Assembly: GCA_009379955.1 (NCBI GenBank)
Contig: WHST01000061.1
Location: 1-37,673, forward strand
Length of the DNA stretch: 37,673 nt
Source of the DNA: Streptosporangiales bacterium
GTDB lineage: Bacteria; Actinomycetota; Actinomycetes; Streptosporangiales; WHST01
Reading direction: 5' to 3'
Notes under the pieces: generated by a model
Database searches by the model: none
What the model saw: the letters and a program-made list of their open reading frames with translations, nothing else
What the model was told of the DNA's origin: nothing
Made by a program: the position numbers and the translations under genes
Shown here: positions 1-37,673 of the stretch, in pieces
Position numbering within the stretch: the first letter of the stretch is position 1
Layout: the number at the start of each line of letters is the position of its first letter

Positions 1-303
1 CACCTGCGCGGCGAGGTGCGCACTCCCGCCGAACCCGTAGATGCCGAGCCGACCCCCAGTCGGGACGGCGGCACGGATCAATGCCCGATATCCGATGATC
101 CCCGCACACAGCAGCGGCGCCAGCTCGACCTCCGTATAGCCGCCGGGCAGGCGATACGCGTATGCCGCCGGAACCAGTGCAAACTCGGCGTATCCGCCGT
201 CCGCGTCCCAACCCGTGTACCTCGAACGGGCACACAAGTTCTCTGCGCCCCTCCGGCAGTACCGACACGCACCGCAGGTGTGACGCAACCATATGGTCCT
301 CGA
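1..303 (-). pseudogene. Zinc-dependent alcohol dehydrogenase, 5'-truncated fragment (runs off left edge)
   Basis: The minus strand encodes the middle of a medium-chain zinc alcohol dehydrogenase (AdhP type, NAD(P)-dependent alcohol/aldehyde oxidoreductase). Visible are the structural-zinc lobe [15 protein letters not shown] (C-x2-C-x2-C-x7-C), the following DADGGYAEF stretch, and the start of the Rossmann fold, [14 protein letters not shown], which runs off the left edge at base 1. The N-terminal catalytic domain is missing. The frame stays open to about 396, but the residues before RTIWL no longer resemble the family, and no start codon or upstream Cys/His zinc site is seen. Similarity ends close to a tRNA-Gly-like 3' end at 307, which suggests a recombination junction. 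The rest of the gene to the left may be intact, so only the missing 5' end is certain. Confidence 0.75.
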
Positions 304-306
304 GCC

Positions 307-330
307 GGTTCGATTCCCGTCATCCGCCCC
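307..330 (+). other. tRNA-Gly 3'-end-like segment, possible attachment-site remnant
   Basis: Bases 307-327 begin GGTTCGATTCCC and match, over about 21 nt, the T-loop plus 3' acceptor strand typical of bacterial tRNA-Gly(GCC). The bases just upstream (gagcc) do not complete the T stem, and no matching 5' acceptor strand (GCGGAT-like) lies within 80 nt upstream, so there is no whole tRNA. Such 3'-end fragments are the usual attachment sites left by tyrosine-recombinase elements. No integrase is visible here. A chance match is unlikely but not excluded. Confidence 0.5.
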
Positions 331-493
331 GTGGGGCGCCTTGCGATCACCAACCTGCGAGAATTGCGCATGGCCACCGAGAACCAGCCGTAAGCGCGCT
401 CACCCACCGGACGCGGCTATCGCGGACCGCCGGCGACGCCGCCTGACCTCCACAGAACCTGAGAGCTGCCGGACACGCTGAGTCCTATCTGGA
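331..493. other. Intergenic stretch with no recognisable gene
   Basis: Between the tRNA-like segment and repeat copy A I see only short open frames in mutually overlapping registers, none with a recognisable protein or ribosome-binding site. It is probably decayed sequence. Together with the two neighbouring entries it forms the gene-free stretch between the dehydrogenase fragment and cobS. Confidence 0.5.
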
Positions 494-769
494 GATGTGG
501 AGCGAGCCTCGTTGGGGGCTCGAACCCGCTTCATCGCCCACCGCGCAGGCCGGCCAGCCCCGGGACACCACTGGAGGCTCCCAGGTCGAACGCTCTCTCG
601 ATCACCAGCCGACCGACGAGAACGCCCTGGTCGGACGCGGGACCGTCTATGTGGGCTTCTGCCCTGGGCGCAAACCCGCGACGTCTACAGCAGCGGCAGA
701 CGTTTGCGCTGGTGAAGGGCTTGTGCGTAGTGGTCGATACGCCCCTCGGACACCACCTCTACGCACAAG
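494..769. repeat. Dispersed repeat, copy A
   Basis: Bases 598-663 are repeated in the same orientation at 26097-26162 with 3 differences in 66 nt. Bases 618-741 align more loosely with 25163-25284. The left part (from about 494, sharing gcgagcctcgtt) resembles the segment at 26003 weakly. No intact protein is encoded. A minus-strand frame (YRPLRT, then GPASD and VLVGRLVIE) is partly kept between copies, so it may be a remnant of an old mobile element. All three copies lie beside truncated genes or at an operon end. Confidence 0.65.
668..769. terminator. Tandem hairpins downstream of cobS, possible terminator
   Basis: Two inverted repeats lie 57-158 nt beyond the cobS stop. GCGCAAA (668-674) pairs with TTTGCGC (703-709), with ACGTCT/AGACGT inside (681-686/698-703). 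CTTGTGCGTAG (720-730) pairs perfectly with CTACGCACAAG (759-769), with a further tggt/acca match inward. There is no T-tract, so this is not a classic intrinsic terminator. Actinobacterial terminators often lack one, and the position fits the end of the cobalamin operon. The hairpins are also part of repeat copy A and may belong to that element instead. Confidence 0.4.
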
Positions 770-825
770 GCCGTAGGTGATCGCCGTGGCGCCCGGCGTC
801 ATCCGTGCTCCGATGGCCGCGCACA

Positions 826-1617
826 TCAGCCGGTGAGAGCCAGCACGAGCAGTACGGCCGTCGTTGACGTCTCGATGACTGCGCCGTAGACGTCGCCGGT
901 GGTGCCGCCCAGACGGCGGGCAGCGTACGCGGCGAGCAGTCGGGCGAGCAACAGGCCCGTGGCGGTCGCGGCGACCAGCCGGAGAGCCAGGCCCGGTGCG
1001 CCCAACGCCGCGGGAAGCGCAGCGAGCAGGAGCACGGCGGCGACGTACCCGTACCTGGCGAGTCTCCCGACGCCACCTGCCACCAGCGCGCCGAAGCCGT
1101 CCTCGCGCGCACCGGGGACGCCGGCGATGAGGACGACAGCCACCCGTGCGACGACCACCGCGGCGGCGAACGCGACCGCGGCGGGCGGGCCGGGACCGAC
1201 CGTCGCGAGTGCGGTGACCTGGGCGAGCACGGTGAGCAGCAGGGCGGCGACGCCCATCGGGCCGATGTCGGAGCGACGCATGATCGCGAGCGCGCCGGCG
1301 GCGGGACGGCGGCTGCCCAGGCCGTCCGCGGTGTCGGCGAGCCCGTCCAGGTGCAGGCCACCGGTCAGGCACGCGAGCGAGCCGACGGCGAGCACCGCCG
1401 CGAGCAGCCGCCCGGCGGTCGTGTCGACGACCGCGCCGACCGCGTACAGGACCGCACCGCCGACGGCGCCGAGCACCAGTCCCACGACGGGTAACCACAG
1501 CAATGCTCTGCCCGCGGCGGGGCGATCGACCTGCGTGGGCGCGGCCACGGGAATCACGGTGAACAGAGCGACCGCGGTACGCCACGCACCCGGACGGCGC
1601 ACCGTCACCACGACCAC
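826..1617 (-). CDS. cobS: Adenosylcobinamide-GDP ribazoletransferase (cobalamin synthase)
   Basis: This membrane enzyme joins adenosylcobinamide-GDP and alpha-ribazole (or its phosphate) to give adenosylcobalamin (or its phosphate), the last step of the nucleotide loop. The 263-aa length is normal. The metal-binding motif HLDGLADTADGLGS sits at residues 89-102, followed by RRSDIGPMGV, with several hydrophobic membrane segments throughout. The start is taken as GTG 1617, 31 nt after the stop of the cobA-cobU gene. Other GTG codons follow closely (for example at 1602), so the exact start is uncertain. It is the last gene of the operon, and one of only two in it that do not overlap the gene before them. 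Hairpins follow at 668-769. Confidence 0.93.
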   Translation of the reverse strand: MVVVTVRRPGAWRTAVALFTVIPVAAPTQVDRPAAGRALLWLPVVGLVLGAVGGAVLYAVGAVVDTTAGRLLAAVLAVGSLACLTGGLHLDGLADTADGLGSRRPAAGALAIMRRSDIGPMGVAALLLTVLAQVTALATVGPGPPAAVAFAAAVVVARVAVVLIAGVPGAREDGFGALVAGGVGRLARYGYVAAVLLLAALPAALGAPGLALRLVAATATGLLLARLLAAYAARRLGGTTGDVYGAVIETSTTAVLLVLALTG

Positions 1618-1648
1618 CCGTGACGTCGACCGGCCGACTGGTGGCCCG

Positions 1649-3391
1649 TCATCGCAGCCGGCGCACGATGCCGGCCGTGCACAGCCAGACCTCGTCCGAC
1701 TCGGCGGCGATCCTGGCGTTCAGCTCGCCGAGCTCGTCGCGGAACCTGCGGCCGGCGGGCGTCGCCGGCACCACACCCGAACCGACCTCGCTGCTCACGG
1801 CCACCACGTGACGGACGCTCTTGCGCCATGCGGTCGCCAGGGCGTCGACGCGTGTGGACACGTCGCGGTCGGCGCCGGGGGTTTCCGTCCAGACACCGCA
1901 CTCGTCCATCACCGACGCCAGCCAGGTCGACAGGCAGTCGACGAGAGCGGGGCCGCCGTCCGCGTCCGCGAGCACCGTGGGCAGATCGAGCGTCTCCGTC
2001 GTCGTCCACCCCGCCGGCCGTCGGTCCCGGTGTCGGCGTACGCGTTCGGCCCACTCCTGGTCGTCGGGGCCGGGATGCCGTCCTGTCGCGACGTACTCGA
2101 CCCGGTCGTGGCCGGCGAGCATCCGTTCCGCCGTCGCCGACTTGCCGGACCGCGACCCACCCAGCACCAGTACCCGGGACGCCGGCGCCACGGACGGCGC
2201 GACGTCGCCTGCTGTGAAGCGCGCGACGTCACCGATGACCACGACGGCCGGGTTGACGACGCCGGCCGTGCGGGCGGCGTCGACGAGCCCGCTCAACGGC
2301 GCGCTGACGACACGCTGCTGCGGTGTGCAACCATCGACGACGCACGCCGCGGCCAGGTCACCTGGCATGCCGTTCGCGCGCACGCGGTCGACGATCGGCT
2401 CCAGGTTCTCCACCGCCATCAGCAGCACCAGCGTCGTGCCCGCCCGGGCCAGCGCCGCCCAGTCGACCGTGCTCCTCGGGTCGTCGGGGGGCACGTGGCC
2501 CGACACCACCGCGAACCCCTGCGAGCGGCCGCGGTGCGTCACCGGGATGCCGGCCGCCGCGGGCACCGCCACGGCGCTCGACACCCCTGGCACGACCTCG
2601 ACGGGCACGCCGGCCGCGGTGCATGCGGTGACCTCCTCCATCCCGCGCCCGAAGACGTACGGGTCGCCTCCCTTGAGCCTGACGACCCTGCGCCCTGCCC
2701 TGGCCTGCTCGACAAGCGTCTCGTTGATGCGCTCCTGCCGCATCGCCGCGCCGCCTGGCACCTTCGCGGCGTCGACGACCGCGACATGCGGAGGCAGATC
2801 GTCGAGGGCGGCGAGGGGGGCGAGCCTGTCGGTGACGACGACGTCTGCCGCGCGCAGCAGGTCCCTGCCCCGTACGGTGAGCAGCCCCGGGTCGCCCGGC
2901 CCGCCACCGACGATCCAGACCCCTCCGCCCCGACTGCCGGTGGCCTCGACGGCGTCGACGGACTCGACCAGCCGGTCGCGCAAGGCGGCGGCGCGCCTCG
3001 GGTCCCTGTCCGCGTTGACGGCGACGGTGACGTCCGCCGTACGCCCGACGGCCGGCACCCACGCGGCGGACGCGTCGGCGTCGTCCGCGCGCACGCACCA
3101 CAGCTGCCGGCGGTCGGCCTCGGCTGCGACCGCCTCGTTGACGGCGGCGTCGTCGGTGCAGGCGAGCACGAGCCACGCGCCGTTCAGGTCGGCCGGCTCG
3201 AACGCGCGGCACCGGGCAGCGACGAGTGCGCGCGCGGCGAGGTCGGCGAGCGACGGAGCGAGGTCGGGTGCGACGACGAGCACGTCGGCGCCGGCCGCGC
3301 GCAACCCGCCGACTCGCCGTACGGCGACGCTGCCACCGCCGACGACGACGGCACGTCGGCCGCGCAGCTTCAACGAGAGCGGGTAGAGCAT
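1649..3391 (-). CDS. cobA-cobU: Trifunctional fusion: precorrin-2 dehydrogenase, uroporphyrinogen-III C-methyltransferase and CobU kinase/guanylyltransferase
   Basis: One uninterrupted 580-aa frame carries three enzymes. Residues 1-150 resemble the CysG/SirC NAD-binding part (GGGSVAVRR at 18-26), which oxidises precorrin-2 to sirohydrochlorin. Residues 158-395 are a SUMT methylase (VGGGPGDPGLLT 161-172, LKGGDPYVFGRG 239-250, VVPGVSSA 267-274), which makes precorrin-2 from uroporphyrinogen III. Residues 406-580 are CobU, which phosphorylates and guanylates cobinamide (P-loop GGSRSGKS 411-418, YVATG, VDCLSTWL, EVGSGVVP). ATG 3391 overlaps the cobT stop as TGATG, which decides the start even though the frame stays open to 5365. 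The N-terminal part is shorter than in CysG, lacking much of the dimerisation region. The fusion puts a first and a late pathway step on one chain. It is the oddest gene of the operon. Confidence 0.9.
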   Translation of the reverse strand: MLYPLSLKLRGRRAVVVGGGSVAVRRVGGLRAAGADVLVVAPDLAPSLADLAARALVAARCRAFEPADLNGAWLVLACTDDAAVNEAVAAEADRRQLWCVRADDADASAAWVPAVGRTADVTVAVNADRDPRRAAALRDRLVESVDAVEATGSRGGGVWIVGGGPGDPGLLTVRGRDLLRAADVVVTDRLAPLAALDDLPPHVAVVDAAKVPGGAAMRQERINETLVEQARAGRRVVRLKGGDPYVFGRGMEEVTACTAAGVPVEVVPGVSSAVAVPAAAGIPVTHRGRSQGFAVVSGHVPPDDPRSTVDWAALARAGTTLVLLMAVENLEPIVDRVRANGMPGDLAAACVVDGCTPQQRVVSAPLSGLVDAARTAGVVNPAVVVIGDVARFTAGDVAPSVAPASRVLVLGGSRSGKSATAERMLAGHDRVEYVATGRHPGPDDQEWAERVRRHRDRRPAGWTTTETLDLPTVLADADGGPALVDCLSTWLASVMDECGVWTETPGADRDVSTRVDALATAWRKSVRHVVAVSSEVGSGVVPATPAGRRFRDELGELNARIAAESDEVWLCTAGIVRRLR

Positions 3392-4452
3392 CACGCCTTC
3401 TCCGAGACGCCGGCGCTGTCGAACGTCGCGACGTCGCGCAGCACCCGCGCGGCCGACTGCACGAGTGGCAGCGCGAGCACCGCGCCCGAGCCTTCGCCGA
3501 GCCGCAGGTCGAGGTCGAGCAACGGCCGCAGCCCGAGCACGGTCAGCGCGAGCCGCGCACCCGGCTCGGTCGAGAGGTGCCCGGCGACGAGCGCGTGCGT
3601 CACGTCGGGCGCGAACGCGTTCGCCGCGAGCGCCGCCGCTGCGGCGATGACGCCGTCGAGCACGACGGGGATACGCCGCGCCGCCGCTCCGAGCAGGAAG
3701 CCGGCGATCGCCGCATGCTCGAGCCCGCCGACGGTTGCCAGCACTCCGACCGGGTCCACGGGGTCGGGCCGGTGCAGCGTGAGAGCGCGCTCGACGGCGT
3801 CGACCTTGCGGTCCCAGGTCGCGTCGTCGACACCCGTGCCCCTGCCCGTGACCTCGCGCGCCGGTGCGCCGGTGAACGCGGCGACGAGCGCGGCGGACGG
3901 CGTGGTGTTCGCGATCCCCATGTCGCCGGTGAGCAGGCAGCGGTGCCCGGCCGCCGCCAGGTCTGTCGCGGTCTCGATACCGACCTCGATCGCGGCGACG
4001 GCTTCCGCGCGTGTCATGGCGGGTTCGACCGTCATGTTCGCGGTGCCCGGCCGCACCTTTCTGGCGAGCAGTGCGGGACCCGGCGGGAGCGAGGCGGCCA
4101 CGCCTACGTCCACGACCCTGACCTTCGTGCCGGTCTGCGCGGCCACCACGTTCACCACCGCGCCGGACGCGACGAAGTTCGCGACCATCTGCGCGGTCAC
4201 CTCCTGCGGCCACGGCGTGACGTCCTCGGCGTGCACACCGTGGTCGCCCGCGAACACCGCGACCGCCGCGGGTTCGGGCAGCGGCGGCGGGCACTCGCCC
4301 GCGAGCGCCGCGAGCCGAACCGACAGGTCCTCGAGCGCACCGAGCGACCCTCGCGGCTTGGTGAGCCTGTCCTGCCGTTCCCGTGCCGCCGCCGCCGCGG
4401 CGGCGTCCCGCGGGCCGATCGCTGCGACCGTCTCGTCGAGCAGACTGCTCAT
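3391..4452 (-). CDS. cobT: Nicotinate-nucleotide--dimethylbenzimidazole phosphoribosyltransferase
   Basis: CobT activates the lower-ligand base: it transfers phosphoribose from nicotinate mononucleotide to 5,6-dimethylbenzimidazole to give alpha-ribazole phosphate. The 353-aa length is normal. Seen are the N-terminal KPRGSLG, the VFAGDHGV stretch, a GDMGIANTT motif, and near the C-terminus RLGEGSGA, which holds the family's catalytic glutamate. ATG 4452 overlaps the cobC stop (ATGA), and its own stop overlaps the next start (TGATG). No dimethylbenzimidazole synthase (BluB) gene is in the window, so the base must be made by genes elsewhere. Confidence 0.95.
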   Translation of the reverse strand: MSSLLDETVAAIGPRDAAAAAAARERQDRLTKPRGSLGALEDLSVRLAALAGECPPPLPEPAAVAVFAGDHGVHAEDVTPWPQEVTAQMVANFVASGAVVNVVAAQTGTKVRVVDVGVAASLPPGPALLARKVRPGTANMTVEPAMTRAEAVAAIEVGIETATDLAAAGHRCLLTGDMGIANTTPSAALVAAFTGAPAREVTGRGTGVDDATWDRKVDAVERALTLHRPDPVDPVGVLATVGGLEHAAIAGFLLGAAARRIPVVLDGVIAAAAALAANAFAPDVTHALVAGHLSTEPGARLALTVLGLRPLLDLDLRLGEGSGAVLALPLVQSAARVLRDVATFDSAGVSEKA

Positions 4453-5471
4453 GCGAGCACCTCCTGGAGTGCGTTGACGAAGGCGGTGGACGTCGAACGG
4501 TCGCGCACCGTGACACGCAGCCAGTCGGGTCCGAGGCCGGGGAACGTGTCGCCGCGGCGTACGGCGAAACCCCGCTGGCGCAACGCTTCTCGAACCCCCG
4601 CACCGTCGTCGACGCGCAGCAGGACGAACGGCGCTCGCGGGTCGGCGACCACCTCGACGCCGGCCAACAGGTCGAGCAGGTGCGCCCGGTCGGCAACGGC
4701 CGCTCTGGCCGCCCGCTCCGCCTCGGCGACCGCGTGCGGCTGCGAGCACGCGCGGGCGGCGACGAGCGCAGGCGTGGACACCGCCCACGGCGGCTGGGTC
4801 TCCCGCAGCTGCCGCAGCAGCTCCGCGTCGCCGAGCAGGTAGCCGACACGCAGCCCGGCCAGCCCCCAGGTCTTGGTGAGGCTTCGCACCACGAGCATGC
4901 CGGGGACGTCGCTCGCGTCGGCGAGGCTCTCCGGCTCGCCGGGCACCGCGTCCATGAACGCCTCGTCGACGACGAGCACGCGTCCCGGCCGGGCGAGCGA
5001 ACGTACCGCGTCGGCGGGATGCAGCACCGACGTCGGGTTGGTCGGGTTGCCCACCACGACCAGGTCGGCGGTCGCGGGGATCGCGGCGGGTTCGAGGCGG
5101 AAGCCGTCCGCCGCGTCGAGGACGACGCGGTCGACGTGACGTCCCGCGGCACGCAACGCCGCCTCCGGCTCGGTGAACTGCGGGTGCACGACCACCGGGT
5201 GCTCGGCGCGCAGTGCGCGGGCGACGAGCACGAACGCCTCCGCCGCGCCCGCGGTGAGCAGCACCTCACGCGGCGGGCGGCCGTGCCGTGCCGCGACCGC
5301 ATGCCACGCCTCGTCGGCACGCGGGTACGCCGCCAGCTCGCAGAGCGATGCCGCCAGCTCGGCACGCAACCACGCGGGCGGAGTGTGCTGACGGACGTTC
5401 ACGGCCAGGTCGACCAGACCCGGCGCGAGCTCGGCGTCGCCGTGATGGCGCAGCAGCGCGTCAACCGTCAT
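4449..5471 (-). CDS. cobC: PLP-dependent aminotransferase-fold enzyme, CobC type (Salmonella CobD-like threonine-phosphate decarboxylase)
   Basis: This fold-type I PLP enzyme probably makes (R)-1-amino-2-propanol phosphate from threonine phosphate for the arm that CobD attaches. The 340-aa protein shows GNPTNPT (141-147), DEAF (169-172) and the PLP lysine in SLTK (Lys200), followed by TWGLAGLRVGY. The start is ATG 5471, which overlaps the cbiX end by 11 nt. An ATG at 5489 would also be in frame but overlaps more. Its stop overlaps cobT as ATGA. Histidinol-phosphate aminotransferase is the main alternative from fold alone. The operon position favours the cobalamin role. Confidence 0.85.
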   Translation of the reverse strand: MTVDALLRHHGDAELAPGLVDLAVNVRQHTPPAWLRAELAASLCELAAYPRADEAWHAVAARHGRPPREVLLTAGAAEAFVLVARALRAEHPVVVHPQFTEPEAALRAAGRHVDRVVLDAADGFRLEPAAIPATADLVVVGNPTNPTSVLHPADAVRSLARPGRVLVVDEAFMDAVPGEPESLADASDVPGMLVVRSLTKTWGLAGLRVGYLLGDAELLRQLRETQPPWAVSTPALVAARACSQPHAVAEAERAARAAVADRAHLLDLLAGVEVVADPRAPFVLLRVDDGAGVREALRQRGFAVRRGDTFPGLGPDWLRVTVRDRSTSTAFVNALQEVLA

Positions 5472-6357
5472 GGCTGTGAGCGTGCGCATGGTGCTGGTGG
5501 GCGGGGTCGTCGGGATGGTGGTGCGGTGTCTGCGGCCTGCCGACCTTGTCGGCGAAGCCAGGCACGGCGACGCGGTAGACGCAGGTGTCGCAGTTCATCC
5601 TGATGTCGCCGTGCACGGCCTCCTGGTAGCGCTCGAGGACAAGGTCGGCGAGCTCGTCGCTGTCGCCGACGAGCCCGGCCACCCGCACGTCGATGCCGGG
5701 ATGCGCGCCGGCGAACTCCTCCGACTGGGTGACGATGCGGTCAGGCAGCACGCCGGGGAACAGGAAGTACGGCGCGACGACCACACGTTCGGCACCGAGC
5801 CTGCGCACCTTGTCGAGCGCCGCCGGCACGGAGGGCTCGGCCAGCGAGACGAACGACGGCTCGACCCCCGCGTACCCCCTGCCCTCCCACAGCAGCCGCG
5901 CGACCTTGGCGACCTCCGCGTTGGCGTCGGGGTCGGTGGAGCCGCGGCCGACGAGGACGACGTAGGTGCCCGCACGGTCGGCGCCGTCGAGCGCGGTGTC
6001 GACGCGGTCGGCCATCACGTCCTGCAGCGCCGGGTGCGGCCCCAGCGGACGCCCGTAGCTGTACCGCAGGCCGGGGTGACGCACCTGTTCGCGGGCCATC
6101 GCACCTGGGATGTCGCCCTTGCCGTGCCCGGCCGCGGTCAGCACCAGCGGCACGGTCACCATCTCGAGGTGTCCCGCGGCGACCACCTTCGCCACCGCGT
6201 CCGTGACCGGTGGCGGCGCGAGCTCGATGAACCCGCCCTCCACCACACGGTCGGCGGCGCGCGCCCTGACCCGGTCGACGAACCTGTGGAAGGCGTCGAC
6301 GCCGGCGGCGCTGCGCGTGCCGTGGCCGACGATCAGCAGGGGCAGGGAACCGTCCAT
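5461..6357 (-). CDS. cbiX: Sirohydrochlorin cobaltochelatase CbiX-type, with MxCDxC and histidine-rich tail
   Basis: CbiX inserts cobalt into sirohydrochlorin, the early-insertion route. The 298-aa protein has the N-terminal GHGTR motif (His12) and an AAGHGKGD motif (about 76-82) typical of the class II chelatase fold, followed by a second half with VVVAPYFLFPGVL. Near the C-terminus MNCDTC (254-259) matches the MxCxxC iron-sulphur motif known in long CbiX proteins, and the last 20 residues are rich in histidine, probably for metal holding. The ATG at 6357 overlaps the cobH stop (TGATG). The operon also encodes a CobN/ChlID chelatase. Substrate could instead be iron (SirB-like), but context favours cobalt. 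Confidence 0.88.
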   Translation of the reverse strand: MDGSLPLLIVGHGTRSAAGVDAFHRFVDRVRARAADRVVEGGFIELAPPPVTDAVAKVVAAGHLEMVTVPLVLTAAGHGKGDIPGAMAREQVRHPGLRYSYGRPLGPHPALQDVMADRVDTALDGADRAGTYVVLVGRGSTDPDANAEVAKVARLLWEGRGYAGVEPSFVSLAEPSVPAALDKVRRLGAERVVVAPYFLFPGVLPDRIVTQSEEFAGAHPGIDVRVAGLVGDSDELADLVLERYQEAVHGDIRMNCDTCVYRVAVPGFADKVGRPQTPHHHPDDPAHQHHAHAHSHDG

Positions 6358-6929
6358 CAGCTGTCCTCCAGGTAGAGCAGGGCGTTCAGGGCGGCCGCCG
6401 CGACGGCGGAGCCACCTTTCTCACCGCGGTTGCTCACCGCGGGCAGTCCACTGGCGCGCAGGTCGCGCTTCGATTCGACGGCACCGACGAACCCGACGGG
6501 CAACCCGACGACGAGCGCGGGCCGGACGCCGAGCGCGAGGATCTCCGTCAGCGCGGTGGGCGCATTGCCTACGACCCACACCGCGCCCGGGCCGACGTCG
6601 CCGTACGCGAGCCGCACCGCGGCCGCGGACCTGGTGACGCCTTCGCCGGCGCGTGCGTCGCGGATGCGACAGACCACGTCGTGGGCCGTGATGCCCGCGG
6701 CCACCATCTCGACGTCGGCGACCACGGGTGCTCCGGAACGCAACGCCGCCGCGCCGCGGACGAGGTCGACCTCCTCGCACGCCAGGTCGGTGACGTAGTC
6801 GAGGTCGGCGCTCGCGTGCACGACCCGTTCCACGACCGCTCTGGTCAGCGGCGGCAACCGTCCGGTGTCGACACGAGACCGGAGGATCTCGTACGACTCC
6901 CGCTCGATCGCGCTGACCGTACGCGTCAT
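6357..6929 (-). CDS. cobH: Precorrin-8X methylmutase
   Basis: CobH (CbiC in the anaerobic pathway) moves a methyl group from C-11 to C-12 and yields (cobyr/hydrogenobyr)inate. The 190-aa protein is slightly short for the family. It shows ERESYEILR near the N-terminus, a central RIRDARAGEGVTRSAAA stretch, VVGNAPTAL, GLPVGFVGAVESK and SNRGEKGGS. The start is ATG 6929, since it overlaps the nicT stop as ATGA. The open frame upstream to 7202 lies inside nicT and has no family similarity. Its stop overlaps cbiX. It acts in the cytoplasm just before the amidation steps. Confidence 0.94.
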   Translation of the reverse strand: MTRTVSAIERESYEILRSRVDTGRLPPLTRAVVERVVHASADLDYVTDLACEEVDLVRGAAALRSGAPVVADVEMVAAGITAHDVVCRIRDARAGEGVTRSAAAVRLAYGDVGPGAVWVVGNAPTALTEILALGVRPALVVGLPVGFVGAVESKRDLRASGLPAVSNRGEKGGSAVAAAALNALLYLEDS

Positions 6930-7987
6930 CGCGACGCTCCGTACTTCCGCTCGAGGCCGCCTACCCGCCAGGCGACCGCGGCACCCAGCCAGGCGACCAG
7001 GAACACGCCGACGATGACGTACCCGAGCAGCTCGAAGTGGTCGCCGAGCGACGCGTACGCGGCGACGGGTCCGGCGACGTGCGCCTGGTCGGCGAGCAGC
7101 CCCGCGAGGTACACGGTGCCTACGAAGAGCGCCACGACGACGGTCATACCCGTCGTGGCGAGGTTGTAGTAGAGCTTGCGCGCCGGGCTGCGGAAGGCCC
7201 ACGAGTACGCCCGCGTCATCAGCAGGCTGTCGAACGTGTCGAGCGCGCTCATGCCCGCGGCGAACAGCAGCGGCAGGGTGAGCACCGCGAGCGCGGGCAA
7301 TGCGCCTGCCGTCGCGGTGCTCGCCGACAGGGTCAGCAGGGTGACCTCGGAGGCCGTCTCCAGCCCGAGGCCGAACAGCAGGCCGACGGGGAACATGTGC
7401 CAGGAGGAACGGATCAGGCTGCGTGCGCGCCCGCCGAGCATCCGGTTCATCAGGCCGCGGTTGACCAGCTGCAGCTCGAGCTCACGCTCGTCCAGCTCGC
7501 CTCGGGTCATCCTGCGCCACAGCTTCGCGACGCCGACGAGGACCATCGCGTTGAGTACGGCGACGAGGAGCAGGAACGTCATCGCCACGAACGCGGCGAC
7601 CACGGTGCCGTACGAGCGGAACGCGTCGACCCCCGCCGACGTGGCCGCACCCGCGGCGACCGCGACGACCAGCGAGAGGGCAAGCACCACGGAGGAGTGG
7701 CCCATCGCGAAGAAGAAGCCGACGCCGACAGGTCTGCGGCCGCGTTGCAGCATCAGCCTGGTCGTGTCGTCGATCGCCGCGATGTGGTCGGCGTCGAACG
7801 CGTGCCGCACACCGAGCGCGTACGCGAGCGAGCCGGCGCCGGCGAACGTGGTCGCGGCGGCGAGGTTGGAGGCGTAGTAGAGGTACAGCGACCAGCCGGC
7901 GACGTGGATGAGCGCGATCACACCCACCATGCCGGACAGCCGCAGCCGCTCCGCCCTGCTCCACCTGCCGGCGGCAGCCTCGGTCAT
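6926..7987 (-). CDS. nicT: NiCoT-family nickel/cobalt transporter
   Basis: This is an inner-membrane secondary transporter that takes up Co2+ and/or Ni2+; the operon context points to cobalt supply. The 353-aa protein has many hydrophobic segments and the family signatures RHAFDADHIAAIDDT (61-75), FFFAMGHSSVV (91-101) and GLGLETASEVT (near 190-205). The hydrophilic, Glu/Arg-rich loop GELDERELELQ lies between helices. ATG 7987 overlaps the ferredoxin stop (ATGA), and its stop overlaps cobH (ATGA), so it is fully embedded in the operon. Sequence alone does not settle Ni versus Co preference. Confidence 0.93.
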   Translation of the reverse strand: MTEAAAGRWSRAERLRLSGMVGVIALIHVAGWSLYLYYASNLAAATTFAGAGSLAYALGVRHAFDADHIAAIDDTTRLMLQRGRRPVGVGFFFAMGHSSVVLALSLVVAVAAGAATSAGVDAFRSYGTVVAAFVAMTFLLLVAVLNAMVLVGVAKLWRRMTRGELDERELELQLVNRGLMNRMLGGRARSLIRSSWHMFPVGLLFGLGLETASEVTLLTLSASTATAGALPALAVLTLPLLFAAGMSALDTFDSLLMTRAYSWAFRSPARKLYYNLATTGMTVVVALFVGTVYLAGLLADQAHVAGPVAAYASLGDHFELLGYVIVGVFLVAWLGAAVAWRVGGLERKYGASR

Positions 7988-8169
7988 GTCGGTGCCCCTT
8001 CCGTGGTGAGGGTGATCGCGTCGACAGGGCAGATCTCGACGCACTCGCCGCAGTCGGTGCAGCGGTCCTCGAGGACGACGAGCTCGCCGCCCTCGGGTCT
8101 GATCGCGCGTTCCGGGCAGGTGAGCAGGCAGGCGCCGCAGCCCTGACACGCGGTGATCACGGCAGCCAT
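7984..8169 (-). CDS. 2[4Fe-4S] ferredoxin
   Basis: A 61-aa protein with two bacterial ferredoxin clusters: CQGCGACLLTCP and CTDCGECVEICP, each C-x2-C-x2-C-x3-CP. It is a small soluble electron carrier. The start ATG 8169 (MAAVITACQG) overlaps the cbiG-cobJ end by 13 nt; the longer frame to 8241 lacks ferredoxin character. Its stop overlaps nicT (ATGA). Its position between a ring methyltransferase and the cobalt transporter suggests it serves a reductive step in cobalamin synthesis, such as precorrin reduction or Co(II) to Co(I) reduction before adenosylation. That partner is inferred, not shown. Confidence 0.9.
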   Translation of the reverse strand: MAAVITACQGCGACLLTCPERAIRPEGGELVVLEDRCTDCGECVEICPVDAITLTTEGAPT

Positions 8170-9815
8170 CGGTACCCCCGCGGTGTCACCATCCGCCCGG
8201 CCCTGAGCCGGGTCTGCGAGCTGCCGACCACGACGACGCACGACATGTCCACGCGGCCGACGTCGAGCTCGGCGAGCGTGGTCAGTTCCACCCGCTCGCC
8301 CGGACGGCTCGCGTCACGCACCACGCCGAGGGGCGTCGACGGCGGCCGGTGCTCGGCCAGGACGGCGAGTGCCTTGCCCAGCTGCCAGTCGCGGCCGCGG
8401 CTGCGCGGGTTGTAGAAGGTGACGACCAGGTCCGCCTCTGCCGCGGCTCGCGTCCTACGCTCGATGACCGGCCACGGCGTGTGCAGGTCGGACAGCGAGA
8501 CGACGGCGTGGTCGTGGCCGAGCGGGGCACCGAGCAGCGCGGACGCCGCGAGGTTCGCCGTGACGCCTGGCACGACGACCACGTCGATGTCGTCGCCCGC
8601 GACGTCGAGCGCCGGGCTGGCCATCGCGTACACACCGGCGTCACCCGACCCGATCAGCGCGACGGCATGCCCTGCCGCGGCCTCGCCGACGGCGGCACGT
8701 GCCCGCTCCTCCTCGGAACCGAGACCACTCTCCAGCACACGTGTCCCCGGCCGGAACAGGTCGCGCACCTGGGCCACGTACTGGTCCAGCCCGACGACGA
8801 CAGACGCACGACGCAGCTCAGCGACGGCCCGTGGAGTGAGCAGGTCGCGGGCACCGGGACCGAGACCGACCAGCGCCAACCGGCCGCGGGGCCGGACCCT
8901 CGCCACGGCGACCGTGGCCATCGCCGACTTGCGCTTCTGCACGACCAGCTCCGCACCCTCGACGAGGGCCGCGGCCTCGGCGACGCTCGCCGTGCCCACC
9001 GCGGCAAGCGCCGCGTCGCTGGGGTTCGGCACCTCGACGGAGGCGAGCCTGAGCGCCGAGTACGTGCGCACCGGCCAGCCGTTCCTCGCCGCGGCCCCGG
9101 CGATGCCCCACTCGTCGCGCTTCGCGTCGACCGTGACCACCGCACACACCGACAGCGGCGAGAAGCCGGCGTCCTCCAGGGCCGTGCGCACGAGCGCGTC
9201 GACCTCGTCGACGCCGACACCGCGGCTGGCTCCGACGCCGACGACGAGCGCGGGTGGGCGGAGGACGACGGTGGTGGGGTCGGTGGCGACGAGCCTCTCG
9301 GTGACGACGACGCTGTGCGTGCCGGAACCGCCGACGTTGGGCGGGAACGCGGGCAGCGGCCAGGTCGCGTCCGCCGCCAACCGCACCCGGCTGCCGTCGA
9401 GCATCGCCCTGCTCACCGCCGCGACGGCACCCTCCACGGGCCAGCCGAGGGTGTCGAGGCCGGGGACGCCGCTGGCGTCGGTCGCCGTGGTGACGACCGG
9501 TTCGGCGCCGAGGACGTCGGCGACCCGTGCGGCGAGCGCGTTGGCGCCGGCACCGTGACCGCCGAGGAGCGCGACGGCGTGCCTGCTCCGTTCGTCGACG
9601 CACACCACGGCAGGGTCATCGTGCTTGTCCTCGAGCAGCGGCGCGACGAGCCGCACGGTCGCTCCTGTCGCGAGGAAGCAGACGAGCGCGTCGCACTCCC
9701 GCCAGGCGTCGGCCAGCGCGGCCACCGGGTAGTCGCGCGTGCCGTCCGGCCACGCCTCGGCCAGCCGCGTGGCAGCAATGCGTCCCGCCGCGGTCGCGGA
9801 CACCAGGCCGATCAT
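8157..9815 (-). CDS. cbiG-cobJ: CbiG-CobJ fusion: cobalt-precorrin-5A hydrolase plus precorrin-3B C17-methyltransferase
   Basis: The 552-aa protein joins two enzymes. Residues 1-310 are CbiG, which opens the ring lactone and releases acetaldehyde in the anaerobic-type route (FLATGATVRLVAPLL near 47-61, GGHGAGAN at 85-92, and the CobE-like C-terminal part GVGASRGV at 193-200, then VQKRKSAM). Residues 312-552 are the SAM-dependent C17-methyltransferase CobJ/CbiH, which contracts the ring (LVGLGPGARDLLTP, GSGDAGVYAMA, VVPGVTANLAASALLGAPLG, FYNPRSRGR). The start ATG 9815 overlaps the cobL stop (ATGA). Such CbiG-CobJ fusions are known in bacteria. With CbiD and no CobG or CobF in the operon, the chemistry looks like the oxygen-independent pathway. 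Confidence 0.92.
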   Translation of the reverse strand: MIGLVSATAAGRIAATRLAEAWPDGTRDYPVAALADAWRECDALVCFLATGATVRLVAPLLEDKHDDPAVVCVDERSRHAVALLGGHGAGANALAARVADVLGAEPVVTTATDASGVPGLDTLGWPVEGAVAAVSRAMLDGSRVRLAADATWPLPAFPPNVGGSGTHSVVVTERLVATDPTTVVLRPPALVVGVGASRGVGVDEVDALVRTALEDAGFSPLSVCAVVTVDAKRDEWGIAGAAARNGWPVRTYSALRLASVEVPNPSDAALAAVGTASVAEAAALVEGAELVVQKRKSAMATVAVARVRPRGRLALVGLGPGARDLLTPRAVAELRRASVVVGLDQYVAQVRDLFRPGTRVLESGLGSEEERARAAVGEAAAGHAVALIGSGDAGVYAMASPALDVAGDDIDVVVVPGVTANLAASALLGAPLGHDHAVVSLSDLHTPWPVIERRTRAAAEADLVVTFYNPRSRGRDWQLGKALAVLAEHRPPSTPLGVVRDASRPGERVELTTLAELDVGRVDMSCVVVVGSSQTRLRAGRMVTPRGYRWLP

Positions 9816-10996
9816 CCGACCCACCTCCCGCACAGCAGCAGCACAGGGTTGGTCGCGGCCAGACGGTGCGTGCCGTCGGGCAGCTGCGCGAGCCTGGACG
9901 CCTGCAGTTGCATGCCCTCGACGGCGTAGCCGGCCGCCGTCAGCGCGTCAGCCGTCACGCCGACGCGCTCGAGCGCGACGAGCGCGACGACCACTCGCGC
10001 CGGACGCCGTGCCGCCACCGCGGCGACGACCTCGGGACCGCCGCCACCGACGAACACCGCGTCGGGGTCTGGCAGGTCGGGGAGCGCCGCGAGCGCCTCG
10101 CCGTGGACCACCTCGACCTGCACGTCGTGGCGCGCGGCGTTCTTCTCGACGTGTGCGCACTGCTCCGCGTCCCTGTCGACCGCGACGACCGCCGCGCCGA
10201 ACCGCGCGCACTCGACCGCGACGGAGCCGCTGCCCGCGCCGACGTCCCAGACGAGTGAGCCCGTGCCGGGACCGAGCCACGCCAGCACCTGCGCCCGCAC
10301 CTCGGCCTTGGTGACCATCGAGTCGCGATGCTCGAACGCGTCGTCGGGCAACGCCCAACCCGCCGGTGTCACGGGTCCCGGCCACAGCCAACCGCGCGGT
10401 GTGACGGCGCCGGCGGCCAGCACCAGCACCACGTTCGGGTCGTGCCACGTCCGCGTCGCGGCCTCGGCAGGCGTGCACACCACGACCCGTTCCTCCGGGG
10501 TGCCGAGACGCTCCGCGACGTGCAACGTGCGCGGCACGCCGGCGAGCGCGGCGGCCAGCTCGGCCGGACCCGCGCCCGAGGTGGTGAGCACCGCGACCTT
10601 CGCGTGCGCGCGGCAGGCGTTGACCGCGGGACGCAGGTCCCTGCCGTGCGCGCTGACGACGAGCGCGTCGTCCCACGACATGCCGGCGCGTGCGAACGCC
10701 TGCGCGACCGAGGAGACCGCAGGCACCACCTGGAGGTCCCATCCGCGTTCGCGCAGCGCGCGCACGATGCCGAAGAAGCCTGGGTCCCCTGACGCGAGCA
10801 CGACCGCGTCACCTTCGTGCGCGGCGAGCGCGTCGAGCCCGCTCGACAGGTCACCGAGCACCGCGGTACGGGTACCGGCGGGCAGCGGGACGGAGTCCAG
10901 GTGCCTGCGTGCACCCACCACGAGCCTGGCAGACGCCAGCGCGCGCGACGCATCGGGCGCGAGCGCCGTACCGTCGAGACCGATGACCGTGATCAC
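9812..10996 (-). CDS. cobL: Precorrin-6Y C5,15-methyltransferase (decarboxylating), CbiE-CbiT fusion
   Basis: CobL methylates C-5 and C-15 of the ring and removes the C-12 acetate carboxyl. Residues 1 to about 200 are the CbiE methylase (ITVIGLDG, ASGDPGFFGI, VVPAVSSVAQAFARAG). Residues from about 225 are the CbiT class I methyltransferase (VTKAEVRA and the SAM-binding DVGAGSGSVAVE). The start is taken as GTG 10996, because GTGA overlaps the cbiD stop in the pattern used throughout this operon; a start at 11011 is also in frame. This gives 394 aa, normal for the fused form. Confidence 0.94.
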   Translation of the reverse strand: MITVIGLDGTALAPDASRALASARLVVGARRHLDSVPLPAGTRTAVLGDLSSGLDALAAHEGDAVVLASGDPGFFGIVRALRERGWDLQVVPAVSSVAQAFARAGMSWDDALVVSAHGRDLRPAVNACRAHAKVAVLTTSGAGPAELAAALAGVPRTLHVAERLGTPEERVVVCTPAEAATRTWHDPNVVLVLAAGAVTPRGWLWPGPVTPAGWALPDDAFEHRDSMVTKAEVRAQVLAWLGPGTGSLVWDVGAGSGSVAVECARFGAAVVAVDRDAEQCAHVEKNAARHDVQVEVVHGEALAALPDLPDPDAVFVGGGGPEVVAAVAARRPARVVVALVALERVGVTADALTAAGYAVEGMQLQASRLAQLPDGTHRLAATNPVLLLCGRWVG

Positions 10997-12138
10997 GCCG
11001 CGCGCACCCACTCGGGTCGGGTCGCCGCGACAACGGTGCGCCCGCTGAAGTCGACCATCGCCACGTCGGCGTCGAGACGCTCCCCGCTCGCCCGGACCAG
11101 CACCGAACGCACCCGCGCGCAGATGACGTCACCGACGCGGCGCAACAGGCCCTCGCGTTCCCAGATCTCGTACGCGTGCCTGCCGGTGTTGGCGGCCGCG
11201 ACGGTCACGACGGTCTCGTCGTCTCCGCCGGCAGCACGGGTCAGCTCGGCGAGCAGGTCGAGGTCGACCTTGGAACGCGTGTAGTGCGTCATCAGGACTC
11301 CCGCGGAGAGCTTGGCCAGCTTGCCCGCCATGCCGACGAACACGACTCGCTGGACCCCGACCTCGCACGCCCGACGGATCGCGGCACCGGTGAAGTCGCC
11401 GACCTCGACGAAGCACACGTCCGCGACGTCGGGCAGCAACGCCATCGCGCCCTGCTCGGTACGGCCACCGGTGCACAGCACGACGGTCCGTTCGCCCTGT
11501 GCGGCCATCACGGACACGGCCTGCTCGACGCTCGCCCGCCAGGACGCGGTGGAGAACGGGCGCACGATGCCGGTAGTGCCGAGGATCGAGATGCCGCCGA
11601 GGATGCCGAGCCGCCGGTTCGTCGTCTTGCGCGCCATCCGCTCGCCGTCGGGGACGGAGACGACCACGTGCACGCCGCCGGCGTCCAGGTCCACGACCTC
11701 GCCGACCGCCTGCCGGATCATCGCGCGGGGCGGGCCGGTGATGGACGGCTCACCGACCGGGATGCCGAGCCCGGGCTTGGTGACGATTCCGACGCCCTCG
11801 CCGCCCTCGAGACCGACGCCAGGCTCGTCGCGCCACGACACGGTCACGGTGAGGTGCGCGCCGTGCGTGACGTCGGGGTCGTCACCCGCGTCCTTCACCA
11901 CGACCGCCGTCGCGCGTGCCTCGTCGTAACGACAGCTGTGCACGTCGAACCGCACGCGCCGGCCGCTCGGGATCGCGACCTCCACCTCGTGTTCCTGACG
12001 CTGGTCGCGTAACGCGGACGTCGCCGCCTTCGCCGCCGCGGACGCGCAGGTGCCCGTGGTCCAACCGGTACGCAACGCCTTCTGTCGCACCTTCGCGGTA
12101 CGCGGCAGATCCGGCTCGCGGATCTCGGGTTCGGTCAT
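10993..12138 (-). CDS. cbiD: Cobalt-precorrin-5B C1-methyltransferase
   Basis: CbiD methylates C-1 in the anaerobic-type pathway, in place of the aerobic CobF. The 381-aa protein opens with the hallmark LRTGWTTGTCASAAAKAA, followed by VVKDAGDDPDVTHGA, GIVTKPGLGIPVGEPSI, GGISILGTTGIVRP and FVGMAGKLAKLSAGVLMTH. The start ATG 12138 (MTEPEIREPD) overlaps the cobM stop (ATGA). The open frame above it to 12276 lies within cobM and is not real. CbiD here, with CbiG and CbiX, marks the oxygen-independent type of corrin synthesis. Confidence 0.95.
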   Translation of the reverse strand: MTEPEIREPDLPRTAKVRQKALRTGWTTGTCASAAAKAATSALRDQRQEHEVEVAIPSGRRVRFDVHSCRYDEARATAVVVKDAGDDPDVTHGAHLTVTVSWRDEPGVGLEGGEGVGIVTKPGLGIPVGEPSITGPPRAMIRQAVGEVVDLDAGGVHVVVSVPDGERMARKTTNRRLGILGGISILGTTGIVRPFSTASWRASVEQAVSVMAAQGERTVVLCTGGRTEQGAMALLPDVADVCFVEVGDFTGAAIRRACEVGVQRVVFVGMAGKLAKLSAGVLMTHYTRSKVDLDLLAELTRAAGGDDETVVTVAAANTGRHAYEIWEREGLLRRVGDVICARVRSVLVRASGERLDADVAMVDFSGRTVVAATRPEWVRAA

Positions 12139-12935
12139 GACCGGTTCTCCCGCAACGCGCGCCGCGCCTCCCGGTCCGCCTTGCGGTAACCGTGGAAGTG
12201 GCCAGGGTGGTAGAGGTGCGACCGGGTACCGGCCGCGCCGAGGGCGGCTCCGACGAGGAACAACGTGTGCTTCCACAGCTTGTGCGCCTTCACCGTCGAC
12301 TCCAGCGTGTCGACGGTGCAGGTGACGACGAGCTCCTCGGGCCAGGTCGCCTGGTACGCCACCACGACCGGCGTCTCCGGCGCGTAACCGCCGTCGAGCA
12401 GCTCCTGCCGCAGCTGCCCCGACCTGGCGGCGGCGAGGAACACCGCCATCGTCGTGCGGTGTCTGGCGAACTCGCGTACCTCCTCGCTCGGCGGCATCGG
12501 CGTCTTGCCGCCGCCGAGCCTGGTCAGCACGACCGACTGCGCGACCTCGGGCACGGTCAGCTCGCGGTCGACGATCGCGGCGACGGCGGAGAACGCGCTC
12601 ACCCCGGGGACCGTCTCGTGCGCGAGACCGAGCTCGTCACACAGCTCGCGCTGCTCCTGCACCGCACCCCACAGCGCGGGGTCGCCCGAATGGATACGCG
12701 CGACGACGAGCCCGTCGCGCAAGGCCCGCTCGTAGAGCGGACGCACACCTTCGAGCGGCAGCTGCGCGGAGTCGACGATCTCGGCGCCCGGCCTGGCGTG
12801 CTCGAGCACGTCGGCGTGCACGAGGCTGGCCGCCCACACCACGACGTCCGCGGCCGCGATCGCCCGCGCAGCGCGCAACGTCAACAGGTCTGCGGCACCC
12901 GGCCCGGCGCCGACGAACCACACCTTCGCGGTCAC
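12135..12935 (-). CDS. cobM: Precorrin-4 C11-methyltransferase
   Basis: CobM/CbiF adds the C-11 methyl group using SAM. The 266-aa protein begins KVWFVGAGPGAADLLTLRA, the glycine-rich loop of the tetrapyrrole methylase family, and contains RIHSGDPALWGAVQEQ, ETVPGVSAFSA and the LTRLGGGKTPMP stretch usual in this subgroup. The start is GTG 12935, which overlaps the cobI stop as GTGA. The basic C-terminal tail (YRKADREARRALRENR) is a little longer than in some relatives. It acts in the cytoplasm after the ring-contracting methylation by CobJ. Confidence 0.94.
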   Translation of the reverse strand: MTAKVWFVGAGPGAADLLTLRAARAIAAADVVVWAASLVHADVLEHARPGAEIVDSAQLPLEGVRPLYERALRDGLVVARIHSGDPALWGAVQEQRELCDELGLAHETVPGVSAFSAVAAIVDRELTVPEVAQSVVLTRLGGGKTPMPPSEEVREFARHRTTMAVFLAAARSGQLRQELLDGGYAPETPVVVAYQATWPEELVVTCTVDTLESTVKAHKLWKHTLFLVGAALGAAGTRSHLYHPGHFHGYRKADREARRALRENRS

Positions 12936-13657
12936 AGCTTCCCTCCCCTGCTCGATCTGCGGCCAGGCACCAGCAGGGTGGCGAGGTACGGCGCAGTACC
13001 GGTGACGGCGGCCGCCGGCCTGATCTCCTCATCCGGGAGGCCCAGGCTCGCGCCGTACACGGCGGTGTCGAGCCGGCCGGCCTCGTCGACGGCCTCGAGC
13101 ATCTCGGGCAGGTGTCGGCCGCCCTTGTAGCCGACGACGGTGTCGAACCGCGCGAGCGCGTCGCGGAACCTGCCGACGCCGGCCGTCAGCGGGAACAGCG
13201 CCAGGGTCTCCCTGCCCTCGCACAGCACCACGCCGCTGCGCGCCGCGAGGTCCTGCATCGCGGTGATGCCGGGCACCGTCTCCACACCGACGCCGGGAAC
13301 GCGCTCGCGCACGGTCTGCGCGAGGTAGGTGAAGGTCGAGTACACGTTGGGGTCGCCGATGGTGGCGAACGCGACCGTCGCCGCGCCTTCGCCGTACGCG
13401 GTGACGACGGCGTCGGCGGCCGCGTCCCAGGCCGCCTCGCGACGCGTGCGGTCGGTGCGCTCGTTCAGCGCGAAGACGGTGCGACGCACCCTGTCGTGAT
13501 CGACGTGCGCGCGTACCGTCACCTCAGCGCGGCCCGGTTCGTCGGGCGCGAGCACCGGCACGAGCACCAGGTCTGCGGCACACAGCTCGCGGACCGCCTT
13601 GACCGTCACCAGCTCCGGGTCGCCTGGGCCGACACCCACACCCACCAGCCGCCTCAT
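12932..13657 (-). CDS. cobI: Precorrin-2 C20-methyltransferase
   Basis: CobI/CbiL methylates C-20 of (cobalt-)precorrin-2, the first committed step after SUMT. The 241-aa protein has the family start LVGVGVGPGDPELVTVKAV, then ATIGDPNVYSTFTYL, ETVPGITAMQDLAAR and YKGGRHLPEM. The start ATG 13657 overlaps the cobB stop (ATGA), and its stop overlaps cobM (GTGA). Whether the natural substrate carries cobalt depends on whether CbiX acts first, as its presence in the same operon suggests. Confidence 0.94.
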   Translation of the reverse strand: MRRLVGVGVGPGDPELVTVKAVRELCAADLVLVPVLAPDEPGRAEVTVRAHVDHDRVRRTVFALNERTDRTRREAAWDAAADAVVTAYGEGAATVAFATIGDPNVYSTFTYLAQTVRERVPGVGVETVPGITAMQDLAARSGVVLCEGRETLALFPLTAGVGRFRDALARFDTVVGYKGGRHLPEMLEAVDEAGRLDTAVYGASLGLPDEEIRPAAAVTGTAPYLATLLVPGRRSSRGGKL

Positions 13658-14982
13658 CGCGCCGCCTCGAGCAGACGGATGGCGCGTGCGGGGTCGGCAG
13701 CCCAGTGCAGGTGCAGGTAGGACGCATGCACGTTGCCGTGGACGAAGCCCTCGCGGCGGTCACCGATCCGCCAGGCCGGCGGGTCGCTGTGTGCGGGTTC
13801 GACGACGGTGCGGTGGAACTCGTGCGCCGCGACCTTCGCACCGGCCGGCGCGACCACCGAGTCCATCGCCGCCACTGCCTCGCCGTAGCCGAGGGAGAGC
13901 CGCTCCGTCATCCTCGCCTTCGCGTCGACGACGCCGCACATGGCAGCCCCGTCCAGCTCGCGGGTGAGGTACAGGAGTCCCGCGCACTCCGCGACGATGG
14001 GAGCGCCCGAGGCGGCGAGCCGGTGCACGTCCGCGCGCAGCGGCTCGTTGGCGGACAGCTCGCCCGCGTACACCTCGGGAAAGCCACCGCCCATGACGAG
14101 CGCCGCGGTTCGGTCCGGCAGCGCCTCGTCGTGCAGCGGGTCGAACGTCACGACGTCGGCGCCGGCCGCGGCGAGCAGCTCGGCCGTCTCCGCGTAGGAG
14201 AAGGTGAACGCCCGGCCACCGGCGACAGCCACGACGGGACGCCCCGGCACCGGCTCGACCTCGGGCGTCCACGGCCCGACCGCGAGCGGACCCGCCGTAG
14301 CCGCCAGCGCGACCACAGCGTCCAGATCGACGGATTCGGCGACGACGGCACCGAGCCGCTCGACCAGCGCGACCGCCTCGTCCGCCCGCTCGACAGCAGG
14401 CACGAGACCAAGGTGCCGTGACGGCGTCACGACGGCGTCGGTCCTGCGCAGCGCGCCGAGCACCGGTATGCCCGCGTCGGCGAGCGCGGTGCGCAGGATC
14501 TCCTCGTGTCGGTCGGACGCGACCTGGTTCAACACGATGCCACCCACCCGCACCCGCGTGTCGTACGACGCGAACCCGGCGACGACCGCGGCGACCGAAC
14601 GCCCCTGCGCGGACGCGTCGACGACAAGCACGACGGGCGCGTCGAGCAGCCGTGCGACATGGGCCGCGGACCCGTACGACGTCGTGCCCCGCCCGTCGAA
14701 CATGCCCATCACACCCTCGACGACTGCGACATCGGCGCCCGCGGCGCCGTGCAGGAACAGCGGCCCGACGAGGTCCTCGCCGCACAGCACGGGGTCGAGG
14801 TTGCGACCTGGCCGGCCGCAGGCGAGCGCGTGGTAGCCGGGGTCGATGTAGTCGGGCCCGACCTTGTGCCCGGAGACGGCAAGCCCGCGCGACCGCAACG
14901 CGGCCATCAGCCCGGTGGCCACCGTCGTCTTGCCGTGCCCGGAAGCGGGCGCGGCGACGACGAGTCGAGGGGCTCGGCTCAT
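13654..14982 (-). CDS. cobB: Cobyrinate a,c-diamide synthase (glutamine-hydrolysing)
   Basis: CobB (CbiA) amidates the a and c carboxyls of (hydrogeno/cob)yrinate, using glutamine and ATP. The 442-aa protein has an N-terminal P-loop (ASGHGKTTVATGL, about 13-25) and the HKVGPDYIDPGYH motif. The C-terminal class I glutamine amidotransferase part has its nucleophile in VAECAGLLYLTREL and the later EFHRT histidine region. The start ATG 14982 lies 19 nt after the cobO stop, one of only two real gaps in the operon. Its stop overlaps cobI (ATGA). Confidence 0.95.
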   Translation of the reverse strand: MSRAPRLVVAAPASGHGKTTVATGLMAALRSRGLAVSGHKVGPDYIDPGYHALACGRPGRNLDPVLCGEDLVGPLFLHGAAGADVAVVEGVMGMFDGRGTTSYGSAAHVARLLDAPVVLVVDASAQGRSVAAVVAGFASYDTRVRVGGIVLNQVASDRHEEILRTALADAGIPVLGALRRTDAVVTPSRHLGLVPAVERADEAVALVERLGAVVAESVDLDAVVALAATAGPLAVGPWTPEVEPVPGRPVVAVAGGRAFTFSYAETAELLAAAGADVVTFDPLHDEALPDRTAALVMGGGFPEVYAGELSANEPLRADVHRLAASGAPIVAECAGLLYLTRELDGAAMCGVVDAKARMTERLSLGYGEAVAAMDSVVAPAGAKVAAHEFHRTVVEPAHSDPPAWRIGDRREGFVHGNVHASYLHLHWAADPARAIRLLEAAR

Positions 14983-15001
14983 GCGGGGCCGCCTCCTCGA
15001 G

Positions 15002-15616
15002 TCACCACTCGATCCCCCGCTGGCCCTTCTGGCCCGCGTCCATCGGGTGCTTGACCTTCGTCATCTCGACGACCAGGTCGGCCGCCTCGACGAGGCGTGG
15101 GTCGGCGTTGCGTCCGGTGACGACGACGTGTTGCTGGCCGGACAGGTCGCGCAGCGTCGTCACGACATCGTCGACGTCCACCCAGCCCCACTTCATCGGG
15201 TAGGTGAACTCGTCGAGCACGTAGAACCGGTATGCCTCCGCGGCGAGATCGCGCTTGACCTGTGCCCAGCCCTCACGGGCGTCGGCGGCGTGGTCGTCCG
15301 TCGAGCCGCGGTGCCTGATCCAGGACCACCCCTCGCCCATCTTGTGCCAGGCGACGGTGCCGCCCTCCCCCGTCTGCTCGTGCACCCGGCCGAGCGCACG
15401 CAGCGCCGCCTCCTCGCCGACCTTCCACTTCGCGCTCTTGACGAACTGGAACACCGCGATCGGCCAGCCCTGATTCCACGCCCGCAACGCGAGCCCGAAC
15501 GCGGCCGTCGACTTGCCCTTCATCTCGCCGGTGTGCACGATCAGGAGCGGACGGTGCCTGCGCTGTCTCGTGGTGAGCCCGTCGTCGGGGACGACGAGCG
15601 GCTTCCCCTGTGGCAT
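15002..15616 (-). CDS. cobO: Cob(I)yrinic acid a,c-diamide adenosyltransferase
   Basis: CobO (BtuR/CobA type) transfers the 5'-deoxyadenosyl group of ATP to Co(I) and creates the upper ligand of adenosylcobalamin. The 204-aa protein has a P-loop at about 28-37 (VHTGEMKGKSTAAFG), then VFQFVKSAKWKVGE, a GEGWSW segment, VLDEFTYPMKWGWV and VVTGRNADPRLVEAADLVVEM, all standard for the family. Its ATG 15616 overlaps the chlID stop as TGATG. It needs cobalt in the Co(I) state, so the operon's ferredoxin is a possible electron source. Confidence 0.95.
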   Translation of the reverse strand: MPQGKPLVVPDDGLTTRQRRHRPLLIVHTGEMKGKSTAAFGLALRAWNQGWPIAVFQFVKSAKWKVGEEAALRALGRVHEQTGEGGTVAWHKMGEGWSWIRHRGSTDDHAADAREGWAQVKRDLAAEAYRFYVLDEFTYPMKWGWVDVDDVVTTLRDLSGQQHVVVTGRNADPRLVEAADLVVEMTKVKHPMDAGQKGQRGIEW

Positions 15617-17607
15617 CAGGCAGCCTCCTTGACGGCTCGGACGGTGGACGCCAACGACTGCGCGGCGAGCTCGTCGAGCCGCAGCACGCTGCCGCCCAGC
15701 GCGCCGGCCAACGTCCCCGCGAGACCGAGCCGCACCGGCCCTGACTCGCAGTCGACGACGACGCTCGCGACGTCCGCGGCGACGAGCAGGCCCGCCGCGT
15801 CGTACGCGGCGTCGAGCGGGCGGGTGCCACCGGTCGCGCGCCCGTCGGTGACGAGCACGAGCAGCGGCCGGCGGGCCGGGTCGCGCAGTCGTTCGACGCG
15901 CAACACGTCGTGCGCGCGTACGAGACCAGCGGCCAGCGGCGTGCGGCCACCGGTCGGCAGCACCGTCAACCGCGCCGCGGCAGCGTCGACCGAGGACGTC
16001 GGCGGCAGCGCGGTCTCCGCGCTCGTGCCGCGGAACGTCACCAGGCCGACCTTGTCGCGCCGCTGGTACGCGTCGAGCAACAGCGACAGCACGGCGCCCT
16101 TGACCGCGCCCATCCGCGCCCGTGCCGCCATGGACCCGCTGGCATCGACGACGAACAGCACCAGGTTGCTCTCCCTGCCCTCGTGCCTCGCCTCCCGCAG
16201 GTCGTCGCGTCGCAGCAGCAGGCCGGGTCCGGTCCTGCCACGGGAGTGCTGGTACGGCGCCGCGGCCGCAAGCGTCGCGGGCACATGGAGCCGCGTCACC
16301 CGGCCGCGCGGCGCTCGGGAACCGGTGACCCGCCCTCGCTCGGTCGAGGCCCGCGACCGCCGGCCGGCGGCACCCTCGCCGACGCCCGGTACCTCGAGCC
16401 GTCGCACGGCGAACGTCGCACCAGGCGCGGCCGTCGAGGCGGCGGCGGGCGCCGACGCAGGCTCCGCCTCGTGGCTCGCCGGGTCGGCGCCGTCGCCCGC
16501 CGGCGTCTCCGCAGACGACGGTCCGCCGGAACCGGGATCGTCGCCGTCGGAGTCCTCGGTGCGCCGGCCGCCACCCGGCCCGTCGCCGTCCGGGTCGGGG
16601 TCGTCGGCGGCCTCGGCCAGCGCCTGGTCGAGGTGCTCCTCGTCCAGGTCGGGCGCGTCGAACGGGTTACGCCTGCGACGGTGTGGCAGCGCGAGCCGCG
16701 CCGCGACTCTGACGTCGTCGGCCGTCACCTCGGACCTGCCGTGCCACGCCGCGTGCGCGAGCGCCGCCCGCGTCGTGACGATGTCGGCGCGCAGACCGTC
16801 GACGTCGAATGCCGCGCACACCGAGGCGACCTGGCGCAGCGCCGCGTCCGTCAGCACCACGGCCGGCAACAGGCGCCTCGCCTCGACGATCCGTTGCGCG
16901 AGCTCGTCCTCGGCCGCCTCCCACGAACGTGCGAACGCGACCGGGTCGGCATCGTAAGCGAGCCGGCGCCTGACCACCTCGGCACGTCTCTCGGTGTCCT
17001 TGGGCGCGGCGACGTCGACGGTGAGGCCGAACCGGTCGAGCAGCTGCGGACGCAGCTCGCCCTCTTCCGGGTTCATCGTGCCGACGAGCAGGAACCGCGC
17101 GGCGTGCCGCACCGAGACGCCCTCGCGTTCCACGTACGCGGTGCCGAGCGCGGCGGCGTCGAGCAGCAGGTCGACCACGTGGTCGTGCAGCAGGTTGACC
17201 TCGTCGACGTAGAGCACGCCCCTGTGCGCGGCCGCGAGCAGGCCGGGCTCGTACATCTTGACGCCTTCGGTGAGCGCGCGTTCCACGTCCAGCGAGCCGA
17301 CCACCCGGTCCTCGCTCACGCCCACGGGCAGCTCGACCAGGCGCGCGGACCGCACGTCGGTATCGACGACGCCATGCGGGCCGTCGACGCAGTCAGGGTC
17401 GGGAGCCGCCGGGTCGCAGGAGAACCTGCACCCGCCGACCACGTCGACGCCTGGCAGCACCGCGGTCAGTGCGCGCACCATCGTCGACTTCGCCGTGCCC
17501 TTCTCCCCCCGGACGAGGACGCCGCCGATCGCCGGCGACACCGCGTTGAGCACCAGGGCGAGGCGCGAGTCGTCCATCCCGACGATCGCGCTGAGCGGGT
17601 AGTTCAT
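15616..17607 (-). CDS. chlID: Fused ChlI-ChlD-like AAA+/VWA chelatase subunit (putative cobaltochelatase motor)
   Basis: This is a 663-aa fusion of the two small subunits of a magnesium-chelatase-type enzyme. Residues 1 to about 330 form the AAA+ ChlI part (Walker A GEKGTAKST at 34-42, Walker B LYVDEVNLLHDH). A linker rich in Pro, Asp and Gly follows. The C-terminal VWA domain carries a MIDAS motif DASGS near residue 486. With CobN it would drive ATP-dependent cobalt insertion into hydrogenobyrinate a,c-diamide, as CobS/CobT do in the aerobic pathway. The start ATG 17607 overlaps the cobN stop (ATGA). The longer frame to 17742 is unlikely. Confidence 0.88.
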   Translation of the reverse strand: MNYPLSAIVGMDDSRLALVLNAVSPAIGGVLVRGEKGTAKSTMVRALTAVLPGVDVVGGCRFSCDPAAPDPDCVDGPHGVVDTDVRSARLVELPVGVSEDRVVGSLDVERALTEGVKMYEPGLLAAAHRGVLYVDEVNLLHDHVVDLLLDAAALGTAYVEREGVSVRHAARFLLVGTMNPEEGELRPQLLDRFGLTVDVAAPKDTERRAEVVRRRLAYDADPVAFARSWEAAEDELAQRIVEARRLLPAVVLTDAALRQVASVCAAFDVDGLRADIVTTRAALAHAAWHGRSEVTADDVRVAARLALPHRRRRNPFDAPDLDEEHLDQALAEAADDPDPDGDGPGGGRRTEDSDGDDPGSGGPSSAETPAGDGADPASHEAEPASAPAAASTAAPGATFAVRRLEVPGVGEGAAGRRSRASTERGRVTGSRAPRGRVTRLHVPATLAAAAPYQHSRGRTGPGLLLRRDDLREARHEGRESNLVLFVVDASGSMAARARMGAVKGAVLSLLLDAYQRRDKVGLVTFRGTSAETALPPTSSVDAAAARLTVLPTGGRTPLAAGLVRAHDVLRVERLRDPARRPLLVLVTDGRATGGTRPLDAAYDAAGLLVAADVASVVVDCESGPVRLGLAGTLAGALGGSVLRLDELAAQSLASTVRAVKEAA

Positions 17608-20600
17608 CCGTCCCCTTCCAGATCGCCTTCGAGCTCCAGGTATGTCTCCCGCAGCTGCTCCAAGGTGTCCGCGTCCGGCTCGGCCCACAGCCCACGCTCC
17701 GCGGCCTCGAGCAGCCGTTCCGCGATGCCGCGCATCGCCCACGGGTTGGAGCGGCGCATGAAGTCAGCCATCTGCTCGTCGAACACGTAAGACGACGCGA
17801 GCTGCTCGTACATCCAGTCGTCGACGACGCCCGCGGTCGCGTCGTAGCCGAAGAGGTAGTCGACGGTGGCGGCCAGCTCGAACGCGCCCTTGTAGCCGTG
17901 CCGCTGCATCGCCTGCATCCACCGCGGGTTGACGACACGGGCGCGGAAGACGCGCTTGGTCTCCTCGGCGAGTGTCCGCGTGCGCACCTGGTCAGGTACC
18001 GCGGAGTCCCCGACGTACGCCGCCGGCGAGCTGCCGGTGAGCTGCCTGACCATCGCGACCATGCCGCCGTGGAACTGGAAGTAGTCGTCGGAGTCGACGA
18101 TGTCGTGTTCGCGGGTGTCCTGGTTCTTCGCCGCGACCGAGATGCGCCGGAACGCGCTCTCCATGTCGGCACGGGCGTCGCGACCGTCCAGGCCCCGCCC
18201 GTACGCGTAGCCGCCCCACACTGCGTACACCTCGGCGAGGTCGGCATCGGTACGCCAGTTGCGCGCGTCCATCAACGGCAGCAGGCCCGCGCCGTACGCG
18301 CCGGGCTTGGACCCGAAGATGCGTGTGGTGGCGCGGCGCCTGTCGCCGTGCGTTCGTTCGTCCTCGGTGACATGCGCGCGCACGTAGTTGTCCTCGGCGG
18401 GCTCGTCGAGGTCGGCGACGGCACACACCGCCTGGTCGAGCATCGCGACGACGTGCGGGAACGCGTCGCGGAAGAAGCCGGAGATGCGCACGGTCACGTC
18501 GATCCGCGGCCTGCCGAGCTCGGCGAGTGGCGTCACCTCGATGCCGGTGACCCGTCGCGACGCGTCGTCCCACACCGGCCGAACGCCGAGCAGCGCGAGT
18601 ACCTCCGCGATGTCGTCGCCCTGGGTACGCATCGCCGACGTGCCCCAGACGGTGAGTCCGACGGACCGCGGGTACTCCCCCGTGTCCGCGACGTGCCTGT
18701 CGACCAGCGAGTCGGCGAGCGCGGCGCCGACGTCCCACGCGTTGCGCGAGGGGACGCCCTTCGGGTCGACGGAGTAGAAGTTGCGGCCCGTGGGCAGCAC
18801 GTTGACCAGGCCGCGGGTGGGAGAACCCGACGGTCCCGCGGGCACGTAGCCACCGTCGAGCGCGTGCAACAGGTTGGCGACCTCGTCGGTGGTGCGCTCG
18901 AGCCGTGGCACCACCTCGGCGGCGGCGAACTCCAGCACGCGCACCACGTCCGGCACGTCGCGGCCGAGCAGCTCGGCGGTCACGGCGGCCGCCTTGCCCG
19001 CGTCCCAGCCGCTGGTGTCCATGCTCGCGACGAGCTGCCGCGCCAACGTCTCGACCAGGTCGACCGCGTCGGCACCCGTCACGCTCGGCCCCTCGACCAG
19101 CTCGACGAGCGCGGCGGGCACGTCCACGTGAGCACCGGCACCGGCGAGCAGCGCGCGCTCGTCGAGACCGAAGCCGGCGGCGAGCGCCGCGCGCAGACCC
19201 GGCAGCGCCGCGCGGCCGCCCCACACCTGCGTCGCGCGCAGCACCGCGAGCACGGTGTCGACGCGCTGCTCGCCGGCGGGTGCGTTGCCCAGGATGTGCA
19301 GCCCGTCCCGGATCTGCACGTCCTTGACCTCGCACAGGTAGCCGTCGACGTGCAGCACGAAGTCGTCGAACTCGTCCTCGCCCGGCACCTCGTCCTGGTG
19401 CAGGTCGTGGTGCAGCTGCGCCGCCTGGATCAGCGACCAGACCTGCGCGCGGACGGTGGGCAGCTTCGCCGGGTCGAGCGCCTGGACGGTCGCGTACTCG
19501 TCGAGCAGCTGCTCGAGCTTCGCCAGGTCGCCGTAGGTGTCCGCACGCGCCATCGGCGGGATCATGTGGTCGACCACGGTGGCGTGTGCGCGTCGCTTCG
19601 CCTGAGTGCCCTCGCCGGGGTCGTTCACGATGAACGGGTAGACCAGCGGCAGGTCGCCGAGCACGGCGTCGGGTGCGCAGTCCGCGGAGAGCCCGAGTCC
19701 CTTGCCGGGCAACCACTCCAGCGTGCCGTGCTTGCCGAGGTGCACGACGGCGTCGGCGCCGAACGTCTCGTCTAGCCATCGGTACGCGGCGAGGTAGTGG
19801 TGGCTCGGCGGCAGGTCGGGGTCATGGTAGATCGCCACCGGGTTCTCGCCGAACCCGCGCGGCGGCTGGATCATCAGCACGACGTTGCCGAACCGCAGCG
19901 CCGCGAGCACGATCTCACCACCGTCGACGTACAGCTCGCCCGGCGGATCGCCCCAGTGCCCACGTACGGTCTCACGTAGCGCTGTGGGCTGCCTGGCGAA
20001 CCAGCGCTGGTAGTCGGCGAGCGGCACGCGGAACGGCGCGACGGCGAGCTGCTGCTCGGTCAGCCACTCGACGTCGTGACCACCCGCGGCGATCAGCCGG
20101 TGCACGAGCTCGTCGCCGTCCTCGGGGAAGCCGTCGCCGAGGTCGTAGCCGGCCTCTCGCAGGGCGCGCAGCAGGACGACGGCGGACGCGGGCGTGTCGA
20201 GACCGACGGCGTTGCCGACCCTGGCGTGCTTCGTCGGGTACGACGACAGCACCACCGCGAGCCGCTTGTCCGCGTTCGGCACGTACCGCAGCCGGGCGTA
20301 GCGCACGGCGATGCCGGCGACGCGCGCGGCGCGTTCCTCGTCGGCGACGTAGACGGGCACGTCGCCTTCACCGGTCTCCTTGAACGAGAACGGCACCGTC
20401 ACCAGGCGGCCGTCGAACTCCGGTATCGCCACCTGCATCGCGGCGTCCATGGGCGTGAGCGCGGCGTCCGACGCGAGCCACGTCTGCCGCGACGAGGTGA
20501 GGCAGAGCCCTTGGACGACGGGCACGTCCAGCGACGCGAGCGCGCCGACGTCCCAACCGTCCTCGTCACCGCCCGCCGTCGCGTCGCCTGCCACGGCACC

Positions 20601-21245
20601 GCCGGCGGCCAAGACGGTGACGACGAGCGCGTCGAGGCCGCCGAGCAGGTCGTACACCTCGGCGTCCGCGGAACGCAGCGAACCGCAATAGACGGGCAAC
20701 GCGTTGGCGCCCGCCGCCTCGACGGCATCGGCGAGCGTCTCGACGAAGCCGACGTTGCCGGAGACCGCGTGCGCGCGGTAGAAGACGATGCCGACCGTCG
20801 GGCGGTCGGCGCGCTGCTCGCGTTCGCCGTGCACGCCGCACGTCGGCAGGGCCCTGGGCGGCTCGAAGCCCTCGCCGGTGAGCCTGATCGTGTCGGACAG
20901 GAAGCCGGCCAACTGCGCCAGGTTGTCCGGCCCGCCCTCTCGCAGGTACGCGAGCGCCTCCTTCGCGACGCCCGCAGGAACGGTCGACAGCGCCATCAGC
21001 TCGGCGTCCGGCGCGGACTCACCGCTCAGCACCACCACCGGCAGACCGGAGTCGAGCACCCCACGCAGACCCTGCTCCCAGCTGCGGCTGCCGCCGAGCA
21101 GACGGACGACCACGCAGTACGCGCCGTCGAGCAACGCGGGCACGTCGCCAGGCTCGGTGCGTGCAGGGTTTGCCAGCCGCCATGGCGCACCGCTCGACCT
21201 GGCCGCCAGCAGGTCGGTGTCCGCGGCGGAGAGCAGGACGATCAT
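17604..21245 (-). CDS. cobN: Cobaltochelatase large subunit CobN
   Basis: CobN is the porphyrin/corrin-binding large subunit (ChlH/BchH family) of the ATP-dependent cobaltochelatase. The 1213-aa length is typical. Recognisable are the early [80 protein letters not shown] (about 498-518), and near the end the [22 protein letters not shown] and [17 protein letters not shown] stretches. The start ATG 21245 overlaps the cobQ stop (ATGA), and it is directly followed by its likely motor partner chlID. It coexists here with the early chelatase CbiX. Confidence 0.95.
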
Positions 21246-22729
21246 GGTGCTCCCGGTGGTAGGCAGGGCAGGTCGCTCGGCGGGCCCTGGTCGAGCAGCC
21301 GCGACAGCGCCTCGGTGTCCATGTGCTCGGCGACCAGGTCACCGAGCACGTCCAGCCGGCGTTCCCGCACCTCGGCGAACGTCACGTCGCCCGCGACGAA
21401 CCTGCGTCCGGCCTCGGCGGCGACTGTGCGCAGCAACGCGCGCCTGAAGGCGTCGCACTCGAGCACGCCGTGCCAGGTCGTGCCGCGGACAGCGCCCACC
21501 GCGCAACCGCCGAGGAAGTCGTCGCCGCCCGTCGCCTCGACGACACCGTGGTGGATCTCGTATCCCTCCACGGGTTCGCCGAACGCCGAGCCCGCGGTGC
21601 GGCCGAGGACCTTGCGCGTGCCGAACCGTGTCACGGCCGGCAGCAGCCCGAGCCCGGGTACGACGCCGGCGCCGCTCTCCACGTCGTCGTGGATCTCGCC
21701 CGCCAGCATCTGGTAGCCGCCGCAGATGCCGAGCACCGGCCTGCCGGCCGCCGCGCGTCGCGCGAGCGGCTCGGCGAGGCCACGGTCACGCAGCCAGCCG
21801 AGGTCGCTGACGGTCGCACGCGTCCCAGGCAGCACGACGAGGTCGGCGTCGTGCAGCTCCTCCGGCCTGGTAACGAAGCGGACGACGACTCCAGGCTCGG
21901 CGCCGAGCGCGTCGACGTCGGTGAAGTTGCTGATGTGCGGGAACCGCACGACGGCGACCCGCAGCACGTCGTCGCCCGCGGGCGCGGTCGCCTCGACGCC
22001 GCGTTCGCCGGCGAGGTCGAGCGAGTCCTCGGCGTCCAACCAGAGGCCGTGCACCCACGGCAGCACGCCGACGACACAGCGTCCGGTCAACCGGTGCAGC
22101 ATGTCCAGGCCCGGCTCGAGCAACCGTGCGTCGCCACGGAACTTGTTCACGACGAAGCCGGCCACGAGCCGCTGGTCGGCCTCGTCCAGCAACGCGACCG
22201 TGCCGTACATGCCGGCGAACACGCCGCCCCTGTCGATGTCGCCGACCACGAGCACGGGCAGGTCGGCGGCACGGGCGAGACCCATGTTGGCGAGGTCGCG
22301 GTCGCGCAGGTTGATCTCCGCGGGACTGCCCGCGCCCTCGCAGACGACGACGTCGAACCGCGCGCGCAGGTCGGCGAGGCAGCCGAGCACCGCCTCCTGC
22401 AGGCGCGGCTTCAGGTCCCGGTACGACAGCGCGTCGACCTCCGCGACGGGGGTGTCGAGCAGCATCACCTGGGTGTGCGTGCCGCCGGGCTTCAACAGCA
22501 CCGGGTTCATCGCACCCTCCGGGTCGATGCCCGCCGCGGCCGCCTGCATCGCCTGCGCCCTGCCGATCTCGGCGCCGTCGCGCGTGACGACCGAGTTCAG
22601 CGACATGTTCTGCGCCTTGAAGGGCGCGACCTTGACGCCCTCCCGGGCCAGCCAACGACAGATGCCGGCGGTGACGACACTCTTGCCGGCGTCCGACGTC
22701 GTGCCCGCCACCAGCAACCCGTTACTCAT
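21242..22729 (-). CDS. cobQ: Cobyric acid synthase (glutamine-hydrolysing)
   Basis: CobQ (CbiP) amidates the b, d, e and g side chains of adenosylcobyrinic acid a,c-diamide. The 495-aa protein starts with an ATP-binding part, [20 protein letters not shown], then [25 protein letters not shown] and DRGGVFA. The C-terminal glutamine amidotransferase half has [13 protein letters not shown], the nucleophile motif [12 protein letters not shown] and the EGYEIHHG histidine motif. The start ATG 22729 overlaps the cobD stop (ATGA). The frame open above it to 23191 runs through cobD and is a shadow. Confidence 0.95.
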
Positions 22730-23646
22730 CGACGCCTCCAGCTGACGGCGACGGCAATGGCGAGTGCCGCGACACCCACGAGACGTGACAGGCGAACCGC
22801 ACGGTCGATGTCGTCGACCGTGGGCGGATGCCCGTCGCCGAGCACACCTCGGATCTCCACGCGCCCGCCGTACACGTTCGTGCCACCGAGCCGTACGCCG
22901 AGCGCGCCGGCGAACGCGGCCTCGACCGGACCCGCGTTGGGGCTCGGATGCGCGGACGCGTCCCTGCGCACCGCACGCAAGGCACGCGGCGTACTGCCAC
23001 CGACCAGCGGCGCGAGCAGAGCGGTCAGCAGGCACGTCACCCTGGCCGGCACATAGTTCGCGACGTCGTCGAGCCGCGCGGCCGTCCAGCCGAACCGCGC
23101 GTACCTGTCGTCGCGGTGGCCGATCATCGCGTCGAGCGTGTTGACCGCTCGGTACGTGAGCAGGCCGGGAACGCCCGCGACGGCGCCCCACAGAAGTGGC
23201 GCGACCACGGCGTCCGAGGTGTTCTCCGCGACCGACTCGACCGTCGCCCTGGTCAACCCGTCGCGGTCGAGACCTTCGGGATCACGTCCGCAGAGGTGGC
23301 CGATACGGTCGCGCGCGGCTGGTACGTCGTCGCGACCCAGCAGGTCGCCCATTGCGGAACCCTCGCGTGCCAGCGTCGTACCACCCAGCACCGCCCACGT
23401 CGAGAGCGCGACAGCGACACCCCTGCCCGCACGCTCGACGAGGACGCCGAGCACGGCGACCCCACCCGCGAAGGCGAGCGTGAAGAGTGCACCACGAGCG
23501 CGTTCGTCCGCCCAGAACCGGCGCTCGGCAGCAGTGACCGCACCACCGAACGCCGCGACCGGATGAGCCCGACGCGGGTCGGCGATCAGCAGGTCGAGGG
23601 CGGATCCGAACAACAGCCCGAGCGCACGCTCGGACCGCCGCGTCAT
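22726..23646 (-). CDS. cobD: Adenosylcobinamide-phosphate synthase (aminopropanol attachment)
   Basis: CobD (CbiB), a membrane protein, attaches (R)-1-amino-2-propanol or its phosphate to adenosylcobyric acid. The 306-aa protein has hydrophobic segments and the family motifs [58 protein letters not shown] and [19 protein letters not shown]. It is the first large gene of the operon. ATG 23646 has no well-placed Shine-Dalgarno: a GAGGTG lies too far upstream. It overlaps the stop of a short leader ORF (ATGA), so it is probably translated by coupling. Note the naming clash with Salmonella CobD, which is the CobC type here. Confidence 0.94.
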
Positions 23647-23714
23647 CGACGCGGCGTCGGAATCACCTCAGCGAAGCGGGGAACGAGTAACACTCGAGAG
23701 TCGCATACGGCCAT
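23643..23714 (-). CDS. 23-codon leader ORF overlapping the cobD start
   Basis: After the riboswitch, ATG 23714 opens a 23-aa frame (begins MAVCDSRVLLVPRF, ends TPRR) whose TGA overlaps the cobD ATG as ATGA, exactly like most junctions downstream. The strong Shine-Dalgarno GAGGAAGG lies 10 nt upstream; a GTG at 23720 in the same frame would add two residues. I do not recognise the peptide. Its likely role is to be the ribosome entry point under riboswitch control, with cobD read by coupling. It is inferred from the layout only. Confidence 0.45.
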   Translation of the reverse strand: MAVCDSRVLLVPRFAEVIPTPRR

Positions 23715-23724
23715 GCGCACTCAT

Positions 23725-23732
23725 CCTTCCTC
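23725..23732 (-). promoter_or_regulatory. Strong ribosome-binding site of the leader ORF
   Basis: GAGGAAGG on the minus strand directly follows the CCCC arm of the hairpin at 23733-23748. It is the best Shine-Dalgarno between the riboswitch and cobD, and is placed for the ATG at 23714 or the GTG at 23720. An ATG at 23724 is too close to use it well. Its contact with the riboswitch hairpin makes it the likely control point. Confidence 0.55.
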
Positions 23733-23855
23733 GGGGTATCCACGCCCCAAACGAAGTGCTCGACGGCCGGAGTTCCTGGCTCCCGGTCGCTGGACCGGTG
23801 ACAGTGGCGGGACCGCGTCGGACTCGCACCGACTTCCTCCACATGCCGTCGACGG
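23733..23855 (-). ncRNA. Cobalamin (AdoCbl-type) riboswitch
   Basis: In the minus-strand leader I read the conserved core in order: GGAAGTCGGTGCGAGTCCG (about 23818-23836), GCGGTCCCGCCACTGT (just after), a hairpin around ACCGGTCCAGCGACCGG, and the B12 box GGAGCCAGGAACTCCGGCC (about 23764-23782). A closing P1 stem pairs TCGACGG (23846-23852) with CCGTCGA (23760-23766). A hairpin GGGG-CGTGGATA-CCCC (23733-23748) follows; its loop has GTGG, complementary to the CCAC of the core, as expected for the L5-L13 kissing contact. It adjoins the Shine-Dalgarno, suggesting translational repression by adenosylcobalamin. Confidence 0.9.
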
Positions 23856-23864
23856 ACGCTTGGA

Positions 23865-23894
23865 AGAACACCACAAGCGGCGACGTACCGTCAA
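23865..23894 (-). promoter_or_regulatory. Candidate promoter of the cobalamin operon
   Basis: TTGACG (23894-23889, minus strand) is a good -35 box. Eighteen nt on is TGTTCT (23870-23865), a weak -10. Transcription would then start near 23858, just before the riboswitch P1 stem. The fit of position supports it, but the -10 is poor and no start site is known. Confidence 0.4.
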
Positions 23895-23914
23895 GCCGCC
23901 GTCTCACCGCTCGA

Positions 23915-23926
23915 TAGCCTCCCCTC
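23915..23926 (+). promoter_or_regulatory. Candidate -10 box for a leaderless transcript
   Basis: TAGCCT (23915-23920) fits the actinobacterial TANNNT -10 pattern and ends 6 nt before the GTG at 23927. There is no Shine-Dalgarno before that GTG, so the phosphatase mRNA may be leaderless. No clear -35 box is seen. Confidence 0.35.
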
Positions 23927-24469
23927 GTGTTGCACTTCGTCCGCCACGGGGAGAGCACGTGGAACGTCGAGGGACGGGTACAGGGGCAGACACCGCACGT
24001 TCCGCTCACCGCCGCCGGACGTGAGCAAGCGCATTCGGCGGCAGGCGAGCTCGCCGGCCGCGACGCGCGCCTGCTGGTCACCAGCGACCTGACCCGCGCA
24101 CTGCAGACGGCCGAGATCGTCGGGCGGACCCTACGACTCACGCCCATGCTCGAACCGCGCCTGCGGGAACAGTCACTCGGCTCGCTCGAGGGACGCCTGG
24201 CCGCTGAGCTGGTGCCTGAGACGACGTCGCCGGGGCGGCACGTCAGCTCCGTCCGCTGGGGCGGCGGCGAGAGTGTGGTGGACGTCCATGCACGCGTCGG
24301 CGCGTACCTGCGGGAGCTGCTCTCCGACCGGGGCGAGGGTGACATCGTTCTCGTCAGCCACGGTGACACGATCCGCATCGCTCTCGCGTACCTGCGCGGT
24401 CACGGACCACGCGACGTCGACTGGTCCGCCCTGCCGAACGGCTCCGTGACGACCGTCGGTGTCGGGTGA
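23927..24469 (+). CDS. Histidine phosphatase, probable alpha-ribazole phosphatase
   Basis: A 180-aa protein of the histidine phosphatase (phosphoglycerate mutase-like) superfamily. It has the catalytic RHGESTWN at residues 6-13, TSDLTRALQTAEI, LREQSLGSLEG and the second catalytic histidine in VLVSHGDTIR. In this setting it probably dephosphorylates alpha-ribazole phosphate or cobalamin phosphate, like Salmonella CobC. The start is taken as GTG 23927, with TTG 23930 as the alternative. It is divergent from the cobalamin operon across the riboswitch region and would not itself be under that riboswitch. A phosphatase for other sugar phosphates is possible from sequence alone. Confidence 0.8.
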   Translation: MLHFVRHGESTWNVEGRVQGQTPHVPLTAAGREQAHSAAGELAGRDARLLVTSDLTRALQTAEIVGRTLRLTPMLEPRLREQSLGSLEGRLAAELVPETTSPGRHVSSVRWGGGESVVDVHARVGAYLRELLSDRGEGDIVLVSHGDTIRIALAYLRGHGPRDVDWSALPNGSVTTVGVG

Positions 24470-24526
24470 CAGCGTCGTGCACGAGCTGGAGTTGCTGGCC
24501 AGCTTCTCCGCCGCAGAGATGTCGCC

Positions 24527-25155
24527 TTGGACGTACTTGCCGATCACCTCCTCTTTCGCGACTCGGTCCGTGAGTTCATCGCGCGCAACATCGAGCCGAA
24601 CTACGAACGGTGGGAGTCCTCGCATCGTCGATCGGGAGCTGTGGAGCCACGCGGAAGGCAGGGCCTGCTGGGTATGGCCGTACCCGTGGAGTACGGCGGC
24701 GGCGGTACACCGGACTTCGGTACAACGTCGCGCTCGTCGAGGAGCTCGCTCAGGCCGGCGCGCCCGCGATCGCGTCCGGCTTCGATTGCACAACGACGTC
24801 GTCCAGCCTTACCTGCTGGATCTGGCCACGCCAGAGCAGCAGGAACGCTTGCCGCCCGGCTTCTGCGCCGGGCAGCTGGTGACGGCGATCGCGATGAGCG
24901 AAGCGGGCACAGGAGCGACCTCGGGGCGGCCCCACCACTGCTCCCCGGGACGGCTCCGACTGGGTCGTCAACGGGCAGAAGCCCTTCATCACCAACGGCA
25001 TCCACTCCGACGTGGTCATCGTCGTCGCCAAGACCGACCCAGCCGCGGGTGCCAAGGGCTTCAGTCTCCTGGTGGTCGAGCGGGACACGCCGGGGTTCAA
25101 GCGCGGCCGGAAGCTCGACAAGCTCGGTCAGCACGCCCAGGACACCAACGCGATC
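24527..25155 (+). pseudogene. Acyl-CoA dehydrogenase, frameshifted and 3'-truncated
   Basis: The remains of a flavin-dependent acyl-CoA dehydrogenase lie in several plus-strand frames: LADHLLFRDSVREFIARNIE with PNYERWE, then (shifted) GLLGMAVPVEYGGGG, then the helix YNVALVEELAQAGA, then LHNDVVQPYLLDLATPEQQE, then GQLVTAIAMSEAGTG, then WVVNGQKPFITNGIHSD and VVAKTDPAAGAKGFSLLVVE up to HAQDTNAI near 25155. At least three or four frameshifts are needed to join these. The C-terminal half, including the catalytic glutamate domain, is gone; the sequence passes directly into repeat copy B. It is clearly inactive. Confidence 0.88.
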
Positions 25156-25162
25156 CCCGCGC

Positions 25163-25284
25163 GAGAAGGCGCAGGTCAGACGTGGGACCGTCGATGGGCT
25201 CCTGTCCGTGGTTCGATCTTCGGGCGTCTGCACTAACGGCAGCCGTTTCGGTTGGTGGAAGATGTGTGCGCAGCGGTCGATACG
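25163..25284. repeat. Dispersed repeat, copy B
   Basis: Homologous, with more divergence, to 618-741 of copy A in the same orientation: shared blocks include gagaaggcgcaggtcagacg, gggaccgtc, gggctcctg, cggcagccgttt and cggtcgatacg. It joins the broken 3' end of the acyl-CoA dehydrogenase to the broken 3' end of the transposase on the other strand. The second hairpin arm of copy A is missing here. Confidence 0.6.
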
Positions 25285-25293
25285 GTCCACCGA

Positions 25294-25891
25294 CACAACC
25301 ACCACTTCGCGTTCCCTGATCTTGGGGTGGGCCAGGCACCACATGATCGGCATCTCGTCCCCGGAGCAGACCAGGTAGACCTTGAGCCCCCAGTAGTAGC
25401 GGGAGTGCGAGGCGCAGTAACCGTAGCCGGCGTGACCGGCCAGGTCTGAACGTTTCGCCGTCTCCCGTGAGGTACCACACGGCAGCGGGGTTGCATCGGT
25501 CATCCACACATCGTCGAACCATGACGGGCAGCACCTGGCCAGCACGAGGATCGCCTTGCACAGCAACGGTTCTGTACGCTTGAGCCGCTTGCGGTAGCCG
25601 GGCTGCTTGGGAGGTACGGGAACATGTCGGACTGGCCCGCACACGCCTGATCCAGCGGCGCTCGGAGCGAAACCCCAGCAACGCCTGAGCCACCGCCAAG
25701 GTGATCAACTCGCTGTCGGATAGCACCGGCGACGGCCGCGAACGACTCGAGGCGGAACCACGTAATCGTTGATCAATGCGTAAAGTGCGGTTAGAGGGGT
25801 GTTCAGATCTTTGCTCACACATCGAACTTGAACACCCTCCGCCCACATCCTCGGCCACGACGCGCACCAGGCCCTTCAAGGAATCATTCAT
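25294..25891 (-). pseudogene. IS982-type transposase, frameshifted and 3'-truncated
   Basis: The minus strand holds pieces of a DDE transposase of the IS982 kind. The order is: MNDSLKGLVRVVAEDV, (shift) LTALYALINDYVVPPR, (shift) LSDSELITLAVAQALLGFRS, (shift near 25640) KQPGYRKRLKR, SWFDDVWMTDATPLPCG with the first catalytic Asp, ETAKRSDLAGHAGYGYC, ASHSRYYWGLKVYL and WCLAHPKIREREVVV. It stops at repeat copy B before the rest of the catalytic core. At least three frameshifts and the lost C-terminus make it inactive. I could not find matching terminal inverted repeats. Confidence 0.85.
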
Positions 25892-26002
25892 CTAGTATCG
25901 GCCGGAGCCGCAGTCAGAAGGGCGGTCCTGGGCAAGGGCTCGGCGTCACCCTTCAGCTGGCGGTCGAGGCCGCCGAACGCGACTGGCCGACGACTACTTG
26001 CA

Positions 26003-26162
26003 GATGTGTGCGAGCCTCGTTCGCGTTCAATCCCAGGTCGTTGCGAACCTTTGGCATACTCGTGGCTAGTTCCCGACCCTCGGGTCGAAGTGGCCCTCGA
26101 TCACCAGCCGACCGACGAGAACGCCCAGGTCGGACGCGGGACCGTCTGTGTGGGCTCCTGCC
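26003..26162. repeat. Dispersed repeat, copy C
   Basis: Bases 26097-26162 match 598-663 of copy A with 3 differences in 66 nt, same orientation, 25.5 kb away. Bases 26003-26096 resemble 494-597 only in blocks (gcgagcctcgtt near the left end, gggtcgaa near the right). It runs straight into the headless regulator at about 26184. Between 25892 and 26002 I see no gene. Confidence 0.7.
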
Positions 26163-26183
26163 GGGGGCACCCATGCCGGGGGC

Positions 26184-26797
26184 ACCACACAGACGACCCC
26201 GAACGCGCCGCCAACCAGTTCCGCGCCGCCATCGGCAACATCCGCAAGACCCTCCGCGACGCCACCGGCACGAGCAACAAACAGTTCGTCACCTACAGCG
26301 CGGACCGCTACCGCCTCGACTCGGAGACGATCGACGTCGACCTCTGGCGGTTCACCCACCACCTCCACACCGTCGACGGCGACGATCCGACGAAGGCACT
26401 GGCCGCTGCCCTCGGCGACTACAACGGCGACCTCACCGACGGCCACACCTATGAATGGGCAGAACCGCTACGCGAATCCTTGCACCGCCAAGCCGTCGAC
26501 GCCTACGCCCGCCTCGCCGAAGAACACGAACACAGCGGCGAGACACAGCAAGCCGTCACGACCCTCGAGCATGCACTCGCACTCGACTCCTACAACGAAG
26601 ACCTCTACCAGCGCAGCATCCGACTCCTCGGCGAGCTCGGCCGCACCGACGCGATCCGCCGCCTGTACAGACACCTACAGAACAAGCTCGCCGACCTCGA
26701 CATCGACCCCGACCCAGCCACCGAACACCTCGTCAGCAGTTACCTGCCTGGAGGCCTGTGGAGACCACCGACAGGTCGACCGGACGATGCCATGAGA
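26184..26797 (+). pseudogene. BTAD-domain transcriptional activator, N-terminally truncated
   Basis: A clean frame encodes the end of an OmpR-type winged helix (ANQFRAAIGNIRKTLRD) and a bacterial transcriptional activator domain of TPR-like helices (VDLWRFTHHL, EWAEPLRESLHRQAVDAYARL, ALALDSYNEDLYQRSIRLL, GRTDAIRRLYRHLQNKL, then DPDPATEHL), as in SARP-type regulators. The start of the DNA-binding domain and whatever preceded it are missing: upstream, the frame runs into repeat copy C without a stop. The open frame to 26006 therefore looks intact but is a chimera of repeat and gene. The codon pattern is still clean, so truncation may be recent. Confidence 0.75.
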
Positions 26798-26956
26798 TGA
26801 CCCGTCAGCGATCACTCCATGGACCGCTGGTGGACGACGGAAGTAGTTTACGCAACGGCACAGGCTGGCCAGTGGAGCTGCCCATTCAGTGCCTCCTGCG
26901 ACCTCTGGGTTATGAGCAGGACCAGGTCCATCTCACCACTCCCCCGACGCGCCGGG
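26798..26956. other. Intergenic stretch with no recognisable gene
   Basis: I see no supported gene, RNA or clear signal here. With the DinB-like scrap and the sequence up to 27331 it makes about 530 nt without an intact gene before the LuxR-type regulator. Confidence 0.5.
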
Positions 26957-27065
26957 CTAGGACGGCAGCCGGTTAGGGAGGATCGTCTCTCGGATGATGT
27001 CGCCGTGCCCGCAGTGCCTGGCGTACTCCGCGATCATGTGGTGCAACACCGAGCGCACGAGGTGC
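26957..27065 (-). pseudogene. DinB/DUF664-like C-terminal fragment
   Basis: The minus strand ends with a short stretch (LVRSVLHHMIAEYARHCGHG, then DIIRETI) that matches the last metal-site helix of DinB/DUF664-type proteins, where the histidines of HMIxExxRHxGHAD bind metal. Upstream (to 27325) the frame is open but loses all similarity, rich in Arg and Pro, so the first two thirds of the gene are gone or scrambled. Identification rests on one helix only. Confidence 0.5.
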
Positions 27066-27331
27066 CCGGCAGCTGACGGGACCGCTGACGACGGCTGCCG
27101 CGACGACGAGGCGCGTGGTCGTCGCATCCGTCCGCAACCGCCTGTGCCGGATGCCGGCGGCGGAGGCGCAGCTCGTGGCCGACGGCGACGGGAGGTCGGA
27201 CCACATGCGCCACCTCGTCGTCGTTGCCACCGAACGTGCCTGTCGAGCAGCGGGTTTGGGTGGGTGGTTACGCGGCTCGTCGGCTTTTCCAATCTCCTCC
27301 CATCTGTTCCCTCGGTCATTAGCATCCAGTC

Positions 27332-29947
27332 ATGCAGGGGTTGTGGGCGCTTACCGGTCGGGCCGAGGAGCTGGCGGTGGTCCAGGGCTCGCTCCAGCGC
27401 GCCGGCGGCCCGTGCGGGATCGTCCTCTCCGGGGCTGCCGGGGTCGGGAAGACCAGGCTTGCCCAGGAGGCCGTGGCCACCGCCGAGGCACGAGGTGCTC
27501 GCACGTACTGGTTGCCAGCTACCGCCTGCTCACAGGAGATCCCCCTCGGAGCCTTCGCCGCTGTGCTCGGGGACCTGGAGGGAGACCCGTTCAGTGTCTT
27601 CCGGCGCGCGGCCGATGTCCTCGCGGAGCCCGGACGGCACACGGGGGTCGTGGTCGGGGTCGATGACGCGCATCTCTTGGACAACCTCAGTGCGGCGCTC
27701 CTGCTCCAGCTCGTGTCCCAGCGGCGCGTGACGACGCTGCTGACTATGCGGTCTGGGGAACCCGCGCCGGACGCGCTCGCCGCGATCTGGAAGGAAGGGC
27801 ATCTCGAGAGACTGGAGATCCAGCCACTGTGCGCGTCCGAGACGGGCGACCTGCTCGAGCGCGTCCTCGACGGTCCGGTCGACGCTCGCAGCGCGAGGGC
27901 TCTGTTCGCGCTCACCAGGGGCAACCCGTTGTACCTGCGCCATGTGGTCCACGGCGAGCTCCAGTCCAGCCGGCTCGCGAGGTCCGACGGTGTGTGGCGG
28001 TGGCAGGGTGGCTTCGAGGCCTCTCCCGAGCTCGTCGATCTGGTGGGTCGCAGCCTGTCGAGTGTGTCGGGACCCGCCCGCGACGTGCTCGACCTGCTGG
28101 CCGTCGGCGGCGTCCTCGACGTCGACCTGCTCGCGACGATCGTCGAAGTCCGAGCGCTCGAGGCCGCCGAGGCGTCCGGCGTCGTCGTGGTCGACCAGAC
28201 CGCCGACGGCCTCTGCGCGCAGCTCGGGCATCCGATGTACGGCGAGGTCCGGCGCGGGCGGATCGGGCAGGTCCGAGCGCGCCGGCTGCGGGGGGCCGTC
28301 GTGAACGCCATGTCGCAGCGTCCTGCGGAGGGCCCGGGCCAACTCCTACGCAGAGCCGTGCTGTGTCTCGACTCCGATCTGCCGGGCAACCCGGATCTCT
28401 TCACGGCGGCGGCGGACGTTGCCCTGCACCTCTTCGACTTCCCGCTCGGCCAGCGACTCGCCCGCGCCGCGGTGAACGGCGGTGGTGGGCCGGAGGCGCT
28501 GTTGCGCCTCGGTTATGCACAGGGCTTCGGCAACCGTGCGGTCGAGGCGTACGACACACTGGTCGCCGCACGCGCGCAGGCACAGACCGACCTGGACCAG
28601 GTCCGGGCGAGCGTCGCGTCCGCCGGGCACGTCTTCTTCATGCTCGGTCAGCCGGACGAGGCCCGCTCTATGATCGCGGACGCGGAGCGCGCACTGCGCA
28701 GCCCGGCCAGCCGAGCCATGTTCGATCCCCTGAAGGCGGTATTCGAGGTGTGCCTCGGCAGGCCCAGGCACGCTGTCGAGCTGGCGAGTCGGGCCATCCG
28801 AGCGGACGAGCTGCCGCCACAGACCGTCGTCTTCAGCCTGTGGGGTCTGGTAGGTGGGTTGGGCATGCTCGGGCGTGCGGACGAGATCGAGGAGTACGGC
28901 GAGCGAGCATGGACGGTCGGCGCGACATCGTACGACTCGTCGCTGCCGCGCCTTGGCATCGTCTACTTCGAGCTGGTGGGACTTCGGCTCGCGGGGTACG
29001 TCAAGGAGGCCGAACGACTGGTACATGCTCGACTGGCCGAGATCGACGCCGGCCTGCACCAGCCAGCCCTCATGGGCCAGGGACTCGCCGCTGAGGCCGC
29101 GCTCGCGCGAGGCTACGTCCGCACCAGCATCGACGGCCTGACGCGGGCGTGCTCCGGGCTCGCCGGAGCGGACACGTCCGGCTGGGCTTTCCACACTGGC
29201 GTCGCGCTCACGATCGCGCATGCCATCGCCGGCGACACGGCGGCAGCGGCCGAGGACGCCCGCCGGGTAGAGCTGGTGCGCCACCCGGGGCACGTCTGGG
29301 TAGAGCCTGACGTGCTGCTCTCCCGCGCGTGGCTGGCCGCGGTCGAGGGAGCCCTGAGCGCAGCGATCGAGATCGCGCACGAGGCCGCGCGCTGGGCCGC
29401 CGTGCACGACGACGTCGCTCATCAGATGTTCGCGCTGGCGACGGCGGTCCGCTTCGGTGACCGCGACGTCGCGGGAGTGCTCAGCCAACTGGCGCCACGA
29501 GTAGCGGGCCCGCGTGCGCCTGCGGCGGCTCGGCATGCCGCGGCTCTCGCCGGTGACGACGGAGAAGGGCTGCTGCAGGCGTCGCGCGACTTCGAGCAGA
29601 TGGGGGATCTGCTCAGCGCCGCGGACGCCGCGGCCCAGGCGGCCGGCGCGTACCAGCGACGGGGCCGGCCCGGTGCCAGGCTCTCGGCGGCCACCCGCGC
29701 CGCACGGCTGCAGGTGGTGTGCCAGGGAGCCCAGACGCCGGCGCTGAAGGCAGCGGTCCGTCCGCTGCCTCTCACCGACCGCGAGCGCGAGGTCGTGACC
29801 CTGGCGGCGCATGCGCTCTCCAACCGAGAGATAGCTGACCGGCTGGTCGTCTCGGTCAGAACCGTCGAGGGCCATCTATATCGGGCGAGCGCCAAGCTGG
29901 GCACGTCCAGCCGCGCAGGCTTCGTCGAGGTGCTCGACCTCCACTGA
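27332..29947 (+). CDS. LuxR-family regulator with N-terminal ATPase (LAL type)
   Basis: An 871-aa large ATP-binding LuxR-type regulator. The N-terminus has a Walker A SGAAGVGKT (33-41) and Walker B VVVGVDDAH (106-114) of a STAND/AAA-like ATPase. The long helical middle (about 330-800) looks like TPR-type repeats. The C-terminal LuxR helix-turn-helix (LTDREREVVTLAA, then NREIADRLVVSVRTVEGHLYR) covers about residues 810-868. Such proteins usually activate nearby operons in response to an unknown ligand. It lies 107 nt before the lysozyme gene, with an 18-bp palindrome in the gap, so it is the likely regulator of the following genes. The start ATG lacks a strong ribosome-binding site. Confidence 0.92.
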   Translation: MQGLWALTGRAEELAVVQGSLQRAGGPCGIVLSGAAGVGKTRLAQEAVATAEARGARTYWLPATACSQEIPLGAFAAVLGDLEGDPFSVFRRAADVLAEPGRHTGVVVGVDDAHLLDNLSAALLLQLVSQRRVTTLLTMRSGEPAPDALAAIWKEGHLERLEIQPLCASETGDLLERVLDGPVDARSARALFALTRGNPLYLRHVVHGELQSSRLARSDGVWRWQGGFEASPELVDLVGRSLSSVSGPARDVLDLLAVGGVLDVDLLATIVEVRALEAAEASGVVVVDQTADGLCAQLGHPMYGEVRRGRIGQVRARRLRGAVVNAMSQRPAEGPGQLLRRAVLCLDSDLPGNPDLFTAAADVALHLFDFPLGQRLARAAVNGGGGPEALLRLGYAQGFGNRAVEAYDTLVAARAQAQTDLDQVRASVASAGHVFFMLGQPDEARSMIADAERALRSPASRAMFDPLKAVFEVCLGRPRHAVELASRAIRADELPPQTVVFSLWGLVGGLGMLGRADEIEEYGERAWTVGATSYDSSLPRLGIVYFELVGLRLAGYVKEAERLVHARLAEIDAGLHQPALMGQGLAAEAALARGYVRTSIDGLTRACSGLAGADTSGWAFHTGVALTIAHAIAGDTAAAAEDARRVELVRHPGHVWVEPDVLLSRAWLAAVEGALSAAIEIAHEAARWAAVHDDVAHQMFALATAVRFGDRDVAGVLSQLAPRVAGPRAPAAARHAAALAGDDGEGLLQASRDFEQMGDLLSAADAAAQAAGAYQRRGRPGARLSAATRAARLQVVCQGAQTPALKAAVRPLPLTDREREVVTLAAHALSNREIADRLVVSVRTVEGHLYRASAKLGTSSRAGFVEVLDLH

Positions 29948-29965
29948 GTAGGTCGCCCCGGGAAA

Positions 29966-29983
29966 CGAGTAGTGGACTACTCG
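29966..29983. promoter_or_regulatory. 18-bp palindrome, candidate operator
   Basis: CGAGTAGTGGACTACTCG has two perfect 8-nt arms around a GG centre. Two bases are too few for an RNA hairpin loop, so a dimeric regulator's binding site is more likely. Its size fits a LuxR-type box, and it sits between the LuxR-type gene and the lysozyme gene. A stem with the loop opened by two pairs, acting as a terminator of the regulator gene, is the alternative. Confidence 0.5.
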
Positions 29984-30054
29984 GTCGTGTGCCGGGCGGC
30001 GGGCACAGTCTTGTTCCTGCCGATCTGCCGATGAGCCACGTCCGAGGTGTCAGC

Positions 30055-30966
30055 ATGTACGACAGCGTCCGCACCAGCTTCGCCGCGTTCTCCTCGCCAC
30101 TCGAGGGTGTGGTCCCGTGGATGTACCAGGACTCCGAGGGCCTGGTGACCGTCGCGATCGGCAACCTCATCGACTCCCCCGCGGCCGCCTGGGAGACGAG
30201 GAACTACGGCGCTCCGTTCGTCCAGAGGTCCGACATGGTCACCGAGGCGACCGAGGCCGAGGTCACCGCCGACTGGGACCGTGTAAAGCAGAACCGCGAG
30301 CTCAAGGGCAACTGGCAGGCCGCCGAGAACGTGACCAAGCTACGGCTCACCGACGACGGCGTCGCCAACCTGGTCGCCAACAAGCTGCAGGCGTTCGAGA
30401 ACAACCTGCGCCAGACACCGGAGTTCTCCGGGCTGGACGCATGGCCGGCAGACGCCCAGCTCGCCCTGTTCAGCATGGCCTGGGCGCAGGGAACCAACTT
30501 CGGTCGCTGGCCGAGATTCCGGGCCGCGTGCGCGGGAAACGACTGGTGGACAGCCGTGCGGGAATGCAACATGAGCAACGCGTGGCTGGGGAAACGGAAC
30601 GCGGTGAACCGCGGCATGTTCCGCAACGCCGCCTGGGTGGTCAAGGACGGCATTGAGCCGGCCGACCTGCAGGTCACCATCCCGGGAAACCGGCCCACGC
30701 TGTCGTTCGGTGCGACCGACCAGGACCACGCTGGACTCGGGTTCGACGGTGATACCTCGGTGAGCAGCCTGCAGTGGTTCCTCACCTTCCTCGGCTTCCC
30801 CTGTGCGGAGAACGGGACGTTCGACCAGGCAACCGACGACGCCGTCCGCTCCTTCCAGACCGCGGAGAACGAGCTCGCCGCCGCTCAGGGCGGCTTCGCC
30901 GTCGACGGCAAGGTCGGCCGAACGACCTGGGCGGCGCTTGGCTACGTCGTCCCGAGCTACGCCTGA
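30055..30966 (+). CDS. T4-type lysozyme-like protein with C-terminal peptidoglycan-binding domain
   Basis: A 303-aa cell-wall hydrolase. PLEGVVPWMYQDSEGLVTVAIG at 15-36 aligns with the T4 lysozyme active site: Glu17, Asp26 and Thr32 have the same spacing as T4 Glu11, Asp20 and Thr26. The middle (AWPADAQLALFSMAWAQG, about 129-146) follows a lysozyme-like helical pattern. Residues about 230-297 form a PG_binding_1-type domain (LQWFLTFLGF, NGTFDQATDDAVRSFQ, VDGKVGRTTWAAL). The start ATG 30055 has GAGGTG five nt before it; in-frame starts at 30031 and 29989 lack this. There is no signal peptide or membrane segment, so export must use another route, or it acts on lysis. Likely first gene of the set that runs to 37536. 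Confidence 0.82.
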   Translation: MYDSVRTSFAAFSSPLEGVVPWMYQDSEGLVTVAIGNLIDSPAAAWETRNYGAPFVQRSDMVTEATEAEVTADWDRVKQNRELKGNWQAAENVTKLRLTDDGVANLVANKLQAFENNLRQTPEFSGLDAWPADAQLALFSMAWAQGTNFGRWPRFRAACAGNDWWTAVRECNMSNAWLGKRNAVNRGMFRNAAWVVKDGIEPADLQVTIPGNRPTLSFGATDQDHAGLGFDGDTSVSSLQWFLTFLGFPCAENGTFDQATDDAVRSFQTAENELAAAQGGFAVDGKVGRTTWAALGYVVPSYA

Positions 30967-31000
30967 CCCCCGGTCCGCCCGGATGGTGGGGCCGTACCCC

Positions 31001-31009
31001 GAAGAGGAG
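31001..31009 (+). promoter_or_regulatory. Ribosome-binding site that fixes the start of the 135-aa gene
   Basis: GAAGAGGAG ends 6 nt before ATG 31016 and picks this start over the longer open frame that begins at 30803 inside the lysozyme gene. Confidence 0.6.
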
Positions 31010-31015
31010 TTTGCG

Positions 31016-31423
31016 ATGCCGGAGAAGTTCGAGGTCACAGCAGACGGTTTGACGAGGATTCTCGATCTGCGGTGGGAGTCCACGGCCGAGTTGGTTCCGG
31101 TCGTGAAGTGGGACCCGGTACTGCAGGTGTGGGTGCTGGAGTGGGTGCAGCCTCCGATACAGCCGAATTGGCTCAGGGACAAGGACTCCGACTACACGAC
31201 CATCCCTGACGACGCCGGCAAGCGGCGATACCTCGATGCGATCGTCGAAGACCTGCTCGCCGACCCGGTGACGGTGCAGGAGCTGTTGGTCGGCGGGGCG
31301 GTGTTCCAGCGACTCGCCAACCAGCGCCTGGCCGAGTCGAAGGCACCGTTGTACGAGCCGTTCAGCAACGCGGCCGCTCGGCTGTTCACGGCAGCCATCG
31401 ACCGACTGGCGGTCATCGGGTAA
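31016..31423 (+). CDS. Hypothetical protein, 135 aa
   Basis: I do not recognise this protein. It starts MPEKFEVTADGLTRIL, has a tryptophan-rich stretch (VVKWDPVLQVWVLEWVQPP, about 29-47), then a charged central part and an alpha-helical C-terminal half (YLDAIVEDLLADPVTVQELL, about 72-91) ending in AAARLFTAAIDRLAVIG. There is no signal peptide or membrane helix. The ribosome-binding site GAAGAGGAG supports ATG 31016. It lies 49 nt after the lysozyme gene and 27 nt before the 1315-aa gene, probably on one transcript. By size it could be a small partner or chaperone of the large protein, but this is only inference. Confidence 0.75.
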   Translation: MPEKFEVTADGLTRILDLRWESTAELVPVVKWDPVLQVWVLEWVQPPIQPNWLRDKDSDYTTIPDDAGKRRYLDAIVEDLLADPVTVQELLVGGAVFQRLANQRLAESKAPLYEPFSNAAARLFTAAIDRLAVIG

Positions 31424-31450
31424 TCCGCGACGAGCGAACGGAGAGCGTCC

Positions 31451-34400
31451 ATGGCGAACGCATTCGCTGGTGTGCCCGGTCCCCGGATCGCGCTGGCCTC
31501 GTCAGCCCTCGACGACCTGAGCGTGATCGTGGTCACCGAGGACGGCCAGGTGCTCCGCTACCGGTGGCAGGAACAGGAGTGGCCGGACCCCGGCCTGCGC
31601 TTCGGCCCGTTCCCGCTGCGTGGTGTGACGGCCATCGGCAGTCCGGCCGCAATCTCGGGCGCGGAGGGGCGACTGGACGTCTTCGTCCGCACGGACCGGC
31701 ACGAGCTCGCCTGGGGGGCGGTCGACGCCGACGGCGCGTTCAGCGGCTGGACCGTCCTCGCGCGCTACCTCGCCTTCGACCCTGTGGCCGTCTCGAACAC
31801 GCCTGGTCGCGTCGATGTCTTCGCACCAAGTGTCACAGGCCCGCTGAGGCAGTGGACGCACGATGGCGCGACCTGGCAGACCGAGCGGATACACGAGTGG
31901 GGCTGCGGGACGCCGGCCGTCATCACGTCTCCCGACAGCTACGACATGTACGGAGTGACGCCGGACGGTCAGTTGCGCAACTTCGTCCTCGACGTCGCCA
32001 CATACGGATGGCAACGTAGCGAGCTTCCCGAGCCCGCCTGGCCCGAGGTGATCGCGATCCAGCGCGACGAGGCCATCCGGATCGATCTCTTCGGTCCCGG
32101 TCGTGGCGCAGGCGTCGTCCACTGGGGCTGGTGGGAACACGGCCGGCGGTGGTTCCGCGACGATCCGCAAACGCATCCCTGGCTGCCGGGCACGATCCTC
32201 GACGAGGAGGTGGGACCGGTCACCGGCGGCTACAAAATCGTCGGACGCGATCAGGACCGCCGTCCCCTGGTCTTCTGGTGGCGGGACCCGGCGGACGAGT
32301 ACGGGGCGCAAGGCTCGTGGAACGCCGACGTCCTCGACGGCCAGGCCGATGCGTTGCCAAGCGCGCTCGCCCGCGACCGATCCCACGACTCGATCGTCTA
32401 CTTCGACAACGGCGTGCTCACCCACTGGTTCACCGGTCGTGACCTCAGCACTTGGGACGTGGCGCGGTGGGACCAGCCGCTCGTGGACGAGGAATGGACC
32501 ACTGCCGCCCGCACTCGACCCGACTACCTTGCGGCCCGGCCCGAGGATCTCGTCCTGCTCGGCGTGTCCGCCGAGCGGATGGATCTCGTACCAGGACCTG
32601 CGCCAGTCCTTCTCGCGCGCGCCGACGCCATCCTGCTGCTCACACTGCCTCCGCAGCACGTCGGTGAGGAAGTGACCGCTGACGACAAGCCGCTCCCCCC
32701 AGGGACCTCGATGCGCGCGAGCCTGTCGGGAGTCACGCAGCTCGCGTTCGACGTGGCGGACGGAGCGGCGATCCCGCTCGACGTCGATGGGCTGCTGGAG
32801 AAGATCGGCGGCCCAGACCTGACCCTACGGCAGGACCAGACACACCGTCGCGGCACCGTCATCGAGATGCCGTGGCACCTGGCGATGACTCCGGCCGACG
32901 CGGACCTGGTCATGCTGCACGCACACCAGCCGCAGACGTCGGCCGACGGCGGCGTCGCGTTGTGGTCGACCAGGATCGACCGGCGGGACGGCGCGCCGAT
33001 GCGGATCGACCCGCTCGACGTCGGTCCCAGCGACCCGTTCCCGATGGCGCTCACCGCGGCAGGTCGATCGGTCATCCGAAACCTGCCTCCCGACGACTTC
33101 CAGGTGTCCCGTCTCGAGCTGTCGGCTCTCGGGGGGACGCTCGACGCGCGCGCCGACCACGCCGGCTTCACCTGGCGGCACCTCTGCACGCTCGGCAGGG
33201 ACCAGCGGGTCACGACCATGTGGCACGGGCGGCTCATGCCGTTCGGCCACCGGGTGACGTACACAGAAGACACCGAGCGGCGCGTGCGACTCGACGAAGG
33301 CGAGGGCCAGGCCCCCGAACTCATCGCCGCGCTGCGCAAGACCCGGGTCATCACCGTCACGGAGCCGGTGGTGGACGTAGCCGGTGCAGCCCCGTTCCCG
33401 TTCCACCGGGTCGAGCTCACCACGACCTCGTTCGGCGGACTCGACGAACCTGCCTGGACGCGAGTCCCGCGCAGGCTCGACATCGCAGCCCTCAACGAGC
33501 GACTCGCGTATCTCGACTACGACCTCCAGGCAATGGGCTGGCTGTGGACCGCGCCGGCCCCGTCGGCGGAGCTGCGGGCCGAGGACTACCGCGAGGCGGC
33601 CGCCTTCATCCAAGTGCTCATCGAGCGACACCGCATCGAACAGGCACTCGCCGCCGGCGGCTTCGGCGCCGACCTCGACGTCACGTTCCTTCCGGTCCAC
33701 GATGGCAGCCCGATCCAGTTCGGGGTCAGGGCCTCCGGACGGCTCGGCGACGTGGAGTTCACCATGCCACTCGCCTTCGTGGTCGATCTGGACCTGCCCG
33801 CCGAGCTGGGTCTCGAACCGTTCACGACGCTCGGCAACCCGAGCGTGCTGGAGATGGCACGCACGGCTCTCGGATCCGGGGAGGTCGGTCTGCCGGCGGT
33901 GCAGCTGGACCTCCGGCCCGCCGATGCGGCAGCTGGCGGCACCGTCCACGAGGTGCACGCGCTGAACTTCGGCGCCACCTCCGAGGACGGCACCTTCCGC
34001 CCGACGCTCGGCTGGCCCGACACCGAGGACGCCGACGACTGGGCAGCCGACCTCGGCCTACCGTCGATCAGGCACCTCACCGGACGCGACGAGCTCGCCA
34101 GAGTGCGGTATCCCGACCCGGCTCGACGCGTCGAGGACGTCGTGCTCGACATCGTCGGCGGGCTACCGGTCGACCTCGGCGCGGCCGCGGAACGGGTCGG
34201 TGCACTAGCAACGCCGAACTTCGTGGCCGACGTGATCTCCGCGACGCAAGGCCCGGTAGCGGCCGCCGGGCTGGTGCGGGACGCCGCGGGCGAGCTCGAC
34301 CCGGCATCGATCCTCGGCCACGGAGCCGGCCTGCTCGGCCTCGACCTCCCCAGCCTCATCAACAAGGAACTGCTCGGCCAGGCACCCACGATCACGCAGG

Positions 34401-35398
34401 ACCCGCAGGTCACCTACACGTGGGGACCGATCACGTTGCGGCCGGGAGCTCCGCTCATCGCTGACGACTCCTCCACTTTGGAGATCTTCGCCACGGCCGG
34501 ACCACGGGCGTCGACGCGGAGCACGCTGACGAATGTGGGGCTCGCGCTGCCACCCGACGCACCGTTGCTCGAGCTGCACTTCTCGTCGCTGGCGTTCACT
34601 CAGTCGGGCGCCGAACCCCCTGCCCTTGACGTGGGGACGGTCACCGCGAACTTCCGCGGCACACTGCAGCTCCTCAGCGAGCTCCAGGAGAAGGTGGGGC
34701 TGGGGTCGGCGCTGCCGGCGATCACCACGTCCGCCGACGGGGTGCTGGTGAGCTACCGGCTGCCGGTACCCGAGGTCGCGTGCGGCGTGTTCCGAATGAG
34801 CAACGCCACCTTCAGCGCGGCCGTGGAGATCCCCTTCCGACCACCCGGCGTACGCGTGGTCCTGGGGTTCGCCAGCCGGGAGAGCCCGTTCAACGTCAGC
34901 GTCCTGGCGTTCGGTGGTGGTGGCTACGTGCGGGTCGTGCTCAACAGCCTGGCCCTCGGCGACGGCTCCGCCGGCGGCATCGAGGAGCTGGAGGCGAGCC
35001 TCGAGTTCGGTGCCAGCCTGGCGGTAAACCTGGGCATCGCACGCGCCGAGGTCCACGCCATGGGCGGTGTGCTGCTCCAGTACGCGAACGACGAGTGGTT
35101 GTTCACCGGCTTCCTGCGCATGGGTGGAAGCGTCGACCTGCTCGGGTTGGTGTCGGTCGTGGTGGAGCTGCGGCTCGAGCTGACCTACGACCCCGAGGAC
35201 AACGCGATGTGGGGACGCGCCACCCTCGTCGTCGAGCTCGACCTGACGCTCACGTCGTTCGACGTCGAGCTCGACAGCGGGATGTGGGTGTTCGCCGGTG
35301 GTTCGTCTCCCGACGACCACCAGGCGCTCGGTGACCGTGGCGGCCACGAGGCGTTCGCGCAGTACCACTCGTCCGTGGCTCGAGAGGAGCTGGCATGA
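31451..35398 (+). CDS. Large protein, N-terminal beta-propeller, C-terminal beta-rich region (unknown function)
   Basis: A 1315-aa protein of unknown function. The first 340 or so residues show repeats of the form [R/S]xD[V/L/M][F/Y]...W...W (RLDVF near 73, RVDVF near 120, SYDMY near 162, RIDLF near 210, SIVYF near 313), like blades of a tectonin/PLL-type sugar-binding beta-propeller. The middle (about 480-960) is mixed. The last 300 residues alternate hydrophobic and polar residues in long strands (GGGGYVRVVLNSL, ASLAVNLGIARAEVHAMGG, GRATLVVELDLTLTSF), suggesting a beta-solenoid or barrel. There is no signal peptide. GGAGAG precedes the ATG. Its stop overlaps the next start (ATGA), so the two proteins are probably made together and may bind each other. 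Confidence 0.8.
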   Translation: MANAFAGVPGPRIALASSALDDLSVIVVTEDGQVLRYRWQEQEWPDPGLRFGPFPLRGVTAIGSPAAISGAEGRLDVFVRTDRHELAWGAVDADGAFSGWTVLARYLAFDPVAVSNTPGRVDVFAPSVTGPLRQWTHDGATWQTERIHEWGCGTPAVITSPDSYDMYGVTPDGQLRNFVLDVATYGWQRSELPEPAWPEVIAIQRDEAIRIDLFGPGRGAGVVHWGWWEHGRRWFRDDPQTHPWLPGTILDEEVGPVTGGYKIVGRDQDRRPLVFWWRDPADEYGAQGSWNADVLDGQADALPSALARDRSHDSIVYFDNGVLTHWFTGRDLSTWDVARWDQPLVDEEWTTAARTRPDYLAARPEDLVLLGVSAERMDLVPGPAPVLLARADAILLLTLPPQHVGEEVTADDKPLPPGTSMRASLSGVTQLAFDVADGAAIPLDVDGLLEKIGGPDLTLRQDQTHRRGTVIEMPWHLAMTPADADLVMLHAHQPQTSADGGVALWSTRIDRRDGAPMRIDPLDVGPSDPFPMALTAAGRSVIRNLPPDDFQVSRLELSALGGTLDARADHAGFTWRHLCTLGRDQRVTTMWHGRLMPFGHRVTYTEDTERRVRLDEGEGQAPELIAALRKTRVITVTEPVVDVAGAAPFPFHRVELTTTSFGGLDEPAWTRVPRRLDIAALNERLAYLDYDLQAMGWLWTAPAPSAELRAEDYREAAAFIQVLIERHRIEQALAAGGFGADLDVTFLPVHDGSPIQFGVRASGRLGDVEFTMPLAFVVDLDLPAELGLEPFTTLGNPSVLEMARTALGSGEVGLPAVQLDLRPADAAAGGTVHEVHALNFGATSEDGTFRPTLGWPDTEDADDWAADLGLPSIRHLTGRDELARVRYPDPARRVEDVVLDIVGGLPVDLGAAAERVGALATPNFVADVISATQGPVAAAGLVRDAAGELDPASILGHGAGLLGLDLPSLINKELLGQAPTITQDPQVTYTWGPITLRPGAPLIADDSSTLEIFATAGPRASTRSTLTNVGLALPPDAPLLELHFSSLAFTQSGAEPPALDVGTVTANFRGTLQLLSELQEKVGLGSALPAITTSADGVLVSYRLPVPEVACGVFRMSNATFSAAVEIPFRPPGVRVVLGFASRESPFNVSVLAFGGGGYVRVVLNSLALGDGSAGGIEELEASLEFGASLAVNLGIARAEVHAMGGVLLQYANDEWLFTGFLRMGGSVDLLGLVSVVVELRLELTYDPEDNAMWGRATLVVELDLTLTSFDVELDSGMWVFAGGSSPDDHQALGDRGGHEAFAQYHSSVAREELA

Positions 35399-37536
35399 GT
35401 GAGCTCGTGTGGGTGTCGGTGCCGGCAGGTGCCGTCACCGACGGGAAGGCGATCGTCCAGGTCGTGGTCGTGCCACAGCTCGACGAGGCCGGGCTGCTGG
35501 AGCTGGGCAACTGGGCTGACCGGGTCCTCGAGCCCACCTTCCAACCCGAGGTGCTGGTCAACGGTCAGGCTGTCTCCGCCGAGCTGGTCAGGACCGCCAG
35601 GCCAGACGTCTGGCAGGCGTTCTTCCCGCCAGGCACCACGGTTCTCCCGTGGCAGGCGCCAGCGGCACGGGCCGCGGACGCGATCGTCGTGCGCCCGTCG
35701 AGCGCCGAGGAACAGGACCTCACGACGGCGTACGCAGACGCCGCGACCGACATCGACAACCCCGCACACGTGACCGGCGTGATCTCCGGCTTCCGCGGCG
35801 ACCGACGGATCCCGTCACCCAGGCGGACGCAGCCGGTCGCCGAGGATCGGGCACAGGCCGACTTCCACGAGATCGTGGCCGGACTCCGCGACCAGCCCGC
35901 CGTGCTCCGTTCGCTCGGCCTGATCCTCGACCTGCGCATCGACACACCGGCTCCCGGCCGTGGCGAGGTGCGGGTGACGTGGCCCGGAGGGAATCTGCTC
36001 GCGCGGTCGCCGCTGACCGCCTACATGGTCGAGGCCGGGCACTTCCTCCCTGCGGCCCTGGACCCGTCCGAGTCGTGGCCGCGGATCGCCGGCGGCATGG
36101 TCGACGTGCGCCCGGTCGCAGGGTGGCGCCTCTCGACCATCGACATCGACCAGGGTGTCGCGTCTCTCGGCGCGGCCCAGGCGTCCGGACGTACCGACAC
36201 GATGCCGGCGCCTCGCACCTCCGGCATCTCGCTGCTGCGCAAGGAGCGCTCCGCGGACCTGCTCGCCGAGGCCGGACGGTCGCAGGCCCGCGGCGCCGAC
36301 CTCGACGACGAGGTGCTCGGCATCGCCGACCTCGTCCTCGGCTACCGGGTGGACGCGCGGACCCGGGGCCGTAGCTGGTTCCCCCTCGGTGCACGCCGCG
36401 CCACCCACACCGTGAACGGGATCGACGTCGTCCGCGAAGCGCTCGAGGACGCCCACATCAAGCCGTTCGCGGTCACCCGCGAGGACGACCAGCTCAGCAC
36501 GGACGAGGTCGTCACCCGCTGGACGGGCTGGGGGCTAGGCACGCTCCGGCCACACGAGCGGGCCACGGTCGTCGAGATGCCGTCACAGGCAGCGCGCCGC
36601 CAACCCACCAGACAACCGCAGGCCTTCGACCACCGCTGGGAGTTCACCGAGCCCGGCGACCAGAGCCAGCTCCCGCTCCGGTTCGGCCAGACCTACGAGA
36701 TGCGCGTCCGGGTCGCGGACCTCGCCGGCGGCGGCCTGTCCCTCGACGATCCCGTCGACTCGCTAGGCACCGACCCGGTCGTCTTCCTCCGCCACGAACC
36801 GGTCCCACCGCCGAACCTCGTGACTCCGGACGCGCTGCTCGTTCCGCGGCCCGAGCAGCCGAGGCGGGCCGACGGCGATCCCGGCCCGCTCGGACCGGGC
36901 GGAGCGCTCGACACCCTGGTGGTGCGCAGCGACCGCGCTGTCTCGCCCGCGGCGTTCGCTGCCGCACACCCGCCGTATCCGGACAACGCGCACCGGCGAC
37001 TGCGGCCGCCGGACACCACCCTGACCCTGGCCGAGCACCACGGCCGCCTGGACGGCCCGATGGAGGAGGCGGAGCCCGTGTTCAGGCGAGGGCTGGGCCT
37101 CGACGGTGCGCCGCCGCTGCCCGACCCGATGTCGCACGGGGTCGTCTTCCACCTCGCCGGTACCGCGGAGGGCAGCAGCGTCGTCTGGCCAGGCGACTGG
37201 CCCGACCTCGGCGAGGTACCAATGACGCTCGAGCCGTTACAGCCTGGCGACGTGATGGCCGCGGCAACCGACCACGACGGCACCGTCCTCGTGCGGCTGC
37301 CCCAGGGAGAGGCGGTCGACCTGGACGTCAGGTCCATGCTGCAGCGCACCGACCAGGCGTACTTCCAACTGAGCCGATGGCTGGACACGCGGCGCGACCC
37401 GGGTCTGGTCAACTCCCCCGACCTCGCGATGCACTCACTGGCCGCGCCGCCGAGCACGCTGCGCCTGGTACACGCGATCCGTCGACCGCTGCGTGACCCG
37501 TCCGGCAACATGCGGGTGACGCGCGTCAAGGACTGA
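35395..37536 (+). CDS. Hypothetical protein, 713 aa, coupled to the 1315-aa gene
   Basis: I do not recognise this protein. The start ATG 35395 overlaps the previous stop by 4 nt (ATGA). The N-terminus is a compact beta-strand region (VWVSVPAGAVTDGKAIVQVV, 5-24), then FFPPGTTVLPW near 82. The middle has charged helical stretches (SLLRKERSADLLAEAGRSQ, near 279). The later part is rich in Pro and Asp with short strands (LPLRFGQTYEMRVRVADLAG, about 422-441). There are no signal peptide or membrane segments and no clear catalytic motif. Base composition and codon use resemble the neighbours. It probably forms a structural or secreted complex with the 1315-aa protein. Confidence 0.8.
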   Translation: MSELVWVSVPAGAVTDGKAIVQVVVVPQLDEAGLLELGNWADRVLEPTFQPEVLVNGQAVSAELVRTARPDVWQAFFPPGTTVLPWQAPAARAADAIVVRPSSAEEQDLTTAYADAATDIDNPAHVTGVISGFRGDRRIPSPRRTQPVAEDRAQADFHEIVAGLRDQPAVLRSLGLILDLRIDTPAPGRGEVRVTWPGGNLLARSPLTAYMVEAGHFLPAALDPSESWPRIAGGMVDVRPVAGWRLSTIDIDQGVASLGAAQASGRTDTMPAPRTSGISLLRKERSADLLAEAGRSQARGADLDDEVLGIADLVLGYRVDARTRGRSWFPLGARRATHTVNGIDVVREALEDAHIKPFAVTREDDQLSTDEVVTRWTGWGLGTLRPHERATVVEMPSQAARRQPTRQPQAFDHRWEFTEPGDQSQLPLRFGQTYEMRVRVADLAGGGLSLDDPVDSLGTDPVVFLRHEPVPPPNLVTPDALLVPRPEQPRRADGDPGPLGPGGALDTLVVRSDRAVSPAAFAAAHPPYPDNAHRRLRPPDTTLTLAEHHGRLDGPMEEAEPVFRRGLGLDGAPPLPDPMSHGVVFHLAGTAEGSSVVWPGDWPDLGEVPMTLEPLQPGDVMAAATDHDGTVLVRLPQGEAVDLDVRSMLQRTDQAYFQLSRWLDTRRDPGLVNSPDLAMHSLAAPPSTLRLVHAIRRPLRDPSGNMRVTRVKD

Positions 37537-37673
37537 CGTGTTTCTGACTTCGTGACGCACTTTGGCGTTGGATTAGCCAACATCGTCGGGGTTCTGGGTG
37601 GGTTGAGTCTGTCGTTCTTGGCGGTGGGTGGCAAGCCGGTGTAGCCGGGCTTGCTCGAGGCCGGCCTGGCGGG
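37537..37673. other. 3' flank to window end, no gene recognised
   Basis: GCGTCA/TGACG-type pairing spans the last codons and stop of the 713-aa gene (around 37523-37541), and GTTGG-attag-CCAAC (about 37568-37582) could form a short hairpin, a weak terminator candidate. The rest is G/T-rich on this strand, unlike the coding sequence before it, and shows no supported frame before the window ends. It may be the edge of another element. Confidence 0.4.

Follow-up and report, generated by a model that had tools for sequence, protein, structure and literature searches.

In Mycobacterium tuberculosis, the upstream ORF (uORF) uPPE2 is controlled by a B12 riboswitch and shares an AUGA overlap with PPE2, whose expression requires it (Kipkorir et al., 2024; PMC11260477). 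Experiments showed that the two are coupled mainly by AUGA-dependent termination-reinitiation, with a minor fusion product (PMC11260477). In the same species, rv1805A is a uORF controlled by an Mbox, with a conserved peptide and Rho-dependent termination (PMC12810186). Termination-reinitiation at NTGA overlaps is also described between ordinary genes (Huber et al., 2019, as cited in PMC11260477). For Streptomyces lividans TK24, the passages found of a genome re-annotation give the riboswitch of cobD and eight amino-acid leader peptides, and contain no leader ORF at cobD (PMC8079986).

Here we describe a stretch of 37,673 nucleotides from a Streptosporangiales bacterium (contig WHST01000061.1, hereafter the window), in which a 23-codon ORF lies between a cobalamin riboswitch and cobD. 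This ORF is very likely a relay cistron for translational coupling, the riboswitch controlling its Shine-Dalgarno (SD) sequence and start, and ribosomes reinitiating at cobD. The locus resembles uPPE2-PPE2 in its cobalamin riboswitch, the SD of a short uORF, the AUGA overlap, and a downstream gene without an SD (PMC11260477). It differs in its first gene, which is cobD at the head of a cobD-cobQ-cobN-chelatase operon, in its occurrence in another family, and in its unrelated peptide. As with rv1805A, the small uORF would be the direct translational target of a riboswitch, but rv1805A has a magnesium riboswitch, a conserved peptide and Rho-dependent termination (PMC12810186). With the NTGA pairs of Huber et al. 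(2019, as cited in PMC11260477) it shares the geometry and, we assume, the mechanism, whereas upstream it has no gene but a short ORF, disposable and controlled by a riboswitch. The riboswitch family and gene order are those of the (Cobalamin)-cobD-cobQ-cobN operon of S. lividans, as given in the same re-annotation passages (PMC8079986). A term search of the uPPE2 paper (PMC11260477) gives no mention of Streptomyces, cobD, cobN or actinobacteria, and no report of such a relay outside mycobacteria was found in the literature searched, mostly without subscription papers. As far as that literature shows, the breadth of this layout appears to be unreported.

Anatomy of the cobD leader

The features of the leader and of the operon behind it are as follows:

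23748..23865, minus strand: cobalamin riboswitch aptamer (RF00174), short form without most of the P6 extension; 44.6 bits (gathering score 31.5)
23733..23748, minus strand: expression-platform hairpin, P13-like, GGGG-CGTGGATA-CCCC (N8 loop), from the sequence
23725..23731, minus strand: SD AGGAAGG of the leader ORF, 10 nt before its ATG, from the sequence
23643..23714, minus strand: leader (relay) ORF of 23 codons (23 aa), from ATG 23714 to TGA 23643
23643..23646, minus strand: ATGA stop/start overlap of the leader ORF with cobD, from the sequence
22726..23646, minus strand: cobD (cbiB), PF03186, E 1.5e-91
21242..22729, minus strand: cobQ, its GATase_3 and CbiA domains found on a stretch slightly shorter than these coordinates; overlaps cobD by ATGA and has an SD of its own, GGAGG
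17604..21245, minus strand: cobN, PF02514; ATGA overlap with cobQ
15616..17607, minus strand: Mg-chelatase-type ATPase gene (AAA and VWA), PF01078 and PF13519; ATGA overlap with cobN

The aptamer scores above the gathering value of RF00174 and contains the B12 box; the custom model R1 gives it 132 bits, the window being one of R1's own sequences. Its cobalamin binding and regulation are putative. The expression-platform hairpin follows, and AGGAAGG, whose duplex with the anti-SD has an energy of -11.6 kcal/mol, starts 2 nt past the hairpin arm CCCC (23736-23733). An earlier note on this DNA had claimed that a strong SD touches the riboswitch hairpin and that the ORF using it ends exactly on the cobD start; the positions agree with both statements, the stop and the start being joined in ATGA 23646-23643. 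In 80 aligned loci the outer pairs of the hairpin are G-C, A-U, C-G, U-G or U-A, and the inner ones are mostly G-C. Judging from this alignment, in which the outer pairs vary yet remain paired in most loci, the hairpin before the SD is genuine. Two other starts lie behind the SD, GTG 23720 in the leader frame and ATG 23724 out of frame; of the three, only ATG 23714 is common to the window and its same-genus relative. A simple consensus scan found no intrinsic terminator after the aptamer, such as a transcription-terminating riboswitch would have, and no sigma-70 promoter was found.

The note had also held that cobD has no well-placed ribosome-binding site. Indeed, no SD run of at least 4 nt is found at a spacing of 4-12 nt, and the 8-nt SD-like GAGGTGAT sits 15 nt upstream of the start. 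The locus presents three elements of a uPPE2-type relay: a short ORF on an SD after the riboswitch hairpin, an NTGA overlap with the downstream start (ATGA in the window, GTGA in the relative), and a downstream gene without its own SD, the 8-nt run at 15 nt nonetheless being there. This run could aid direct or reinitiating ribosomes in the window. It is not kept in the relative, where it reads GAGCTGCC, with TGATC 8 nt before cobD and no GGAGG core. The three other riboswitch matches in the genome of the window precede genes with their own SD, and such a leader is absent at all three.

Conservation of the leader

The genus sample consists of three genomes, of which one besides the window has cobD (71% identical) and the third is 77% complete; searches of the genus and family found this single relative with cobD. 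Its riboswitch scores 83.1 bits with RF00174. The hairpin, SD, ATG and 23-codon leader length are kept, the leader overlaps cobD by GTGA, and the alignment with the window is gap-free inside the leader ORF. The peptides are barely alike, the 23-aa peptide of the window standing against MALRVPRVSPASPTVELPLISPR in the relative. The riboswitches (2516-2697 in the relative's locus L006, 23748-23865 in the window) differ by about 54 nt, the P6 extension being kept in L006 and missing in the window. TTA, a rare leucine codon, occurs in both leaders, as codon 9 in the window (23643-23714) and codon 3 in L006 (2412-2483); it was not obvious in the Streptomyces leaders read.

Among order-mates (L087-L114, best cobD matches only), a simple B12-box pattern, with a reading of its few hits, revealed no riboswitch at the distance expected. 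Because of this, and since genus and family gave one relative, the comparison was extended to Streptomyces and to the class. In a public scan, many Streptomyces cobD loci have a riboswitch at the same distance as in the window, and Rfam confirmed 18 of the 20 tested. The hairpin and SD pattern matched 110 of 150 Streptomycetaceae genomes, and the reversed pattern matched none; the pattern is strict, and the 40 unmatched genomes are no evidence of absence. Nearly all analysable pattern sites (108/109) stand before cobD. Together with the first Streptomyces set and the genus pair (2), the pattern sites make up 144 loci. These genomes are related, so that the counts that follow, made with no phylogenetic correction, overstate independence and are not p-values.

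A separate leader ORF of 13-45 codons is present in 117 of the 144 loci (115 Streptomycetaceae and the genus pair). In the remaining 27, the ATG nearest the riboswitch shares the frame of cobD: the ordinary cobD ATG lies directly behind the SD in L044 and L061, and an N-terminal CobD extension is read from the riboswitch-proximal ATG in L049 and L067. In all 117 separate leaders, the stop is no more than 16 nt away from a cobD start codon. It most often lies 4 nt ahead of the start (56 loci), followed by offsets of -1, or NTGA (16), and of -10 (15). Most Streptomyces loci have the stop 3-5 nt before the cobD start without overlap, a geometry near to that of the window and not identical to it. 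This offset count takes the cobD start nearest to the leader stop, which favors the result, and for this reason an unbiased count was also made of leader stops within a fixed zone before the conserved DP motif. A stop falls in this cobD-start zone in 113 of 117 loci in frame 0, and in 33 and 15 in the other frames; among shuffled leaders the figure is 14.5%. An SD run precedes the leader in 117/117 loci and cobD in 6/117. All three phases relative to cobD are occupied (60, 47 and 10 loci). Since the leaders vary in length and occupy every phase, the property that is kept is the position of the stop.

What was observed directly is the anatomy, with a geometry that is conserved. The check that the note had proposed in relatives, for a kept frame, a stop overlap and no separate SD for cobD, was passed by the same-genus relative and by 115 Streptomycetaceae leaders. 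None of them has a stop or frameshift leaving the leader end far from cobD, and there is no conserved, well-placed cobD SD.

Distribution in the class

Across 395 genomes of the class, a covariance model made from 20 cobD leaders had widespread matches. Sixty matches outside Streptomycetaceae were read, top-scoring rather than random, with the first gene assigned mechanically. A short leader ends beside a long ORF in 22 of the 60, with an exact -1 overlap in 18 of these 22, across eight of the tabulated families. The long ORFs examined are cobN, a Mg-chelatase ATPase, cobD, PPE and a methylenetetrahydrofolate reductase, the others being assigned by similarity to these. In about 30 others of the 60, the SD-proximal start is that of the gene itself. 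In order-mates, cobN behind this riboswitch type has either of two layouts (L267, L269, L271 and L275 versus L272, L273 and L277), being opened directly or via a relay of 14-41 codons with a GTGA overlap, so that nature offers both designs for a single gene. PPE loci with the relay layout and its NTGA (L274, L283, L284, L285 and L287, with PPE confirmed by Pfam in L284) were picked up by the same model as the cobD leaders. By their layout, they look like the uPPE2-PPE2 relay of M. tuberculosis.

We consider it rather probable that in Actinomycetes a cobalamin riboswitch of this type is a self-contained translational cassette with its own SD and start, and that genes are placed behind it either directly or via a disposable relay of which only the stop site is conserved. 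uPPE2 would then be one case of a common B12-operon design, and an arrangement that seems peculiar to ppe2 of M. tuberculosis may occur widely among operons for B12 biosynthesis. This suggests that one translational riboswitch may govern a gene without any change to that gene's start region. Reporter fusions or annotations that start at cobD, or treat the leader as untranslated, would put the control point in the wrong place. Relay, fused and direct loci form a natural series, with which the coupling can be tested directly in a harmless Streptomyces.

Proposed mechanism and alternatives

From this organization we infer that B12 is bound, that control is in the OFF direction, that the ORF is translated, and that coupling works by reinitiation. 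The cobalamin riboswitch would act on the SD and start codon directly after the expression-platform hairpin. When cobalamin is low, both would be free and ribosomes would translate the leader ORF. After stopping at the UGA within AUGA, they would immediately restart on the cobD AUG that overlaps it and lacks a well-placed SD. With cobalamin bound, the hairpin would close, the leader would not be started, and few ribosomes would reach cobD. Further ATGA overlaps would pass the coupling to cobQ, cobN and the chelatase gene. The comparison supports the earlier suggestion that the riboswitch may control the small ORF, with coupling probably reaching the operon, and this relay reading is very probably right.

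Coupling could instead work by unmasking: a hairpin at the cobD start would block direct initiation until ribosomes on the leader melt it, and new 30S subunits would then bind, perhaps via GAGGTGAT. In the window, the start does fold into an 8-bp hairpin, CCGCGUC-GAU-GACGCGG, whose tip carries the start codon (z -1.61; equal stability in 14 of 200 shuffles), and G001 is able to form a 5-bp hairpin at the same site, although with a z of +0.97. As a general conserved basis of coupling, the start-codon hairpin was rejected: the cobD-start region of the 117 loci is no more structured than shuffles (mean z 0.05), the cobD start is unpaired at 0.48 versus 0.45 in shuffles, and the SD-like run is not kept. 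Because the hairpin is not general, termination-reinitiation is preferred, and unmasking is unlikely.

It is very doubtful that the leader peptide is functional, by attenuation or as a small protein, and that the overlap is incidental. The rv1805A uORF of M. tuberculosis, riboswitch-controlled and with a conserved peptide, gives such a reading a precedent, and in close leader pairs there is a slight third-position excess (123, 101 and 144 changes by codon position). However, leader peptides of equal length are often less than 30% identical, and as low as 7-12%, which is not the conserved or residue-biased peptide that a peptide-sensing leader (attenuator) would have. Leader lengths run from 13 to 45 codons, the GC content by codon position (72/79/78%) gives no coding signature, and no amino-acid enrichment is evident by eye. 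A conserved peptide or codon bias was thus ruled out as absent across the leaders, and the codon bias that the note had proposed to look for is not there. The lack of a coding signature points to the act of translation rather than to the peptide, which is probably disposable. On this comparative evidence, conservation lies in the place where translation ends.

A leader-CobD fusion as the main product, made by stop-codon suppression or frameshifting at AUGA, would have its counterpart in the minor product of uPPE2-PPE2. It is highly improbable, with leaders in all three frames and ten loci that keep an in-frame stop just before the cobD start, which a fusion would not need. Finally, 23 open codons come easily in high-GC DNA, and the window alone is weak evidence (14.5% in shuffles), but a chance ORF before a cobD translated, uncoupled, from its own start is scarcely credible when the relative and 115 Streptomycetaceae loci retain the leader, always with its stop at cobD, and about 20 more loci of several other families have it too.

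Operon and neighboring genes

The cobD-cobQ, cobQ-cobN and cobN-chelatase junctions are ATGA overlaps with SD-like runs. Such runs at ATGA junctions are common in compact operons. Most of the cobalamin-operon junctions in 12135-21245 (minus strand) are 4-nt overlaps, further ones downstream included. The 10-mer GCGTCGATGA is common to the leader-cobD and cobD-cobQ junctions. Divergent to the operon lies a histidine-phosphatase-family gene (PF00300, 23927-24469, plus strand), a plausible site for a CobC-like alpha-ribazole phosphatase. Beyond it, between 24500 and 25900, the ORF list read by eye has overlapping broken frames like an acyl-CoA dehydrogenase fragment and a transposase, which suggests that this region beside the operon is insertion-damaged.
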